DNA of 64,000 bases from contig JACMJZ010000013.1 of assembly GCA_014380365.1 (NCBI GenBank), positions 124,001-188,000 on the forward strand, given 5' to 3'. Source of the DNA: Pyrinomonadaceae bacterium (GTDB lineage Bacteria; Acidobacteriota; Blastocatellia; Pyrinomonadales; Pyrinomonadaceae). Shown here piece after piece: positions 1-64,000 of the stretch. Numbering within the stretch: the stretch's first letter is position 1; each line of letters opens with the position of its first letter. A program made the position numbers and the translations under genes. The notes under the pieces were generated by a model. The model was not told the DNA's origin. It ran no database searches and worked only from the letters and a program-made list of their open reading frames with translations.

Positions 1-728
1 CGATCGGTTTTGTTCGCAAACGAACCGTGCACCATGAGTGGATGATGAAACGCGGCCTCGCCTTTCTTGAGTTCGATCGCAACTGGACGAAACTGCACCT
101 TTTGTTCATCTGTCAGGACCTCTTGAATCGCCGTCATGTCATCGACCAGTCCGGTAACCGGCAGCAGGTCCCATTGATGGCTTCCGGGAACATAGTGGAG
201 GCAGCCGTTGGCAATGGTGGAATCGTCAAGACCGATCCAACATGACAGGTGGGCCATGGGAATAGTTCTCGTCCAGTAAGAATAATCCTGGTGCCACGCC
301 ACCACTCCGCCATGACGAGCGGGCTTGTAGAAAATCTGATCGTGCCAGAAGCGTACCGGACCACCGAGCAATTGCGACGCGAGGATAGTGAACGACGGGC
401 TCCACAGTAAGTCGTGAAAGCCGGGGGCGACGCGCCACGCGCCTAGTGCATGAAAGAGCGTGCGGGATGGATCGCCGGATTCGTTCGAGTTGTACTCGTA
501 AAAGAGCGAGCGTCCGGGATGCGCGGGGTCTGCAAGCTGATCAAGCTCGGCTCGCAACGCTTCTGTCTGTTCATCGGTGAGAAGCTTAACGCCGGCGAGG
601 TAACCGTGCGCGTGATAGAAAGCAACCTGCTCAGCTGAGAGACGGAAACACTTCGAATCCAGATCGCTTTCCTGGGACGCAAACAAATTCCCGATAGGCT
701 GATGGTAAGTTGACAAATCTTCATTCAT
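1..728 (-). CDS. Phytanoyl-CoA dioxygenase (PhyH) family protein, 3' end cut by window
   Basis: The minus-strand frame is open from ATG at 728 to the window edge (242 codons, no stop). The translation begins [13 protein letters not shown]. It carries the Fe(II)/2-oxoglutarate dioxygenase signature of the PhyH family: the HxD pair at H146-Q-D148 (WHQDYSYW), PGSHQW near residue 185, and the distal iron ligand H234 in HHPLMVHGS. Family members hydroxylate small molecules using Fe(II), 2-oxoglutarate and O2; the substrate cannot be told from sequence. ATG at 724 lies in another frame and gives no sensible protein. An inverted repeat separates it from the next gene. The missing C-terminus should be short, since PhyH proteins are usually 250-300 residues. 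Confidence 0.85.
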
Positions 729-754
729 TAGAGGCGCATCGGAACATTACGTAA

Positions 755-832
755 CGCAAACTGTTAGCTTGCGGCCGGTTGGGTTCGTCCATGCTAAACG
801 CCAGGAGACCGGACGCAAACTAACAGTTTGCG
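755..832. repeat. Inverted repeat (24-nt arms, 30-nt loop)
   Basis: Arms at 755-778 and 809-832 match at 22 of 24 positions when one is reverse complemented; the core is CGCAAACTGTTAG. It abuts the stop codon of the hydrolase gene at 833. It could act as a bidirectional terminator or be a REP/MITE-like dispersed element. I saw no second copy of this core in the window. Confidence 0.7.
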
Positions 833-1816
833 CTACTTCACACCTTTGAGGCCATCGATCACGAGTCGGGCGATGGTCGGAATGACTTCGCGTTCCCTGG
901 CGTGGTCTGACGTAAACGTCGCCAGCACAAACTTCGCACCATCCGGCAGCTCGACATAGGCCACGTCATGCCGGGTAGTACTTGTCCAGCCCGCTTTGGA
1001 CCAGAGCCGCGCACCTTTCACATCTCGAAGCGCAAGGCCGGTAAAGCCATGAGCCTGGTCGTCAGCGTCGGTGCTGGTTCCTGAGTAATCGCGTCTCAGA
1101 AGATCCATCATCTGCGTGCTGCGCGCGCGGGTAACCGACTTTCCAGTCGCAATTTCCATCATCAAGCGGGCAGTCGCGTCAGTGGTTAGTTTGTTGCGAT
1201 TCTCCCCCTTAGGCCCGCGCGAAACCTTCTCCCGCCCGTAAGCGTCTTCGCAAAACGTCTTCTGGTTCGTGTTGATATTCGTGTAGCCGAGCGAGGTGAA
1301 GTAGCGGTTGACGGCATCGCGCCGGTATTGCCACTTCTTCATCTCCTCCGGCGGCAACTCGTAGCCGCCGGTGGCACGCGAAAGCACGTCGACGATGTAC
1401 TGCGTGGCTTCGTTTGAAGAATCAACGATCATGTCTTTCAAAGCCCGGCGAAGCTCGGGTGTATCCTCGATCTTTTTGTCTTCGAGCCAACGATGGGTGG
1501 CGGCAAGGAAGAATAGTTTCACCACGCTGGCCGGGTAAACTCTTTCATTACCGCGGAAACTAGCAGTAACGGGATGCTGGGGATCGCGCAGGTCGATCAA
1601 GGTGATCGAGAGTTGTTTTTCCTCGAGTCTTTTATCAGCGAACTTGGCCAGCGTCGCTTTCGCAGTTTCATCAACGAGCGACTGCAAGCTGCGCGCCGGC
1701 GTTCGAGTGGGCCAGAGCGTGGCTTTCGGTTGCGCCGGCACTATCGTATTTAGGAGGCTGACTAAAAGACATAATCTGCAAATGGCTCGCAAGCAGTTTC
1801 TTTGTCTTGTTTTCAT
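833..1816 (-). CDS. Class A beta-lactamase-like serine hydrolase, secreted
   Basis: 327 residues with an N-terminal signal-like hydrophobic segment (about residues 10-28). The penicillin-interacting fold is indicated by the nucleophile motif S97-V-V-K100 (YPASVVKLFF), S133-S-N135 in the place of the SDN triad, and K274-A-G276 in the place of KTG. Both second and third motifs depart from true beta-lactamases, so a peptidase or esterase of the beta-lactamase 2 family is as likely as antibiotic hydrolysis. It would act in the periplasm. A second, more canonical class A protein lies at 30291-31199. The start is the first ATG before the signal peptide. Confidence 0.8.
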   Translation of the reverse strand: MKTRQRNCLRAICRLCLLVSLLNTIVPAQPKATLWPTRTPARSLQSLVDETAKATLAKFADKRLEEKQLSITLIDLRDPQHPVTASFRGNERVYPASVVKLFFLAATHRWLEDKKIEDTPELRRALKDMIVDSSNEATQYIVDVLSRATGGYELPPEEMKKWQYRRDAVNRYFTSLGYTNINTNQKTFCEDAYGREKVSRGPKGENRNKLTTDATARLMMEIATGKSVTRARSTQMMDLLRRDYSGTSTDADDQAHGFTGLALRDVKGARLWSKAGWTSTTRHDVAYVELPDGAKFVLATFTSDHAREREVIPTIARLVIDGLKGVK

Positions 1817-1842
1817 CGTTGGTCATTTCCCTGCAGGTTCCT

Positions 1843-1923
1843 AAGCAGAAGCCCGACCGTAAGGGAGGGCTCTCTTTTGTAACGAAGGCAAACCGGGCCG
1901 TTGCTGCGCGCGGGCTTCTGCTT
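1843..1923. repeat. Dispersed inverted repeat, 'GCCCGACCGT' family copy 1
   Basis: Perfect 13-bp arms AAGCAGAAGCCCG (1843-1855) and its reverse complement (1911-1923) enclose GCCCGACCGTAAGGGAGGGC. Related sequences occur at 45528-45629 and 60431-60503, so this is a dispersed family. It lies between a minus-strand and a plus-strand gene. Confidence 0.75.
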
Positions 1924-1929
1924 CGGTCA

Positions 1930-1958
1930 TTGTGTCAATTCTTTATTTGGATTATAAG
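1930..1958 (+). promoter_or_regulatory. Possible sigma70-type promoter of the APC permease
   Basis: TTGTGT (1930-1935), a 17-bp spacer and TATAAG (1953-1958) stand just before the ATG at 1967. The transcript would have almost no leader, so translation would be leaderless or use the AAGG at about 1956-1959. The match is weak and unverified. Confidence 0.3.
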
Positions 1959-1966
1959 GCACGACA

Positions 1967-3274
1967 ATGGAAAACGTATCAGAAGAAGGATTGGTCCGAG
2001 GCATCCGGCGCTGGGACCTCGTGGGCGTGGTTATCAACGGCGTGATTGGCGCTGGAATATTCGTACTCCCGGCAAGAACCTTTGGCCTGATTGGCAGCTA
2101 CAGTCTGATCGCGTTTGTCATCTGCGCGTTCGTCGTTGTCTTGATAATTCTTTGCTTCGCTGAAGTCAGCAGCCGGTTTACTGAAACGGGTGGACCGTAC
2201 CTTTACGCCCGCACGGCCTTCGGTCCGGCAATCGGATTTCAAGTCGGTTGGATGAACTGGCTGGCGAGAATAACCGCCTACGCCACAAACTGTAACTTGC
2301 TTGTTGTTTACCTTAGCTTCTTTTGGCCGGCTGCAGGTTCAGGCCTACGGCGCGCTGCCGTCATCACGAGTCTTACTCTGATCCTGACGCTGATAAACTA
2401 CCTCGGAGTTCGCGATGCAGCGATTACAAGTAACGTCTTCATGGTCGCAAAACTTCTGCCCCTCATCTTGTTCATTGCTGCCGGATTGTTTTTTCTGACT
2501 CCTGCCAACTTCACTCTCGGCGCGGTGCCTTCTTATGGATCGTTTTCCACTGCGGTGTTGCTGCTGGTCTACGCCTTTACCGGATTCGAGAATGCCACTG
2601 TGCCAACCGGTGAGATCGAAAATCCACGCCGCAATCTGCCCCTGGCGATTCTGATTGCCGTTGCGATCGTCACGGTTATCTACATTCTGATTCAGGCGGT
2701 CTCGATTGGCACACTACCTAACCTGGGTGGCACCGAGAGACCACTCGCGGATGCGGCGCGCATGTTTCTGGGGCCGGTGGGAGCGTCAATTATCGCTGCC
2801 GGCGCGATCACTTCGATCATTGGCAATCTCAACGTAAACCTGCTGACATCGCCGCGGATTCCCTTCGCGATGTCTACCCGCGGAGAGCTCCCTAGAATTC
2901 TCTCTGCAGTTCATTCGAAGTTTCGCACTCCATATGTTTCGATTATCGTGTCGGGTATTTTGATGCTGGCGCTAACGCTCTCCAGTTCACTGATCTACGC
3001 GCTCACTGTCAGCACTATCGCTCGCCTGCTGGCGTATGCCGCCACCTGCGTTGCCCTTCCGACATTGCGGCGCCAGCGCAACGCCCCGCCGGCGCACTTC
3101 ACGGTGCCCGGTGGCACAGTCATCAGTGTGGTTGCCGTCCTGCTCTCGATATGGTTGCTTTCGAACAGCACCTACCTCGAAGCGCGCGATTCAGCAATCG
3201 TGATCGCTGTCGGCTTTGTAATCTACTTTCTGTATCGCACGCTCAATCGGAGAAAAGTGCGCCCAGCCGCTTGA
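1967..3274 (+). CDS. APC-family amino acid permease
   Basis: 435 residues, almost wholly hydrophobic with about 12 membrane segments. The first helix has the substrate-binding signature of the amino acid-polyamine-organocation superfamily, VINGVIGAGIFVLP (residues about 19-32), followed by the conserved AEVSSRFTETGGPYLY segment after helix 2. ENPRRNLP after helix 6 is also typical. Such proteins exchange or cotransport amino acids across the inner membrane; the substrate is not predictable here. The gene stands alone on the plus strand and ends 17 nt before the convergent gene at 3292. Confidence 0.9.
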   Translation: MENVSEEGLVRGIRRWDLVGVVINGVIGAGIFVLPARTFGLIGSYSLIAFVICAFVVVLIILCFAEVSSRFTETGGPYLYARTAFGPAIGFQVGWMNWLARITAYATNCNLLVVYLSFFWPAAGSGLRRAAVITSLTLILTLINYLGVRDAAITSNVFMVAKLLPLILFIAAGLFFLTPANFTLGAVPSYGSFSTAVLLLVYAFTGFENATVPTGEIENPRRNLPLAILIAVAIVTVIYILIQAVSIGTLPNLGGTERPLADAARMFLGPVGASIIAAGAITSIIGNLNVNLLTSPRIPFAMSTRGELPRILSAVHSKFRTPYVSIIVSGILMLALTLSSSLIYALTVSTIARLLAYAATCVALPTLRRQRNAPPAHFTVPGGTVISVVAVLLSIWLLSNSTYLEARDSAIVIAVGFVIYFLYRTLNRRKVRPAA

Positions 3275-3291
3275 AAGATTTTGGTGACTCC

Positions 3292-4236
3292 CTATCTCCT
3301 CCGGCGCACCGTGCGCAGCTGTGCAATTCTGCCTTGAACGGCTTCCGTCAGGATTTCTATCTCCTCGGAGTTGTAATTAGCGGCGCGAAATGCGTCTCTG
3401 ATTTGGCCCTTGCTCAAGCGCGACAACCAACCTCCCAACCACCGCGCCTGCGCTACGGTTATGTTCGCGAAGATGCTCCCCATCTTGCCGGCGTAGCGAA
3501 ACTTGACTAGGTTACCCTCGACACCTTCGACGAACTTCGCTTTTTCAAAATCTTCCGGATCGTTGCGGCTACGGGTAATCGTCCAAAGAATAGGCAGCCC
3601 ACCCGTCTTGCCAAAGGTGGCACCAAGATCACTGACGACGTAACGCAGCCTCCTGGTTCCCTTCACCTGGATGATCTCGTTGTTGGAATCTTTAATGTCC
3701 CAGTTTTCCAGGAACAGCATCATTATCTTGAGGCCCTGAAATTCGCGTTTGCCGACGAGTGGATTCTGCTCCCATTTCCATTCATCGAGTCGCTTTTCGC
3801 CTCCCGGTCGAGCTTCCAGCCTCACGTCTTCAAAGGTTCCCTTTCCGGGGATGGTTAGCCGGGGAACGAGATAATTCACTTCGGTTTCATATCCGACTGC
3901 CCACAATAGTCGCACCGCCGCGACCTCTGATTGAGCTTCCTTTCCGATCTTTGCCACCCACTCGCGACCGGCGCCGTCGCGTATACGATATTTTGTTCCT
4001 GAGTACCCTCCCTTATCTTCTTCCAGAAATGTGATTCGCCGGAGGTCCGGTTTCATCGCCGAGCCGCCTGGACCGAAGTGCAAGTTTCGCGATCGAATGT
4101 CGGTCGGGGCTCTCCATAAGACCGGCACACCCGGCGGCAATTTTTTCGTCTTCTGCGCTTCTGCCAGCGAGAATGGGATCAACAGCAATGCTACGGCCAG
4201 TGCGGCCTGCGTAAGATGCGGTCTCTTTTTCAGCAT
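3292..4236 (-). CDS. Secreted protein with protein-kinase-like catalytic motifs, function unknown
   Basis: 314 residues from ATG 4236, chosen over an upstream TTG at 4254 because GGAG lies about 8 nt before it. Residues 1-27 form a signal peptide ending near AEA. The mature part has, in kinase order, WVAKIG (K96, like the VAIK lysine), E104 in a following helix, D180-I-K182-D-S-N185 (like the HRDLKPEN loop) and D203-L-G205 (like DFG). The C-terminal third is alpha-helical with a basic tail. No HRD histidine and no clear glycine loop are seen. This suggests an atypical kinase fold in the periplasm or outside the cell. I do not recognise a named family, and the kinase call is inference from motif order. 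It is convergent with the permease and divergent from the glcD fusion. Confidence 0.6.
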   Translation of the reverse strand: MLKKRPHLTQAALAVALLLIPFSLAEAQKTKKLPPGVPVLWRAPTDIRSRNLHFGPGGSAMKPDLRRITFLEEDKGGYSGTKYRIRDGAGREWVAKIGKEAQSEVAAVRLLWAVGYETEVNYLVPRLTIPGKGTFEDVRLEARPGGEKRLDEWKWEQNPLVGKREFQGLKIMMLFLENWDIKDSNNEIIQVKGTRRLRYVVSDLGATFGKTGGLPILWTITRSRNDPEDFEKAKFVEGVEGNLVKFRYAGKMGSIFANITVAQARWLGGWLSRLSKGQIRDAFRAANYNSEEIEILTEAVQGRIAQLRTVRRRR

Positions 4237-4435
4237 TTCCAGGACTCCGTTCAAGATTAGTGTAGATATGCAACGTTTGGACTGGGGGGATCCGAGCGGG
4301 TAAGCATTTCTTCGGCGGGGGTTGATTGACAGCGAATCTTACAGCTAACCCGGTGACGCTCGCAAACGGGCGCCGTGGTCCATCTTCGTGTCTCGAGGTT
4401 GCAGGATAAGGCTTTACGGAAAGACAGCGAGCGTG

Positions 4436-7366
4436 ATGTATCATTGCTTTTCCAAATCAGACCAGAGAAAGCCGGAGCACCTGGATACAGTCGTCGAAAA
4501 TCTGCGAACAATAGTAGGGCGCGACAACGTCTTATCTGAGCCCGACGAGCTACTCGTCTACGAGTGCGACGGGCTGCCGCAGCACAAGTATCGCCCCAGC
4601 GCTGTCGTCTTCCCCTCATCCACTGAACAAACTTCTGAAGTCATGCGCGTGTTGGCCCAGGCAGGTGTGCCCTTTACGCCGCGCGGGGCCGGCACCGGGC
4701 TATCTGGTGGAGCGCTAGCGCTGAATCAGGGCGTGGTGATCGAGATGGCGCGCATGCGCAAGATTTTGAAAGTGGACGAGGTTAACCGGATAGCGGTCGT
4801 TCAACCCGGCGTCGTCAATGCACACGTTTCGCGCGCGGTAGCTTCGCTCGGATTGCATTACGTTCCCGATCCTTCGAGTCAACCTACCTGCACAATCGGC
4901 GGCAACATCGCTGAGAACGCCGGGGGAATTCACTGCTTGAAATATGGCACTACTACAGACCATGTGATGGGACTGCGGGTAGTTCTGGCAGGTGGCGAGG
5001 TTGTGGATCTTGGCGGCGCGGGCGCTGAACAACCGGGATACGATCTGCTTGGCGCCTTCATTGGCTCCGAAGGAACGTTTGGTATTGCAACCGAAGCGAC
5101 CTTGCGACTCGTCTCTATCCCGCCCGCGGTGCGCACGATGCTGGCGGAGTTTGCGGAAGTCAACGCGGCCAGTCATGCGGTGTCCGCAATCATCGCCTCG
5201 GGAGTTATGCCGGCAGCCTTGGAAATGATGGATCGCGAAATCATTCGCGCGGTCGAGGCCAGTGTGTTTGCTGCAGGGTTACCTCTTGACGTCGGCGCCG
5301 CGCTGCTCATCGAACTTGATGGCATTGAAGCGGGGCTCGATGATGAAGCGGAACGAGTTAAGAGCGTCTGCCTCAAGTATGGCGCGCGGAGTTGTCGTTC
5401 GGCCCGAGATGAAAACGAGCGGAAGAAACTTTGGGCTGCCCGCAAAGGCGCCTTCGGAGCAATCGGACGCATCTCGCCGGACTCGATGATTCAGGACGCG
5501 GTGGTGCCGCGCTCGCGGCTACCTGAGGTGCTGAATGACGCCTACAGCATCGCCGCGAAGTATCAACTGCGGATTGCCAATGTGTTCCATGCGGGTGACG
5601 GCAACCTTCATCCGTTGATCTGTTTCGACTCACGCTCGGCCGTTGAAGTTCATAACGTGAAGGAGGCGGGACGCGAGCTGATGGAAACTTGCGTGCGCGC
5701 TGGGGGCAGTATTACGGGAGAGCACGGCGTCGGCTTCGACAAGCGCGAGTTGTTGTCGTTGATATTTTCCGAAGCCGACATGGATGTCATGCTGGGCGTG
5801 CGCCACGCGTTTGATCCGACGGGCCTGTGCAATCCCGGCAAGATCATCCCCATGCTGCGCGGTTGCGGCGAAGCCCGCGCTGTCCAGTCCAACGTCCAAA
5901 GTCCAAAGTCCAATGTCTTATCAGAACCCCGACCCGTCGGGGTAGCGACCGGGTCACCAGCGCCGTCCCGAGTCCAAAGTCCAAAGTCCAAGGTCCTCTC
6001 AAAATACTTTGATCCTGAATCCGCGAAGGTGCAGCTAGCTTCGATTGTGGGCGCAGAAAACATCTCCGCGTCGCCGAGTCTCCGCCTCTCTCCGTCTCCG
6101 CTCACCGTCACCCCAGGCTCGATCGATGAAGTCTGCGAAGTGATGAAACTCGCCTCGCGCGAAGGTTGGGGAGTTGTCCCGGCGGGTGCAATGACCTGGC
6201 TGGATGCTGGTCAGCCTTTGGAACGTGCGAACATCATCGTCAGTACTCAACGATTGAATCGCATCATCGAACACGAGCCAGCCGATCTCGTGGCGATCGC
6301 GGAAGCGGGCGTCACGCTCAAGGACTTCAACGCAGTGCTGTCTCAAAAAGGACAGTGGCTGCCGATTGATCCGCCGGATGCTATTGATAGAGGCCACGCA
6401 ACCATCGGCGGCGTGGTCGCAACCGGGCTCGCGGGCGCTCAACAGTTCGGTTACGGCCCGCCCAGGAAGCACGTCATCGGAATGAAAGTGGTAATGGCGG
6501 ACGGCAGGCTTATCAAAGTAGGCGGGCGCGTGGTGAAAAATGTTGCCGGCTACGATCTGTGCAAACTATTCACCGGCAGCTATGGCACCCTCGGAATTAT
6601 TGTCGAACTGAATTTCAAGCTTCGCCCACTTCCTTTTGAAACGAGAACCATCATGGCGGGAGGCGCGCGTGAAGACCTTCTGGCGGGCGCGCGGCAAGTA
6701 ATCGACGACCGGCTCTTCCCCGTTGCCGTCGAGCTTGTTTCGCCACGCCTTGCCATGGAATCTCAATGGTCAGACGGAACGGATCATTTGCTTTTGATCC
6801 GGTTTGCAGGTTCTTTGAGCGCGGTCGCGCAACAAGCCAGCAGCGCCAGGGAGTTGCTGGGTGAGATTCAAAGTCGACAATCGCACCGCGTTGAACCAGA
6901 CGACGCGAACATATGGCAGTCGCTGGCAGCTCTGCCGCTTCGATGCCGCGACGATCTAGTTTGGAGAATTGGATTGCGACCGGGAGACTTAAGTTTGTTT
7001 CTGGCGGAAATGGATCAGAGAAACGATCCAGAACTAAGGTGGCACGCTGGCGTCGGTGACGGCCGCACTCGTGTTGTCGAACGCTCGCGGCAAAACGATA
7101 ATGAGCCTGCAGTACTTCTAAAGGAGACTGTCGCGCGCATCGAAGCGTTGCGAGCCAGCGCCAGGAACCTCGGGGGTGCGCTGATTATTGAGCAGGTGCC
7201 GCAGGAGTTAAAACACTTAGTGACCGCCTGGGGAAACCTGGGCCCAGCTATCGGCCTGATGCAGCGAGTGAAAAACGAACTCGATCCGGATGGCATCCTT
7301 TCGCCCGGGCGCTTTGACTTTGAAACTATGTCTCGCTCTCATTCACACACGGCTTCAGCCGGGTGA
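4436..7366 (+). CDS. glcDE: Glycolate oxidase GlcD-GlcE fusion (two FAD-linked oxidase modules)
   Basis: 976 residues from ATG 4436; this start leaves 43 residues before YECDGL, as in E. coli GlcD, while ATG 4388 would add 16 unmatched residues. Residues about 1-480 are GlcD: PRGAGTGLSGGAL and DPSSQPTCTIGGN in the FAD-binding PCMH domain, then the FAD-oxidase C domain with HAGDGNLHP and GEHGVGFDK. Residues about 560-976 are GlcE: IGGVVATGLAG, GGRVVKNVAGYDLCKLF, ending near LSPGRFDF. GlcD and GlcE are separate subunits in E. coli; together with GlcF they oxidise glycolate to glyoxylate. The linker (about residues 487-523) is built from intergenic-type repeats, and the last 12 residues come from another repeat. 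GlcF follows at 10187 after an interruption of 2.8 kb. Confidence 0.9.
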   Translation: MYHCFSKSDQRKPEHLDTVVENLRTIVGRDNVLSEPDELLVYECDGLPQHKYRPSAVVFPSSTEQTSEVMRVLAQAGVPFTPRGAGTGLSGGALALNQGVVIEMARMRKILKVDEVNRIAVVQPGVVNAHVSRAVASLGLHYVPDPSSQPTCTIGGNIAENAGGIHCLKYGTTTDHVMGLRVVLAGGEVVDLGGAGAEQPGYDLLGAFIGSEGTFGIATEATLRLVSIPPAVRTMLAEFAEVNAASHAVSAIIASGVMPAALEMMDREIIRAVEASVFAAGLPLDVGAALLIELDGIEAGLDDEAERVKSVCLKYGARSCRSARDENERKKLWAARKGAFGAIGRISPDSMIQDAVVPRSRLPEVLNDAYSIAAKYQLRIANVFHAGDGNLHPLICFDSRSAVEVHNVKEAGRELMETCVRAGGSITGEHGVGFDKRELLSLIFSEADMDVMLGVRHAFDPTGLCNPGKIIPMLRGCGEARAVQSNVQSPKSNVLSEPRPVGVATGSPAPSRVQSPKSKVLSKYFDPESAKVQLASIVGAENISASPSLRLSPSPLTVTPGSIDEVCEVMKLASREGWGVVPAGAMTWLDAGQPLERANIIVSTQRLNRIIEHEPADLVAIAEAGVTLKDFNAVLSQKGQWLPIDPPDAIDRGHATIGGVVATGLAGAQQFGYGPPRKHVIGMKVVMADGRLIKVGGRVVKNVAGYDLCKLFTGSYGTLGIIVELNFKLRPLPFETRTIMAGGAREDLLAGARQVIDDRLFPVAVELVSPRLAMESQWSDGTDHLLLIRFAGSLSAVAQQASSARELLGEIQSRQSHRVEPDDANIWQSLAALPLRCRDDLVWRIGLRPGDLSLFLAEMDQRNDPELRWHAGVGDGRTRVVERSRQNDNEPAVLLKETVARIEALRASARNLGGALIIEQVPQELKHLVTAWGNLGPAIGLMQRVKNELDPDGILSPGRFDFETMSRSHSHTASAG
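5894..5990. repeat. Repeat cluster inside the GlcD-GlcE linker
   Basis: Two identical 19-mers GTCCAAAGTCCAAAGTCCA at 5894-5912 and 5972-5990 flank the palindrome ACCCCGACCCGTCGGGGT (5926-5943). The same palindrome with one base changed is inside GlcF at 10747-10764. These look like intergenic repeats, yet they stay in frame within the coding region. Confidence 0.8.
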
Positions 7367-7458
7367 GGTTGGGAGCTGAAACTTTCGGAAACCGTTTAAA
7401 CGGTTTCCCGCGATTGACGCACTTGTACACAACGGGCTGAAGCCTGGTGTGAATGAGA
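7337..7458. repeat. Dispersed inverted repeat with a 22-bp perfect palindrome
   Basis: Arms at 7337-7360 and 7435-7458 match at 22 of 24 positions (TCTCATTCACAC...GGCTTCAGCC). Between them lies a perfect 22-bp palindrome at 7387-7408, built on AAACCGTTTAAACGGTTT. The left arm codes for the last residues of the GlcE module. A related element with AACCGTTTCAACGGTTT is at 49960-50096. Confidence 0.8.
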
Positions 7459-7494
7459 TTCAGAAACACGAAGGACCCAAAGGCGAGAAAAATT

Positions 7495-9249
7495 ATGAAA
7501 CTAAGACAGCGGCTCCGGCTTCGCATGGTTTGCACGTTTGCCATCGCGCTTACATTCCTGGTCTCGCCAGTCGGCGTGCTACAGCAGCAGGTAGTTCACG
7601 CTGCGTCGCGTGAACCAGTACGCGCGAAGCACGGCATGGTCGCCTCGACAAATGAGATTGCTTCTAAGGTGGGCGTCGACATCATGAAACGCGGCGGCAA
7701 CGCCGTCGATGCCGCGATCGCTGTTGCGTTTGCGCTCGCCGTTACGCATCCGGCTGCCGGGAATCTCGGCGGCGGCGGCTTCATGATGATTCGCCTTAAG
7801 AACGGTAAGACCACGGCGATCGACTATCGCGAAATGGCGCCAGCTGCTGCAACTCGCAACATCTATCTGGACAAGAATGGCAACCTGATAGAGGGCGAAG
7901 GTGGCTCGCTGGTAGGCTATCGCGCTGCGGGTGTCCCGGGCACAGTGCGCGGCATGGCCCTGGCGCTGGAGAAATATGGCTCGGGAAAATTCTACTGGCC
8001 GCAACTCATTTTGCCGGCTATGCATTTGGCTCGAGATGGTTTCGTGGTTAACCGTGCGCTCGCGCGTTCGCTGCGCGGCAGCAGTGATTACCTTTCGCAG
8101 TATCCGGAAACGAAACGCATCTACCTGAACAACGGCAAGTTTTACAACGAGGGCGACATTTTCCGGCAACCCGACCTGGCCGCGACGTTTGCCCGGTTAT
8201 ATAAGTCGGGCCCAAACGAATTCTACGGCGACCAAACGGCACGGATGATAGTGGACGACATGAAACGCCATAACGGCCTCATCACGATGGCCGACATGGC
8301 CGCGTATGAGGCGAAAGAACGCCAGCCTGTGCGCGGGCGCTATCGAGGTTACGAAGTTGTCTCGATGCCGCCGCCTTCTTCGGGTGGTGCCGTGCTGATC
8401 GAGATGCTCAACATTCTGGAGGGGTACGAACTTGGCAAGATGGAATCATCATCCTCTGAACGCTATCACCTGATGACGGAAGCAATGCGTCGGGCGTTTG
8501 CCGACCGGGCCGAGTTTATGGGTGACAGTGATTTCGTCAAGGTTCCCGTCGCCGGCTTGATTGACAAGACCTATGCGACGAAACTTCGGAGCAGCATTAA
8601 CCTCCAGCGCGCGTCGCCTAGTGTGGAAATTCACGCCGGCCAACCCACCGGTTATGAATCGGAAGACACCACTCACTTCACCGTCGTTGATGCGGAAGGC
8701 AACGCAGTGGCGAATACCTATACGCTAAACAATTCCTACGGCTCAGCGGCGACTGCGAAAGGCACGGGGATTCTTCTGAACGACGAGATGGACGACTTCG
8801 CCGCAAAACCGGGAACGCCAAACATGTATGGCTTGATCCAGGGTGAACGCAACGCGGTCGCGCCGCGCAAGCGTCCACTGTCGGCAATGACGCCAACCTT
8901 CGTCTTGCGCAAGGACGGCAGTCTTTGGTTTACGGTCGGCAGCCCCGGCGGACCGACAATTATCAACACCGCGCTCTGCGTTATCACCAACGTCGTCGAC
9001 TACGGCATGAACATTCAACAGGCGATCGACTTCCCCCGCATTCATCATCAGTGGCTGCCTGATGAGCTGGTGTTTGAACCTCATGGTCTGTCGGGCGACA
9101 CGCAGAAGGCGCTCCAGTCGCTCGGCCACAAGCTCGCGAGGCCTCGCTACCTCGGCGACGCGGAAGGAATCATGATTGAAGAGAAAACCGGCGTGCGACT
9201 GGGAGCTACTGACCCGCGAAGGAGCGATGGGCTGGCGGTTGGATATTGA
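7495..9249 (+). CDS. ggt: Gamma-glutamyltransferase (glutathione hydrolase), secreted
   Basis: 584 residues from ATG 7495. An upstream ATG at 7453 adds 14 polar residues derived from the repeat, so the start directly before the signal peptide (MKLRQRLRLRMVCTFAIAL) is preferred. The N-terminal region has KHGMVASTNEIASKVG and GGNAVDAAIA. The self-processing site is D-T392-T-H-F, where T392 becomes the nucleophile of the small subunit, followed by NSYGSAA and the glycine-rich VGSPGGPTI. The enzyme cleaves gamma-glutamyl bonds of glutathione and related peptides in the periplasm. It sits between glcDE and glcF without an obvious metabolic link. Confidence 0.92.
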   Translation: MKLRQRLRLRMVCTFAIALTFLVSPVGVLQQQVVHAASREPVRAKHGMVASTNEIASKVGVDIMKRGGNAVDAAIAVAFALAVTHPAAGNLGGGGFMMIRLKNGKTTAIDYREMAPAAATRNIYLDKNGNLIEGEGGSLVGYRAAGVPGTVRGMALALEKYGSGKFYWPQLILPAMHLARDGFVVNRALARSLRGSSDYLSQYPETKRIYLNNGKFYNEGDIFRQPDLAATFARLYKSGPNEFYGDQTARMIVDDMKRHNGLITMADMAAYEAKERQPVRGRYRGYEVVSMPPPSSGGAVLIEMLNILEGYELGKMESSSSERYHLMTEAMRRAFADRAEFMGDSDFVKVPVAGLIDKTYATKLRSSINLQRASPSVEIHAGQPTGYESEDTTHFTVVDAEGNAVANTYTLNNSYGSAATAKGTGILLNDEMDDFAAKPGTPNMYGLIQGERNAVAPRKRPLSAMTPTFVLRKDGSLWFTVGSPGGPTIINTALCVITNVVDYGMNIQQAIDFPRIHHQWLPDELVFEPHGLSGDTQKALQSLGHKLARPRYLGDAEGIMIEEKTGVRLGATDPRRSDGLAVGY

Positions 9250-9432
9250 TGAGTCCAGATCTGTCTGTCACTGCTGTATGATTCGGGAATCAACGCAGCG
9301 TCAGGTGAGAATTTTGATCGTCCAAGCCAAAGATATGTAAGGCACCGGAGGAGCTTCTCTGGGCGTCTCAATCTTCTTTGCAGGACAGTTCCTAACCAAA
9401 TGAATTTTCAAAGCGGCCTAAAAGGAGAACCA

Positions 9433-9645
9433 GTGTTAGTACGAACTCAGAACTGTATTCTCAATACTGATAACATCACATTTGCGACCTACTCCCGCAC
9501 CATTACGACCCTTGGAACGGGCGGCCCAGTCGCCACTCCGATAGTGCTGGAAATTCACTTCACGGGCACTGAGAACAAAACGTTTAAAGGCGGCGAAGCT
9601 GAGACGCTATGGGGCGCATCTTGTCAAGGACATTCAGCCTGTTGA
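9433..9645 (+). CDS. Small hypothetical protein
   Basis: 70 residues from GTG 9433, chosen because AAAGGAG lies 5 nt upstream; an in-frame ATG at 9400 has no such site. The sequence (VRTQNCILNTDNITFATYS...) alternates hydrophobic and polar residues as in a small beta-rich domain, has no signal peptide and ends in a Cys-containing tail. I recognise no family with certainty. It precedes the hicAB remnant by about 90 nt. Confidence 0.5.
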   Translation: MLVRTQNCILNTDNITFATYSRTITTLGTGGPVATPIVLEIHFTGTENKTFKGGEAETLWGASCQGHSAC

Positions 9646-9737
9646 GCAGTCGCCTCCCACGCCTGAATGAGTTTCTCAACTTTAGAAAAGCGGCTCAACC
9701 AATGCCAAGGTTCATCTTTTAGAGTTAGGAATCCATA

Positions 9738-9934
9738 ATGAAATTCAGTGAATTGGTAAGGCTGTTAGAGAAGAACGGATTCAAACTCGTGCGTGAGAAG
9801 GGTTCTATCCGCTATTATTCGAAGCCGGGCCATGACAGGTTAATAGGGTGGACTATCATGGCTCTAAAGAAGTTCCGACCGGTACATGTCGTGCCACCCT
9901 GAGAGCCGCTGGCATCGGAGATAAGCGCTCATGA
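9738..9934 (+). pseudogene. hicA: HicA-type mRNA interferase toxin, frameshifted and lacking its catalytic His
   Basis: ATG 9738 with TTAGGA about 10 nt upstream opens MKFSELVRLLEKNGFKLVRE, the usual start of HicA. The conserved GSHRYY is GSIRYY here, so the catalytic histidine is replaced by Ile. After KPGHDRLI the frame breaks near 9843: the remaining HicA residues (VDYHGSKEVPTGTC... ending GDKRS) are read in the next frame and stop at 9932-9934, overlapping the ATG of hicB by 4 nt. One missing base explains the break. An intact protein would have about 65 residues. The toxin therefore looks doubly disabled. Confidence 0.8.
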
Positions 9935-10179
9935 TTGAACTAAAATACTCTCTTGTTATCGAGGCCACCGAGGATCCGAATTTCTTCGGCTTCTACTCTT
10001 CAGAGCTGGAGGGTTTCACCGGCGTGGGACATTCCATTGAGGATTGTCTGTACAAAGCCCGATGGGGAATGGAAGAACATGTGGCGCTTCTCAAGGAACA
10101 GAATCTTCCTATCCCCGATCGAAATCCAAACCCAACGGTCGTAGTTCAAAACACCGAGCAATTCGCACCGGCCGCCTAG
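9931..10179 (+). CDS. hicB: HicB-family antitoxin
   Basis: 82 residues. The N-terminal fold matches HicB (partial RNase H-like): YSLVIEATEDPNFFGFYSSE, then LEGFTGVGHSIEDCLYKA and a helix ending LLKEQNLPIPD. It overlaps the 3' end of the hicA remnant by ATGA, the usual toxin-first HicAB order. HicB normally binds HicA and represses its own operon. There is no added C-terminal DNA-binding domain. With the toxin broken, this is an orphan antitoxin that could still neutralise a related HicA elsewhere. Confidence 0.85.
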   Translation: MIELKYSLVIEATEDPNFFGFYSSELEGFTGVGHSIEDCLYKARWGMEEHVALLKEQNLPIPDRNPNPTVVVQNTEQFAPAA

Positions 10180-10186
10180 TTTTCCA

Positions 10187-11605
10187 TTGGCTCTATCACA
10201 ACTCACCTCTACGCTGGCACAGGAAGAAGCCAAACTTCTCGCGTGTATTCACTGCGGGCTGTGTCTCGAAGCTTGCCCAACCTACACCATCACCGGCGAC
10301 GAGAACGATGGTCCGCGCGGTCGTCTGTACCTCATGCGCGCGGTCGGTGAGGGACGACTCCGGAGCGACTCAGCTGCATTTGAACGGCATATCGATCGGT
10401 GTCTCGGTTGTCGCGCCTGCGAACAGGTTTGTCCGGCCGGCGTAGAGTATGGACAGCTACTGGAAGCTGCGCGCGGCGAATTGTTCACGTCCGGGAAAAC
10501 GCGCGGCTTCAGTTATGGAGTATTCCGCTTGTTGCTCAAGCACGTCTGGCTACAGCCATCGCGCCTGAGATTTGTTTTTGCGGTGGCGCGCCTATTCCGC
10601 GACGCGGGCCTGCCGCGAGCACTATTGAAGTCAGGCATCGCGAGGGTATTACCCAGGCGAATTCAATTCAGTTTGGCGCTGCTGGAAAGCTCCGCGGCGA
10701 AGTTGGCCAAACCTGCGGGGCCACTCGCGCAAGCGGCTTTGTCAGAACCCCGACTCGTCGGGGTAGCGGGCGGGCCAACCCTACCAACCGGTGAGCGCGA
10801 GGCTAATTCAGACAGTCCGGCATCACGGGCTAACCCGACGATGCTTTTCACCGGTTGCGTGGGCGAGGGACTCTTCGCGCGTGTGAACCAGGCCACCACC
10901 CGCGTGCTTCAAGCCAACGGCTTTGCCGTGGAATTGCCACACAACCAGGTTTGCTGCGGCGCTCTTCACGCACATGCCGGCGACCTGGTGGGCGCGCGCA
11001 CGCTTGCGCGTATGAACATCGATGCCTTCAGAGCATCCGCGCTGGGTGACGGTGCGCCGATGCAGGCCAACGTAATCACAAACGCGGGTGGCTGTGGCGC
11101 GATGCTGGCTTCATACGGTCATTTACTCGCGGACGACGAAATATACGCAGAACAAGCGCATGAGTTTAGCGAGCGCGTGTGTGACGTCAGTCAACAATTG
11201 GAAACTGTGGTGGTGAGGAGTGGTGCAGGAGTGGCCGAGAAGGTAACTTACGATTCATCCTGTCATCTCCTTTACGGGCAGCACGCCGGCGAGGCGCCGC
11301 TCCAAATGTTGGGTGCCGTTTCGGAGTTGAACTTCGCGCGGCTTGAAGGGTCGGAAAAATGCTGTGGGGGCGCAGGTATCTACAACATCCTCGAGCCCGA
11401 GCTCTCACGCGAGGTTTTGAACGAGAAACTCGCCAACATTCGAAACACCGGCGCTAAGATTTTGGCTACCGGCAATCCCGGCTGCCAGATGCAGATTGGA
11501 GCCGGCGCAATGCTCGCCGGATTAAATCTGACTGTTTGTCACCCGGTGGAGCTGTTGGATGAATCCTACCGTCGCGCGGGAATGTACGAAAACAGTGATG
11601 GGTGA
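10187..11605 (+). CDS. glcF: Glycolate oxidase iron-sulfur subunit GlcF
   Basis: 472 residues. Two 4Fe-4S clusters are shown by CIHCGLCLEACP (about residue 20) and CLGCRACEQVCP (about residue 70). Two CCG domains follow: FTGCVGEG...VCCGALHAHAGD and SCHLLYGQ...KCCGGAGIYNILEPE. GlcF passes electrons from the flavin subunits to the quinone pool. The only start near the conserved N-terminus is TTG 10187, 7 nt after hicB, without a clear ribosome site, so the start is uncertain. About residues 186-205, between the ferredoxin and CCG parts, are coded by the palindromic repeat also found in the GlcD-GlcE linker. Confidence 0.9.
   Translation: MALSQLTSTLAQEEAKLLACIHCGLCLEACPTYTITGDENDGPRGRLYLMRAVGEGRLRSDSAAFERHIDRCLGCRACEQVCPAGVEYGQLLEAARGELFTSGKTRGFSYGVFRLLLKHVWLQPSRLRFVFAVARLFRDAGLPRALLKSGIARVLPRRIQFSLALLESSAAKLAKPAGPLAQAALSEPRLVGVAGGPTLPTGEREANSDSPASRANPTMLFTGCVGEGLFARVNQATTRVLQANGFAVELPHNQVCCGALHAHAGDLVGARTLARMNIDAFRASALGDGAPMQANVITNAGGCGAMLASYGHLLADDEIYAEQAHEFSERVCDVSQQLETVVVRSGAGVAEKVTYDSSCHLLYGQHAGEAPLQMLGAVSELNFARLEGSEKCCGGAGIYNILEPELSREVLNEKLANIRNTGAKILATGNPGCQMQIGAGAMLAGLNLTVCHPVELLDESYRRAGMYENSDG
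10741..10778. repeat. Palindromic repeat inside glcF
   Basis: TCAGAACCCCGACTCGTCGG (from 10742) contains the hairpin ACCCCGACTCGTCGGGGT at 10747-10764. It matches the element at 5921-5943 in the other glycolate oxidase gene and is translated as SEPRLVGVAGG here and SEPRPVGVATG there, that is, in the same frame. Confidence 0.8.
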
Positions 11606-11707
11606 TAAGTAATGAGTGATGAGTCAAGAGGTGGCTACTACTACTGTCTATCTTAACTCTTAACTCTTAACTCATCACTCATTACTCATCACTCATTACT
11701 CGTCACT
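11595..11707. repeat. Inverted/tandem repeat between glcF and nagA
   Basis: The left part (11595-11630) repeats GTGATGAGT-like units; the right part (11652-11707) holds three TTAACTC units and copies of CATCACTCATTACT in the opposite sense. It overlaps the last codons of both convergent genes and probably forms a long hairpin that ends transcription from both sides. Confidence 0.65.
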
Positions 11708-12905
11708 GTTTCCTGAACGCAACCTCGCCGCCGATGAGCGTCAGGACAGCGTTTCCCTGCGCGTCGAGGGCAACGAGATCAGCGCGCTTCCCTTCCTCAA
11801 TCGAGCCGCATTCCTGATCGAGTCTCAACAACCGCGCCGGATTGGTTGCGGCGATTCCCGCCACCCCAACTTCTGTAACACCAAGCGAGATCATGAGCCG
11901 CACCGCATCGAGCATCGTGATCACTGAACCGGCAATATTTCCACGCGCATTGCTGGTCCGGCTATCTTTGACGGTGATTGTCTCACCCCAAATCTGATAG
12001 TCGCCATCGCCCTGTCCCGCCGCCGCGATGGCATCGCTGATTAACGTCAGACGTTCGGCGCCCTTGAGCTTGAGCAGAAGTTGCAGCATGTGCGGATCGA
12101 GATGAATACCGTCGGCAATCACGTCACAAGTGACATCGTCGCGCGACAGTCCCCACGCAATGGGGCCGGGCGAGCGATGGTGCAGCGGCGCCATTGCATT
12201 CATAAAATGGGTCATGTGCCGCGCACCTGCGTCAAATGCCAGGTCAAGCAATTCGAAACCAGCGCGGGTGTGGCCGATTGAAACAACCCAACCACGCCGA
12301 CTTAACTCGCGAACCAGCTCGACGCCTCCAGCAACTTCCGGCGCCAGTGTAATCATGCGCGCCGCTTCGCCGGATGGGAGTGGCAAGGCGTCTAGATCAT
12401 CCGGCGCAGCATAGGTTTTGAAATACTCGCTGCGGAGCGCGCCGCATTGCGCCGAGTTAACAAACGGTCCTTCGTAGTGAACGCCGAGAATGCGCGCCCC
12501 TATCTGATTGTTCATCGCCCCGTTTATGGCTATGACAGCTTGCGAATAATCGGCATGCGGGGCGGGCACCAGCGTCGGCAGCCAACTCGTTACGCCTTGT
12601 GCGGCCAGGAACCCTGAGACACGGTTGAGGTCTGAGGCGTCAGCGGCCATAGTGTCCACGCCAATTGCGCCATGAATGTGAACATCGATAAATCCGGGAT
12701 AGAGCGTGAGGCCTTCGAGGCCAAAGGTTGAAGGACTATCAGAAGCCCGCTCGTAAGCTGGGGCTCCAGAGCCTTCGTCGGGATCGGAATCGGCAACGCG
12801 GCTGATCAGCCCATTCTGAATGAAGATATTCGTTCTCTCGCTAACGCGGTGAGGCAAGACTGCGCGGACATTGCGCAGCAGTGTTGATGTGGTTGAGTCA
12901 GTCAC
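11703..12905 (-). CDS. nagA: N-acetylglucosamine-6-phosphate deacetylase
   Basis: 400 residues of the amidohydrolase superfamily. Motifs in order: GFIDVHIHGAIGVD (metal-binding HxH), GVHYEGPFVN (metal-ligand Glu), SIGHTRA, HFMNAMAPLHHR, ADGIHLDP and the catalytic Asp of LISDAIAAAG; the C-terminus has SIEEGKRADLVALD. It converts GlcNAc-6P to GlcN-6P and acetate in the cytoplasm, the step that follows MurQ in amino-sugar salvage. It lies downstream of two TonB-dependent receptors on the same strand, but a terminator-like hairpin stands between, so it may have its own promoter. Confidence 0.93.
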   Translation of the reverse strand: MTDSTTSTLLRNVRAVLPHRVSERTNIFIQNGLISRVADSDPDEGSGAPAYERASDSPSTFGLEGLTLYPGFIDVHIHGAIGVDTMAADASDLNRVSGFLAAQGVTSWLPTLVPAPHADYSQAVIAINGAMNNQIGARILGVHYEGPFVNSAQCGALRSEYFKTYAAPDDLDALPLPSGEAARMITLAPEVAGGVELVRELSRRGWVVSIGHTRAGFELLDLAFDAGARHMTHFMNAMAPLHHRSPGPIAWGLSRDDVTCDVIADGIHLDPHMLQLLLKLKGAERLTLISDAIAAAGQGDGDYQIWGETITVKDSRTSNARGNIAGSVITMLDAVRLMISLGVTEVGVAGIAATNPARLLRLDQECGSIEEGKRADLVALDAQGNAVLTLIGGEVAFRKQ

Positions 12906-12961
12906 GGTCGGTCCCAGCGAGTCTATGCTTTTATATTCATAATCGGCATGGCCTAAGAGAC

Positions 12962-13004
12962 AAAACCAGCGTGCCCGCAGGACTTGTGATCCTTGCGGGC
13001 ACGC
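12962..13004 (-). terminator. Rho-independent terminator after the first TonB-dependent receptor
   Basis: On the minus strand GCGTGCCCGCAAGG pairs with CCTGCGGGCACGC around an 8-nt loop, followed by TGGTTTTGTC. It is 25 nt past the stop at 13029 and 57 nt before nagA. Confidence 0.75.
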
Positions 13005-13028
13005 GGCATTTAGACAATCAAGCGTCGG

Positions 13029-16000
13029 CTAGAAAATAAACTTTGCGCCGAACTGTAATGTTCGCGGGTCGCGAACGCTCAACACTTGGCCAAAGTTTGC
13101 GGCCGTGACGTTGGTGCTGATAGCACGGAAGTTAGTGTGGTTTAGGATATTGAAAGCCTCACCACGCAGTTGTAGTCTGGTGGTTTCGCCAAACCGGATA
13201 GCTTTGGTCAAGGTGAAATCAAAACGCGTGGTTGGCGGTCCATTGATAATGCCGCGCCCCGCATTTCCGACCACGTTCGGTACGTTAGTTGCGGTCGCCA
13301 GCGGGTTGGGCGTGAAACAGGTGGTGTTGAACCACTGGGCCTGCGTCTGCGCTCCGCCAGAGTTCGGGTCACACGTAACGTTTGGTCTGTTACCCGATAC
13401 CAACGCCGGATTATTACCAAGCCCCGCTGCGTCGAAGTTTGACGTGGTAGCAGTTAGCGGCAATCCGGTGTTCCAGGTTGCGATGCCGGAAACCTGCCAA
13501 CCCCCAAAAGCCTTCCCGACGAAGTCAGTTCGTTTTCTGAGGAAAGGTAGTTCGTAAATATAGTTGATGGACAGAACATGACGCCGATCGAGTGTAGCGC
13601 GACCGTAATCATCATGGATGTTGTAGGAATTCTGCGGTGCAGTTGAACGGTCCGTCTGGTTGTCAGTTAAGTTCTTCGCCCAGGTGTACGCCAGATTCAC
13701 CTGCGAACTTCCGGTAAACCGGTGTTGCCCGGAAAGCTGCATGCTGTGATAATTGGCGTTGAATTGCGGCGTAATCATATTGATTGAGCGATAGCCACGG
13801 TAGGGACGTATCTGGTCAAGGATGTTGGTGGCCGGAGCCGCGCCGAAAGCAGTTCCCGCAACCTGGCAAGGAGCGGTTGGCGTAGTTGAAGCTCCGACCG
13901 CACAGCCCGTCGCACCGCGGCTAATCGCAAATCCCGGCGGGAGCTCGTTGTACTCGTAGGCACCGATAAGGTGAACGCCCTTCGAGCCGTAATAGCCGAC
14001 CGTCATGATGGTCTTAGCGGTCACTTGTCGCTGCACGTCCAGCGACCAATGTTGTTGATAGGGCGTGTGCCAGTTCGATTGAACGCCGCGTATATTCGAC
14101 GCCGTGGCGGCGGCCACCACGTTTAAGGGAGAGCCTGGAGGCAGCGGCTGATCAATGCGGGTTCCGGAAATCGTTACTGTCTGTTGGTAAGGCTGATTGA
14201 GCCCAATGATACTCAGGAAATTACCGTTCAAGACCTGGTCATGGTAAATGCCATAGCCCGTTCGAACTGCAGTCTTTCCGTCGCCAAATGGATCCCAGGC
14301 CAGGCCGACCCGCGGAGCAAAGTCTGTCTTTGGCACGTCAATCACGTATTTGCCCCATGGCGAAGCGGTGGGCCGGCAATTGAAGGCTGCGGGCCCGGTG
14401 GTGAAATTCTGGGCGTTGACAATCATGCCGTTGCAGTTATTGCCCGTTGCGGCCACACGGTTTCCCGCACCCGTCACAGATGGTCTGTCTGCGGCAGTCC
14501 ATAGCTCAGGCACGAAGTTGCTTAAGCGGCCATTCTCGTCATAGGGCGAACCGAAGTAGGAGTAACGCACACCGATATACAAGGTCAGATTCTTGCGCGC
14601 GCGCCATTCATCCTGAACGTAACCCTCAATCGCCTTTTGGCGAAGGTCTGCGGTGTAATCAAAGCTGGCTTGAGTGAACGTGGCGTTAGTTCCCTGCAGG
14701 AAATTTGCCCACAGCTGACGGTTCTGGTTAAGTGTTCCCGTAACGCCGGTAGCCAGAACGTTAGCAGTCCCGCCAGGCGTATTGAAGGCGCTATAGATGC
14801 CCTCGTTGCTGCCGGCAAGGGCGTTTTCATTCTTGCGATACATTGAATAAACGCCGCCGATCTTCACCGTGTGGCTGCCTCTGATATGGGTCAAGCTGCT
14901 GGCCCAATTTTTCTTCCACGAGAAGTTGTCATAGGGACCAAAACCCTGCAGGGGGCTGAATCCGTTGGCGGTCATTGTCGGCACGCGGTCACGAGTGTTC
15001 TGGTAGGGCAAGGGCGGAGCGATTGGCGAATTAATCAATGCCAGTGTGCCCACGTTGTTACTCAGAATCGCGCCATAGCCGTAGGTGAAGCGCCCTTCGA
15101 GGATGGTGCTGGGACTAATGGTGTAGGTGGTTTGAAAAGTATGCGTCTTGCCCGGGGAGTTGGTCGAAGTAGTCGAAACTCCCGGCATATTCGAGCCCGA
15201 GGAAAAGATGGCGTTAGCATCTAAGGTCGGAATCTTATCGTTCTGGAAGCGGTAATAGCCCATCCAGTCGCTCGAGAAGCTGTGATCTATCTTAAGGACT
15301 TCCTGCCGAAAACTTGCTTTATTTAACGCCGGAGCGACGAGCCCATAGGTCGCGGGCGAGGTGGGCGGCGGCAACTTGCTGTAAATGAGATCGATGTACT
15401 GCTGAGCCAACGGATTGACTGGACGCATGGAGGATAATGGCGTGCCTGCGGGTAAGATCAACGAGCAGGCTGCGCCGGTAGCTTGCAAACAGATGTTAAC
15501 CGGGAAGATTCCCTGCTTTAGCTGCGCGTCAGGCACAGTCGATGTCAAGGTTGGGAAACGTGTGTCTTTGCGAAATTCCTGTGAGAAGAAGAAGAACGTT
15601 TTATCGAGTTTTTTACCAATACCTCCATTGCCTTCACCGAAGTTGAAAAAATACATCGGGCCGCCAAATGTCCAGCCGTAGTTGTTATAGCGGAAGGGAC
15701 GGCGCTTGGCTTTGCCCTCGGCATCGCGGCCGACCGGAGCAAGCTGGTTGCTAAAGAAGTCGTTGGCGTTGAAGGCTTCATTCCGAATAAACTCGAATGC
15801 ACTGCCGTGAAAACTCCTCCCGCCAGAGCGCGTCACGACATTCACCTGACCGCCGCCGCTGCGTCCTGATTCGGCAGGGTAGAGACTTCGCAACACCCGA
15901 AACTCCCCGATAGAGTCAATGCTGGGATACGCCTGGATGGTAATGTTTGAGCCGCGGTCAGTGATGTCGGCGCCGTCGACCGTGAACGTGTTCTGACTGC

Positions 16001-16625
16001 TGCGCGCGCCATTCACGGAAATGTTTACCGTGTTGGGTTGATTGGCTTGTGCGCCGGTATTGTTGTTTTCGTTAGCGGTGGCAGTTGTGCCGACATAAAC
16101 CTGGTCGGACAGATCGTTTGAAACACCGGGAGCAAGTGTCACAAGCTGAGTAAAATTGCGGTTGTTGATCGAGAGTTCCCGAACCTGCTCGCCACTTATT
16201 ATCGTGCCGCTCGTTGCAGAAGTTGTGTCCACAGCCACAGGGTCAGCTTCCACGGTGACCACTTCCGCAATGTTGCCGGTCTCAAGTGCGACATTGACCG
16301 AGCGGCGATCGCCTACATTGAGACTGACCTTGCTTTCGACATGCTTCTTGAAGCTGGGCGCTTCAACCGAAACGTCATAGACCCCGGGCGACAAGTTTGG
16401 CACCGAGAATTCTCCGTCGTCATTAGTCTGGACAGTGCGCACTACGACTCTCTTCTCGGCGTCCGTAATAGTGACAGTCGCGTTAGCCACAGCCGCAGCG
16501 TTCGCGTCTTTTACGGTCCCGACGAGACTGCCGGTGACCTCTTGCCCGAAAGCAACGGCGCTTAGGCACACTAACAAAATCGCAGACAGTGATAGAAGTC
16601 GCAGGGGGTTGTTGATGTGCTTCAT
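13029..16625 (-). CDS. TonB-dependent receptor with carboxypeptidase regulatory-like domain (Oar-like)
   Basis: 1198 residues. GAGAGGAA precedes the ATG by about 8 nt. A signal peptide (1-27, ending AFG-QE) is followed by a CarboxypepD_reg-like Ig-fold domain (GTVKDANAAAVANATVTIT, about 35-115), a plug domain (about 120-265, with FTVDGADITDRG and GGQVNVVTRSGG) and a long beta-barrel ending in the outer-membrane-type tail QFGAKFIF. These proteins import large substrates through the outer membrane with TonB energy. With the neighbouring amino-sugar genes the cargo may be cell-wall or chitin fragments, but the sequence does not show this. Confidence 0.92.
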   Translation of the reverse strand: MKHINNPLRLLSLSAILLVCLSAVAFGQEVTGSLVGTVKDANAAAVANATVTITDAEKRVVVRTVQTNDDGEFSVPNLSPGVYDVSVEAPSFKKHVESKVSLNVGDRRSVNVALETGNIAEVVTVEADPVAVDTTSATSGTIISGEQVRELSINNRNFTQLVTLAPGVSNDLSDQVYVGTTATANENNNTGAQANQPNTVNISVNGARSSQNTFTVDGADITDRGSNITIQAYPSIDSIGEFRVLRSLYPAESGRSGGGQVNVVTRSGGRSFHGSAFEFIRNEAFNANDFFSNQLAPVGRDAEGKAKRRPFRYNNYGWTFGGPMYFFNFGEGNGGIGKKLDKTFFFFSQEFRKDTRFPTLTSTVPDAQLKQGIFPVNICLQATGAACSLILPAGTPLSSMRPVNPLAQQYIDLIYSKLPPPTSPATYGLVAPALNKASFRQEVLKIDHSFSSDWMGYYRFQNDKIPTLDANAIFSSGSNMPGVSTTSTNSPGKTHTFQTTYTISPSTILEGRFTYGYGAILSNNVGTLALINSPIAPPLPYQNTRDRVPTMTANGFSPLQGFGPYDNFSWKKNWASSLTHIRGSHTVKIGGVYSMYRKNENALAGSNEGIYSAFNTPGGTANVLATGVTGTLNQNRQLWANFLQGTNATFTQASFDYTADLRQKAIEGYVQDEWRARKNLTLYIGVRYSYFGSPYDENGRLSNFVPELWTAADRPSVTGAGNRVAATGNNCNGMIVNAQNFTTGPAAFNCRPTASPWGKYVIDVPKTDFAPRVGLAWDPFGDGKTAVRTGYGIYHDQVLNGNFLSIIGLNQPYQQTVTISGTRIDQPLPPGSPLNVVAAATASNIRGVQSNWHTPYQQHWSLDVQRQVTAKTIMTVGYYGSKGVHLIGAYEYNELPPGFAISRGATGCAVGASTTPTAPCQVAGTAFGAAPATNILDQIRPYRGYRSINMITPQFNANYHSMQLSGQHRFTGSSQVNLAYTWAKNLTDNQTDRSTAPQNSYNIHDDYGRATLDRRHVLSINYIYELPFLRKRTDFVGKAFGGWQVSGIATWNTGLPLTATTSNFDAAGLGNNPALVSGNRPNVTCDPNSGGAQTQAQWFNTTCFTPNPLATATNVPNVVGNAGRGIINGPPTTRFDFTLTKAIRFGETTRLQLRGEAFNILNHTNFRAISTNVTAANFGQVLSVRDPRTLQFGAKFIF

Positions 16626-16915
16626 GAAGGGGTTCCTCTCGTTACTTGGAAGTGTCGTTTAATCGGAAATGGATGCTGAAATCGCGTCGGGCGGCAGACG
16701 GAGACTCCACTTTATACACCCGCGAAGCCCAGCTCGACAAGAAATTTCGCTTTCAAAAAACTCGGGCTGGCGATCTCATCCCTCGCCGTGGTGTCTGCAA
16801 GAACCATCGCCACTCATCTGCAAACTTTTTCGATTCCCATCGGCGGTTGACGTCTGTTGGCGCTCGGTTACAAGTCGTGGCCTGCGAACAGCAAGCCGCG
16901 ACGACTTAGTCGATC

Positions 16916-19900
16916 TTAGAAGTTGAATTTCGCTGCTATCTGCACCTTGCGGGAGTCACCGTTGACGTTGCCGCCGACCAATCCGAAGTTCCCGCTCGAG
17001 CTAACCAAATTGGCGTCGGACGGGACGGCGAACGAGGGCGTATTGGTCGCGTTCTGAGCCTCCAGACGTAGTTCCAGGTTCATGCTCTCGTTGAACCGGA
17101 TGCGCTTCCCGAGAGTCAGGTCGAGCTTGAAGAGTCTGGGCCCGGTAAAGAAGTTGCGGCCGGTGCTGCCCAACTCACCCGCGGCGGGCGCAAAGAACAT
17201 CGTGCGTTGCTCCGGCCCGAAGATGAAGTTCCTCCCGCCGTCCAGGATGACCTGGCCCATATCCGGCGTGCAGCCGCTACAGCTCGCGGACGACTGGACA
17301 GCCTGCGAGACAGAGTTGATGCCCGAGTAGATCGTAAACGGGCGGCCCGAATACACGCGCACGATTCCCGCCAGCTCGAAGCCGCCGAGAAGGTGGTTAA
17401 CAACCGGGCCGGCATCACTCAGCCACCGGCGATCCTTCCCGAATGGCAACTCCGTTGTGAAGTAACCCTGCACGGCGTGGCGCCGGTCGAAGTCGGAGCG
17501 GGCGTAGTTGGCCTCGCGGTTGCGAATATCGTAGGGCGAATTCGACGCGGATTGCGCCGTGCCGCGGTTAGCCACCGCGAAGGCCGGGTCAAACGAACGG
17601 GTGTCTTCAGACTTCGACAGTGTGTAACTGACCTGGAAGCCGATGCCGCGGTTAAAGCGACGGGCAAGCTGCACCTCCAACCCGTTGTAGCGCGAGCGAT
17701 CATTGTTGTCTATGACGTTGATGGCGCCGGTGAACTGCGGGTACGGCTGGAAGAAGTACGGGCTGAAATTCTGGCCCGCGGCGTTCAGGTTGAGCTGGAA
17801 GTTGGGTGTCGTGCTGTTACCCGCCCGCGTGCCCTGGGCGATGAGAAACGCCGCCTGTGCCACGCTTCCGGCGTCAACCAGATTCGTGACGATTGTGCCA
17901 TTCGCCAGACGAACGTTGCCCGACGACTGGCCTATGAGGAACGCGGCGCCTGACTGCCCGGCTGAGAGGCGCGAGTCGCCAGCCATAAGACGGTTAATAA
18001 GAAAAGTAGGATCATTGACGATGGGGTCGGTGTTGGATGTGCGTTGTTGTAAACGCCGGAAGGCTTCGAGGAAGCCATTGTTAGTGATGTCTACCTGATT
18101 GGTATCGTAGCCGCCGAAGAGCTTGCGTCCTTGGCGCCCGATGTAGTTGACCTCCAGCACGCTGCCCCAACCGATTTCGCGCTGTACGCTAAAACCGTAC
18201 TGGTGAGTGCGCGGATAGCCGAGAGCCGGATCAACGACTGTCAGCGAGTTCACGGAGAAGGCCGGCGGCGTGCGAAACGCGAGCGGCGTTGTGTCGCTAG
18301 CCGAGAGCGCGGGTATACCGTTACGCAGGAGAGCGTTCGCGGTGCTGCCGAAAGTGGAACTGCTGGCAAGCAACGTAATGGCGCGCGTTAGCCCGGGTGC
18401 GCTCTGGAAGATGAACGACGAAAAAACGAACGTGTTTGTGCGGTCATAGGCGAGGCGATAGTTGCCGCGCACGGAGGTTTTGCCGTTGCCAAATGGATCC
18501 CACGCAACGCCCACAGTGGGCGCAAGCTGTTTCCACTGATCCTGGTAGAGCTTACCCTCTTCAAACTTGATCTGATTGGTTGGCGCTTCGCCGAAACGGA
18601 CCGGCGTTGCGGGACGGAGCATAATATTGTCCGCGCGCGGGCTGAGTCGCACCTCCCAACGGAGGCCGTAATCAATCGTCAGCCTGGGGGAGACCTTCCA
18701 GGTGTCCTGGCCGTAGAAGTCGTACTCCGGATACTCCGCAGTGTAGTTGAAGCGGGTGCCCGCCGGGCCGAAGGCTGAGTCATCCACGGCGACGAACGAC
18801 TGCTCGACGCGCCCGATGCGACCCAGGAAGTCGTTGATGTAGCTTTCGAGGGTGCCGCGGTCAGTCAGGTTAATTCCGGCGTTGCCCGTCGGCAGCGCGC
18901 GTGTGCCGAAGGCGGTCGGCACCGCATTGTTAGCGGTTCCGAGTCTGACCGTCGGAACCGTCAGCAAGCCGGCGACCGAAGTACGGTCGTCAAGGTGCTT
19001 TTGCAGGCGCAGGTTCGTGCCAAACTTCAGCGTGTGGGAGCCGCGCTGGTGCGAAAGATTGTCCACCAGCTGCCAGGTAGTGATGCGGCGCGCGTTATTA
19101 AGCGTCGCCTCGCGGTTGAGCGGGTCGGTCGGAATATTCAGGATCACCGGCGAGTTTGTGCTCGCGTTCGGGTCCGGGTTGAGGAAGCCGAAAGTGAAAC
19201 GGTTGAAGCCAACGACCAGCTCGTTCACGGTCCTTGGCGTGAGCGTCGCGCGGTAGTTCACCGCAAGATTGCGCGGCGACCGAGTGGTGTCCACATAGCA
19301 AGGCGCGTCGGGGAAACGCTGCAGGCCGCCGTTCACGTTGTCGCAGAGGGTGGTTTGCTCTCCGCGCGAGTAACGGCCGAAGATCGAATGCCGCTCGTTG
19401 AAGTTGTGGTCAATCTTCATGGTGTAGTCGTACTGTCGCTCGGTCTGCGGGGCGACGAAGCTGAAGCCGGCGGTGTTAAGTCCGTCGCCGAGTGTGAAGT
19501 TGTTCGGCAGCGGTGTGAGCGCGATCAGCCCATTAGTCGTCGGGTCAGGCGTGAGCGGGATGCTCGGGTTACCGACGAGGTTAAAGCTGGCGATGCAGTT
19601 GGTTGTGACAGCGCCTGAACATGCCGGGAAGAAAGGGTTGCCATTGGCGTCGATCACCCGCGTGGCCGTCCCCGTGGTATTGGCATTTGCGTTCGCGCGT
19701 CCGACGGCGTATCTGAAAATGCCGGCCCGCGCCTGCTGTGTGTAGACCGTGCGATTGACGAAGAAAGCCTGGGTCGTGCGGAGCAGCTGCAGGTTAGTGA
19801 AGAAAAACGTCTTGTTCTTCCCGTTGTAAATGGAATCCCCGCCCTCGCCGAAACGCGGGAGGTAGAGGGGGCCGCCTAAGGAGCCGCCAAAGATATGCTG

Positions 19901-20773
19901 GACAAACTGCGGCTTGTCGGTCGGGACGCGCTCACCGTTGACGAGGCGCGTGTTAATCGTGTTCTGGTACTCGTTCGCGTGAAAGCGTGGCGTCTGGTAA
20001 AACTCGAAAAGATTACCGTGAAACTCGTTCGTACCGGACTTCGTCACGAGCGTCACCTGCGCGCCCGAAGAGCGCCCATTGTCGGCAGTGAAGTTGCCGG
20101 TAATCACCTGAAACTGCGTGATCGAGTCGGGGTTGGGACGGATGGGCGTGAAATTTGAGCCGCCCGCGCTGCTCTCATTGATATCAATGCCATCGAGCGT
20201 GAAATTGAAGGCTCGGTCGCGCGCTCCGTGGACGTGGACGCCGCCACCGGTGTTTGCGTCCGGAGTCACACCCGGCTGGAACAGAATGAAGTTGAGCGGA
20301 TTGCGCCCGCGGGACCCGACGATAGGGAGCGCCACGAGCGGGCGCTCTTCTACCGTGTTGCCGAAGTTGCCTGAACTGCTGGTCTGTACCACCTCTGCCG
20401 CCGAGGTAACTTGTACGACCTCTGAAATGGTGCCAACTTCAAGCGCCACGTTGACGGTTGTCGGCTGGTTGACGTTAGCCGCATTCCCCGTAGAAATGAA
20501 TTTCTTGAAGCCCTGTTTTTCGACGGTGACAGAATAGCTGCCAACCTGTATCGAATCGAAGGTGTAGTCTCCGCTGTCCGTTGTTTCTGTCGTCAGCGTT
20601 CCTTGAGTAGCCTCGTTGGTGAGTGTGACGGCCGCGCCAGGGACCGCTGCGCCTTGTGCATCCGTAACCGTACCCGTCACGCGCGAGGCCGTGCCCTGAC
20701 CGAACGCAACTGAACCAGCCGCCAGCAGTACCAGAATCGAAAGCAAAAGTTTGGGGGAGATGCTTTTTCGCAT
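16916..20773 (-). CDS. TonB-dependent receptor with carboxypeptidase regulatory-like domain (Oar-like)
   Basis: 1285 residues; GAAGGAG lies about 10 nt before the ATG. Signal peptide 1-25, CarboxypepD_reg domain (GTVTDAQGAAVPGAAVTLT, about 34-110), plug (LDGIDINESSAGG, NGRSSGAQVTLVTKSGTNEF, about 115-245) and a large barrel ending VQIAAKFNF. It is a paralogue of the receptor at 13029, 290 nt upstream of it on the same strand; the spacer shows only a leader. Its own upstream region holds a promoter that closely resembles the one before the amino-sugar kinase gene at 33445, which ties it to the cell-wall salvage region. Confidence 0.92.
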   Translation of the reverse strand: MRKSISPKLLLSILVLLAAGSVAFGQGTASRVTGTVTDAQGAAVPGAAVTLTNEATQGTLTTETTDSGDYTFDSIQVGSYSVTVEKQGFKKFISTGNAANVNQPTTVNVALEVGTISEVVQVTSAAEVVQTSSSGNFGNTVEERPLVALPIVGSRGRNPLNFILFQPGVTPDANTGGGVHVHGARDRAFNFTLDGIDINESSAGGSNFTPIRPNPDSITQFQVITGNFTADNGRSSGAQVTLVTKSGTNEFHGNLFEFYQTPRFHANEYQNTINTRLVNGERVPTDKPQFVQHIFGGSLGGPLYLPRFGEGGDSIYNGKNKTFFFTNLQLLRTTQAFFVNRTVYTQQARAGIFRYAVGRANANANTTGTATRVIDANGNPFFPACSGAVTTNCIASFNLVGNPSIPLTPDPTTNGLIALTPLPNNFTLGDGLNTAGFSFVAPQTERQYDYTMKIDHNFNERHSIFGRYSRGEQTTLCDNVNGGLQRFPDAPCYVDTTRSPRNLAVNYRATLTPRTVNELVVGFNRFTFGFLNPDPNASTNSPVILNIPTDPLNREATLNNARRITTWQLVDNLSHQRGSHTLKFGTNLRLQKHLDDRTSVAGLLTVPTVRLGTANNAVPTAFGTRALPTGNAGINLTDRGTLESYINDFLGRIGRVEQSFVAVDDSAFGPAGTRFNYTAEYPEYDFYGQDTWKVSPRLTIDYGLRWEVRLSPRADNIMLRPATPVRFGEAPTNQIKFEEGKLYQDQWKQLAPTVGVAWDPFGNGKTSVRGNYRLAYDRTNTFVFSSFIFQSAPGLTRAITLLASSSTFGSTANALLRNGIPALSASDTTPLAFRTPPAFSVNSLTVVDPALGYPRTHQYGFSVQREIGWGSVLEVNYIGRQGRKLFGGYDTNQVDITNNGFLEAFRRLQQRTSNTDPIVNDPTFLINRLMAGDSRLSAGQSGAAFLIGQSSGNVRLANGTIVTNLVDAGSVAQAAFLIAQGTRAGNSTTPNFQLNLNAAGQNFSPYFFQPYPQFTGAINVIDNNDRSRYNGLEVQLARRFNRGIGFQVSYTLSKSEDTRSFDPAFAVANRGTAQSASNSPYDIRNREANYARSDFDRRHAVQGYFTTELPFGKDRRWLSDAGPVVNHLLGGFELAGIVRVYSGRPFTIYSGINSVSQAVQSSASCSGCTPDMGQVILDGGRNFIFGPEQRTMFFAPAAGELGSTGRNFFTGPRLFKLDLTLGKRIRFNESMNLELRLEAQNATNTPSFAVPSDANLVSSSGNFGLVGGNVNGDSRKVQIAAKFNF

Positions 20774-20996
20774 TTTTCAAGACTCCTTCAACGAGCAAAG
20801 TGGGTTGCAGAAAAATAACAATTTGGGTTAGAGACCCGTTTGCGAGATCGCGCACGAATCTTTGGTGGCCAACGAGCACAAGATGGGGCTCACGCATGAC
20901 AGATGTCTCGGTCACACCGCGAGCTGATATTTCGCTTGATTAGAATTGGACGCTAAGAACCCATTAGCATCCCGGATGACTGCCGATTCGGCGCCC

Positions 20997-21050
20997 ATTA
21001 TACGTGGTTCGCCAAATAAGGAAAACTAAAGATTCTTATTGTTAGGATAA
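20997..21050 (-). promoter_or_regulatory. Promoter and LysR-type operator upstream of the TonB-dependent receptors
   Basis: On the minus strand TATAAT (21002-20997) is preceded by a poor -35 region (TTTTCC) and, just upstream, by the interrupted palindrome TTATC-N5-AATAA (21050-21036), which contains a T-N11-A core. A weak -35 with an activator site beside it is usual for LysR-activated promoters. The same layout with similar bases occurs at 33494-33548. The implied leader to the ATG at 20773 is over 200 nt; the rest of this 319-nt gap shows nothing else. Confidence 0.55.
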
Positions 21051-21092
21051 GGGCTGCTAATGTCACTGGCTTTCAGGACATAGCCCCTTCCG

Positions 21093-21809
21093 TTAATTGC
21101 CAGTGGCCGTGGCCGGCGTCAGATAGGCGTCATAGACTCCATCCAAAAAAGCCCAGAGCGCTTTAGCTGACTCGCGCGCACTAGCGATTGCCCTATTCTT
21201 TTCATCCGAGGTTTGACACTCTTCAGTGAGGATGTTCCGCTCGACTTGTTGGTGCAGAACGTCAATGCTCTCGTGAACGCGGAAGAACGAAACCGCATGC
21301 TCCTCATCGATCCCGTAGAAACTCTTCAATCCTTCACGCTTTGTCTTCGCCACTTCCGGAATCTGAGACTCGTAACCCAGGAGCGCCGCCAGGCCTTCAC
21401 GAAAATCAGTCGACTGCGTTAGCGATTTCAAACTCGCCACGGAAGCTTTGGTCGACGCGAGCAGTTCGGCATTCTGAACATCCTCGCGCGCGACACCCAG
21501 ACTCTCAGCGAACCGCAGCCAAAGTTCCGGATGGTTCTCTGCGCCGCGTTCCTCGTCAATCAAGTTCTCCAAAAGTATTTGACGCGTCTCGAGATCTTCA
21601 CAACGGGAATGCACCGCGCTGACATAAGTGGGAAACGCGCGAACGTGGGCGTAATACTGTTTCGCATATTCCGCAAGGACCGACTTGCTCAACTTGCCTT
21701 CGCTCCATGCCTGATAGAAAGGATGCTTCAGCATCGAATATTCCATTACCGCATCAAGTAAGCTGATTTCAAATTGTGAGCTGGCCGAGTGGTCGTTCGC
21801 GTTTGCCAT
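21093..21809 (-). CDS. CADD-like (PqqC/TenA fold) protein, possible p-aminobenzoate synthase
   Basis: 238 residues, GGAGG 7 nt before the ATG. It resembles chlamydial CADD throughout: KHPFYQAW, YYAHVRAFPTYVSAVHSRC, ENLIDEERG and GYESQIP. Residues said to be needed in Chlamydia trachomatis CADD for self-sacrificing p-aminobenzoate formation (Y27, Y141, K152) align, by my memory of that sequence, with Y32, Y146 and K157 here. Likely metal ligands E86, H93 and HESIDVLH are present. It would act in the cytoplasm in folate synthesis. It is the last gene of the minus-strand run that includes the D-aminoacylase, without an evident pathway link to it. Confidence 0.8.
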   Translation of the reverse strand: MANANDHSASSQFEISLLDAVMEYSMLKHPFYQAWSEGKLSKSVLAEYAKQYYAHVRAFPTYVSAVHSRCEDLETRQILLENLIDEERGAENHPELWLRFAESLGVAREDVQNAELLASTKASVASLKSLTQSTDFREGLAALLGYESQIPEVAKTKREGLKSFYGIDEEHAVSFFRVHESIDVLHQQVERNILTEECQTSDEKNRAIASARESAKALWAFLDGVYDAYLTPATATGN

Positions 21810-21908
21810 GAATATCCTCCGGTTGTTAAAGGCTCTTATTTTTCTGGGCGCGCAATTATAGCCGCTAAATAATATCTGTGACTACATGAACTTCTAGCAG
21901 GTGTGCGG

Positions 21909-23561
21909 CTAGGCTGCCTTTGCGTCTACGCCTGAAGTTTTTCGAGGAGGCAAACCTGCGCTGGCGGCGGGGCCTCGCAGACCTGCGCCGGGTCGCAGAC
22001 CTGTCATGCTACCGCCGGCAAAAACCACACCACCATTAACAATTACATGGTCGATTCCGGTCGGAAATTGGTGCGGCGCCACGAAAGTCGCTTGATCACT
22101 AATCGTATTTTCGTCGAAGATCACGAGATCGGCGGCGAAGCCTTCGCGCACCAACCCGCGATCGCGCAACCCAAATGTCTGCGCGGGCAGGGACGTCATC
22201 TTTCGAATCGCATCTTCCAGCGAAATCAACTTCAACTCGCGCACGTAACGGCCGAGCACTCGAGCGTTGTTACCGTAACCACGCGGATGTGGAACGCTCT
22301 CATCGATCCGCCGCACGCCACTGTCCGAAGCAATCATGGTAAAGGGCTCACGCATGATGCGTTGCACATCGTCCTCGCCCATGCTGTGGTATATCATGCC
22401 GGCGCCGCCCGCTTCGTACATTGCCAGTATCTGCTCGATTTGGTTCTTGACGTCTTTCTTGCCGCTGACCTGCTTCGTGATCTCGGCGATTGATTTACCG
22501 TTGAACGATTTGTCGGCTTCATGATAGGCCACCATGGCGTAGGAATAGTCTTTGAAGCCGCTGCGCCTGAGAGCGTCCTTCATGTCCTTCACCACCCGCT
22601 CACGAGTTGCCTTATCAGCCAGACGCTTCTTCGCTTCGTCAAATCCGCCCGCTAGCACCCAGGTAGGTAGACGCGAATCCAACGATGTGGAGCTCGCCGT
22701 ATACGCATACTGATCGACTGTGACCAACAAACCGCGCGCCCGAGCCTCGCGCACCAGCCCCAGGGTTGCGGAACTCTGACCCCATAATTTCTTGCTGCTA
22801 ATCTTGAAATGCGAAATCTCGACCGGCAGTCCGGCCCGCTCTCCAATCTGAATGCTCTCGCGAATTGCATCCTCGACCTGCGCACCTTCGTTGCGCATGT
22901 GAGTGGCATAGAGACCGCCATGGCGCGCGGCGATTTTGGCGAGGCTGACTATCTCATCTGTCTTTGCGAAAGTGCCGGGAACATAAATCAGCCCGGTGGA
23001 AAGGCCAACTGCACCGTCAGTCATCGCCTGGTCGACGATCGTCTCCATCTCTTTCAGTTCATCTGCGGTGGGCGCACGATCATCCGACTTCATGACTCTC
23101 CGCCGCACTGAGCCATGGCCTATCAGCGTCGCCACGTTCACCGATATCGGCTTGGCTTTCACCCGTCCGAGAAACTCCGCCACGTCGGTTGTTGACGTGC
23201 CGCAGTTTCCGGTTACCAGGGTAGTGACGCCCATGCGAATAAAATTCTCAGCGGCTGGCTGACTGAATAGTGATTCCACGTGAGTGTGCACGTCGATAAA
23301 ACCTGGCGCCAGGATGCGGTTCGCCGCATCGATCCTGGTCTTGGCCTCGGCGGCGCCTATCTTTCCGATCCCCGCTATGCGACCATTCCTAATCCCAACG
23401 TCAGCGCGAAACCATGGATTGCCGGTGCCATCAATTACGCGAGCGTTTGTGATGACCAAGTCGTAGGAACTGTTAGGAGATTCCGCGGTGACATTGCGGA
23501 GACCTGTGACGGCGCACGTCAAAGTCAACAACGCCACGGCAAATGCTATGAGTTTGAACAT
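21909..23561 (-). CDS. N-acyl-D-amino-acid deacylase (D-aminoacylase), secreted
   Basis: 550 residues. Signal peptide about 1-26, then an amidohydrolase domain: NARVIDGTGNPWFRADVGI, GFIDVHTHVE (metal-binding HxH), VTTLVTGNCGTS, GLIYVPG, YATHMRNEG and ISHFKIS, with SDSG and PHPRGYG late in the protein, as in D-aminoacylases. These enzymes free D-amino acids from N-acyl forms; D-amino acids in cell-wall peptides make it a reasonable member of this region. The last 35 residues are Gly/Ala/Pro-rich and coded by imperfect GCGCAGGTCTGCGA repeats, so the natural C-terminus may have been extended. Confidence 0.87.
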   Translation of the reverse strand: MFKLIAFAVALLTLTCAVTGLRNVTAESPNSSYDLVITNARVIDGTGNPWFRADVGIRNGRIAGIGKIGAAEAKTRIDAANRILAPGFIDVHTHVESLFSQPAAENFIRMGVTTLVTGNCGTSTTDVAEFLGRVKAKPISVNVATLIGHGSVRRRVMKSDDRAPTADELKEMETIVDQAMTDGAVGLSTGLIYVPGTFAKTDEIVSLAKIAARHGGLYATHMRNEGAQVEDAIRESIQIGERAGLPVEISHFKISSKKLWGQSSATLGLVREARARGLLVTVDQYAYTASSTSLDSRLPTWVLAGGFDEAKKRLADKATRERVVKDMKDALRRSGFKDYSYAMVAYHEADKSFNGKSIAEITKQVSGKKDVKNQIEQILAMYEAGGAGMIYHSMGEDDVQRIMREPFTMIASDSGVRRIDESVPHPRGYGNNARVLGRYVRELKLISLEDAIRKMTSLPAQTFGLRDRGLVREGFAADLVIFDENTISDQATFVAPHQFPTGIDHVIVNGGVVFAGGSMTGLRPGAGLRGPAASAGLPPRKTSGVDAKAA

Positions 23562-23603
23562 AAGGAGCGGTCACGGCCGGGTCGTGTCCTGGTCTGAATT
23601 AAT

Positions 23604-23699
23604 CTCTGTGCGTACTCTGTGATCTCTGTGTCTCTGTGGTGAATCTTCCTTACCGATTGCCCACCACGGAGACACAGAGAACACGGAGGTTACACAGAG
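23604..23699. repeat. Inverted repeat of 'CTCTGTG' units
   Basis: CTCTGTGNNTACTCTGTGATC-type units on the left (23604-23641) are mirrored by CACGGAGACACAGAG-type units on the right (23661-23699). It fills the gap between two same-strand genes, so it may end or attenuate transcription. Confidence 0.65.
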
Positions 23700-23754
23700 A
23701 AAACTGAAACTAGGACACTACCCACGACCGTATTACTGGAATCCTGTCGTCAGT

Positions 23755-26259
23755 CTAATTGTAAATTAGCGCCTTCGCGCGGATGCGCCGAAACTCGTCG
23801 AGCTTCGCCGACCATGAGCGAACAATCTCTTCGGGCGCACTCCCGCGTTTCACTCGTTCCAACGTGTCGGCATTCACCAGCAAGCGTAGGTAGCTGTCAA
23901 CCTTCCACTCCGACGGATATAACTTACGCAGCGCGACGGCGATCTCGATGCCGTTCAGCAGAGGTCGGAATCTCGCACGGTCGGTAATGATCATATTTAT
24001 GCCGCCACTCGCTTCGCCCTTAAACACCGAACTGGTCGGCGTAAAGCGAATGGGCACGAAACGAACGCCGGCAATCCTTCTGCCGTTTAAGTAAGCGGCT
24101 AACTGCTGCCCGTCTATCCAGGGTGCGCCGACAACTTCGAATGGCGTGTCGGTGCCGCGACCGACCGAAACATTCGTCGTCTCCAGCAAGCCGACGCCCG
24201 GGTACAGTGTGGCCTCCGTCAAGCTGCGCATGTTCGGTGACGGGTTCACCCAGGTAAGGTTGGTTTCGTCCAGCCACATCGCGCGCTGCCAGCCATCCAT
24301 CTTGATCACGCGCAGGTCGCAACCAATCTTTCGCTCTTGATTGAATAGCTGGCCCAACTCCCCGATTGTCATTCCATGCCGCACCGGGATTGGGTGATAC
24401 GCAGTGAACGATGGCTTGTCTGCATCGCCCACCGGACCATCCACCGCGACGCCGTTAATCGGATTAGGTCGATCAAGAACGAAGACGGGCTTGCCGGCCT
24501 TCGCGGCCTCTTCCATAACGTTGCCCAGGGTTGAGATATAAGTATAAAAGCGCGTGCCGATGTCTTGAATGTCAAATACGAGAGCATCGAGATGCTTTAG
24601 TTGTTCGGCCTTGGGCCGGCGCGTTTCACCATAAAGGGAATAAATCGGCAGGCCGGTCTGCTCGTCCTTTGAATCGGAAATCTTTTCGTCAGCCAAACCG
24701 CGAATCCCATGCTCAGGTGAAAAAAGCGCTGTGAGTTTCACGCCCGGCGCTTTGTTAAGCACATCGATAGTCGCGCGACCAACACGATTACGCCCCGTGT
24801 GGTTGGTAACCAATCCCACGCGCATTCCCGACAGTTGTTTGAAGCCGTCGCGTTCGAGCACGTCAATGCCGTTTAAGACCTGGCCGTCGAACGACTGCGC
24901 TGAACTAAACTCCGCCTGGTTCTTAACCAGTTGCGCGTAATAGTTGGCGTGTCCTGCGCGCGCACGCGAGACTACATCCGGATCGGTTATCGATCCTGCT
25001 GCGATGGAAGCGACGCGCCCGCGCAGCGGGCCGACGTCGCCCTTGCCGTCGGGATGCACACGATTACTGAGGAAGATAACGAACATTCTGCTCGCCGGAT
25101 CGATCCACATGGACGTGCCGGTGAAACCCGTGTGACCGAAAGAGCCGAGCGGAAAAAGCTCTCCCCGATTCGTCGAGAAGCTCGTGTTGATGTCCCAACC
25201 AAGGCCTCGCGTCCATCCGCTATCGTTAACCAGACGCGGGCGAGTCATCTCTGCCACCGTCAGCGGACTCAGGAGGCGACGCCCGCGATAGGCTCCGTTA
25301 TTTAAAATCATTTGCGCGTAGATCGCGAGATCGTTTGCGGTCGAGAACAGTCCAGCGTGACCGGCAACGCCCGCCATTCGATAGGAGGTTGGATCGTGCA
25401 CGTCACCGCGCAGCCACTTGTCGGCATCCGCTCCGGCATTCTCGGGTGTATCTCCGAGATAAGTCATTTGGCCGCGTCGCTTTTCGGTGGGGGCAATGCG
25501 CGAGCGCTGCCCGACGCTTGGCCGAAAATGCGTGTCGCGCATACCAAGTGGGGAAAAAATATTTCGCCAGGCAAACTCGTCGAGCGAAAGGCCGCTCGCA
25601 CGACGAACAACTTCGCCGAGAGCGATGAAGCCAATATCGCTGTAAACAAATCTGGCGCCCGGAGGACTGCGCAAGGGCTCGCGAATCAATCGCTTCATTG
25701 CCTCGTCGTAGCCGGTCCAGCGTTCGCGCAGATCGAAGTCCGGAGCGTAGCCGGCACGATGCGTCAGCAGCAGCTCAATCGTTATCCGTTCCCTTCCCTC
25801 GCCTTTGATCTCCGGTATGTAACTCGAGAGCGGATCGTTCAATCGCACTTTTCCGCGCTCGACCAACATCATTATGCTGGTGGCCGTCGCCACAACTTTC
25901 GTGAGACTCGCCACGTCGAAAAGCGTTTCTGTGGTCATCGGTTCCCGCCCCGGCTCAACCGCGCGCGCTCCATAGGCCTTTCGCCAGACAACCCCACCAT
26001 TTCGCGCGACCAGAACTACAGCGCCCGGCAAACGTTTTTGGGTAATCTCTCGCTCAACTTCCGCGTCGATCGCCTGGAGTTTCTGGATTGAAACGCCGGA
26101 AGCTGCAGTTTCGCGAGGTTGTTTAGTTGGAAACGCAGTACCAGGAAGCGCCAACGAAAGGAGTACGACAGCGGCGAGATATCTGCCAGAGTTGATCAAT
26201 TGGAGCCCGAAGGGGATCGAAAATAAGATGTTCAAGTCGGAGATTCTAAAGGACGGCAT
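23755..26259 (-). CDS. Fusion of a beta-lactamase-family serine hydrolase and exo-N-acetylmuramidase NamZ (DUF1343, GH171)
   Basis: 834 residues from ATG 26259; a TTG at 26316 would overlap the upstream gene. A hydrophobic export signal lies at about 20-45. Residues about 60-440 are a class C beta-lactamase/AmpH-like domain with S118-L-T-K121, Y206-S-D and HTGFTGTS. Residues about 460-834 are DUF1343/NamZ: VGLVTNHTGRN, FSPEHGIRG (with the conserved Glu), DALVFDIQDIGTRFYTY, RPNPI and the SPNM motif. NamZ releases MurNAc from non-reducing ends of peptidoglycan; in Bacillus subtilis the two activities are coded by neighbouring genes (ybbE and namZ/ybbC), next to nagZ. Here they are one exported protein, with nagZ just upstream. 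Confidence 0.9.
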   Translation of the reverse strand: MPSFRISDLNILFSIPFGLQLINSGRYLAAVVLLSLALPGTAFPTKQPRETAASGVSIQKLQAIDAEVEREITQKRLPGAVVLVARNGGVVWRKAYGARAVEPGREPMTTETLFDVASLTKVVATATSIMMLVERGKVRLNDPLSSYIPEIKGEGRERITIELLLTHRAGYAPDFDLRERWTGYDEAMKRLIREPLRSPPGARFVYSDIGFIALGEVVRRASGLSLDEFAWRNIFSPLGMRDTHFRPSVGQRSRIAPTEKRRGQMTYLGDTPENAGADADKWLRGDVHDPTSYRMAGVAGHAGLFSTANDLAIYAQMILNNGAYRGRRLLSPLTVAEMTRPRLVNDSGWTRGLGWDINTSFSTNRGELFPLGSFGHTGFTGTSMWIDPASRMFVIFLSNRVHPDGKGDVGPLRGRVASIAAGSITDPDVVSRARAGHANYYAQLVKNQAEFSSAQSFDGQVLNGIDVLERDGFKQLSGMRVGLVTNHTGRNRVGRATIDVLNKAPGVKLTALFSPEHGIRGLADEKISDSKDEQTGLPIYSLYGETRRPKAEQLKHLDALVFDIQDIGTRFYTYISTLGNVMEEAAKAGKPVFVLDRPNPINGVAVDGPVGDADKPSFTAYHPIPVRHGMTIGELGQLFNQERKIGCDLRVIKMDGWQRAMWLDETNLTWVNPSPNMRSLTEATLYPGVGLLETTNVSVGRGTDTPFEVVGAPWIDGQQLAAYLNGRRIAGVRFVPIRFTPTSSVFKGEASGGINMIITDRARFRPLLNGIEIAVALRKLYPSEWKVDSYLRLLVNADTLERVKRGSAPEEIVRSWSAKLDEFRRIRAKALIYN

Positions 26260-26275
26260 GAAGACTACTTTGCCT

Positions 26276-26539
26276 TCAGCGTGATTTTCCGTTGCGCCCT
26301 TCTCGGATGATGTCAATCAGAGCATCAAGGCGACGGTCGGTGTGCGCCTGCGATTCAGATAACTGAGTTTGCGCATTCGCCAATTTAGCAAAACGTTCCT
26401 CATTCTTAATCTGGGCGTCGATCATTATGGTGATCTTGTCGTCCTGCTGTCGCATTTCGCGACGCGCACGCAGTCCAGCACGCACCAATAGCTTGGCGAT
26501 GCGCTCGAGCCGGTCAAGTCTTTCTTCAACCTTCTTCAT
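26276..26539 (-). CDS. Small coiled-coil protein
   Basis: 87 residues from ATG 26539 (a TTG at 26554 is also open). Nearly all helical: KKVEERLDRLERIAKLL then LANAQTQLSESQAHTDRRLD, with heptad-spaced Leu/Ile and high charge, so it probably forms a coiled coil. No signal peptide or known domain is seen. It lies between nagZ and the NamZ fusion on the same strand. Confidence 0.65.
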   Translation of the reverse strand: MKKVEERLDRLERIAKLLVRAGLRARREMRQQDDKITIMIDAQIKNEERFAKLANAQTQLSESQAHTDRRLDALIDIIREGRNGKSR

Positions 26540-26615
26540 AACCCGTGGACTCAAGATAGAACAACACGCGCTTCTTTGTCACCCTTTGCACCCTGAGGTC
26601 GCTGATGCAGTTTCC

Positions 26616-26706
26616 CTTTGCGACTCTTTGCGTCTCTTTGCGCGCTTTGCGGTTTCGCGTTCTGTTAACCGCAAAGATCGCCAGGAACGCGCCAAGGGCC
26701 GCAAGA
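26616..26706. repeat. Inverted repeat of 'CTTTGCG' units
   Basis: CTTTGCGACTCTTTGCG and GCGCGCTTTGCGGTT on the left face AACCGCAAAGATCGCC and GCGCCAAGGGCCGCAAG on the right around a short loop. Copies of the same family are at 34629-34719 and 51756-51857. Confidence 0.7.
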
Positions 26707-26769
26707 AAAACGGTTCATTCGGTAAACTGCACAAGCGCCCCGTACGAGCTCCCACGACTAAGGCTCTGA

Positions 26770-28659
26770 TTATGGAACGCGCTTTAGTTGAATCCCCGTC
26801 CCGCGCGGATAGAGCCCCGGCAGCGAAATGGGCAACTTGCCGGTGATATCAATCTGCCCCGTCAACGCGCGGGCGCCGGCCAGTTGCAAACTCGGCATAT
26901 CCCCGTACGCGACCATGTAAGTACGCAGTTCAGGAAAGCTTTGCAGGAGATACGGATTTCCGAAACTAATGCCGACCACCGGCGCTTTGCTCGCAATTAA
27001 CGTCGAGAGCGCTTTCGCTCCAGGCTCCGGCAAACCGACACTGCGCACCTGGCCGCTGCGAACGCGGCCGTACAGAGAAGCAATCACGAGATCAGCTCCG
27101 CGCGCGCGTTCCAACGCATTTTGCACGTCGCTCTCAGACGAACGATCATCAAGCACCACGGTTTCCACCTTACGGCCGAGTCTGGCCATAGCGCCGGCGA
27201 AAGCGTTCGCAATGAACAAGCGATCGTCGCCGTTTGTGATTGCCAGATTGAAAATTCGTGTGCCCGGTCTCAGCGAACTCAGCGGGACGAGATTGTCATC
27301 GTTACGAACCAAGGTAATAGCATGCTCCGAAATCTCGCGTGCCAGCAGGCCCACGTCCGCGTTCCCGACAATGCGATCGACGCTGTCCACTGGAGTGATG
27401 CGTTGCTTCGCCAGGCCCAAATCGTACTTAGCCGCGAGAATTTTTCGCGCCGACTCCTCAATTCTCTTCTCGGTAAGCCGGCCGCTACGAACAGCCTGAA
27501 CCACGCCGCGAAACGCTGCATCGTTATCCGCCGGCTTAAGCAACATGTCGGCCCCGGCCTCGAGCGCGCGCACCGCCGCTTCGTCATGGTTGAAATAGAT
27601 CGTGAGCCCACTCATGCTGAGCGCGTCCGTCACAATCAGACCCCGAAAGTTGAGATCGTTTCTCAAGAGCCGTCCCATGACCGGCGACACGGTTGCGGGA
27701 ATCGATGCGCTCTCGGCAATGATTTCACCCGCTTCGTCCGTATCGATAGGTGTAATCTTCTCGCCTTTTGGCAGCGGCTTTACCTTAGTCGGGTCAATCT
27801 GCGGCAATCCGATGTGGGCCACCATCACAGCTCCCACACCCGCGGCTATCGTGGCCCGAAACGGCGCCAACTCGACCGCATCCAGCCGGGCGCGCGACAC
27901 GTTGATTTCGGGCAAGCCGCGATGCGAGTCAATCGCCGTGTCGCCGTGTCCCGGAAAATGCTTGGCAGTCGCAATCACGCCGGCACTCTGCGCACCCGTT
28001 GTGAACGCGGCTCCATAACGTGCCACTTCCGCCGGATCTTCACCGTAGGACCGCACGTTGATCACAGGGTTCGCCGCATTGTTGTTCACGTCTACAACTG
28101 GCGCGTAAATCTGTTGCACGCCGAGCGCGAGCGCTTCGCGCGCGGTTATCGCGCCCTGTCGCCGGGCGTACTCCGGGTTGCCCGTGGCGCCGACGGCCAT
28201 GTTCCAGGGGAAGTTTACGGTGTCGTCGAAACGCATCCCGGCTCCGGCTTCGAGGTCCGCCGAAATAAGCAGCGGATAGCGCGCCAGCTGCTGCATCCGA
28301 TTCATTAGCACGACGGATTCATAGACCGGCCCGCGAAACAAAATAATCCCACCGATGTGATTGTCTACCACCTGATGACGCAGGGCTTTGAACGCCTCGC
28401 TATCCTGGTTGAGAAACGTCGCGTTGACGCCAACGGAAATAAGCTGACCCACTTTCTCTTCCAGCGACATTTTCTTTAACTGCTGGTCGGCCCACCTGAG
28501 CGCGTGCCTGCTGGGCTTTGCAGAGTACGGTTTGACCTTTGCAGGCGCCTTCGCGCGCGCCGTTGTTGAGCCGTGCAACTGGGCCAGCGGCGTAAGCAAC
28601 AGTGCGATCAAAAGAAGCGTGTGAATCAGTCGGGTTGTGGATAAGGATTTCTGTTTCAT
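26770..28659 (-). CDS. nagZ: Beta-N-acetylglucosaminidase NagZ (GH3), exported, two-domain type
   Basis: 629 residues from ATG 28659 (a TTG at 28668 adds 3). A signal peptide spans about 10-35. The GH3 catalytic barrel has SADLEAGAG, the NagZ signature KHFPGHGDTAIDSH (233-246, with the His-Asp general acid/base pair) and the nucleophile Asp345 in IVTDALSMSGL. A C-terminal alpha/beta domain of about 200 residues follows, as in the two-domain secreted B. subtilis NagZ rather than the short cytoplasmic E. coli form. It cuts GlcNAc from muropeptides outside the cytoplasm, leaving MurNAc ends for NamZ. It starts about 30 nt after the symporter gene. Confidence 0.92.
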   Translation of the reverse strand: MKQKSLSTTRLIHTLLLIALLLTPLAQLHGSTTARAKAPAKVKPYSAKPSRHALRWADQQLKKMSLEEKVGQLISVGVNATFLNQDSEAFKALRHQVVDNHIGGIILFRGPVYESVVLMNRMQQLARYPLLISADLEAGAGMRFDDTVNFPWNMAVGATGNPEYARRQGAITAREALALGVQQIYAPVVDVNNNAANPVINVRSYGEDPAEVARYGAAFTTGAQSAGVIATAKHFPGHGDTAIDSHRGLPEINVSRARLDAVELAPFRATIAAGVGAVMVAHIGLPQIDPTKVKPLPKGEKITPIDTDEAGEIIAESASIPATVSPVMGRLLRNDLNFRGLIVTDALSMSGLTIYFNHDEAAVRALEAGADMLLKPADNDAAFRGVVQAVRSGRLTEKRIEESARKILAAKYDLGLAKQRITPVDSVDRIVGNADVGLLAREISEHAITLVRNDDNLVPLSSLRPGTRIFNLAITNGDDRLFIANAFAGAMARLGRKVETVVLDDRSSESDVQNALERARGADLVIASLYGRVRSGQVRSVGLPEPGAKALSTLIASKAPVVGISFGNPYLLQSFPELRTYMVAYGDMPSLQLAGARALTGQIDITGKLPISLPGLYPRGTGIQLKRVP

Positions 28660-28689
28660 TAGGGTCAATCTGTTTAGAGTTAGGTCTGA

Positions 28690-30294
28690 TTAGGCACTCG
28701 GAGAAAGCTCGTCGCGTCGCTCGCGCGGAGCCGGCGCAAAAGCAAATCCCGCCAGCCAGGCGACCACGAAAGTCACGACGCTGCCGATGAGCACATACCA
28801 GGTCCACCCAATCGGAGTAAAAAAACGGATGTAAAGCATGACGACGATACTCGTCACCATTCCGATCAGCGCCGGCGGCTCGCTGACCCGCCGCAGAAAA
28901 GTTCCTACCAGGAACACGCCCAGCACCGGGCCATTGATTAACGACGCCACTGATAACGCCTGATCGAGCGCCGAACGATTCTTGCGCATCACCACCAGCG
29001 CGACTCCGATCTGCACAACGCCCCACACGAGCGTCAACCAATGCGAAACGCGTAGATAGTGCTTGTCATCGCGCCTCGGGCGAAACGGCTTGTAGAGATC
29101 GTTGACTGCGGTGGCCGCAATCGAGTTAAGCGAAGACGAGAGTGCGGCGGCGAAAATTGCTGCCACTACCAGGCCCGACAAACCGGACGGCATAAACTTT
29201 GTGATGAAATCAGGGAACACGCGATCTCCGCCGACTACCTTAAACGTCTCGCCGACCGGGAGCGTTGCTACACCCGTTGCGAGCGTCGCGTAAGCCGCGT
29301 CGGTATGCGGTCCGTAAAAAGCAAACAGCAACACGCCGATGAACAGGAATCCGATGAACTGTCCCAACACTACGCCGCCGCTGGAGAGCAGCGCGGCCGC
29401 CGCGTGGCGCGGTTTGTCAGTGCAGAGATATCGTTGCACGAGATACTGATCGGTACCGTGCGTGCTCATGGTCAGGAAGCACCCGCCAAGGAGCCCGGCC
29501 CAGAGCGTGTAAGTCTTCGTCAGATCTATCGGCAACGTGAAGTTAAATGACCGAGTGGTGAACGGCGCGGTGAAGGCGTAGGCCGTCTCCCTGAAGCCGA
29601 GGTCAATGAAGCTGAACTTGTTGTATTGCTCTCCCAGCGCGACAGCCTGGCCCCATCCCCCATTGATGGCTTGGATCAGCACCACCGCCGCCATGGCTGC
29701 ACCCACCAGATAAATCCCAAGCTGAACCACCTCAACCCAGATCACTGCCTCCATCCCACCGAAATAGGTGAAGATAATCATCACCACGCCGAGCAGAACA
29801 ATCGAAGCGATGACAATAGTTTCAGTGTTCGCCTGCGGTTGAAAAGCTGTGTAGACAGCGCCCAGCACGAATGCGGTGAGGAGTAGTCGGATGCCGTCCG
29901 CGATATTGCGCATCACCACGAAGAGCGAAGCGGCGAGCATTTTGATGCGCATGCCGAAGCGTCGCTCGAGCAGTTGATAAACTGTCATCAACTCGCCGCG
30001 AAAATACGAGGGGATAAACAGCAGCGAGATAACCACGCGGCCGATCATGTAACCAAAGACAAGCTGGAGAAACTGAAAATTGCCGCCGCGGGCAAACGCA
30101 ATCCCGGGGACAGAAATGAAGGTGATGGTGGAGGTTTCAGTCGCAACGATGGACGCCGCGATGGCCCACCACGGCACCGTTCGGTCTCCCAGGAAATAGT
30201 CGCGCGTGGTTTTCTGTTTGCGCGAGAACCAAACGCCAAAGAGCGTGATGCCGATCAAGTAACCAAAGATGATGACGAGATCAAGAGGCTTCAT
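28690..30294 (-). CDS. Sodium:solute symporter (SSS family), candidate amino-sugar importer
   Basis: 534 residues with about 14 membrane helices. Family features: FGVWFSRKQKTTRDYFLGDR near the N-terminus, WWAIAASIVATETSTITFIS in helix 2, and GTDQYLVQRYL in the middle. Members use a sodium gradient to import sugars, amino acids or sialic acid. The ATG overlaps the stop of the beta-lactamase gene by 4 nt and nagZ follows closely, so it is co-translated with the salvage genes. No PTS gene is seen, so this is the likely inner-membrane route for MurNAc and/or GlcNAc; that substrate is inferred from context only. Confidence 0.9.
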   Translation of the reverse strand: MKPLDLVIIFGYLIGITLFGVWFSRKQKTTRDYFLGDRTVPWWAIAASIVATETSTITFISVPGIAFARGGNFQFLQLVFGYMIGRVVISLLFIPSYFRGELMTVYQLLERRFGMRIKMLAASLFVVMRNIADGIRLLLTAFVLGAVYTAFQPQANTETIVIASIVLLGVVMIIFTYFGGMEAVIWVEVVQLGIYLVGAAMAAVVLIQAINGGWGQAVALGEQYNKFSFIDLGFRETAYAFTAPFTTRSFNFTLPIDLTKTYTLWAGLLGGCFLTMSTHGTDQYLVQRYLCTDKPRHAAAALLSSGGVVLGQFIGFLFIGVLLFAFYGPHTDAAYATLATGVATLPVGETFKVVGGDRVFPDFITKFMPSGLSGLVVAAIFAAALSSSLNSIAATAVNDLYKPFRPRRDDKHYLRVSHWLTLVWGVVQIGVALVVMRKNRSALDQALSVASLINGPVLGVFLVGTFLRRVSEPPALIGMVTSIVVMLYIRFFTPIGWTWYVLIGSVVTFVVAWLAGFAFAPAPRERRDELSPSA

Positions 30295-31199
30295 TGTTTT
30301 CCTAAACCGTCAATCACAATCTCTGAGAGTCGCGACATCAAAAGTAGCGCCGGGTTATCGACTGTCCAGTTCACTTCAGGCATTTCGTTGCACGTAATCG
30401 CGAGCGCGATGCGGCCGCGCGGGTGATAAATAATCCCGACGTTGCTGCGCAGCGCATCGAGCGCGCCTGACTTAGTCGCTTTCGCCAGGCGCCCTTGTCC
30501 GCGCCAGATGCCGTTAGTCCCCTGCTCGCGTTTCATTAGGTCGAGCATTTCTTTCGATGCGGCCGGACTAACTACTTCGCCGCGTTCGAGCTTTTCCATG
30601 ATCGAGACCATTTCATGAGGCGTGGTGCGGCCCAGGCCAAATCGCTTGTTCTCCTCTCTCCTACCTTCCGCGCTTTCACCACCGCCAAAGACGCGCCGCA
30701 TCAGGCGCGTTTCTTTGAAGCCAAGCGAGTCCATCCGCTGGTTGATGGCGTCGGCCGTTAATACGTCGATGACCATGTTCGTCGCGGTGTTATCGCTCAA
30801 GACCATCATTAGCGTAACCGCGTCGCGCAACGTGAGCCTTAGCCCGTCACCAAACTCCTGAAGGATTCCGGCGCCCCCAACTTTCTTCTCCTTCGTCAAA
30901 CTGAGATCGTCCGTCCATTTTGCTTTTTCTTCAGATGCGCGCGAGAAGGCTTCGACCATGATGGCAATTTTGATTGTGCTCGCGGTCGGGACGCGCTCGT
31001 CGCCGCCGAGTTCGTACACCGCGCCGGTATCGAGATTCTTTGCAAATAAACTGACCTTGCCTTTGAACTGTGCCACCTCGGCGCGCACACGCTGATCCAG
31101 CGCTGATTGTTTAGCTGGTTGATCGACCTGCGCAAACGCAGTAATACCCGAGACCAGCGAAACAAGCACGGCCATAGGCTTGAGACAAAGTTTAGGCAT
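30291..31199 (-). CDS. Class A beta-lactamase-family serine hydrolase
   Basis: 302 residues. Signal peptide 1-23 (ending AFA). Active-site motifs are canonical: S74-T-I-K77 (PTASTIKIAI), S135-D-N137 (MVLSDNTATN) and K243-S-G245 (ATKSGALD). This favours a true beta-lactamase fold with possible penicillin hydrolysis more than the protein at 833-1816. It overlaps the start of the symporter gene by 4 nt, so it belongs to the cell-wall salvage operon; linkage of beta-lactamases to peptidoglycan turnover is well known in other bacteria, but the purpose here is open. Confidence 0.88.
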   Translation of the reverse strand: MPKLCLKPMAVLVSLVSGITAFAQVDQPAKQSALDQRVRAEVAQFKGKVSLFAKNLDTGAVYELGGDERVPTASTIKIAIMVEAFSRASEEKAKWTDDLSLTKEKKVGGAGILQEFGDGLRLTLRDAVTLMMVLSDNTATNMVIDVLTADAINQRMDSLGFKETRLMRRVFGGGESAEGRREENKRFGLGRTTPHEMVSIMEKLERGEVVSPAASKEMLDLMKREQGTNGIWRGQGRLAKATKSGALDALRSNVGIIYHPRGRIALAITCNEMPEVNWTVDNPALLLMSRLSEIVIDGLGKQ

Positions 31200-31226
31200 G
31201 ACTCATCAAATTCTTGTTTCTAAGAG

Positions 31227-31371
31227 CGCGGGCAAGCCCGCCTTCCTAACCTGGGAGACCCCCGCACTTGACCTGAAGGACTGTTGCACTAATCGATTGA
31301 AAGCCTCTCAAGCAGCGATTAGGGACTCAACTCTAGTCAGCTCCAGGTGAGGAAGGAGGGCTTGCCCCCGC
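31227..31371. repeat. Inverted repeat of 'GCGGGCAAGCCC' type
   Basis: GCGGGCAAGCCCGCCTTCC (from 31227) pairs with GGAAGGAGGGCTTGCCCCCGC ending at 31371, and the inner parts CTAACCTGGGAG and CTCCAGGTGAGG also match. It sits in the 211-nt gap between murQ and the beta-lactamase gene. Confidence 0.7.
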
Positions 31372-31410
31372 TGCTTTACTGGAATTCAACACCAACCCCG
31401 GGGCCATCTC

Positions 31411-32334
31411 TTAGAATTTCTGCTCACTCAAGATTTCCTCTGCGCGGCTCACTACACCACCTGCCGCAGACAGTGCGCGCTCGGCTTCCTCTGGCGAGCA
31501 TCTTGTTTTCGCCATCAGCAACGCTACCGGCAGGCTGCCATTCGCCTTTTCCAAATTCTCGCTGGCCGCTAGTTCATCGATACCGGCCTCTGTCATGATT
31601 ATTCTCACGGCGCGGGCGCGGAGTTTTACGTTGCGCGTCTGCACGTTGGTCATCCGGTTCCCAGTGACGTAACCGAGTTTGACCATGGTCGCGGTTGACA
31701 ACATGTTCAGCACCATCTTTTGTGCTGTCCCCGCCTTGAGTCGGGTTGATCCGGCTATCACTTCGGGACCAACAACCGGGACGATACTCACTTCAGCCGC
31801 ATCGGTTATTGCCGAGCCCGGAGCACAGGTGAGCGCGACCGTGAAACCGCCGACAGAACGCGCATAGGAAACTGCTCCGACCGTGTAAGGGGTTCCACCG
31901 GAGGCTGCGATTCCAACCAGCGCGTCAATTTCGGAAAATCCCCGAGCAACTAAATCAGCAACGCCGGCTTGTGCGTCATCTTCCGATGCTTCCACCGCAC
32001 GATAGCACGCTTCGTATCCGCCAGCGATTATTGCCTGGACCAAATTAGGTGAGACGCCGAACGTCGGCGGACATTCCGCAGCATCAAGCACACCCAGCCT
32101 CCCCGAGGTGCCGGTCCCGATGTAAAAGAGTCTGCCGCCGTTTTGTAACTTGAGGACAATCGCTTCGACCGCCCGCTCTACTTCGGGCAGAACCCGACTG
32201 ATTGCAGCAGCAACCAGCGCGTCTTCTGCGTTCATCAGGCGCACTATTTCCCGTACTGGCAACGAGCTCAGATTGCTCGTCCGGGGATTCTCTTGTTCGG
32301 TAATGGGGAGCCGCGCGGGGTTTTCAGAAGTCAT
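31411..32334 (-). CDS. murQ: N-acetylmuramic acid 6-phosphate etherase
   Basis: 307 residues, the usual length. The SIS domain carries LFYIGTGTSGRLGVLDAAECPP, nearly identical to E. coli MurQ, then GIAASGGTPYT, and the C-terminal part has GYVTGNRMTNVQTRNVKL and a UBA-like end (CSPEEAERALSAAGG). MurQ splits the lactyl ether of MurNAc-6P to give GlcNAc-6P and D-lactate in the cytoplasm. Its substrate would come from the kinase coded just upstream and its product goes to NagA (11703). The D-lactate could be oxidised by FAD-linked enzymes of the GlcD type, but no specific link is shown. Confidence 0.95.
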   Translation of the reverse strand: MTSENPARLPITEQENPRTSNLSSLPVREIVRLMNAEDALVAAAISRVLPEVERAVEAIVLKLQNGGRLFYIGTGTSGRLGVLDAAECPPTFGVSPNLVQAIIAGGYEACYRAVEASEDDAQAGVADLVARGFSEIDALVGIAASGGTPYTVGAVSYARSVGGFTVALTCAPGSAITDAAEVSIVPVVGPEVIAGSTRLKAGTAQKMVLNMLSTATMVKLGYVTGNRMTNVQTRNVKLRARAVRIIMTEAGIDELAASENLEKANGSLPVALLMAKTRCSPEEAERALSAAGGVVSRAEEILSEQKF

Positions 32335-32375
32335 CTGGTGTCAATCAGAAAGACGCTAAGGGGAAATTAAAACTG

Positions 32376-32442
32376 TAGGGGCAGGGCTTGTCCCTCCCCG
32401 ACGCTCGATAAGACAAATGCGGGCAGGGACGATCCCTGCCCG
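32376..32442. repeat. Hairpin repeats between the kinase gene and murQ
   Basis: Two hairpins, GGGGCAGGGCTTGTCCCTCCCC (32378-32399) and CGGGCAGGGACGATCCCTGCCCG (32420-32442), share the GGGCAGGG core. They look like dispersed repeats rather than a classic terminator, because no T-run follows. Confidence 0.65.
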
Positions 32443-32449
32443 TGCCGGG

Positions 32450-33445
32450 CTAGACTGCAAGGGCCAGCTGGTTAAGATGTTCCCACGCCATTCGTGCTGC
32501 GGCAACTGCTGGAGTAAACCGCGGTTGCGCCAGATATGCGTTTGGAGCAACGACGCGAAGTTCTTCTCTTACCGACGCCAACACCAGCTCGCCCGCAGCC
32601 TTAAAGATGCCGCCTACATAAGCCACCTGGAAAGTTTCACGTTCCATCTTCAGGTTACGAATCACAGCTGCCGCCGCCGACCCCAACTCGCGCCCCCCTT
32701 CGGCGATAATCTCGCGCGCAGTTTGATCTCTTGCCTTTGCCGCCTCAACTACATGCTTGCCGAAACCCGCGAGTCGTTCGTTAGTTATCGTAGGCGCGTA
32801 AATGGCCGTTGAAAGATCATTCGGATCGGAAACATGAAAGTAGTTGCAAGCTATGCTAGTGAGAGAGGTTGCGGGACCGCGGCCGTCCACCGCGTGAGCA
32901 ATTGCCCGCAACGCCCGCCGCGCGATCCAGGCGCCTGCGCCCTCGTCACCTGCAATCGGCCCCCAACCCCCGGCACACATTGTCTTGCTGCGCGCGTTTA
33001 TGCCGCAGCAAATTGAACCCGTGCCGGCAATTATTATTAATCCGGGTTCACCTTCAGTGGCGCCATAGAGAGCAATGTCGGCATCGCCAACGACCACAAT
33101 TTCGGAGATTCCCAAGCCGAGAAGCGCGTCGCGCATGCGCGCGCTCAACTCTTTACGCCGCGCTCCCGCGAGTCCTATTTCGGCGGCAACTAAATCGGTG
33201 CGCCTGATGCGAGCAGCCTCGCAGGCCTGATCGACAGCCTCGCGAATCGCGGCCGCGGCATTGGCAATTCCCACTCGCAATGGATTCGACGGACCAGCAA
33301 GACCTTCACCAAGGATGGCCAGGTCAGCATCCAGTATCACCGCTTGCGTCTTCGTTCCGCCACCGTCAACACCGACAACGGCGCGCCTTGACGCAAGCCT
33401 GCGAGTGCTTAAAAAACCTGCCTGTCGTCTGTCATTGGTGACCAT
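32450..33445 (-). CDS. BadF/BadG-type N-acetylglucosamine / N-acetylmuramic acid kinase
   Basis: 331 residues of the ASKHA fold. VVGVDGGGTKTQAV (phosphate-1 loop), EIGLAGARRKE, VVVGDADIALYG and IIIAGTGSICCG (phosphate-2) match the BcrAD_BadFG family, and GGWGPIAGDEGAGAWI is typical of its amino-sugar kinases. In Clostridium acetobutylicum a member of this family (MurK) phosphorylates both MurNAc and GlcNAc. With murQ next downstream and no PTS, the same role fits: making MurNAc-6P and GlcNAc-6P in the cytoplasm. It is the first gene of the salvage run and divergent from the LysR regulator. The ATG 33445 may be early; the conserved part starts about residue 20. Confidence 0.88.
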   Translation of the reverse strand: MVTNDRRQAGFLSTRRLASRRAVVGVDGGGTKTQAVILDADLAILGEGLAGPSNPLRVGIANAAAAIREAVDQACEAARIRRTDLVAAEIGLAGARRKELSARMRDALLGLGISEIVVVGDADIALYGATEGEPGLIIIAGTGSICCGINARSKTMCAGGWGPIAGDEGAGAWIARRALRAIAHAVDGRGPATSLTSIACNYFHVSDPNDLSTAIYAPTITNERLAGFGKHVVEAAKARDQTAREIIAEGGRELGSAAAAVIRNLKMERETFQVAYVGGIFKAAGELVLASVREELRVVAPNAYLAQPRFTPAVAAARMAWEHLNQLALAV

Positions 33446-33493
33446 GGGTCGGGGGCAAGCAACTCTTCAGTTATGATGGGCCATCTCTTGGCC

Positions 33494-33548
33494 ATTCTAG
33501 GTAAGCCTGATTTATAATGGAAACTAAAAGATTTTATTATTACAATAA
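33494..33548 (-). promoter_or_regulatory. Promoter and LysR-type operator between the regulator and the kinase-murQ operon
   Basis: On the minus strand TAGAAT (33499-33494) is a -10 candidate and the interrupted palindrome TTATTGTAATAATAA (33548-33534) contains a T-N11-A core. Between them TTTAGTTT and CC match the equivalent segment at 20997-21050. The site also lies about 45 nt before the regulator ATG (33593), as expected for autoregulation by a divergent LysR protein. Confidence 0.6.
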
Positions 33549-33592
33549 CCGTCCCTGATGACAGACAGAATTCATTGACAGTCAGAACCAAT

Positions 33593-34546
33593 ATGGAAAT
33601 TCGACAGTTACGAGCGTTCATCGCCATCGCCGAGTTGGGCACGTTTACCGCAGGCGCCCTGCGGGTGCACGTAACCCAAGCGGCAATCAGCATGCAAATC
33701 CGGCAACTGGAAAACGAGTTAGGCGCCAGGCTTTTCATTCGCGCGCCGCGGCGGGTGATGTTGACTGAAGCCGGCGAGCAGTTGCTGCAACGTGCGCGTC
33801 ATATCCTGCGCGACCATGATGCGGCCATCGACGAAATCGCGGAGCTGGCGGGGGCGGAACGGGGTCGATTGCGGATCGGCAGCGCTTCGGCGATGGTCAC
33901 CACTGACGTATTGCCGAAACTGCTAAGGGAAGTTCGCCGGAAGCACGCACGCGCCGAGGTTACAGTTGCCTCCGGAACAAGCGAAGCTCTCGTCCAACAG
34001 ATTCTTTCAGGAGAAATTGACGTCGCGTTTGTGTCGATGCCAGTGGAGGCACGCGGAATCAACACCGAGAGGCTCACTCAGGATCAGTTGGTCGCCGTTG
34101 CTTCGCCACGTCACCGCCTGGCGAAACAAAAAACCATTAGCGCTTATACGCTCGCCGGCGAGAAACTTATTTTGGGCGAACGCGGAGGCAACACGCGCCG
34201 CCTGATCGATTTGTTCTTTGCGCAAGCGGGCGTTTCGCTGCACGTGTCCATGGAATTAAGCCGCCAGGCTGCAATCCGGCGAATGGTGGAAGAGGACATG
34301 GGAGTTGGGATTGTCCCGCTGCAAACTGTGCGGGACGAAGTGGAAAAGGGGCGGCTGATTAGATGGTGGATCGAGGGCGCACAAATAAACTGGGAGATGG
34401 GAATCGCCAGATTGGCCGGTGGTTACGAGTCGCCAATCGCCCAAACCTTCGTTCAACTTTCGCGAGATTACTTTGCCGGCTCTCCGCGTGGAACCGCTGC
34501 GAAGAAGCCTCGAACCGCGGCGAGCAAGAAGCGCGCGAAGAAGTAG
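33593..34546 (+). CDS. LysR-family transcriptional regulator
   Basis: 317 residues from ATG 33593 (MEIRQLRAFIAIAELGTF), the standard LysR start; a TTG at 33575 adds 6. The winged HTH (TQAAISMQIRQLENELGARLF) covers residues 1-60, a linker helix follows, and the periplasmic-binding-like effector domain covers about 85-295 (RLRIGSASAMVTTDVLP). It is divergent from the amino-sugar kinase gene with an operator-like site between, so it probably controls the salvage genes; the effector could be MurNAc-6P or a related sugar, which is a guess. The last 20 residues (PRGTAAKKPRTAASKKRAKK) are a lysine-alanine-rich tail not usual for the family. Confidence 0.92.
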   Translation: MEIRQLRAFIAIAELGTFTAGALRVHVTQAAISMQIRQLENELGARLFIRAPRRVMLTEAGEQLLQRARHILRDHDAAIDEIAELAGAERGRLRIGSASAMVTTDVLPKLLREVRRKHARAEVTVASGTSEALVQQILSGEIDVAFVSMPVEARGINTERLTQDQLVAVASPRHRLAKQKTISAYTLAGEKLILGERGGNTRRLIDLFFAQAGVSLHVSMELSRQAAIRRMVEEDMGVGIVPLQTVRDEVEKGRLIRWWIEGAQINWEMGIARLAGGYESPIAQTFVQLSRDYFAGSPRGTAAKKPRTAASKKRAKK

Positions 34547-34628
34547 TCAGAACAACCGCGTTAGCGGGTGGGCCCTCCTGTCAGAACCACCTGCGTAAGC
34601 GGGTGGCGCAGATTCCTGAAAAACGAAA

Positions 34629-34719
34629 TTAACCGCAAAGGAGCGCAAAGATCTTGAGCAAACTCGGCTGAGATGTTCTTTGCGTAACTTTGCTGAGCCT
34701 TCGCGCCCTTTGCGGTTAA
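34629..34719. repeat. Inverted repeat of 'CTTTGCG' units
   Basis: TTAACCGCAAAGGAGCGCAA on the left pairs with TTCGCGCCCTTTGCGGTTAA on the right. Same family as 26616-26706. It ends at the stop codon of the aminotransferase gene and lies between convergent genes. A further short repeat with GCGGGTGG units precedes it at about 34560-34605. Confidence 0.7.
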
Positions 34720-35828
34720 TCCCCCCTACCAAGCCCCTCAATCAGCCGTTCGATATCGTCTTCATTGTTGAAAAAGTGCGTCGCCACGCGAATTCCCTCC
34801 GGCTTTTCCGTCACGATGACATTTCGCGCAGCAAGCCGCGCAACGACGCGTGCGGGCTCATCCACCGCAACCAGCGTTTCAGCAGAACGTGCGCACTCAT
34901 CACGGATAGGAGACAGCACCTTCCAGCCGGAAGAGGTCAGGCGCGCCGTCAAATATCGATTCAATAAGAGAACGCGCTCCGCAATATTCCTGGCGCCGAT
35001 GCCGGCCATCATTTCCACCGACGCACCCAGCGCCAAGATGCCGGAGAAATGCGGGCAACCAAGCTCAACGCGCGCCGCAGCGTCCGTGCGTAGATCGACT
35101 TTCCTGTTCTCAACCGCGTACGGATCCTTAACACTCAGCCAGCCAATGGCGCGTGGATGCGAACGCTCCAACAATTCCCTCGAGAGATAGACAAACCCGC
35201 TGCCGTAGCCTGAGAGCATCCACTTATGGCCGGTCGCGCTGAGTGCGTCGATCTTCATTCGTTTCACATCGATCTCAAAAGCTCCGGCTGACTGGGCTGC
35301 GTTCACGACGAACGCATGAGCCCCCTTGAGTTTTCCCAACTGCTCAAGGTCAGTCCGAAAGCCGTTCGAAAACTGAACGTGGCTTAGGCAAATTACTCCG
35401 GTGCGTTCCGTCATCGCGCCGCGGATGTCTTCAACACTCACTTCGCCCGCAACAGCCTTCACCAGGTGCACTGGGATACCTCGGTGGATCCACGGCAGCG
35501 TCGAAACAGGAAACTCCAGATCGCAGGAGATCACGTCGCCGCGCGTTTCCAGCGCATCGACAATCACGTTCATACCGCTGGAGGTGTTTGTCGTTAAGGC
35601 AATTTCATCCGGCTCGGCGTTGATAAACGCCGCCACCTTGCTTCTTACACCCTCGCGTTTCGCCAACCACTCGTCCCAATGCGTATCCCCGTCTTCCATC
35701 ATCTGGCGATAGTATTCAGACGCAGTCTGGCTCGTCCCGCGCGACAGTGGCCCCGCCGCGGCAGCGTTTAGGTACGTTGAATTTTTAGTGACAGGAAACT
35801 GTTTGCGAATGTCGTCCCAATTGATCAT
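34716..35828 (-). CDS. PLP-dependent class V aminotransferase / cysteine desulfurase-like
   Basis: 370 residues from ATG 35828 (MINWDDIRKQFPVTK), where homology begins; an upstream ATG at 35957 would add 43 unmatched residues across the divergent promoter region. Fold type I signs: YLNAAAAGPLS, TTNTSSGMN (phosphate binding), CLSHVQFSNGFRTDLE, VNAAQSAGAF and the PLP lysine in SATGHKWMLSGYG. The family includes cysteine desulfurases, isopenicillin-N epimerases and kynureninase-like enzymes; the exact reaction is not evident. It is divergent from the VWFA gene. Confidence 0.85.
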   Translation of the reverse strand: MINWDDIRKQFPVTKNSTYLNAAAAGPLSRGTSQTASEYYRQMMEDGDTHWDEWLAKREGVRSKVAAFINAEPDEIALTTNTSSGMNVIVDALETRGDVISCDLEFPVSTLPWIHRGIPVHLVKAVAGEVSVEDIRGAMTERTGVICLSHVQFSNGFRTDLEQLGKLKGAHAFVVNAAQSAGAFEIDVKRMKIDALSATGHKWMLSGYGSGFVYLSRELLERSHPRAIGWLSVKDPYAVENRKVDLRTDAAARVELGCPHFSGILALGASVEMMAGIGARNIAERVLLLNRYLTARLTSSGWKVLSPIRDECARSAETLVAVDEPARVVARLAARNVIVTEKPEGIRVATHFFNNEDDIERLIEGLGRGD

Positions 35829-35999
35829 CTTGGACCGAAGATACACGATAGTACTCGGGGTATTCAAAGCCGCGATGAGGGAACGTCTACACGCACATGA
35901 ACCCTCTGGGTATGCACCGCTTTTCCACCCCAGCCTATAAATGTTGTCGTGAAGCAACGCGATGGTTACACTTCACATCCGACTGTTCCAACCAGGACA

Positions 36000-38207
36000 A
36001 TGATTCAACAATTTACTTCCAACTCGTTTAGGGGTCTCCTATCGTTAGCGCACCTCTCTTGTCTCGCCTTCGCTTTCTGCCTGGGCGTCCAAGCCCAGAA
36101 CCCTTCGCCAACTCCCGCGTCACCCGACGATGTTGTGCGCACGAATATCGAACTGGTGCAGACGGATGTAATGGTGTTCGATCGGCGCGGAAACTTTATC
36201 AACGCCCTCAGACCGGAGCAGTTCACTCTCAAACTCGGTAGTCAGCAACGACCAATCTCGCTGATTAGTCGGGTGACTTCGGGCAGCAAACTCGAAGCAT
36301 CCCAACTGGCCGCCGCGCGCGCTGGTTCGGCAGGTCCGCTCGCGCGTGTGGGTGAGTCAACCCCAATGTCCAGTCCCGGCCGCCTCATCTTCTTTTTTGT
36401 CGATGACGTACACCTAAGCGGGGAGAGCCTGGTGCGTAGCCGCAAGGCTTTGTTGCGCTTTGTGGACCAGCAGATGGGTCCCGACGATCAGGTGGCTGTC
36501 GTATCGACCAGCGGACAGGTGGGCTTCTTACAACAGTTGACAGACAACCGGATCGTGTTGCACAGGGCCATCAACCGTTTGGGTTACAAACGCAACCACG
36601 AAGGCTATGTGGGAAAGACGCGGATCACTGAATCCATGGCCAGCCAGATTCAGGATGGAAACAATTCGAGACTCTTCGCCTACCTGATGGAATCCGTGAA
36701 AATTGAACTTGGCCTGGGCGGGGGCGCAGGCCGCGGCGATCACAGCAACGATAGTGCAGGCCAAGCCAGACGAATACTCACGAATCGTATTCGACAGATC
36801 GGCGCTCAAAGCAAAGCGGATACTAACGCCACGCTGGACGTCTTGCGAAGTTTGATGCAGTCGTCAACCGCTCTGCCTGGCCGCAAGCTCATCTTCCTTC
36901 TTTCCGATGGTTTTATAGTTGACCCGCGCGGGTCAAACGCGCTCGACGTGTTGCATCAGCTCACGCAAGCGGCGGCGCACGCGGGCGCCGTGATCTACTC
37001 GATGGATACGCGAGGAACTTTCGGTGAAGCGGGAGTTGATGCGAGCAATAACGACTACGTCGACATGACCAGCCGGCACGCTGGTGTTTCTATCGCAGAG
37101 GCGCTGGGCCCGCGCGAGCCGTTGAGCGTGCTGGCCGAAGAGACGGGTGGTCGCGCTATCTTTAATTCAAACTCGATAGACGACGCGATAAAACAGGCGG
37201 TCAAGGAAACTTCTGACTATTATGTTTTGGCATGGCGGCCTGAAGGTGATGATGAGCGGAGTGGCAAAGCCCGTATCGAGGTGTCGATTCAAGGGCGGCC
37301 GGATCTGCGTGTGCGCTTGCGACGCAACTACTTTAGACCGCAGCTATCCGCAGCGATTGCGCCAGGTAAGACTCCAGCGCCGGCGCCCGCGAAGATTACA
37401 CCTGAGACCGAATTGCTGGTAGCCCTCGGGTCTCCGTACCCACATCGTTCTTTACCGACCTCATTGTCGGTGGGTTTCATGAAAAACTCAGGGTCGGAGG
37501 TTAACCTTCAAGCTTCAATGCAAATCGAGCGAGAAGCCTTTTACGTCGCCGGCTCTGTTGCACCCCAGAAAACTGAAGTAGACGTCATCGGCGCGGCAAT
37601 TGACGATCGGGGTCTCATCTATTCATTCAAGCAAGTCCTGACCGTGCTTCCCCAGACCGCGCAGGAAGCATTGAATACGCCCGTGATGTGGCGTCAGCAA
37701 CTGACTGTCCAGCCGGGGCTCTATCAAGTCCGGATCGCCGTCCGCGAAAGGAAAACCGGCCGCAGCGGCAGCGCCATGCAATGGATTGAAGTACCGCCCC
37801 TGGACCAAACTCGCTTTAGCATGAGCAGCCTGTTCCTTGGTGAAAGGCGCGCCGGTTCTCTTCCGGAGGATAAGCGCGGTCCGGAATCAATACGTGCAGA
37901 TGTGGATCATCGGTTCGCGCGCACGTCCGTCCTGCGCTTTCAAACCTACGTTTACAATGCTTCGCGCGTCGCCGGCGCCACTGATGTTTGGATCCACGCC
38001 CAAGTGCTTCGTGGCAGTCGGCAAGTGTTCGCGCTGCCCCCCAACAGGATTCCTCACGACGTCACCAAAGACCCGACGCGCCTTCCTTACTGGACCGAGA
38101 TTTCGCTTGAAGAACTGCCGGTGGGTCAATATACGTTGCATGTCCTGGCGACCGATCGAGCCGCAAACACAAACGCCTCACAAACAATCAGCTTCTCAGT
38201 CGAATAA
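36000..38207 (+). CDS. VWFA-related domain protein (Acidobacteria type), secreted
   Basis: 735 residues from ATG 36000, with AGGAC just upstream; an ATG at 35949 adds 17 residues. Signal peptide about 1-33 (ending VQA-QN). The N-terminal motif TNIELVQTDVMVFDRRGNFI and the following FTLKLGSQQRPI are typical of the VWFA-related proteins abundant in Acidobacteria. A von Willebrand A domain covers about 120-400 (IFFFVDDVHLSGESL, VAVVSTSG, LIFLLSDGF, IYSMDTRG). The C-terminal 300 residues look beta-rich. Cellular role unknown; probably protein binding in the periplasm or on the surface. Confidence 0.88.
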   Translation: MIQQFTSNSFRGLLSLAHLSCLAFAFCLGVQAQNPSPTPASPDDVVRTNIELVQTDVMVFDRRGNFINALRPEQFTLKLGSQQRPISLISRVTSGSKLEASQLAAARAGSAGPLARVGESTPMSSPGRLIFFFVDDVHLSGESLVRSRKALLRFVDQQMGPDDQVAVVSTSGQVGFLQQLTDNRIVLHRAINRLGYKRNHEGYVGKTRITESMASQIQDGNNSRLFAYLMESVKIELGLGGGAGRGDHSNDSAGQARRILTNRIRQIGAQSKADTNATLDVLRSLMQSSTALPGRKLIFLLSDGFIVDPRGSNALDVLHQLTQAAAHAGAVIYSMDTRGTFGEAGVDASNNDYVDMTSRHAGVSIAEALGPREPLSVLAEETGGRAIFNSNSIDDAIKQAVKETSDYYVLAWRPEGDDERSGKARIEVSIQGRPDLRVRLRRNYFRPQLSAAIAPGKTPAPAPAKITPETELLVALGSPYPHRSLPTSLSVGFMKNSGSEVNLQASMQIEREAFYVAGSVAPQKTEVDVIGAAIDDRGLIYSFKQVLTVLPQTAQEALNTPVMWRQQLTVQPGLYQVRIAVRERKTGRSGSAMQWIEVPPLDQTRFSMSSLFLGERRAGSLPEDKRGPESIRADVDHRFARTSVLRFQTYVYNASRVAGATDVWIHAQVLRGSRQVFALPPNRIPHDVTKDPTRLPYWTEISLEELPVGQYTLHVLATDRAANTNASQTISFSVE

Positions 38208-38348
38208 GCGGGTGTGGCAGCCAAGTGATGAGTTGTTAGGCAGGTAGCTGCCCTATTACAAAGACTCTTTCATTCGGCACGTAATATGAGTTCATTGGAT
38301 CCGCTGGCACTTCGACGAGGTGTATAGTTAACCTCTTAGGAGAAGGTT

Positions 38349-38801
38349 ATGAATGTGGGCAGAATAGTTGCATCAGTAACGATCGAAAACGCTTCGGATC
38401 TTTCAAAGGGCTTGACGTGTGAAGCCCTGGTGGATACAGGTGCGTCTTTAATGGTTTTGCCGAGTGCATGGAAGGATCGGTTCGGCAAGCTCGAATTTTC
38501 AACCGAGATCGAAGTTGAGACAGCGACTCAGGAAACGGTTGCAGCAGAAGTGTGCGGGCCAGTACGCATTCAGATCGAGGGATTCCGTTACATCCTCAAC
38601 GAAGTTGCGTTTGTGGAAATGCATCCAGCCAACGGTGAGTATGAACCGCTGATTGGTTACATCGTTCTGGAACAGAGCCTTGCGGCCGTTGACATGATCG
38701 GTCATCGGCTGGTTCCGATTAAGCACATGGACTTGAAATTACTGAGGCTGGGGCAAGACCCAAGTGTACGCCATTGCTTGAACGAATTTGGTTCAGTCTA
38801 A
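38349..38801 (+). CDS. Retropepsin-like aspartic protease (clan AA)
   Basis: 150 residues with TTAGGAGAAGG before the ATG. The single active-site motif ALVDTGASLMVLP (D32-T-G-A) followed by hydrophobic strands and GYIVLEQSLAAVDM fits a one-domain retroviral-type protease that dimerises. No membrane segment or signal peptide, so it is cytoplasmic. Bacterial stand-alone members are common but their substrates are mostly unknown. It begins the run of small genes that ends with the nuclease at 40776, all on one strand. Confidence 0.85.
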   Translation: MNVGRIVASVTIENASDLSKGLTCEALVDTGASLMVLPSAWKDRFGKLEFSTEIEVETATQETVAAEVCGPVRIQIEGFRYILNEVAFVEMHPANGEYEPLIGYIVLEQSLAAVDMIGHRLVPIKHMDLKLLRLGQDPSVRHCLNEFGSV

Positions 38802-38813
38802 CGGTCACAATTC

Positions 38814-39048
38814 ATGAGCGAGCGGAACACAGATGCGAGAAACGGGAAACCACGACTACACAAACTCGAGTTTCCCGCTAATGACAATACGCCGATCTGG
38901 GAGCAGGTTTTGAGAGAGATTGTCGAAACCAGACGAGAATTGGCTGAACGTTTTGGATCGAATCTATGCGATCGCGCTCGAAACCCGCGCTGATCTCCGA
39001 GACGCTGAAGATCGGCTTGATAAGCTAGAATCCAAACTCGCCCAATAA
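38814..39048 (+). pseudogene. Small coiled-coil ORF broken by a frameshift
   Basis: From ATG 38814 a 59-codon frame (MSERNTDARNGKPRLHKLEF... ETRRELAERF) stops at 38993. The +1 frame continues the charged helical pattern (LDRIYAIALETRADLRDAED, then RLDKLESKLAQ) and stops at 39048. The two parts join at about 38952 into one plausible coiled-coil protein of about 77 residues. A single base change or read error would explain it. No family recognised. Confidence 0.45.
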
Positions 39049-39081
39049 GCCCTCTCCGCAGCCATTACACCGGCTACTAAT

Positions 39082-39474
39082 ATGTACTCAAACGACTATT
39101 GGCTAAAGGCCTCAGAGAATCTTGAGATGGCGTTGCTGGCTCATCAGCGCAAAAAGCACAATGTTTGCGCTAGTCGCGCCTACTACGCCGTCTTTCTGGC
39201 TAGCATCGCCGCGCTGACCGGGTTAACCGATTTGCGTGCCAAGGATAATGAGTGGGATCATGGACAGGTACAGGCCGAGTTGAACCGGCGCTTGATCATG
39301 CGGCGAAAGGTTTTGCCAGCCGAGTTAGGACGAACGCCGATGGACTTAATGGAGTTACGACACTTGGCTGACTACAAGCCTCAATCAGTTTCCGCCATCG
39401 AAGCAAAACGGGCCTGCAATCGTGCCAAAAGATTTCTCTCCTCGGTTGAGAGCGTGTTAGAAGGAAGGCTATGA
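39082..39474 (+). CDS. HEPN-domain protein
   Basis: 130 residues, all helical. NYxxAxENLEMALLAHQ-like first helix (YWLKASENLEMALLAHQRK), CASRAYYAVFLASIAAL in the second and LRHLADYKP near the end are typical of the HEPN family often paired with nucleotidyltransferases. The RNase motif R-x(4-6)-H is not found, so it may not cut RNA. Its stop overlaps the next gene start by ATGA, so the two are translationally coupled, as in toxin-antitoxin pairs, but the partner is not a nucleotidyltransferase. Confidence 0.75.
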   Translation: MYSNDYWLKASENLEMALLAHQRKKHNVCASRAYYAVFLASIAALTGLTDLRAKDNEWDHGQVQAELNRRLIMRRKVLPAELGRTPMDLMELRHLADYKPQSVSAIEAKRACNRAKRFLSSVESVLEGRL

Positions 39475-39737
39475 GCCGGAATGTAAATCGACAAGGCGGG
39501 CCAGTGGCAAATGGGACGGGCGACGCTATCACCCAATACTTGGCTGCGTTGCAGGAATTCTACCCGGCGGCCAAAGGAGCAACGCGAGTGGTTGTCAGGC
39601 CGGACCGTCGTGTGATCGTCAGCGCTCCCTTGCCTACCCGCGCGCGCGACCGGATGCGTCTTTTTGATCAGATGGCGGAAGTCGGAACAAGACTATTACT
39701 GGAGAGTGACGAGTACATTATTCTCTCGGGTCGATGA
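39471..39737 (+). CDS. Small protein coupled to the HEPN gene
   Basis: 88 residues; AAGGAAGG lies 4 nt before the ATG and the start overlaps the HEPN stop by 4 nt. The first 35 residues are polar, the rest shows strand-helix-strand pattern (TRVVVRPDRRVIVS, then RMRLFDQMAEVGTRLLLESD and EYIILSGR). No nucleotidyltransferase motif (GSxxxG, DxD). It could be an antitoxin or structural partner of the HEPN protein. Function unknown. Confidence 0.65.
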   Translation: MSRNVNRQGGPVANGTGDAITQYLAALQEFYPAAKGATRVVVRPDRRVIVSAPLPTRARDRMRLFDQMAEVGTRLLLESDEYIILSGR

Positions 39738-39771
39738 TCAAGCCTACGAGCCTTACCGAGCGAAAGTTCGA

Positions 39772-40776
39772 ATGCTGCTTCGAATAGACAAGGACACACG
39801 CAAGGCGACTCGAGTCAAGGGCGAACCCTTGAGCGCTTTCGGGCTTGATGAACGTGGCCTCCAGGACATTCTGTTTAGGTCTCTGGATCGTCTTCTGCCC
39901 GATGAAGAGCTTTTGCCGATTGCCCAATCGCTGCCAGGCCAAGAAGAGCCAGACATCTTGGCGCTGGACAAAGACGGAAAGCTGTACATCTTTGAGCTGA
40001 AGATTTGGGAGGCGCGATCTGAAAACCTACTACAAGCGCTTCGCTATGGTCAGATTTTCGGCAACCACGATCACGAGCGGCTCGATCAACTGTTCCGCCG
40101 CTCTGACAAAAGCGGGCACCATCTGAAGGCTGCACACGAAGCAAAGTTCAACGTTAGTCTAAAGGATAAAGAATTCAACAGTAAGCAAGTTTTTGTAGTT
40201 CTCACCAACGGTCTTGATTTTCGAACGCGTGAAGCAATTCAGTACTGGGTTTTGGCTGGACTCGACGTCAGAGCCTGGGTTTATCGGATCTATCGCTATA
40301 CGGAAAGTGATTTTCTGATCGAGATACCCCGCTTTGGGGTTCGCGACAATCCTTACGAAGACGTCGATGCGGCATTCTACATATTGAATACGAACTACAG
40401 ATACGAACCGGCTGATCACGAAGATATGATCCACAACAGGAAAGCCGCAGCGTATGGCACGCCATGGAAGCACAAGATCGAAAACCTTGCCAAAGGTGAC
40501 ACCGTGTTCCTTTATCAGTCCGGGGTCGGCATAGTCGCGATGGGCGTTGCGTCAGGAAAGTTGAGTAAGGCGAACTACCATGGGGATCCAAACCAACGCG
40601 ACGAGGAATACTCCATGTCCCTGGAGCGCTTTCAACTTGTCAATCCTCCAGTGTCGGCGGCGAAGATCAAAGAAATCGCTGGCGCGAACTATCGATTCCT
40701 CGGAACCATGTTCTCAATAGATGCCGAAAGCGGAACTAACCTGAAAAGCTTCATTGAAGAACAGAGTTCTGTTTGA
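39772..40776 (+). CDS. PD-(D/E)XK nuclease fused to a PUA/EVE-like domain
   Basis: 334 residues from ATG 39772 (MLLRIDKDTRK). An ATG at 39664 would overlap the previous gene by 74 nt, and GTG 39706 is also possible. Residues about 20-195 resemble NucS/DUF91-type nucleases: D61 in EEPDILALD and E75-L-K77 in LYIFELKIWE form the PD-(D/E)XK centre, and LLQALRYGQ supplies the following helix. Residues about 200-320 look like a PUA/EVE-type nucleotide-base reader (FYILNTNYRYE, KGDTVFLYQSGVGIVAMGVA). Such fusions fit recognition and cutting of modified nucleic acid. It ends the five-gene run and is convergent with glgB. Confidence 0.75.
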   Translation: MLLRIDKDTRKATRVKGEPLSAFGLDERGLQDILFRSLDRLLPDEELLPIAQSLPGQEEPDILALDKDGKLYIFELKIWEARSENLLQALRYGQIFGNHDHERLDQLFRRSDKSGHHLKAAHEAKFNVSLKDKEFNSKQVFVVLTNGLDFRTREAIQYWVLAGLDVRAWVYRIYRYTESDFLIEIPRFGVRDNPYEDVDAAFYILNTNYRYEPADHEDMIHNRKAAAYGTPWKHKIENLAKGDTVFLYQSGVGIVAMGVASGKLSKANYHGDPNQRDEEYSMSLERFQLVNPPVSAAKIKEIAGANYRFLGTMFSIDAESGTNLKSFIEEQSSV

Positions 40777-40787
40777 CCCACGTTAAT

Positions 40788-42872
40788 TCAAGGCTGTTGA
40801 GGTACCTCAAACCATAGCGTCGCTAGCGGCGGCAGCGTGACGAGTGCTGAATATGGTTGGCCGTGAACTGGTTTCTTTTCAGCCTTGATCGACTTCGGCA
40901 TTTTCACTCCGCTGCCGCCATAGATCGCCTCGTCGCTGTTCACGAGCAAGCGGTAGGTTCCCTTCCGCGGCAAGCCGAGTTGATGATTCTCGCGTAGCAC
41001 CGGCGTGAAGTTCCCAACGCAGATCAATTCCTTCCTGGACGAAGGCGAGCGGCGAATAAATGAGACGATGTTTTCCGTCGCATTGTCGGCATCGATCCAC
41101 TGGAAGCCAGCGGGCTCGCCGTCGGCTTCCCATAACGCCGACTGCTTCAAATAGAGTTTATTGAGATTCCGGATCAGACTCTGTATTCCCGCGTGCGGCG
41201 GCTTCTCCAGCAGGTGCCAGTCGAGGCTCTCTTCTTCGTTCCATTCGCGCCACTGCCCAAACTCGCCGCCCATGAACAGCATCTTCTTTCCGGGGTGCGC
41301 CCACATGTACCCGAAGAGCGCCCGCAGGTTCGCAAACTTCTGCCAATCCTCGCCGGGAATTTTGTTTAGCAGCGAGCCCTTCATGTGCACCACTTCATCG
41401 TGCGATAGCGGCAGAATAAAGTTTTCGCTCCACGCGTAGATCAGGCCGAACGTCAACGAATTGTGATTGCCGCCGCGAAAGAGTGGATCAGTTTGGAAGT
41501 ACTTCAGCGTGTCATGCATCCACCCCATGTTCCACTTGAAGTCGAAGCCAAGACCACCCGCGTAAACCGGATGACTAACCATGGGCCAGGCGGTCGACTC
41601 CTCGGCAATCATCATCGCTCCCGGACACTCGCGGTGCGTTACTTCATTCAGCTCTTTCAGCAACGAAATCGCTTCCAGATTCTCCCGTCCGCCAAACTGG
41701 TTCGATACCCACTCACCTTCGTTGCGGCTGTAGTCGAGATAGAGCATTGACGCCACGGCATCGACGCGCAGTCCATCAATGTGAAACTCTTTCAACCAGT
41801 AGAGCGCATTCGCCAGCAGAAAATTTCTCACCTCATTGCGGCCGTAGTTGAAGATGTACGTGCCCCAGTCGGGATGTTCGCCCTTGCGCGGATCCAGATG
41901 TTCATAAAGCGCCGAACCGTCGAAACGCGCCAGGGCAAACGCATCTTTGGGAAAGTGTGCCGGCACCCAGTCCATGATTACGCCGATGCCCTGCTGATGA
42001 AGGTAGTCGATCAGATATCGAAGATCGTCGGGCGTTCCGTAGCGCGCGGAGGGCGCGTAGTAGTTGCTGACCTGGTAGCCCCACGATGGACCATATGGAT
42101 GCTCTTTCAATGGCAGAAACTCGACGTGCGTGAAGCCCATCTGCTTTGCGTAATTTGCCAGCGGCTCGGCCATCTCGCGGTAACTAAGCGAACGGTTGTT
42201 CTCTTCCGACACCCGGCGCCACGATCCGAAGTGGACTTCATAAATCGATAGCGGCTGACGAAAATGCTCGCGGCCGGCGCGCTTCTTCATCCAACGCGAA
42301 TCGCGAAATCTATAGTTTGACTCATGGACGATCGATGAGGTGGCAGGCGGAACTTCTGCGTAGGAAGCGTAAGGGTCGGCCTTGAGAACCTTCGCCAACC
42401 CGGGCGACTTGATCTCATACTTGTACAGCTCGCCGGCCTGTAGATTCGGAATGAATAGTTCCCAAACTCCTGAGGAGCCTAAGGAGCGCATAACGTTCCT
42501 GGCGCCATCCCAGGCGTTGAAGTTGCCGACAACGCTGACTCTTTCGGCGCTTGGCGCCCAGACCGCAAATGAAACTCCTTTCGCGCCTTCGTGAGTAATC
42601 GGGCGCGCACCCAACTTCTGGTAGATAAGTTCGTGGCGGCCTTCGCCAAACAAATGAAGATCGACTTCGCCCAGTGTGGGCGAAAATTCCTGGCGAAATT
42701 CTGACCGTGTCGCATTTCCCGTTGTTCGTTTGTTTGTCGTTTTTTTGGCTGTCTTGCTCGTTCTCTTCGTCTTTGACGCGACATGGCTCTCCGGTGAGCC
42801 CTTGCTGTCGCGCGGGCTTCCGCTTGGCTTCGTCACTTTAGTGCCTTTTTTGCCCGTTGGCTTTTTCGTCAT
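40788..42872 (-). CDS. glgB: 1,4-alpha-glucan branching enzyme with basic N-terminal tail
   Basis: 694 residues. A CBM48-like domain (VSFAVWAPSAERVSVVGNFN) is followed by a GH13 barrel with MDWVPAHF, GLRVDAVAS (nucleophile Asp), IAEESTAWP (acid/base Glu) and PLSHDEVVHMKG. It makes alpha-1,6 branches in glycogen in the cytoplasm. The first about 60 residues are Lys/Thr/Ser-rich (TKKPTGKKGTKVTKPSG) and absent from usual GlgB; a later start is possible but no good one was seen before the homologous part. The ATG overlaps the GH57 stop by 4 nt. Confidence 0.93.
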   Translation of the reverse strand: MTKKPTGKKGTKVTKPSGSPRDSKGSPESHVASKTKRTSKTAKKTTNKRTTGNATRSEFRQEFSPTLGEVDLHLFGEGRHELIYQKLGARPITHEGAKGVSFAVWAPSAERVSVVGNFNAWDGARNVMRSLGSSGVWELFIPNLQAGELYKYEIKSPGLAKVLKADPYASYAEVPPATSSIVHESNYRFRDSRWMKKRAGREHFRQPLSIYEVHFGSWRRVSEENNRSLSYREMAEPLANYAKQMGFTHVEFLPLKEHPYGPSWGYQVSNYYAPSARYGTPDDLRYLIDYLHQQGIGVIMDWVPAHFPKDAFALARFDGSALYEHLDPRKGEHPDWGTYIFNYGRNEVRNFLLANALYWLKEFHIDGLRVDAVASMLYLDYSRNEGEWVSNQFGGRENLEAISLLKELNEVTHRECPGAMMIAEESTAWPMVSHPVYAGGLGFDFKWNMGWMHDTLKYFQTDPLFRGGNHNSLTFGLIYAWSENFILPLSHDEVVHMKGSLLNKIPGEDWQKFANLRALFGYMWAHPGKKMLFMGGEFGQWREWNEEESLDWHLLEKPPHAGIQSLIRNLNKLYLKQSALWEADGEPAGFQWIDADNATENIVSFIRRSPSSRKELICVGNFTPVLRENHQLGLPRKGTYRLLVNSDEAIYGGSGVKMPKSIKAEKKPVHGQPYSALVTLPPLATLWFEVPQQP

Positions 42873-44404
42873 GCAAGCTCGCCGGCCAGTTCTTCCGCTC
42901 TGGCTAGAAAATCAGGATTCGTCGGCTCGACCAGTCGTCGGTAGATGTCAGCGCCGTTGCCCAGCTCCCGTCGATTGCTCTTTGCCTCGGCGAGAATCTC
43001 CAGGAACCGTTCGCGCGGCGAGGGCATTCTCAACTGATCCATCAGTTCAATAACTCGGCAGGCATACTTCAAAACCTGGATCGGTTCGATGCCGGATATA
43101 TCGTTGAAGAACCAACCGCAGCTGGTAAACATCAAGATGGCGGCGCGTTGCATCTCGAGCAGCGTCACTGACCGAACCTTTTCGTCCGGCGAGAGACGAT
43201 CTTTTCCATGCCGACTAAGAAACTCGTCGCGCGCTTCGCCCCGATTGAGGAGGAGCTGAACGTAAGCATTGCGTGCGTCCCAAACATCGAGAAACAGAGC
43301 GCTGCCGGCACGTTCAAATTCGCGTGCTGCTTCGTCGCGCAGAAAATTCAAGGCCTCGCGAAGTGGCCCGCGCCACTTCTGGTTCCAGCCCGAGTCGCCT
43401 CCCGTGTGACAACCGCAATCGCGAATCCAGCGCGAGACGCCGTGCGCGCAGCTACACGCGGTGCCTTCCCCGTCCGCGCCTTTCTTGATTTCGACTTCAA
43501 ACTCCGGCGGATAGCGATCGAGGTATTCCCCGTAGTTTGTCAGCTGGAATCCGGCGCGCGGCGCTTCCACTTCCACTGCATGGGCCAGGCAGAGGTCGCC
43601 AAACTTGAAGTGGTGACCGTAAGTTTCGCCGTCGATGGCGATGTTGATTAGCGGTCCGGTTCGTCCTGGCCCTTCTGAAGCGTGTTTGAACATTTGAACC
43701 AGCGCTTCACTCGAGCCCAGCGCCTTTTCAAAAGCAATCGCTTGGGCCAACGGTCCGTCGTAAAAAAATATCGCGATGGAACGTTCAGAACCGTCTCGAT
43801 GAAAATAGCGGTACGCCCGCGACACGTCGATGCTGCCATCCGCGACTGAATGCCACGCCTCTCCACCGAGTGATCGACAGCGCTCGGCCTGGCTGGGGGC
43901 GAGAATCACGTAGCGAAGTCCTTGCTCAATCAGGACCGACAGCGTTGCGTCGTCGCAGCCAGTTTCCGGGAGCCATAACGATTCCGGCTCGCGGCCAAAC
44001 CGATAACGAAAATCCGCGACGCCCCAGAGAACCTGCGTCAGCCGATCGCGTTCATTGCAGAGTGGCAGAATCGCGTGACCATACGCCTGCGCGATTGCAT
44101 TGCCGTGGCCACCACGCTCGCGAACACTCTTCCGATCAGCTTCCCGGATCAGTTCATAGGTTTCTGGATGTTGGGCCTCCATCCAACTCAGCAAAGTAGG
44201 ACCAAAGTTGAAACTGATCTTCGCGTAGTTGTTAACCTGGGCGCTATGAACTCGCGCGTGTGCATTCGCCGCGTAACACTCGGCGGTGATGCGCTCGTTC
44301 CAATCGTGGAACGGCAACGCGCTCGGTTCAGCCTCGACCACACCGGTCCATGGATTCTCGCGCGGTGGCTGATAGAAGTGCCCGTGAATAATTAGTTGGT
44401 TCAT
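42869..44404 (-). CDS. Glycoside hydrolase family 57 protein (DUF3536 type)
   Basis: 511 residues. The GH57 opening IIHGHFYQPPRENPW, ERITAECYAANAHAR, WLPETGCDDATL (catalytic Glu region) and IAIDGETYGHH (Asp/His region) are present; the C-terminal part matches DUF3536. GH57 enzymes act on alpha-glucans (amylase, branching or transglycosylase). It has no signal peptide, so it acts on internal glycogen. It overlaps its neighbours by 4 nt on both sides (ROK kinase upstream, glgB downstream), so all three are translated together. Confidence 0.87.
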   Translation of the reverse strand: MNQLIIHGHFYQPPRENPWTGVVEAEPSALPFHDWNERITAECYAANAHARVHSAQVNNYAKISFNFGPTLLSWMEAQHPETYELIREADRKSVRERGGHGNAIAQAYGHAILPLCNERDRLTQVLWGVADFRYRFGREPESLWLPETGCDDATLSVLIEQGLRYVILAPSQAERCRSLGGEAWHSVADGSIDVSRAYRYFHRDGSERSIAIFFYDGPLAQAIAFEKALGSSEALVQMFKHASEGPGRTGPLINIAIDGETYGHHFKFGDLCLAHAVEVEAPRAGFQLTNYGEYLDRYPPEFEVEIKKGADGEGTACSCAHGVSRWIRDCGCHTGGDSGWNQKWRGPLREALNFLRDEAAREFERAGSALFLDVWDARNAYVQLLLNRGEARDEFLSRHGKDRLSPDEKVRSVTLLEMQRAAILMFTSCGWFFNDISGIEPIQVLKYACRVIELMDQLRMPSPRERFLEILAEAKSNRRELGNGADIYRRLVEPTNPDFLARAEELAGELA

Positions 44405-45438
44405 CTATTTTGCTGTGTGGCCCACCAGGCCAGATGCGCCGCACCAAGCAGTCCGGCATCGTCGCCGCATTCAGCATGCACTATATTCACTTGCGCCGCG
44501 GGCTCAGGGAAACTGCGGTTGCGCACTTCAGCGTGCATAGTTTCGGCAAACAACTCCCAAGCAGCAGCCGCGCCACCGCCGATGATGATTATCTCCGGGT
44601 TGATAATATTGATTAGGCTCGCCAAGCCAGCGCCTAGATAGATTCCCATCACTCTAAACACTTCGAGAGCGAGCCCATCTCCCGCAATCCCGGCGCGGTA
44701 GATTGTCTCCGCCGTTAAATCCGCTGCGGCTGCTAATGAAGACTGCGGATAAGCCGGAAGCCGTTCGCGCGTTAGCCGGACGATCGCAGTTGCCGAAGCA
44801 TACACTTCCAAACAACCATGACTGCCGCAGGGACACTTCACGCCGCCGAACGGATTCACCGATAGATGTCCAACTTCGGCCGCCGAGCCGTCGTGGCCCC
44901 GCCACAACTTCCCATCAAGAATAATTCCGCCGCCGACTCCCGTGCCCAGAGTGAGGCAAACAATGGTGCGCGAACCGCGTCCTGCACCCTGCCACATCTC
45001 GCCCACGGCAGCGGCGTTCGCATCATTCTCGATCGTGACCGGTAGGTGTAACTTCGCAGCCAGGAGCTCGCGCAGTGGTAGTCCGTTGAGACCGGAAATG
45101 TTTGGTGCGCGACCGACGGAACCGTCCTGAACGTTGCCCGGAACTACCACCGCCACCGCACGCACATCCGCCAAGTCAAGCGCAACCAAACGCCGGCACT
45201 CGCTAACTGCGCTGACAATCGCACGCACGAGGGCCGACGAATCTGCGTCGCGCGGGGTGGCAAGCTTGAAACGATGATGGATAGCGGCTGTCTCATCGAC
45301 CGCGGCGCCGCGCAGATGCGTCCCTCCGAGGTCAACAGCAATCACAACGGCGCGCTCAGTAACCGTTGTGATGACAGAAAAGCCTTTAGTTTCACTTCGG
45401 CTTTGATCGAACTCTGCAGACATGGGTCGATTATCCAT
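44401..45438 (-). CDS. ROK-family sugar kinase (glucokinase-like)
   Basis: 345 residues. VIAVDLGGTHLRGAAVD (ATP-binding), ENDANAAAVGE (catalytic Asp), LTLGTGVGGGIILDG, the zinc-binding CPCGSHGCLE and GGGAA near the end define a ROK kinase without the DNA-binding domain of ROK repressors. It probably phosphorylates glucose released from glycogen or imported. The first 28 residues are not conserved, so the start could be later. It is followed without gap by GH57 and glgB. Confidence 0.9.
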   Translation of the reverse strand: MDNRPMSAEFDQSRSETKGFSVITTVTERAVVIAVDLGGTHLRGAAVDETAAIHHRFKLATPRDADSSALVRAIVSAVSECRRLVALDLADVRAVAVVVPGNVQDGSVGRAPNISGLNGLPLRELLAAKLHLPVTIENDANAAAVGEMWQGAGRGSRTIVCLTLGTGVGGGIILDGKLWRGHDGSAAEVGHLSVNPFGGVKCPCGSHGCLEVYASATAIVRLTRERLPAYPQSSLAAAADLTAETIYRAGIAGDGLALEVFRVMGIYLGAGLASLINIINPEIIIIGGGAAAAWELFAETMHAEVRNRSFPEPAAQVNIVHAECGDDAGLLGAAHLAWWATQQNR

Positions 45439-45527
45439 GAATGGAAAAGCTCGGCAAGCGGCGGGTTCTTATCAGCAAGAGTTTTGTGACCGTTTCCTGC
45501 TCCCGGGGAAGTAGCCCGACCGTGAGC

Positions 45528-45629
45528 CCGGGGCAGTAGCCCGACCGTGAGGGAGGGCGTGTTCGGTCACTAGAGGCGAAGAGTCAAGCAGATGTCACGC
45601 CCTACCTGACGGTCGGGCCACTGCCCCGG
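45528..45629. repeat. Dispersed inverted repeat, 'GCCCGACCGT' family copy 2
   Basis: Arms 45528-45561 and 45596-45629 (CCGGGGCAGTAGCCCGACCG and complement) are nearly perfect over 34 nt. GCCCGACCGTGAGGGAGGGC is shared with 1851-1870 but for one base. A further partial unit stands just before at 45512-45527. It lies between xylH and the ROK gene. Confidence 0.8.
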
Positions 45630-45632
45630 ATT

Positions 45633-46886
45633 CTAAGCGCGCTTCCTTCCCGCCATATCCAAACCAACTGCCGCCACCAAAATCGCGCCCTTGATAATCA
45701 TTTGCGAGTAAGGCTCAACCCTCATCAAAGACATGCCATTGTCCAGACTAGACATAATCAGCGCCCCCAGAATCGCGCCGAAGACAGTGCCACGGCCGCC
45801 CATCAAACTTGTACCGCCAATGACGCAAGCTGCAATGGCGTCGAGCTCGAGTAGTTGTCCGGCATCAGGCGACGCGCTCCCGACCCGCGCGGTATAGATG
45901 ATCGATGCCAGGCCGGCTAGTCCCCCCATGATGCAGAAGACGGCGAGAATATGCTTGCGTATGTTTATTCCCGAAAGGCGCGCGGCGTCGGGATTGCCGC
46001 CGATAGCATAAAGGTAGCGGCCAAACGTCGTGTTCTGGGTCAGGAATGCGCCTGCAAGCGCAATGGCAAGGAAGATGATGACAGGGACTGGAATTCCGGC
46101 CTTCACCCCTGGCGCGAGTTCGTAAGAATTCATCATGAAGATGAACCCCACGACGACCGCGATCGGCGCTAACACACGGGCGAGCGTCACGCCGAGGGAG
46201 ACAGCGCCAAGTCCATGACGTCGGCGCGCACGGTTGCGCGAGAGTGTCATGAAGATGATCAGCGCGATGGCGATCGCTGCGATAGTCCAACCAACTGTCG
46301 GCCCCACATAGTCCTGGCCAATCGATTTGAAAGCCGGGATCCGTATGGGAATTGTTTCGCCTCGGCTCAAGCCGAGAATCACGCCGCGCCATGCAAGCAA
46401 ACCTCCAAGCGTGACAATAAACGCAGGGATGTTTAGATAGGCGGCGAGCCCTCCCTGAAAGGCACCGATCGCCAGCGCGACGCCGATACCAGCGGACAAC
46501 GATGGCCCGAGCCCCCAGCCCATCCATCCCTGCGCGATAGCGGCAATGCCTCCGGCGAGTCCCACAATCGAACCGATTGAGAGGTCGATCTGGCCCGTGA
46601 TGATCACCATCAGCATTCCCACCGCCAGCACGCCGGTGACTGCGGTTTGGCGCATGAGGTTGGAAAAGTTTCGCGGGTCGAGGAAGATTTGATTGTCTGT
46701 CGAGTAATGAAAATAGACCCAGATGGCCACGAGCGCGAAGACCATCGTGTAGGCCCGCAGCAGTTCGGTAGGGATTTTGAATCTGCCGATCCGGGTCCGC
46801 GGCATTAGTTCAGCAGGTTCTGAAATCACAAGATCTGAAGTTGCAGGTGGACGATCGGCTTTTGGCGAATTTGCGGAGTCGTTCAT
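45633..46886 (-). CDS. xylH: Sugar ABC transporter permease (XylH-like)
   Basis: 417 residues with about 10 membrane helices. VLAVGMLMVIITGQIDLSIG and NIPAFIVTLGGLLAWRGVI are typical of the ribose/xylose (carbohydrate uptake 2) permeases; GGTSLMGGRGTVFGAILGAL near the C-terminus is the strongly conserved late loop. It forms the membrane channel, probably as a homodimer, for the ATPase and binding protein coded upstream. The N-terminal 40 residues are polar and cytoplasmic. Confidence 0.9.
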   Translation of the reverse strand: MNDSANSPKADRPPATSDLVISEPAELMPRTRIGRFKIPTELLRAYTMVFALVAIWVYFHYSTDNQIFLDPRNFSNLMRQTAVTGVLAVGMLMVIITGQIDLSIGSIVGLAGGIAAIAQGWMGWGLGPSLSAGIGVALAIGAFQGGLAAYLNIPAFIVTLGGLLAWRGVILGLSRGETIPIRIPAFKSIGQDYVGPTVGWTIAAIAIALIIFMTLSRNRARRRHGLGAVSLGVTLARVLAPIAVVVGFIFMMNSYELAPGVKAGIPVPVIIFLAIALAGAFLTQNTTFGRYLYAIGGNPDAARLSGINIRKHILAVFCIMGGLAGLASIIYTARVGSASPDAGQLLELDAIAACVIGGTSLMGGRGTVFGAILGALIMSSLDNGMSLMRVEPYSQMIIKGAILVAAVGLDMAGRKRA

Positions 46887-46934
46887 TCAAACCTCACGAG
46901 CCAGAACAATCATGCCGACGCTAAAAGCATCGCT

Positions 46935-47082
46935 GCGCTGGGAGCGCAGGCATCTTTACGCTGGGAGCGCAGGCATCCTGCCTGCAACCCGCGACGCCAT
47001 CACTCAACAACGGGTGACTCGTCGGCTCCCGACAACTATGGAAACGCGAGTTGAGGCAGACAGGATGTCTGCGCTCCCAGCG
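46935..47082. repeat. Dispersed repeat 'CTGGGAGCGCAGGCATC', cluster 1
   Basis: Two direct copies of CGCTGGGAGCGCAGGCATC (46936 and 46959) face an inverted copy ending CTGCGCTCCCAGCG (47063-47082). It fills the gap between xylG and xylH. Other copies: 57873-58000 and 59051-59120. Confidence 0.8.
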
Positions 47083-48648
47083 TTAAGCAGCCTGTTGCAC
47101 TTGTCCGGTTGCGCACGCCATCACGGCTTCGGGTGTCGCTGTTGCGCGCGTAAACTCGCCGGTCGCACGGCCCTCGTGCAGCACCAGAACTCGATCCGAG
47201 AGCCCCAGCACTTCGGGCAGCTCTGACGAGACCAGCACAATCGCCAACCCTGCACGCGCCAGTTTATTGATCTGCGCATAGATTTCCTGTTTCGCGCCCA
47301 CGTCAATCCCGCGAGTCGGTTCATCCAGAAACAGCACGCTTGGGTTAGTCAACAACCATTTCGCGAGCACTACCTTCTGTTGGTTTCCGCCAGACAATGT
47401 TCCAGTTATCGTCAGAATGGATCGCGCCTTGACGCGCAACTCCTTCATCGCACCCTCGCTCGCGGCGGCCTCCGCGTCCACATTCGTCACAAAGCGCCCC
47501 GAGATACGACGCAACCCGGCCAGCGTCATGTTATTGAGCACCGTCTGGTCAAGCAGGAGTCCAAAGCGTTTGCGATCTTCGGTAACAAAACCGATGCCCT
47601 GTTTGATAGCACCGGCTGGACTCCTAACGTCCAAACTCCTGCCGTTGATTTTGATCTTGCCGGTAACGGCTCCGTCGTGTGCTCCGAAAATCGCCATCAA
47701 TAGATCACTGCGGCCGGCGCCCATCAACCCGGCAATTCCCAACACCTCGCCACGCCGCACGGAGAAACTGACGTTGTCCACAAGAACCTTTCTTGTGACT
47801 ACCGGATCCTTTACGGACACGTTCTGCACCTCGAGGACAACTTCGCTTTCAGCATGATCCGCAGCTGTCGCGGCTCCGGGGAAGATGTTACCCACTTCGC
47901 GTCCAACCATCCGCGCGATCACACTGGTCTCGTTCCACTCCGCGGTCGGATTAACGCCCACCGTTTTGCCGTCGCGCAGGACAGTAATGCGGTCGCTGAT
48001 CTGAAACACTTCGTTCAGCTTGTGAGAAATGTAGATCATGCCGGCGCCGCGTGCTCTGAGTTTGTTAAGGATGTGAAAGAGCGACTCAACTTCAGTCTGG
48101 GTGAGTGCGGCGGTGGGCTCGTCAAGCACCAGAATTCGTGCTTCGTGAGAAAGCGCTTTGGCAATTTCAACTAACTGCTGTTGGCCGATACCCAGGTTTC
48201 GAACTGGTGTGCGCGGATCGATTGAAAGATGAAGATCGTCGAGCAGACGGTGCGCGCGACGGTAAAGTTCTTCCCAGCGAATGACGCCCCACGTGCGAGG
48301 CTCGCGCCCCAGGAAAATGTTCTCGCCCACCGTCATCTCTTTGACGAGTGACAGTTCCTGGTAAATCACTGCGATTCCCAACTTCTCAGCTTCGCGAATG
48401 CCGGCAAAGCGCTTCTCGTTTCCGTCAATCAGAATCTCGCCGCCGTATTCCGGGAAGGGATACACGCCGGCAAGAACCTTTATCAGGGTAGATTTCCCGG
48501 CGCCGTTCTCGCCAACCAGAGCGTGGATCTCGCCCGGATGAAGATCGAAACTAACTCCACCCAGAGCACGAACTCCGGGAAAATCCTTGGTGATGTCGCG
48601 CATCTCCAAGAGTCTCGAGTTTCGAGTTTCGGGTTTCGAGTTTGTCAT
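47083..48648 (-). CDS. xylG: Sugar ABC transporter ATPase, two nucleotide-binding domains (XylG-like)
   Basis: 521 residues with two ABC domains. First: GENGAGKSTLIKVLAGV (Walker A), LGIGQQQLVEIAKAL (signature), ILVLDEPTAALT (Walker B). Second: GLMGAGRSDLLMAIFG (degenerate Walker A), LSGGNQQKVVLAKWL, VLFLDEPTRGID. It powers uptake by XylH. Homology to E. coli XylG begins at LLEMRDITK; the first 12 residues (TNSKPETRNSRL) are coded by the left arm of an inverted repeat. A start at ATG 48603 would skip them but also lose LLE. Confidence 0.92.
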   Translation of the reverse strand: MTNSKPETRNSRLLEMRDITKDFPGVRALGGVSFDLHPGEIHALVGENGAGKSTLIKVLAGVYPFPEYGGEILIDGNEKRFAGIREAEKLGIAVIYQELSLVKEMTVGENIFLGREPRTWGVIRWEELYRRAHRLLDDLHLSIDPRTPVRNLGIGQQQLVEIAKALSHEARILVLDEPTAALTQTEVESLFHILNKLRARGAGMIYISHKLNEVFQISDRITVLRDGKTVGVNPTAEWNETSVIARMVGREVGNIFPGAATAADHAESEVVLEVQNVSVKDPVVTRKVLVDNVSFSVRRGEVLGIAGLMGAGRSDLLMAIFGAHDGAVTGKIKINGRSLDVRSPAGAIKQGIGFVTEDRKRFGLLLDQTVLNNMTLAGLRRISGRFVTNVDAEAAASEGAMKELRVKARSILTITGTLSGGNQQKVVLAKWLLTNPSVLFLDEPTRGIDVGAKQEIYAQINKLARAGLAIVLVSSELPEVLGLSDRVLVLHEGRATGEFTRATATPEAVMACATGQVQQAA

Positions 48649-48748
48649 GCAACAGTCGCTTAGATGATGCTGGGCTTTGCCCTGCGGTTAGAGATGGTTC
48701 GTCGCTTCATCGAAAACTCGAAACTTGAAACCCGAAACTCGAAACTAC
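48617..48748. repeat. Inverted repeat of 'GAAACTCGAAACCC' type overlapping xylG
   Basis: GAGTTTCGAGTTTCGGGTTT (from 48617) pairs with AAACCCGAAACTCGAAACTA (to 48747). The left arm contains the xylG start codon and first codons, and the right arm touches the xylF stop at 48748. Confidence 0.8.
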
Positions 48749-49845
48749 TATTCCTTCGGGCACTTCTCCGGTGGCAAGCCGGCGCAAATCTCTTCAAGCT
48801 TGCGGTAGCCGTCTTTAACCACCGTACTCAAGAGAGTGTTCCGGTCGACCGCCACGGGCTCCAGCAGTATCGCCGGAACTTTCTTAAATCCATTGTCGAT
48901 GGTTTCCGTCGTTTCCACCTTCTCACCACGCGCCAATTTTACCGCCGCGTCCATGGCGCCATAAGCCAGCGGCTGAAGCGATTTGTAAACCGTCATGGTC
49001 TGTTTGCCTTCCACGATTAGTCTGAGCGAAGCGAGGTCAGCGTCCTGTCCCGATACCAGAACTTTTCCGGTAAGTCCCTGAGCGTCCAACGCCTGTACCG
49101 CCCCGCGCGCCGTCCCATCGTTCGAGCACACCACCGCATCCACCTGATTGTTCGACTGCGTCAGAGCATTCTCGACAATGTTCAGCGCCGCACTTGCCTG
49201 CCATTCCTTTGCGTACTGATCGGCGACTATTTTAACGTCGCCGCGCTCAACCGCTGGTTTGAGAATATTCATCTGACCTTCATGTAACAGGATCGCGTTG
49301 TTGTCAGTCGGTGAGCCGCCCACAATCACAAAGTTCGCCGGCTTCTTGTTGACGTGATCGAGCAGATACTTCGCTTGCATCTCGCCCATCTTCACGACCT
49401 GGTGGGAGATGTAGAGATCGACATCCGCGTTCTTGATAAGGCGATCGTAAGCAATAACGGGAACGCCCTGCCGATGTGCTGACTCGACGATCGACGCGGC
49501 GATTTCGCTGTTGTGCGGGGCCACCACCAGGACATCAACGCCCTGAGTCAACATATTCTCCGCCTGCTTTATTTGTTCGCTGTCGCTTCCGTTCGCAACC
49601 TGGACGTTCAGTTGCACGCCAATTTCCTTCGCGCGTTTTTCAAACAAGTCCTTATCGCGCTGCCAACGCTCTTCTTTCAGGGTGTCCATCGAAAAACCTA
49701 TCTTGATCGGATCGTTCGGACCTTTTTTGGTCCTTGGTCCGCCGTTGGCTGCGCTGTTATTGGCTGGTTGAGTTCCGGAAACGCAGGCACTGGCAAGAGC
49801 CAGCAGGAGTATTAGACAGAGAGTCAGCGCTTTCGTGTATCGCAT
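48748..49845 (-). CDS. xylF: Sugar-binding lipoprotein of an ABC transporter (XylF-like)
   Basis: 365 residues. Signal peptide with a lipobox-like SAC at C21 suggests a lipoprotein. The periplasmic-binding fold matches E. coli D-xylose-binding protein closely: IGFSMDTLKEERWQRDKDLF, GVDVLVVAPHN, YDRLIKNADVDLYIS, VGGSPTDNNA, VVCSNDGTARGAVQAL and SGQDADLASLR. It delivers xylose or a related sugar to XylGH. Gene order xylF-xylG-xylH is kept, and the following kinase and glycogen genes suggest that imported sugar may be stored. Confidence 0.92.
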   Translation of the reverse strand: MRYTKALTLCLILLLALASACVSGTQPANNSAANGGPRTKKGPNDPIKIGFSMDTLKEERWQRDKDLFEKRAKEIGVQLNVQVANGSDSEQIKQAENMLTQGVDVLVVAPHNSEIAASIVESAHRQGVPVIAYDRLIKNADVDLYISHQVVKMGEMQAKYLLDHVNKKPANFVIVGGSPTDNNAILLHEGQMNILKPAVERGDVKIVADQYAKEWQASAALNIVENALTQSNNQVDAVVCSNDGTARGAVQALDAQGLTGKVLVSGQDADLASLRLIVEGKQTMTVYKSLQPLAYGAMDAAVKLARGEKVETTETIDNGFKKVPAILLEPVAVDRNTLLSTVVKDGYRKLEEICAGLPPEKCPKE

Positions 49846-49959
49846 TCAGGTGTGCCCCTTTTGGTTTTCGTTTTTTTTATTGGCGGGCGCGAAGCTTATC
49901 AGAGGCCCGCGCTCCAACGCTATTCATTTGTGAACTATGATCAGTCTCGGTTTCATTCA

Positions 49960-50096
49960 CACCGCACTTCAGTGCGGTGACCAGTACCGGTTTGATTCTG
50001 GGAACCGTTTCAACGGTTTCACACTGTAAACCGTTGAAACGGTTTTGGAATCAATTGAACAGCCCGCTCCACCTGGCTGAAGCCAGCTGTTAATGA
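49960..50096. repeat. Dispersed inverted repeat related to 7337-7458
   Basis: Contains ACCGCACTTCAGTGCGGT, AACCGTTTCAACGGTT and AACCGTTGAAACGGTT palindromes, and ends with GGCTGAAGCC. The TTCATTCACAC start and AACCG-CGGTT core are shared with 7337-7458. It fills the 286-nt gap between malQ and xylF; a T-rich stretch (TTTTCGTTTTTTTT, 49866-49879) next to xylF may belong to its promoter. Confidence 0.75.
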
Positions 50097-50131
50097 TATG
50101 CGTCGATTTCAAACCAACCGAGCGCCGATCG

Positions 50132-51709
50132 TCACTCGTTGTCTTCGCCCCAGACGTCAGGAAACCCTCGTCCGTGCAACCAAGACGCGTCTCTCAGTCG
50201 CCGGGCCAACTGTTCAGTCAGATCATGTTTTCGGTAACGCCACGACCAGTTGCCTTCGGCGCTATTTGGCAAATTCATACGCGCTCCGGTCCCCAACCCC
50301 AGCACGTCTTGCAACGGAACGATTGCCGAGTTTGCCGCCGAGGCAAGCACGGCGCTAATAAAGTCCCAATGAATTTCCTTGCCATCGGATTTGAGATACT
50401 CCAAACAGAATTCTTTTTCGGGCGTCACATCCTCGGCATTTCGTTGTTCCTCAACCTTGATCTCGTCTGATTCCTTTGCTTCTCCCGCGGAATCGAACCA
50501 ACCCACAGCCGTGTCATTGTCGTGAGTGCCTGTGTAGGCGACAGTGTTTTCCGGATAGTTGTGGGGTAGGTGAATGTTCTCAAGATCGCCGCTGAAGCCA
50601 AACTGCAGCACGCGCATGCCGGGAAAACCAAACGCGTCGCGTAAAGCGTCGACCTCCGGCGTGATGACGCCTAAATCCTCGGCGATGAGCGGGAGTTCTC
50701 CGAGTGTACGCTCAAACTCGCGAAACAGTTTTTCACCCGGCCCCGCTACCCACGCACCGCGCTCGGCCGTTTCCCGGCCAGCCGGGATTTCCCATGCGGC
50801 TACGAACCCTCGAAAGTGATCCATACGCACCGCATCAAAAAGCTCGAGCGTCGACGCCATTCGCTTCAGCCACCATGAGTATCTCTGCGCCTCCATTCTC
50901 TCCCAGTTGTAAACCGGGTTGCCCCAGAGCTGGCCTGTCTCGCTGAAGTAATCCGGTGGCACACCGGCAACGACCGTGGGGCGCAGCTCGCTGTCAAGCT
51001 TAAACTCATCCGGGTTTGCCCAAACATCGGCGGAGTCGTGTGCGACAAAGATCGGGAGGTCGCCGATTATTTTGATTCCACGTTCATTGCAGTATTTCTT
51101 TAGTGCGAACCACTGCCGGAAGAAAATAAACTGGTAGAACTGCTGCGCTTCGATCTTCTCTCTTAGGCGAACGCCTTCGCTGGCAATCGCGGCGGCGTCG
51201 CGGCGCGCGAGTTCAGGCTCCCAGTCGGCCCAACCTGCCTCGCCGCGACTTTCCTTTAGTGCGCGGAACAAGGCGTAGTCGTTGAGCCAGGAGGCGTTGC
51301 GCTCGCAAAACGCTGCAAATTCATTCTGAAGTACAGCGTCATCTATCCGTTTGAAATTCCTATATGCTTTTCGCATCAGGTGGTCTTTGAATTTCTGCAC
51401 TGCCTCAAAGTCGATGCGGTCTTCCGAGAAAACAGGCGCACCATCGAGGTCAATTTGTTGCAGCAACTTCTCATCAACTAACTCTTCCGGGCTGATTAGC
51501 AGCGTGTTGCCGGCGAAGGCGGAGTAGGAAGAATACGGAGAATTACCGTATCCGGTCGGGCCAACCGGCAATAGCTGCCAGACGCTCTGTCCACTGGAAA
51601 TCAGGAAGTCGACGAAGGAATAGGCCTCCGGGCCGAGGTCTCCAATGCCGAAAGGTCCGGGCAAGGATGTTGGATGTAATAGAATGCCGCTCGCTCTCGA
51701 AGTAATCAT
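50132..51709 (-). CDS. malQ: 4-alpha-glucanotransferase (amylomaltase, GH77)
   Basis: 525 residues. ASGILLHPTSLPGPFGIGDLG, QLLPVGPTGYGNSPY, VRMDHFRGF (nucleophile Asp), LIAEDLGVITPEV (Glu) and YTGTHDNDTAVGW define GH77. It moves glucan chains between maltodextrins in the cytoplasm, working with glgB and the GH57 enzyme. It is the first gene of the minus-strand sugar region, 286 nt before xylF, with a repeat between, so it is likely a separate unit. Confidence 0.93.
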   Translation of the reverse strand: MITSRASGILLHPTSLPGPFGIGDLGPEAYSFVDFLISSGQSVWQLLPVGPTGYGNSPYSSYSAFAGNTLLISPEELVDEKLLQQIDLDGAPVFSEDRIDFEAVQKFKDHLMRKAYRNFKRIDDAVLQNEFAAFCERNASWLNDYALFRALKESRGEAGWADWEPELARRDAAAIASEGVRLREKIEAQQFYQFIFFRQWFALKKYCNERGIKIIGDLPIFVAHDSADVWANPDEFKLDSELRPTVVAGVPPDYFSETGQLWGNPVYNWERMEAQRYSWWLKRMASTLELFDAVRMDHFRGFVAAWEIPAGRETAERGAWVAGPGEKLFREFERTLGELPLIAEDLGVITPEVDALRDAFGFPGMRVLQFGFSGDLENIHLPHNYPENTVAYTGTHDNDTAVGWFDSAGEAKESDEIKVEEQRNAEDVTPEKEFCLEYLKSDGKEIHWDFISAVLASAANSAIVPLQDVLGLGTGARMNLPNSAEGNWSWRYRKHDLTEQLARRLRDASWLHGRGFPDVWGEDNE

Positions 51710-51755
51710 TCGGCTTCGCTCGAAGGCTCTGTCGTTTGTGCGCAGGTACGGATGC

Positions 51756-51857
51756 AGTTTGCCTTTGCGACTCTTTGCGTATACTTTGCGCGCTTCGCGG
51801 TTTCGCTGTTTGTTTTACCGCAAAGGTCGCCAAGGACGCGCAAAGGAGCGCAAAGAA
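51756..51857. repeat. Inverted repeat of 'CTTTGCG' units
   Basis: CTTTGCGACTCTTTGCGTAT and CGCTTCGCGGTTTCG on the left face ACCGCAAAGGTCGCCAAGGA and GCGCAAAGGAGCGCAAAG on the right. The segment CTTTGCGACTCTTTGCGT is also in the copy at 26616-26706. Confidence 0.7.
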
Positions 51858-51985
51858 AACATTCCAATCCAGCAAACTGCAGCAGCTCACCGTCGACCCA
51901 TTGGATGTAATTTATTCTAGCAGAGCGTATCATCTGTCGCTTAAATCGCAGTTCTCAACTTAAGACTGAAAACAGAAATGACTAT

Positions 51986-52237
51986 ATGAATATCATCTCA
52001 AAGATTTTGATAGCTATTGGACTCTTCATCACCGTCGCCGGTAATTTCGCCACGTACTATGGAATTCGCACGGCCGTGAATGGCATGATCGATTCCGCAG
52101 CAAGCGGCATCGGCACTATAGCCTGGGGAATGGACTCTGCTTATTTCTATAGCGTTGTCAGTCTCGTTGGTTGCTTCATTCTGATCGTCGGTCTGGCACT
52201 AGCCGCACTAAGCAAGAAGCAACCAAGCAGCATTTGA
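51986..52237 (+). CDS. Small membrane protein with two predicted helices
   Basis: 83 residues. Hydrophobic segments at about 5-27 (SKILIAIGLFITVAGNFATY) and 55-76 (YSVVSLVGCFILIVGLALAA) flank a short Gly/Ala/Ser-rich loop; the end KKQPSS is basic. No family recognised. It is 33 nt before the ion-channel gene and may be cotranscribed with it. Confidence 0.6.
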   Translation: MNIISKILIAIGLFITVAGNFATYYGIRTAVNGMIDSAASGIGTIAWGMDSAYFYSVVSLVGCFILIVGLALAALSKKQPSSI

Positions 52238-52270
52238 AATTAAGCTCGGCTCCCTGGATTGCAATCTTAG

Positions 52271-53371
52271 ATGAAACTACTGGCAGCCCTATTTGGCATC
52301 TCCCTGGTTCTGGTGATCCTTTGGGACGCGTTTGAGACGGTCATCCTGCCGCGTCGAGTAACGCGGCGGCTGCGGCTCACCACCCTCTTCTACGAGTCGA
52401 TTTGGAAACCCTGGGCCGGACTCTTGCGTTCGATGAAAAATCGAAAGAGACGGGAAAAGCTTCTGGGAATGTTTGGGCCTCTCTCTTTGCTGCTGCTGCT
52501 CGCGCTATGGGCAGCAGGCCTGATATTTGGCTACTCAATTATCCTCTGGGCCATCAGCGCGCCGCTTAATGTGGCGCCGGAGAATACAACTCTTGCCACC
52601 TACCTTTACCTGAGCGGCGTTACGTTTTTGACTCTCGGTTATGGCGACATCGCGCCGGTGCTGCCGCTCGGCCGGACGGTCGTAGTATTGGAGTCCGCAA
52701 CCGGGTTCGCCTTGCTGGCGATTGTTATCGGCTATCTTCCAGTCCTCTATCAGGCATTCTCCCGGCGAGAAGTCAGCATCTCGCTTCTGGATGCGCGGGC
52801 GGGTTCACCGGCGAGCGCCACGGAGATGTTGCGGCGCTATGGCGCCGCCGGGCAACTGGCTGATCTAAACCGCGTCTTGCATGAGTGGGAACGCTGGTCG
52901 GCGGAGTTGCTCGAGAGTCATCTGTCCTATCAAGTGCTCTGCTACTTCCGTTCACAGCACGACAACCAATCGTGGCTGGCTTCGATGACGACGATCCTGG
53001 ACACCTGCTCCCTCGTCCTTGTTGGCGTGGAGGGCATGCCCAAATGGCAGGCGCAGCTGACCTTCGCTATGGCTCGCCACGCAGTAGCCGATATCACGCA
53101 GATCTTTAAGACAACGCCCACCGCCCCCGAGTCGTGCCTGACCCGACTGCGCGATGGTGAGCTGGAACGAATCCGCGAGATACTCGCGTCCAGTGGGGCT
53201 AATCTGAGCGACGGCGAGGAAGGCGAAGAGAAATTGACTCAACTACGCTTGATGTACGAACCTTACGTCTGCGCGCTTTCGGAAATGTTCCTGATGACGC
53301 TGCCCCCATGGATTGTCAGCAGCGAGGCGATCGATAACTGGAAAACGAGTGCCTGGGGCAGAATTCAATAA
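52271..53371 (+). CDS. Two-TM potassium-type ion channel with C-terminal domain
   Basis: 366 residues. A first hydrophobic segment (1-20) is followed by helices at about 66-92 and 133-155, with the pore loop between: T121-L-G-Y-G-D126 matches the potassium selectivity filter TxGYGD. The C-terminal 200 residues are helical and cytoplasmic, without RCK or cyclic-nucleotide motifs. Members of the ion_trans_2 family pass K+ across the inner membrane. The gating signal is unknown. Small membrane-protein genes lie on both sides. Confidence 0.87.
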   Translation: MKLLAALFGISLVLVILWDAFETVILPRRVTRRLRLTTLFYESIWKPWAGLLRSMKNRKRREKLLGMFGPLSLLLLLALWAAGLIFGYSIILWAISAPLNVAPENTTLATYLYLSGVTFLTLGYGDIAPVLPLGRTVVVLESATGFALLAIVIGYLPVLYQAFSRREVSISLLDARAGSPASATEMLRRYGAAGQLADLNRVLHEWERWSAELLESHLSYQVLCYFRSQHDNQSWLASMTTILDTCSLVLVGVEGMPKWQAQLTFAMARHAVADITQIFKTTPTAPESCLTRLRDGELERIREILASSGANLSDGEEGEEKLTQLRLMYEPYVCALSEMFLMTLPPWIVSSEAIDNWKTSAWGRIQ

Positions 53372-53383
53372 ACTGTCAAGACC

Positions 53384-53497
53384 ATGAGCTTTAAGACCTG
53401 GATAAAAAGACTCGGCTTTTGGGGATTCATGTTCTTCCTCGTCAAGGGACTACTGTGGCTAACCATCCCTGCGCTAATTGCCATCCTCGCCAACTAA
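53384..53497 (+). CDS. 37-residue membrane protein
   Basis: ATG 53384 opens MSFKTWIKRLGFWGFMFFLV and the frame ends ...PALIAILAN, with a basic start and one helix (about 11-36). It begins 12 nt after the channel stop. Very similar short proteins (KxWIKRLG..GFxFFLxKGLLWL) occur in many bacteria, from memory; no function is known to me. It may assist or be cotranscribed with the channel. Confidence 0.6.
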   Translation: MSFKTWIKRLGFWGFMFFLVKGLLWLTIPALIAILAN

Positions 53498-53504
53498 ACC
53501 GCTG

Positions 53505-53592
53505 TCCGCAAATTACGCCGATTACGCAGATAATGAGGAGCCATTTCCATGGCCGCTGACTCTGTCTGCGTAATCTGCGAAATCTGCGGATT
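53505..53592. repeat. Inverted repeat of 'CGCAGAT' type
   Basis: TCCGCAAATTACGCCGATTA (from 53505) pairs with TAATCTGCGAAATCTGCGGA (to 53591) around a loop. It closes the channel transcription unit and precedes the GntR promoter. Confidence 0.7.
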
Positions 53593-53691
53593 GACTCTTT
53601 CTCCTCGCCCTTGAAACGTGGCGAAAATGTTTCATCGAGATAACGATTTGCCTTGTGATGGACCTAGTGGTCTAAGGCGCTGATTCACCTG

Positions 53692-53720
53692 TTGACACTT
53701 CCATGAGGCCTGCATAAAAT
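53692..53720 (+). promoter_or_regulatory. Sigma70-type promoter of the GntR gene
   Basis: TTGACA (53692-53697), a 17-bp spacer and TAAAAT (53715-53720) form a near-consensus promoter 41 nt before the GTG start, followed by the ribosome site GAGGAGGGAG. Confidence 0.7.
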
Positions 53721-53761
53721 TCCGTCCAATCGAAACTGAAGCAACCGAGGAGGGAGTTAGA

Positions 53762-54079
53762 GTGAAAACAACTATTCGTGTCAATCGCAAGCGTCCGGAA
53801 TCAATGACGAAGCAGATCACGGACCAGCTTACAGGTCTAATTGAATCAGGTGTGATGTCGGCTGGCGAGTACCTGCCGAGCGAGCGTGACCTCGCGAACA
53901 CCCTAAAGGTTGCCCGAAACGTCGTGCGTGGCAGTTATGAAAATTTGATGAAGGCGGGCCGAGTCCAGAGCGAAGGTCGCAAGGGCCGAACGGTTAGATC
54001 TGCGGGCGGAAAGAAGCGCGCGGGCGCCGCCAAGAGTTCTGCAAAGGGCGCGGCTGCTTCAAAAGCACGCAAGAAATAG
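53762..54079 (+). CDS. Short GntR-type DNA-binding protein with a lysine/alanine-rich tail
   Basis: 105 residues from GTG 53762, fixed by the strong GAGGAGGGAG 5 nt upstream. Residues about 15-75 are a GntR winged HTH (ITDQLTGLIESGVMSAGEYL, PSERDLANTLKVARNVVRGS). There is no effector domain; instead residues about 80-105 are a basic tail (GGKKRAGAAKSSAKGAAASK) like that of histone H1 or of lysine-rich nucleoid proteins. It could bind DNA with low specificity or as a dimer at a site not seen here. The LysR regulator at 33593 has a similar tail. Confidence 0.85.
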   Translation: MKTTIRVNRKRPESMTKQITDQLTGLIESGVMSAGEYLPSERDLANTLKVARNVVRGSYENLMKAGRVQSEGRKGRTVRSAGGKKRAGAAKSSAKGAAASKARKK

Positions 54080-54118
54080 AGTGAAAGGTCTGGCGTGAGC
54101 CAGCGTTCCCCTTTTTCT

Positions 54119-55483
54119 TCACCTTATCCGAGGGTCAAGTCCCTGACTGAGAATCGTGGCTTCCCTTCCGAGTGAAAGGATTTCGGTGCGGATTGCCTTG
54201 CGTTCGGCCAGCAAACGCACAAAGAATCTCCGCCTCACCAGGAAGAACGCGAGTGCACGTAATCCTCCCAGAAAACTGTCAATTCCTTCGAAAAACCGGA
54301 TCGCGAGGTAACCCGTGAGCGGTATCAGCACCAAAGCCGATAGAGATAGTTGCCAGCCTTGCACCTTGTAACCCGTTGCCGCCGCCACCAGCCAGGTTAA
54401 GGGAAACAACAGCATCGCCGAGATTATTTTGACGGTGGAAATTACGTCGTCTTCCTGCTTCGAGAATTTGGTGGCGACGTAACCTCCCAATCTGTAGGCC
54501 GGATAATGCACCAGCGCACCCAGGGTCGCCGGCGCGACCAGCAAGAGGAAAACCAGCACTCGCGATATCAGGTGCCTGAAGACGTCAAACGTCGAAGTTG
54601 GCGGTGACAGATCATCGGGGTCGACACCGGCCTGCGTTAATTCTTCTTCAAATCGCCGCATGCGAGCTTCAAGACCAGCCAGGCGCTGGGGTAGGTGTTC
54701 ACGCAGAACTGCATAGGCTTTGACGAAGCGTTGCTGGAGTTGCAGCTCTTCCGCCAGACTCTCGTCTCTATCCTCGTCCGGCACCGACGAAAATATTTTC
54801 TCCGCCCGGGCAATCGTCTGGTGCGCTTCTTCGTGTTCCGCATCGAGCATCACTTCACGAAGTGCAGACTCGATTCGAGTGGACAACTCCCTTACGGCAG
54901 CGCGCGGTGGGTTGCCATCTGGTTCAAGATCAACCGGCATTACGTCAACCGGCTTTCCAAAATAGAGCAAGACGGCACTGCGAAATTTTGTTTTTGAAGT
55001 GTAGTAAAGACCCGCCGGGACAATCTTCAGTTCGCTCACTTCGCCCGTGGAAACCGCAGCCAGCGCGATGCGTGCGGCGCCAGTCTTGATTGGCCGCAAC
55101 CGCGGCTCGTTATGCGACACACCCTCCGGGCAGATGCCGATCGTGCCGCCACCCGCAAGCAGTTTGCGCGCGGCAGAAAACGTCTCCTGATTTTTCGAAA
55201 CGTCGCCGTCGTCATCCTGCCGGCGGTAGACGGGAATCGCCTCCACCGCGCGCACGAAGAAGCTCAGCACGGGCATTCTAAACAGCGGCGCCTTTGCGAG
55301 AAACGAAACGCGACGCGGCGCGAGGCCCAGGAGAAACGCAGGATCGACGAGGGCGTTAGGATGATTGAGTACGAAAATGACCGGAGTTTTCAGCGGTACG
55401 TGGTCAAGACCCACGACTTCCACACGCCGAAAATAGATGCGCATCGCGAATCTCACCAGGGCAACAATGATGCGGCGGGTCAT
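54119..55483 (-). CDS. PlsC-type glycerolipid acyltransferase
   Basis: 454 residues. The N-terminal 220 residues hold acyltransferase motifs: VLNHPNALVDPAFLL (motif I, catalytic His and Asp with the spacing of GPAT-like members), YRRQ, and GICPEGVSHNEPRL (motif III). The C-terminal 240 residues carry a coiled-coil-like stretch and several hydrophobic helices (ALVHYPAYRLGGY, LLFPLTWLVAAATG), so it is membrane bound. It probably acylates glycerol-3-phosphate or lysophosphatidate. It is convergent with the GntR gene. Confidence 0.85.
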   Translation of the reverse strand: MTRRIIVALVRFAMRIYFRRVEVVGLDHVPLKTPVIFVLNHPNALVDPAFLLGLAPRRVSFLAKAPLFRMPVLSFFVRAVEAIPVYRRQDDDGDVSKNQETFSAARKLLAGGGTIGICPEGVSHNEPRLRPIKTGAARIALAAVSTGEVSELKIVPAGLYYTSKTKFRSAVLLYFGKPVDVMPVDLEPDGNPPRAAVRELSTRIESALREVMLDAEHEEAHQTIARAEKIFSSVPDEDRDESLAEELQLQQRFVKAYAVLREHLPQRLAGLEARMRRFEEELTQAGVDPDDLSPPTSTFDVFRHLISRVLVFLLLVAPATLGALVHYPAYRLGGYVATKFSKQEDDVISTVKIISAMLLFPLTWLVAAATGYKVQGWQLSLSALVLIPLTGYLAIRFFEGIDSFLGGLRALAFFLVRRRFFVRLLAERKAIRTEILSLGREATILSQGLDPRIR

Positions 55484-55558
55484 TAGGGTTCAGTCGAGGC
55501 GGGAGATTCTAATCTATTGCGTGAGGATCAGGTGAGGATAATGCGCTGAATTGCTCCT

Positions 55559-55721
55559 GCGGCTTTGCCGCCGCACAGTGCGGAAAGGCTTCGCCTTTCC
55601 GGCCCGGCTCTTTTCTTTTCTCTTGAGGCTGCGCCTCAACTCCGAGGCATAGCCTCCACCAGGTCATCACCAGCTTGACGGTAAGGCATAGCCTTACCGC
55701 ACTGTGCGGCGGCAAAGCCGC
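55559..55721. repeat. Large inverted repeat with nested hairpins
   Basis: Perfect 25-nt arms at 55559-55583 and 55697-55721 (GCGGCTTTGCCGCCGCACAG and complement). Between them are four smaller hairpins: GGAAAGGCTTCGCCTTTCC, TTGAGGCTGCGCCTCAA, GAGGCATAGCCTC and GGTAAGGCATAGCCTTACC, each of the form AGGC-N3/4-GCCT. It occupies most of the 348-nt gap between two divergent genes. Confidence 0.85.
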
Positions 55722-55831
55722 GTTCCACATCACTTGACAGATTTCACCGCGTCCGCTACCCGCAGTCGGTTCCAACATGCAATAATGTCGGCGCTTTCCC
55801 AAAAATCTTAACGTCTGTCTGAGGGGGCTTT

Positions 55832-57859
55832 ATGAAACGCTTCGTCGTTGCTCTAACTGTAGCTGTCTTGTCGCTCACTTTTGTCGGGACTTTGAGTGGT
55901 CAACAAAAGTTCACGATTGAAGAAATGATGAAGGTGCGGCGGTTGGCTGACCCGCGCGTGTCGCCGGATGGAAGACAGGTGGCCTGCACCATTGGCGACG
56001 TAGACTTCAGTGGTAATCGCGTGGTCAATCAAATCTACGTGACGCCGATCTCAGGCGGTTCAGAAATCAAACGCCTGACGAGCGGCGACAAGTCATCTTC
56101 TTCGCCACGCTGGTCGCCCGACGGAAAGAAGATCGCTTTCGTCACGGGAAGCCAGATCTGGGTGATGGATGGCGACGGCGACAACAAGCAACAGGTAACA
56201 AAGATTTCAACGGGCTCTGGTGGGCCGGTTTGGTCGCCCGACGGAAAGTGGATCGCGTTTACCTCCGACGTCTACCCCGACTGCAAAGACGACGATTGCA
56301 ACAAACGAAAAGACGAAGCGGCCGAGGCGAGTAAAGTTAAGGCCCACATCACCGAGCGGCTCCTGTTCAAACATTGGGACGAATGGCGCGACGTAAAACG
56401 CACGCATCTCTTCGTCGTGGCGAGTGCTGGTGGCGTCGCCCGGCAGATCACGACCGGCGACTTTGATTCGCCGCCTTACGCGGCTGCATCGGGCGTCGAT
56501 TACGCCTTCTCACCTGATGGCACAGAGATCGCTTTCATTCGCAACGACGACAAGGTTGAAGCCATCTCGACCAACAGCGACATCTTCGTAGTTAAGCTCA
56601 GCGGCGGCATCCCCATAAATATCACCCTACGCAACAAGGGCTACGATGCCAGCCCCGTTTATACGCGCGACGGCAAGTCGATCCTCTATCGATCGCAGAT
56701 GACGGCGGGCTTTGAAGCAGATCGCTGGCGGCTGATGAACTACAACCGCGCGACGGGCGTCAGCACGGAGATTCCGCGGGGCTTCGACCTCCAGGTTGAA
56801 GAGCTTGCCTTATCGCCGGACGGCAACTCGATTTACTTCACTGCCGGCGAGAGGGGTCACCAGCCTATTTTCAAAGTCGCGCGCAGCGGTGGCCCGGCAG
56901 AGAAGATTATCGGTGATGTTTATGCGGGCGGATTGCAAGTGGCGCCGGATGAGACGCTGGTGTTCTCAAGCAGCTCTATCGCCGCGCCTCCGGAAATCTA
57001 TCGCGGCAACGCCGGCAGCGTCATTCAGTTGACGCGGATCAACAAAGAAGTGATCGAGCCGCACCATTTGAAAGCCGCCGAAGAGATGGAATGGACTGGC
57101 GCACTCGGCAAGAAGAATCACGGGTTCGTCGTGAAGCCGACTGACTTCGACGCCAGCAAAAAATATCCGCTAGTAGTTTTGATTCACGGCGGACCTCAGG
57201 GCGCCTGGAACGACAGTTGGAGTTACCGCTGGAACCCGCAGATGTTTGCCAATGCCGGCTACATCGTCTTCCTGCCCAACCCGCGCGGATCTACGGGCTA
57301 CGGTCAACAATTTATCAACGAGATCAGCGGTGACTGGGGCGGCAAGGTCTACACCGATCTTATGAATGGCGTGGCGGAGATTGTTCGTCGCAATAAGTTC
57401 ATCGACAAGAATCGCATCGGCGCGGCGGGAGCGTCTTACGGCGGTTACATGATCAATTGGATCGAGGGACACAACAACGATCCCCGAGCGCACTTCAAAG
57501 TGCTCGTCAACCATGATGGCGTTTACAACCTAACCAGCATGTACGGCGCCACCGAAGAACTTTGGTTCACGGACTGGGAGTTTAAGGGGACGCCTTGGAC
57601 AAACAAGGCGATGTACGAGCGCTGGTCGCCGCACAACTTCGTCAGGAATTTCAAGACGCCGATGCTGGTGATTCATGGCGAACTCGATTACCGCGTCCCG
57701 ATTGGCGAAGGTCTCCAGGTATTCACCGCGCTACAGCGGATGAATGTTCCTTCCAAGCTGCTCATCTTCCCGGATGAAGGGCACTGGGTTTTGAAACCGC
57801 AAAACTCGCAACTCTGGCATCACACGGTGCTTGGCTGGTTGGATAAGTACTTGAAGTAA
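55832..57859 (+). CDS. S9-family peptidase (acylaminoacyl-peptidase / prolyl oligopeptidase type), secreted
   Basis: 675 residues; GAGGGGG precedes the ATG. Signal peptide about 1-23. Residues about 30-400 are a WD40-like beta-propeller with repeated WSPDGKKIAF-type motifs. The alpha/beta-hydrolase domain (about 420-675) has S535 in GAAGASYGGYM, D619 in HGELDYRVP and H651 in DEGHWV. It cleaves short peptides in the periplasm. A Cys-pair loop (DCKDDDCNKRKDE, about 150) is an insertion in the propeller. Confidence 0.92.
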   Translation: MKRFVVALTVAVLSLTFVGTLSGQQKFTIEEMMKVRRLADPRVSPDGRQVACTIGDVDFSGNRVVNQIYVTPISGGSEIKRLTSGDKSSSSPRWSPDGKKIAFVTGSQIWVMDGDGDNKQQVTKISTGSGGPVWSPDGKWIAFTSDVYPDCKDDDCNKRKDEAAEASKVKAHITERLLFKHWDEWRDVKRTHLFVVASAGGVARQITTGDFDSPPYAAASGVDYAFSPDGTEIAFIRNDDKVEAISTNSDIFVVKLSGGIPINITLRNKGYDASPVYTRDGKSILYRSQMTAGFEADRWRLMNYNRATGVSTEIPRGFDLQVEELALSPDGNSIYFTAGERGHQPIFKVARSGGPAEKIIGDVYAGGLQVAPDETLVFSSSSIAAPPEIYRGNAGSVIQLTRINKEVIEPHHLKAAEEMEWTGALGKKNHGFVVKPTDFDASKKYPLVVLIHGGPQGAWNDSWSYRWNPQMFANAGYIVFLPNPRGSTGYGQQFINEISGDWGGKVYTDLMNGVAEIVRRNKFIDKNRIGAAGASYGGYMINWIEGHNNDPRAHFKVLVNHDGVYNLTSMYGATEELWFTDWEFKGTPWTNKAMYERWSPHNFVRNFKTPMLVIHGELDYRVPIGEGLQVFTALQRMNVPSKLLIFPDEGHWVLKPQNSQLWHHTVLGWLDKYLK

Positions 57860-57872
57860 ACCTGAGCGCAAA

Positions 57873-58000
57873 CCTGGGAGCGCAGGCATCCTGCCTGCAA
57901 CCGCGAGCATAGCTCGCGAAAACGTTTAGGAACGCAACGATCAACAGCCAGTTTCGCGCCTTCGTCGCTCATTGCAGGCAGGATGCCTGCGCTCCCAGCG
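57873..58000. repeat. Dispersed repeat 'CTGGGAGCGCAGGCATC', cluster 2
   Basis: CCTGGGAGCGCAGGCATCCT (57873-57892, continuing GCCTGCAA) is mirrored by TTGCAGGCAGGATGCCTGCG to 58000. An inner hairpin CGCGAGCATAGCTCGCG lies at 57902-57918. Same family as 46935-47082. Confidence 0.8.
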
Positions 58001-58117
58001 CACAAGGCGCGAACCATGCGGCGATTGGACTGGCTCACGTCAGTTCCGCATAGCGTCAAGTCGCATTCCCAGAGTTCTTTCAATGCTTGGCAAAGCTTGC
58101 CAGCTGTTGGAGTTTGC

Positions 58118-59029
58118 ATGCGAAAACCAACTCGTAGCCTTTTTGCATTTCTGCTCCTGGTCTTAATCGTCGGCTATCTACCTCAACGCGTAACAGCTTC
58201 CGATTTCAAGCGCGAGGTCGTCTATCAGATCATCACCGACCGCTTCTTTGACGGCAACGCCGCCAACAATAATCCTTCGCAAAGCGCCGGCTTGTATGAC
58301 GCGACTAAAACAAACTGGCGAGCCTACTGGGGCGGCGACTTGCAAGGCGTCCAACAGAAGATGTCGTACCTCGCCGGCCTGGGCATTACCGCAATCTGGA
58401 TTTCACCGCCCGTTGACAATTTGAATGCCAACATTCCGGACGGCAGTGGTAACCCGACAGCGTCGTATCATGGTTATCTGGCCCGCGACTTCAAACGAAT
58501 CGAAGAACACTTCGGCAACCCTGCCAATACCTGGGCCGACTTCGATGCCCTGGTTACCGCGGCCCATCAAAACGGCATCAAGGTCATCGTCGACTTTGCC
58601 CCCAACCATTCAACGATGGACATCGCCGGCGAGTTTGGCTCCCTGTATGACAACGGCACCTTTCTCGGTAAATACACTAGCGACTCAAACGGCAGTCCAT
58701 ACACGGTACTAACTGCGAAGTTGATTCCTGTTACCTTCACCGTCAATAACGCATCACCGACGCAAACGGGCGACTACATTTTCCTGACCGGAAACACCGT
58801 AGAGCTTGGCGCGTGGAGCACAACCTGGGATAGCGCGGTCGGGCCGATGTTAACGCCCAACTATCCCAACTGGTTTATCACCGCGAGTGTCCCGGCGGGA
58901 CAAACGATCCAATTCAAGTTTATCAAGCTTGCCTCGGGCGGTGCGGTAACCTGGGAGAGCGGCTCCAACCATACCTACACTGTGCCGACCAGCGGTACCG
59001 GTTTCGTGAACGTCAATTGGCAGTATTGA
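58118..59029 (+). CDS. GH13 amylase/CGTase-like protein lacking most of the catalytic barrel, with CBM20
   Basis: 303 residues from ATG 58118, with GGAG 5 nt upstream; an ATG at 57983 lies in the repeat. Signal peptide about 1-27. Residues about 30-195 match the start of cyclodextrin glucanotransferase-type GH13 enzymes (VYQIITDRFFDGN, GITAIWISPPVDN, VDFAPNHS). The sequence then goes directly to a starch-binding CBM20 (PVTFTVNNASPTQTGDYIFL, TGNTVELGAW, IQFKFIKL). The GH13 nucleophile, acid/base and HD motifs are missing, so it cannot be an active amylase. It may be a deletion product or a secreted starch-binding protein. Confidence 0.85.
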   Translation: MRKPTRSLFAFLLLVLIVGYLPQRVTASDFKREVVYQIITDRFFDGNAANNNPSQSAGLYDATKTNWRAYWGGDLQGVQQKMSYLAGLGITAIWISPPVDNLNANIPDGSGNPTASYHGYLARDFKRIEEHFGNPANTWADFDALVTAAHQNGIKVIVDFAPNHSTMDIAGEFGSLYDNGTFLGKYTSDSNGSPYTVLTAKLIPVTFTVNNASPTQTGDYIFLTGNTVELGAWSTTWDSAVGPMLTPNYPNWFITASVPAGQTIQFKFIKLASGGAVTWESGSNHTYTVPTSGTGFVNVNWQY

Positions 59030-59050
59030 AAACAGTGAGGACGAACGTTG

Positions 59051-59120
59051 CGCTGGGAGCGCAGGCATGCGGGGTCCCCGACCCGGGCAGCCCGGTTGGT
59101 GTGCTCGTCCTGCCTGCTAT
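59051..59120. repeat. Dispersed repeat 'CTGGGAGCGCAGGCAT', degenerate copy
   Basis: CGCTGGGAGCGCAGGCATG (59051) is followed by the hairpin-rich GGGTCCCCGACCCGGGCAGC and GTCCTGCCTGC in place of a clean inverted arm. It lies 3' of the CBM20 gene. Confidence 0.6.
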
Positions 59121-59199
59121 GAGCGCCGAAGACGCGAACAACGGGCGCGCGAGCGGAATCTGACGAAGAGGTTCGGCGAGGCAAATGCCTCGCCTCAGC

Positions 59200-59544
59200 C
59201 TATGAGATAAGCAAGTATACGAGGTTGCGCTTCAGATTAACCTCCACGAGGTTTTCGGGAAGAGTGTCGCCGTCCGTGTAAGCGGTAATCTGAGTGTCAA
59301 GGGAAGACGCAAGCGCAGCCAGGAGCTTATCGTGAAAGGCCGAGAGAGCTACCCTGTCCTCGCTCGTCCCGGTCGTTTTGATATGAAGAAGCAGCTGACC
59401 TATTTCGGGATTTCTAGCCGAGATCTCAATCAACCAACGCCGATTAGTTGATGTACCCGTAGAATTCACCCAGCTAAAGACGAACATCTCTAGACTATGC
59501 TGCGTGCCGTCCCGGGTAACGAGTACCAACGTACCTGTTCTCAT
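59200..59544 (-). CDS. Hypothetical protein
   Basis: 114 residues from ATG 59544, chosen because AAGGAG is 6 nt upstream; the frame is open further up to 59790 but without a site. The protein starts MRTGTLVLVTRDGTQHSLEM, is beta-rich at first and then helical (LSAFHDKLLAALASSLDTQI), ending NLKRNLVYLLIS. No signal peptide and no family recognised. It is convergent with the GH13-CBM20 gene and divergent from the DUF2071 gene. Confidence 0.6.
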   Translation of the reverse strand: MRTGTLVLVTRDGTQHSLEMFVFSWVNSTGTSTNRRWLIEISARNPEIGQLLLHIKTTGTSEDRVALSAFHDKLLAALASSLDTQITAYTDGDTLPENLVEVNLKRNLVYLLIS

Positions 59545-59637
59545 GATTGTCTCCTTCGGTTCTAGGAAAGGAGCCTCACGACATGTGACGCTTCTGGATG
59601 TGAGTAACTCGCCGCATAATACGCTCCCAGGCAGTTT

Positions 59638-60444
59638 ATGACTAGGACTAATACCCGCCGGCACCATAATGATGAACGCGGAATGATGAACATTGATGGA
59701 ATCACCAATAGCGATCGCGTCGCGACCCGCCAACGGCCCGACGTACCGCCGATCATGCGGCAGCAGTGGGGCAAGTTGCTCTTCATCCATTGGCGCATTG
59801 ACGCCAGGCTTCTTCGGTCTCTCATTCCTTCACAACTCGAGATTGACACCTTCGAGGGTTCAGCCTGGATCGGAGTGATTCCCTTCACCATGTGGGGAAT
59901 TCGCGCTTCGTTCCTGCCGCCGATACCGGGAACGAGTGCATTTCATGAACTCAACGTGCGCACGTACGTCACATACGACGGCGTGCCCGGCGTTTGGTTC
60001 TTTTCGCTAGATGCGGCGAACAAGCTGGCCGTCTGGGGCGCCAGAAAGTTTTACAGTCTGCCTTACTTCAACGCGCGGATATCGCTGCAACAGGTCGGCA
60101 ATTCCATTACCTACCTATCGACGCGGCGGGACAGTCGCGGCGCTCCCGCCAGCTTTGAGGCCACCTGGACGATCGGCGACCGCCTGCCGCAGTCGCAGCC
60201 GGGCTCGCGCGACTTTTTTCTTACCGAGCGCTATTGCCTCTACAGTGAACATCGCGGCGAAGTCTATCGAGCGCGCATTCACCACAATCCGTGGCCTTTG
60301 CAAAAAGCTCAACTCGCCTGGCTCGACTCCAGCATGATCGCATCCCACGGACTGCCCACGCCGGAGGTCGATCCTCAGGTCCGCTACTGCGAACATCTCA
60401 GCGTCGATATCTGGCCGCTCAAAAAAACAGAAGCCCGCGCGTAA
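59638..60444 (+). CDS. DUF2071 (YqjF-like) family protein
   Basis: 268 residues; later ATGs at 59683 and 59686 may be the true start because the first 25 residues are polar and unmatched. The family pattern is clear: MRQQWGKLLFIHWRIDARLL, TFEGSAWIGVIPFTM, ELNVRTYVTYDGVPGVWFFS and FYSLPYFNAR, then YCLYSEHRGEVYRARIHH. The fold is acetoacetate-decarboxylase-like; function unknown. The last residues TEARA are coded by the start of a dispersed repeat. Confidence 0.87.
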   Translation: MTRTNTRRHHNDERGMMNIDGITNSDRVATRQRPDVPPIMRQQWGKLLFIHWRIDARLLRSLIPSQLEIDTFEGSAWIGVIPFTMWGIRASFLPPIPGTSAFHELNVRTYVTYDGVPGVWFFSLDAANKLAVWGARKFYSLPYFNARISLQQVGNSITYLSTRRDSRGAPASFEATWTIGDRLPQSQPGSRDFFLTERYCLYSEHRGEVYRARIHHNPWPLQKAQLAWLDSSMIASHGLPTPEVDPQVRYCEHLSVDIWPLKKTEARA

Positions 60445-60503
60445 GCAAGGGCTTTGCTCTTCGGCCGTGAGATGGTTCTCTTTGGAGCCCTCCCTAACGG
60501 TCA
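60431..60503. repeat. Dispersed repeat, 'GCCCGACCGT' family copy 3 (degenerate)
   Basis: AGAAGCCCGCGCGTAAGCAA (60430 on) resembles the left arm at 1845-1865, and GAGCCCTCCCTAACGGTCAG (60485-60504) is the complement of the GACCGT-AGGGAGGGC unit. It overlaps the 3' end of the DUF2071 gene. Confidence 0.65.
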
Positions 60504-60611
60504 GGATTCTGCCTCGCCGCGCTAAGGCTCATCCTGATATACTGCGCCACCCTCGGCAGTTCGCTGGGCGAGCCTTGCAATACACCTTGACCTCAGCCTG
60601 CAACTGTCACC

Positions 60612-64000: not shown

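Follow-up and report, generated by a model that had tools for sequence, protein, structure and literature searches.

An unannotated family of putative exported HipA-type kinases in the Acidobacteriota and its association with polyphosphate synthase genes

Introduction

Whereas animals have well-known exported protein kinases, such enzymes have hardly been described in bacteria, CotH being the exception. Pel loci of streptococci, clostridia, and bifidobacteria contain a gene cluster for a CotH kinase, polyphosphate polymerase, and DUF4956 protein (PMC7112168); when the CotH-like and MgtC-like genes are mutated, Pel levels change and aggregation is reduced (PMC12345266). The FAM20 kinases are an animal family with disulfides. 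ATP is scarce outside the cytoplasm. A published phylogeny of HipA kinases was restricted to genes beside a putative antitoxin (PMC8262856) and for that reason would have missed the family described here, of which we found no description in the literature searched.

Here we analyze a gene in a 64,000-nucleotide stretch (the window) of the genome of a Pyrinomonadaceae bacterium, a soil organism of the phylum Acidobacteriota (contig JACMJZ010000013.1, positions 124,001 to 188,000). A sequence-only reading had proposed that its product carries a signal peptide followed by K96, E104, D180-x-K182-x-x-N185, and D203-L-G205, in the order of a protein kinase active site. This claim held, with every residue number correct. 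The genomic context of the family, which was invisible to that reading, proved the more informative part.

Sequence Features and Export

The minus-strand open reading frame starts with an ATG at 4236 and ends with a stop codon at 3292. A scan for promoters and terminators around the gene gave signal at background level. The features referred to below are as follows.

3292..4236, minus strand: HipA-like protein of 314 aa, very probably exported, with a predicted protein-kinase-like fold; unannotated family (open reading frame, translation, AlphaFold2 model, fold matches)
4245..4248, minus strand: Shine-Dalgarno-like GGAG, 8 nt ahead of the ATG (direct reading)
4156..4236, minus strand: signal peptide, residues 1-27, predicted cleavage between AEA and Q (direct reading and family conservation)
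3949..3951, minus strand: K96, beta-3 lysine equivalent (60/60; matches the lysine of distant exported relatives in the alignment)
3925..3927, minus strand: E104, alpha-C glutamate equivalent (60/60, and 53/54 in the other set; on model helix 101-113)
3679..3699, minus strand: catalytic loop D180-I-K182-D-S-N185-N186 (conservation; aligned on the HipA N-x-D-x-H-x-K-N loop)
3622..3630, minus strand: D203-L-G205, metal-binding DFG-type motif (60/60 for D203 and G205; distant exported relatives have DFG)

The N-terminus has a basic start, a hydrophobic stretch at residues 11-24, and AEA followed by Q at 25-28, and the sequence MLKKRPHLTQAALAVALLLIPFSLAEA ahead of that Q has the appearance of a typical Sec signal peptide. 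The hydrophobic stretch is kept in nearly all of 60 aligned family sequences, as judged by a hydropathy script. Export from the cytoplasm is thus very likely, although it is inferred from sequence alone.

Conservation of the Active Site

Translation locates K96, E104, D180, K182, N185, D203, L204, and G205 in the window protein. The order of these motifs is by itself fairly rare and no more, as a loose regular expression describing it matched 18 of 20,000 shuffled versions of the protein, as well as three of 576 unrelated open reading frames. Conservation is therefore the decisive evidence on which the kinase reading was judged. Among the 60 aligned family sequences, K96, E100, E104, D180, D203, and G205 are invariant, N186 (59/60) and N185 (56/60, the other four having Q) nearly so, and K182 is kept in 50. 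In a second, more diverse alignment of 54 sequences, which overlaps with the first, E104 is kept in 53. The kinase-like order of the active site is thus backed by conservation across the family.

D180 and N186 (a +6 spacing) had been considered as the catalytic pair; this assignment was dropped once the distant branch was aligned, when N185 (+5) met the canonical Asn. Placement of the active-site residues rests on alignment and the secondary structure of the model, not on coordinates. Six loci (L028, L044, L045, L046, L047, and L048) carry an insertion of approximately six residues between the catalytic-loop Asp and Asn, for example DSKDQRDAGRGSNT.

Predicted Fold

An AlphaFold2 model of the window protein, built from the family alignment, reached a pLDDT of 92.8 and a pTM of 0.88. 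Its N-lobe comprises strands at 69-74, 82-86, and 92-97, the last containing K96, and a helix at 101-113 containing E104; in the C-lobe, a helix at 164-175 is followed by D180 and a strand at 196-201 by D203. Compared with solved structures using Foldseek and VIA-align, the model matched CtkA of Helicobacter pylori best (Z 14.6, with an rmsd of 3.9 across 218 residues), FAM20C coming second among distinct folds (Z 12.1 across 225 residues), followed by PI4KII-alpha (Z 11.8), actin-fragmin kinase (Z 11.2), HipT/HipA (Z about 11; HipT 11.0), and CotH (Z 9.8). All listed PDB matches are kinase-like folds, and nearly the whole mature chain is covered. Matches in a viral structure library were to kinase folds or phage multi-domain proteins and were of no further use.

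These computations show, with near certainty, that the window protein is predicted to adopt a bilobal protein-kinase-like (PKL) fold with a full active site. A model without a bilobal kinase-like fold would have refuted the sequence-only reading, and this outcome did not arise. That reading had named both HipA and Fam20 folds for comparison; the HipA type is the closest (CtkA and HipT by structure, the HipA_2 clan by profile) and FAM20 is not. Its suggestion of an exported bacterial kinase-like protein is supported by fold and active site, with kinase activity itself inferred. Catalytic activity is likely, but ATP binding and phosphotransfer are undemonstrated and we have no activity data.

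Distribution and Relatives of the Family

No Pfam or NCBIfam model matches the window protein, its relatives gave nothing above background against Pfam, and PADLOC and PHROGs searches with the window protein were without a match. A sequence search of the PDB with the family profile found no kinase, also when the distant branch was included. Family matches were present in 32 of 59 related genomes, with one to six matches each, and the genome of the window has three copies. A scan of contigs from the genomes of 84,980 species, made with alignment A2 because alignment A1 was too diverse, returned 79 loci, a count resting on the best 80 of 119 matches; all are filed as Acidobacteriota. In the contigs scanned, this unnamed family thus spans the phylum. 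Relatives were absent from the plasmid collection searched, so spread beyond the Acidobacteriota is not settled.

Searching the whole phylum with the family profile also retrieved longer exported relatives (360-820 aa as mechanical open reading frames), whose motifs place the lysine in [YF]-x-[IV]-K-F-D-P and the glutamate in A-E-V, followed by D-[SM]-[RK]-x-x-N-T and D-[FV]-G-S. In profile comparisons, the window family matched these relatives at 99.4%, and the relatives in turn matched HipA_2 (PF20613) at 91.8% with a score of 55.7; unrelated control families reached no more than 18.3 with that profile. The profile alignments place D180, N185, and D203 on the catalytic Asp, the Asn, and the metal Asp of HipA. 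Direct comparison of the window family with HipA_2 or HipA_C is weak, and at the curated Pfam cut-off the window protein has no HipA match, while the distant branch scores 19 bits against PF20613 (cut-off 27). Kinship with HipA is therefore met at the profile level, but only transitively, via the long exported relatives.

In nearly all acidobacterial genomes examined, a gene for an Omp85-type barrel lies directly upstream of the long branch.

L138, L146, L155, L172, L178, L187, L189, L190: Omp85-type barrel and longer exported HipA-like protein, conserved pair

Directly downstream of the long branch, four genomes have a gene of the TLC ATP/ADP-transporter family, which suggests nucleotide delivery in that branch. 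No TLC ATP/ADP transporter gene was found in the window genome.

Two alternatives bear on these relationships. The hydrophobic stretch at the N-terminus might not be a signal peptide, in which case the window protein could be a HipA-type toxin of the cytoplasm; the HipA-type fold speaks for this. We consider it very unlikely: family members almost without exception keep the signal peptide, the window copy has neither a HipB-like partner beside it nor a PADLOC match, and outer-membrane barrels accompany the long branch. Alternatively, it could be a pseudokinase, that is, a nucleotide-binding or scaffold protein without catalysis. In favor of this, the protein is exported to where ATP is scarce, and loss of active-site residues does occur in the superfamily: in three members of the long exported branch (L141, L147, and L150) the beta-3 lysine is replaced by Q or S and the alpha-C glutamate by V, while both catalytic Asp are kept. 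These three are likely pseudokinases, as inferred from their sequences. For the window family this explanation is improbable, since its catalytic positions are conserved almost throughout the sets of 54 and 60 aligned sequences; joint loss of Lys and Glu was not seen in it. An exported, active kinase remains the preferred reading.

Gene Neighborhood

Neighbors, identified by Pfam, were counted as pairs within 3.5 kb of 86 family genes in the scanned contigs. In 27 cases PPK1 is encoded upstream in the same orientation (median gap 44 bp over all pairs of PPK1 and family gene), and in 23 cases the membrane protein DUF4956 is encoded downstream, again in the same orientation (median gap 41 bp). 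An exported dual-specificity (DSP) phosphatase with the motif HCxxGxxRT is near 25 family genes; other neighbors are an ABC exporter (25), a PLD-like protein (16), and a metallophosphoesterase (13). Many family members thus form an operon-like row of PPK1, kinase, and DUF4956, near an exported dual-specificity phosphatase. By a rough estimate, the chance that the single ppk1 of a 5-Mb genome lies within 3.5 kb of a given gene is ~0.2%. The counts are not independent, as the loci share descent. No recognized partner was nearby for 27 of the 86 (about a third), and contig ends explain some of these.

Members from other classes of the phylum also adjoin DUF4956, some with overlapping ends, and have phosphatase, PLD, or metallophosphoesterase genes alongside. 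Cultivated carriers include Aridibacter famidurans (L076), with the kinase next to DUF4956 or PPK1, and a Terriglobus (L117) with the PLD/ABC version. A distant exported relative is encoded ahead of PPK1-DUF4956 in one further genome; this PPK1-linked protein was modeled with medium confidence (pLDDT 70.9), CtkA again being the best match (Z 12.9), from an alignment made up mostly of family members. We conclude that the family is likely linked to polyphosphate metabolism. A small exported protein without a Pfam match accompanies the metallophosphoesterase and kinase family at three loci (L067:4659-5273, L116:6974-7588, and L167:10481-11125).

The Window Copy

The window copy itself is isolated, flanked by genes for an APC permease and a glcD-type oxidase, and has no phosphate-related neighbor. 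In a phylogenetic tree, it and a relative (L051) form a pair with a support of 96 nested inside the clade linked to ppk1 and DUF4956, some of the deeper forks that tie it to this clade having only moderate support (83-91). The only ppk1 of the window genome is followed directly by its only DUF4956 gene, with a PPP-type phosphatase upstream and no kinase between, whereas relatives with matching flanking genes do hold a kinase between ppk1 and DUF4956. From its position in the tree and this kinase-free arrangement, the kinase of the lineage appears to have left the module. The window copy is thus likely a relocated family member, subject to the moderate branch support in places, and that it still acts in a polyphosphate-linked process is an inference from the family. 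A paralog on contig C9 of the same genome adjoins an exported metallophosphoesterase.

Other features of the window were noted in passing. At 4388-7366, GlcD and GlcE are seemingly fused in one open reading frame of 992 aa with a low-complexity, repeat-bearing linker (by eye). A palindromic interspersed repeat, AGAACCCCGAC[CT]CGTCGGGGTAGCG, occurs at 5920 and 10741, where it sits in frame in two protein genes (the linker of the glcD-glcE fusion and a glcF-like gene); the genome contains 13 copies of it and none of the reversed control. A small HicB-antitoxin-like open reading frame lies at 9931-10179, with no evident HicA partner among the listed open reading frames (by eye).

Proposed Function

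Taken together, we propose that the window protein is likely a Sec-exported HipA-type phosphotransferase belonging to an extracytoplasmic phosphate module from which the window copy has departed; catalysis, ATP as donor, and the type of substrate are inferred. K96 and E104 would form a salt bridge, D180 would act as catalytic base with K182 and N185, and D203 would bind Mg. The kinase would have its site of action in the periplasm or on the cell surface, where it would phosphorylate an extracytoplasmic target. The type of substrate is a guess: Ser/Thr residues of a protein that is secreted or resides in the envelope are the most likely, and a glycan or lipid is possible. In the ancestral module, PPK1 would synthesize polyphosphate in the cytoplasm and DUF4956 would be the membrane component; the exported kinase would be joined by an exported phosphatase of DSP type (or calcineurin-like) as its likely eraser.

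It is possible that the window kinase phosphorylates a glycan, lipid, or small molecule and not a protein, as do FAM20B, POMK, and PI4K. PI4KII-alpha and FAM20C are close behind CtkA among the fold matches, and PLD-like and ABC exporter genes are among the family neighbors. Against this, the best fold match and the profile kinship are with HipA-type Ser/Thr protein kinases, and the most frequent neighbor clusters include no sugar-modifying genes. A protein target remains our preferred reading.

For the phosphate supply of the window family, leaked ATP, a transporter, and polyphosphate are each possible. That polyphosphate itself replaces ATP as the donor, the product of PPK1 being exported and used outside by the kinase, is doubtful. 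PPK1 and DUF4956 adjoin about a third of the family loci and one distant relative, and CotH and VTC form an equivalent triad with DUF4956. However, kinases of this fold are, to our knowledge, not known to use anything but nucleotides, PPK1 is cytoplasmic, a polyphosphate exporter is undemonstrated, and the ATP/ADP-transporter-family gene beside the other exported branch argues for a nucleotide. Our proposal retains ATP as the inferred donor. A bolder version, in which PPK1, DUF4956, a HipA-type kinase, and an exported phosphatase carry out extracytoplasmic phosphorylation across the phylum, supplied by polyphosphate or by nucleotide regenerated from it, seems to us unlikely on present evidence.

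What is new is an unannotated family with a full predicted active site that extends across a major soil phylum and repeatedly lies beside genes for polyphosphate synthesis and an exported phosphatase. This context points to a system, not yet described, that phosphorylates targets beyond the cell membrane.

Comparison with Known Kinases

FAM20 (FAM20C, PF06702) is secreted, as the window protein is predicted to be, and has a kinase-like fold. The fold match supports a likeness at clan level only, the Z score of 12.1 over 225 residues being below that of CtkA and similar to that of PI4K. Unlike FAM20, the window family has no Pfam match to PF06702 and the window protein, by its translation, is free of cysteine.

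CtkA and the HipA/HipT/HipA_2 group (PF07804, PF20613) are closer. Their fold matches most of the mature chain of the window protein (CtkA, Z 14.6), K, E, D..N, and D-x-G agree in order and position, and the longer exported relatives provide a profile link to HipA_2. The window protein differs from the HipA group in having a signal peptide and no Pfam match, in a loop of the form N-x-D-x-K-x-x-N and not N-x-D-x-H-x-K-N, and in the absence of a HipB-type antitoxin beside the window copy, whose neighbors are the permease and oxidase described above.

CotH (PF08757) has a kinase-like fold (Z 9.8 to the window model) and is secreted in some hosts. No sequence link between it and the window family was found, with an hhalign score of 14.4 at background and no Pfam match. 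The likeness lies in the gene neighbors, a polyphosphate synthase and DUF4956, which the window family has, with PPK1, and the window copy itself has not. The difference is that the synthase is PPK1 and not VTC, and that an exported phosphatase joins the cluster. CotH, VTC, and DUF4956 occur together at five loci in four Acidobacteriota genomes. By analogy, the window family likely appears in the place of CotH and PPK1 in that of VTC, and the module would be the functional counterpart of the cluster of CotH kinase, VTC polyphosphate polymerase, and DUF4956 in other bacteria. This suggests that the CotH-VTC-DUF4956 cluster is one version of a more general arrangement in which other kinase and synthase families are found around DUF4956. 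With a different kinase family and synthase around the same membrane protein, both the joint role of CotH, VTC, and DUF4956 and the fueling of extracytoplasmic phosphorylation become directly testable.
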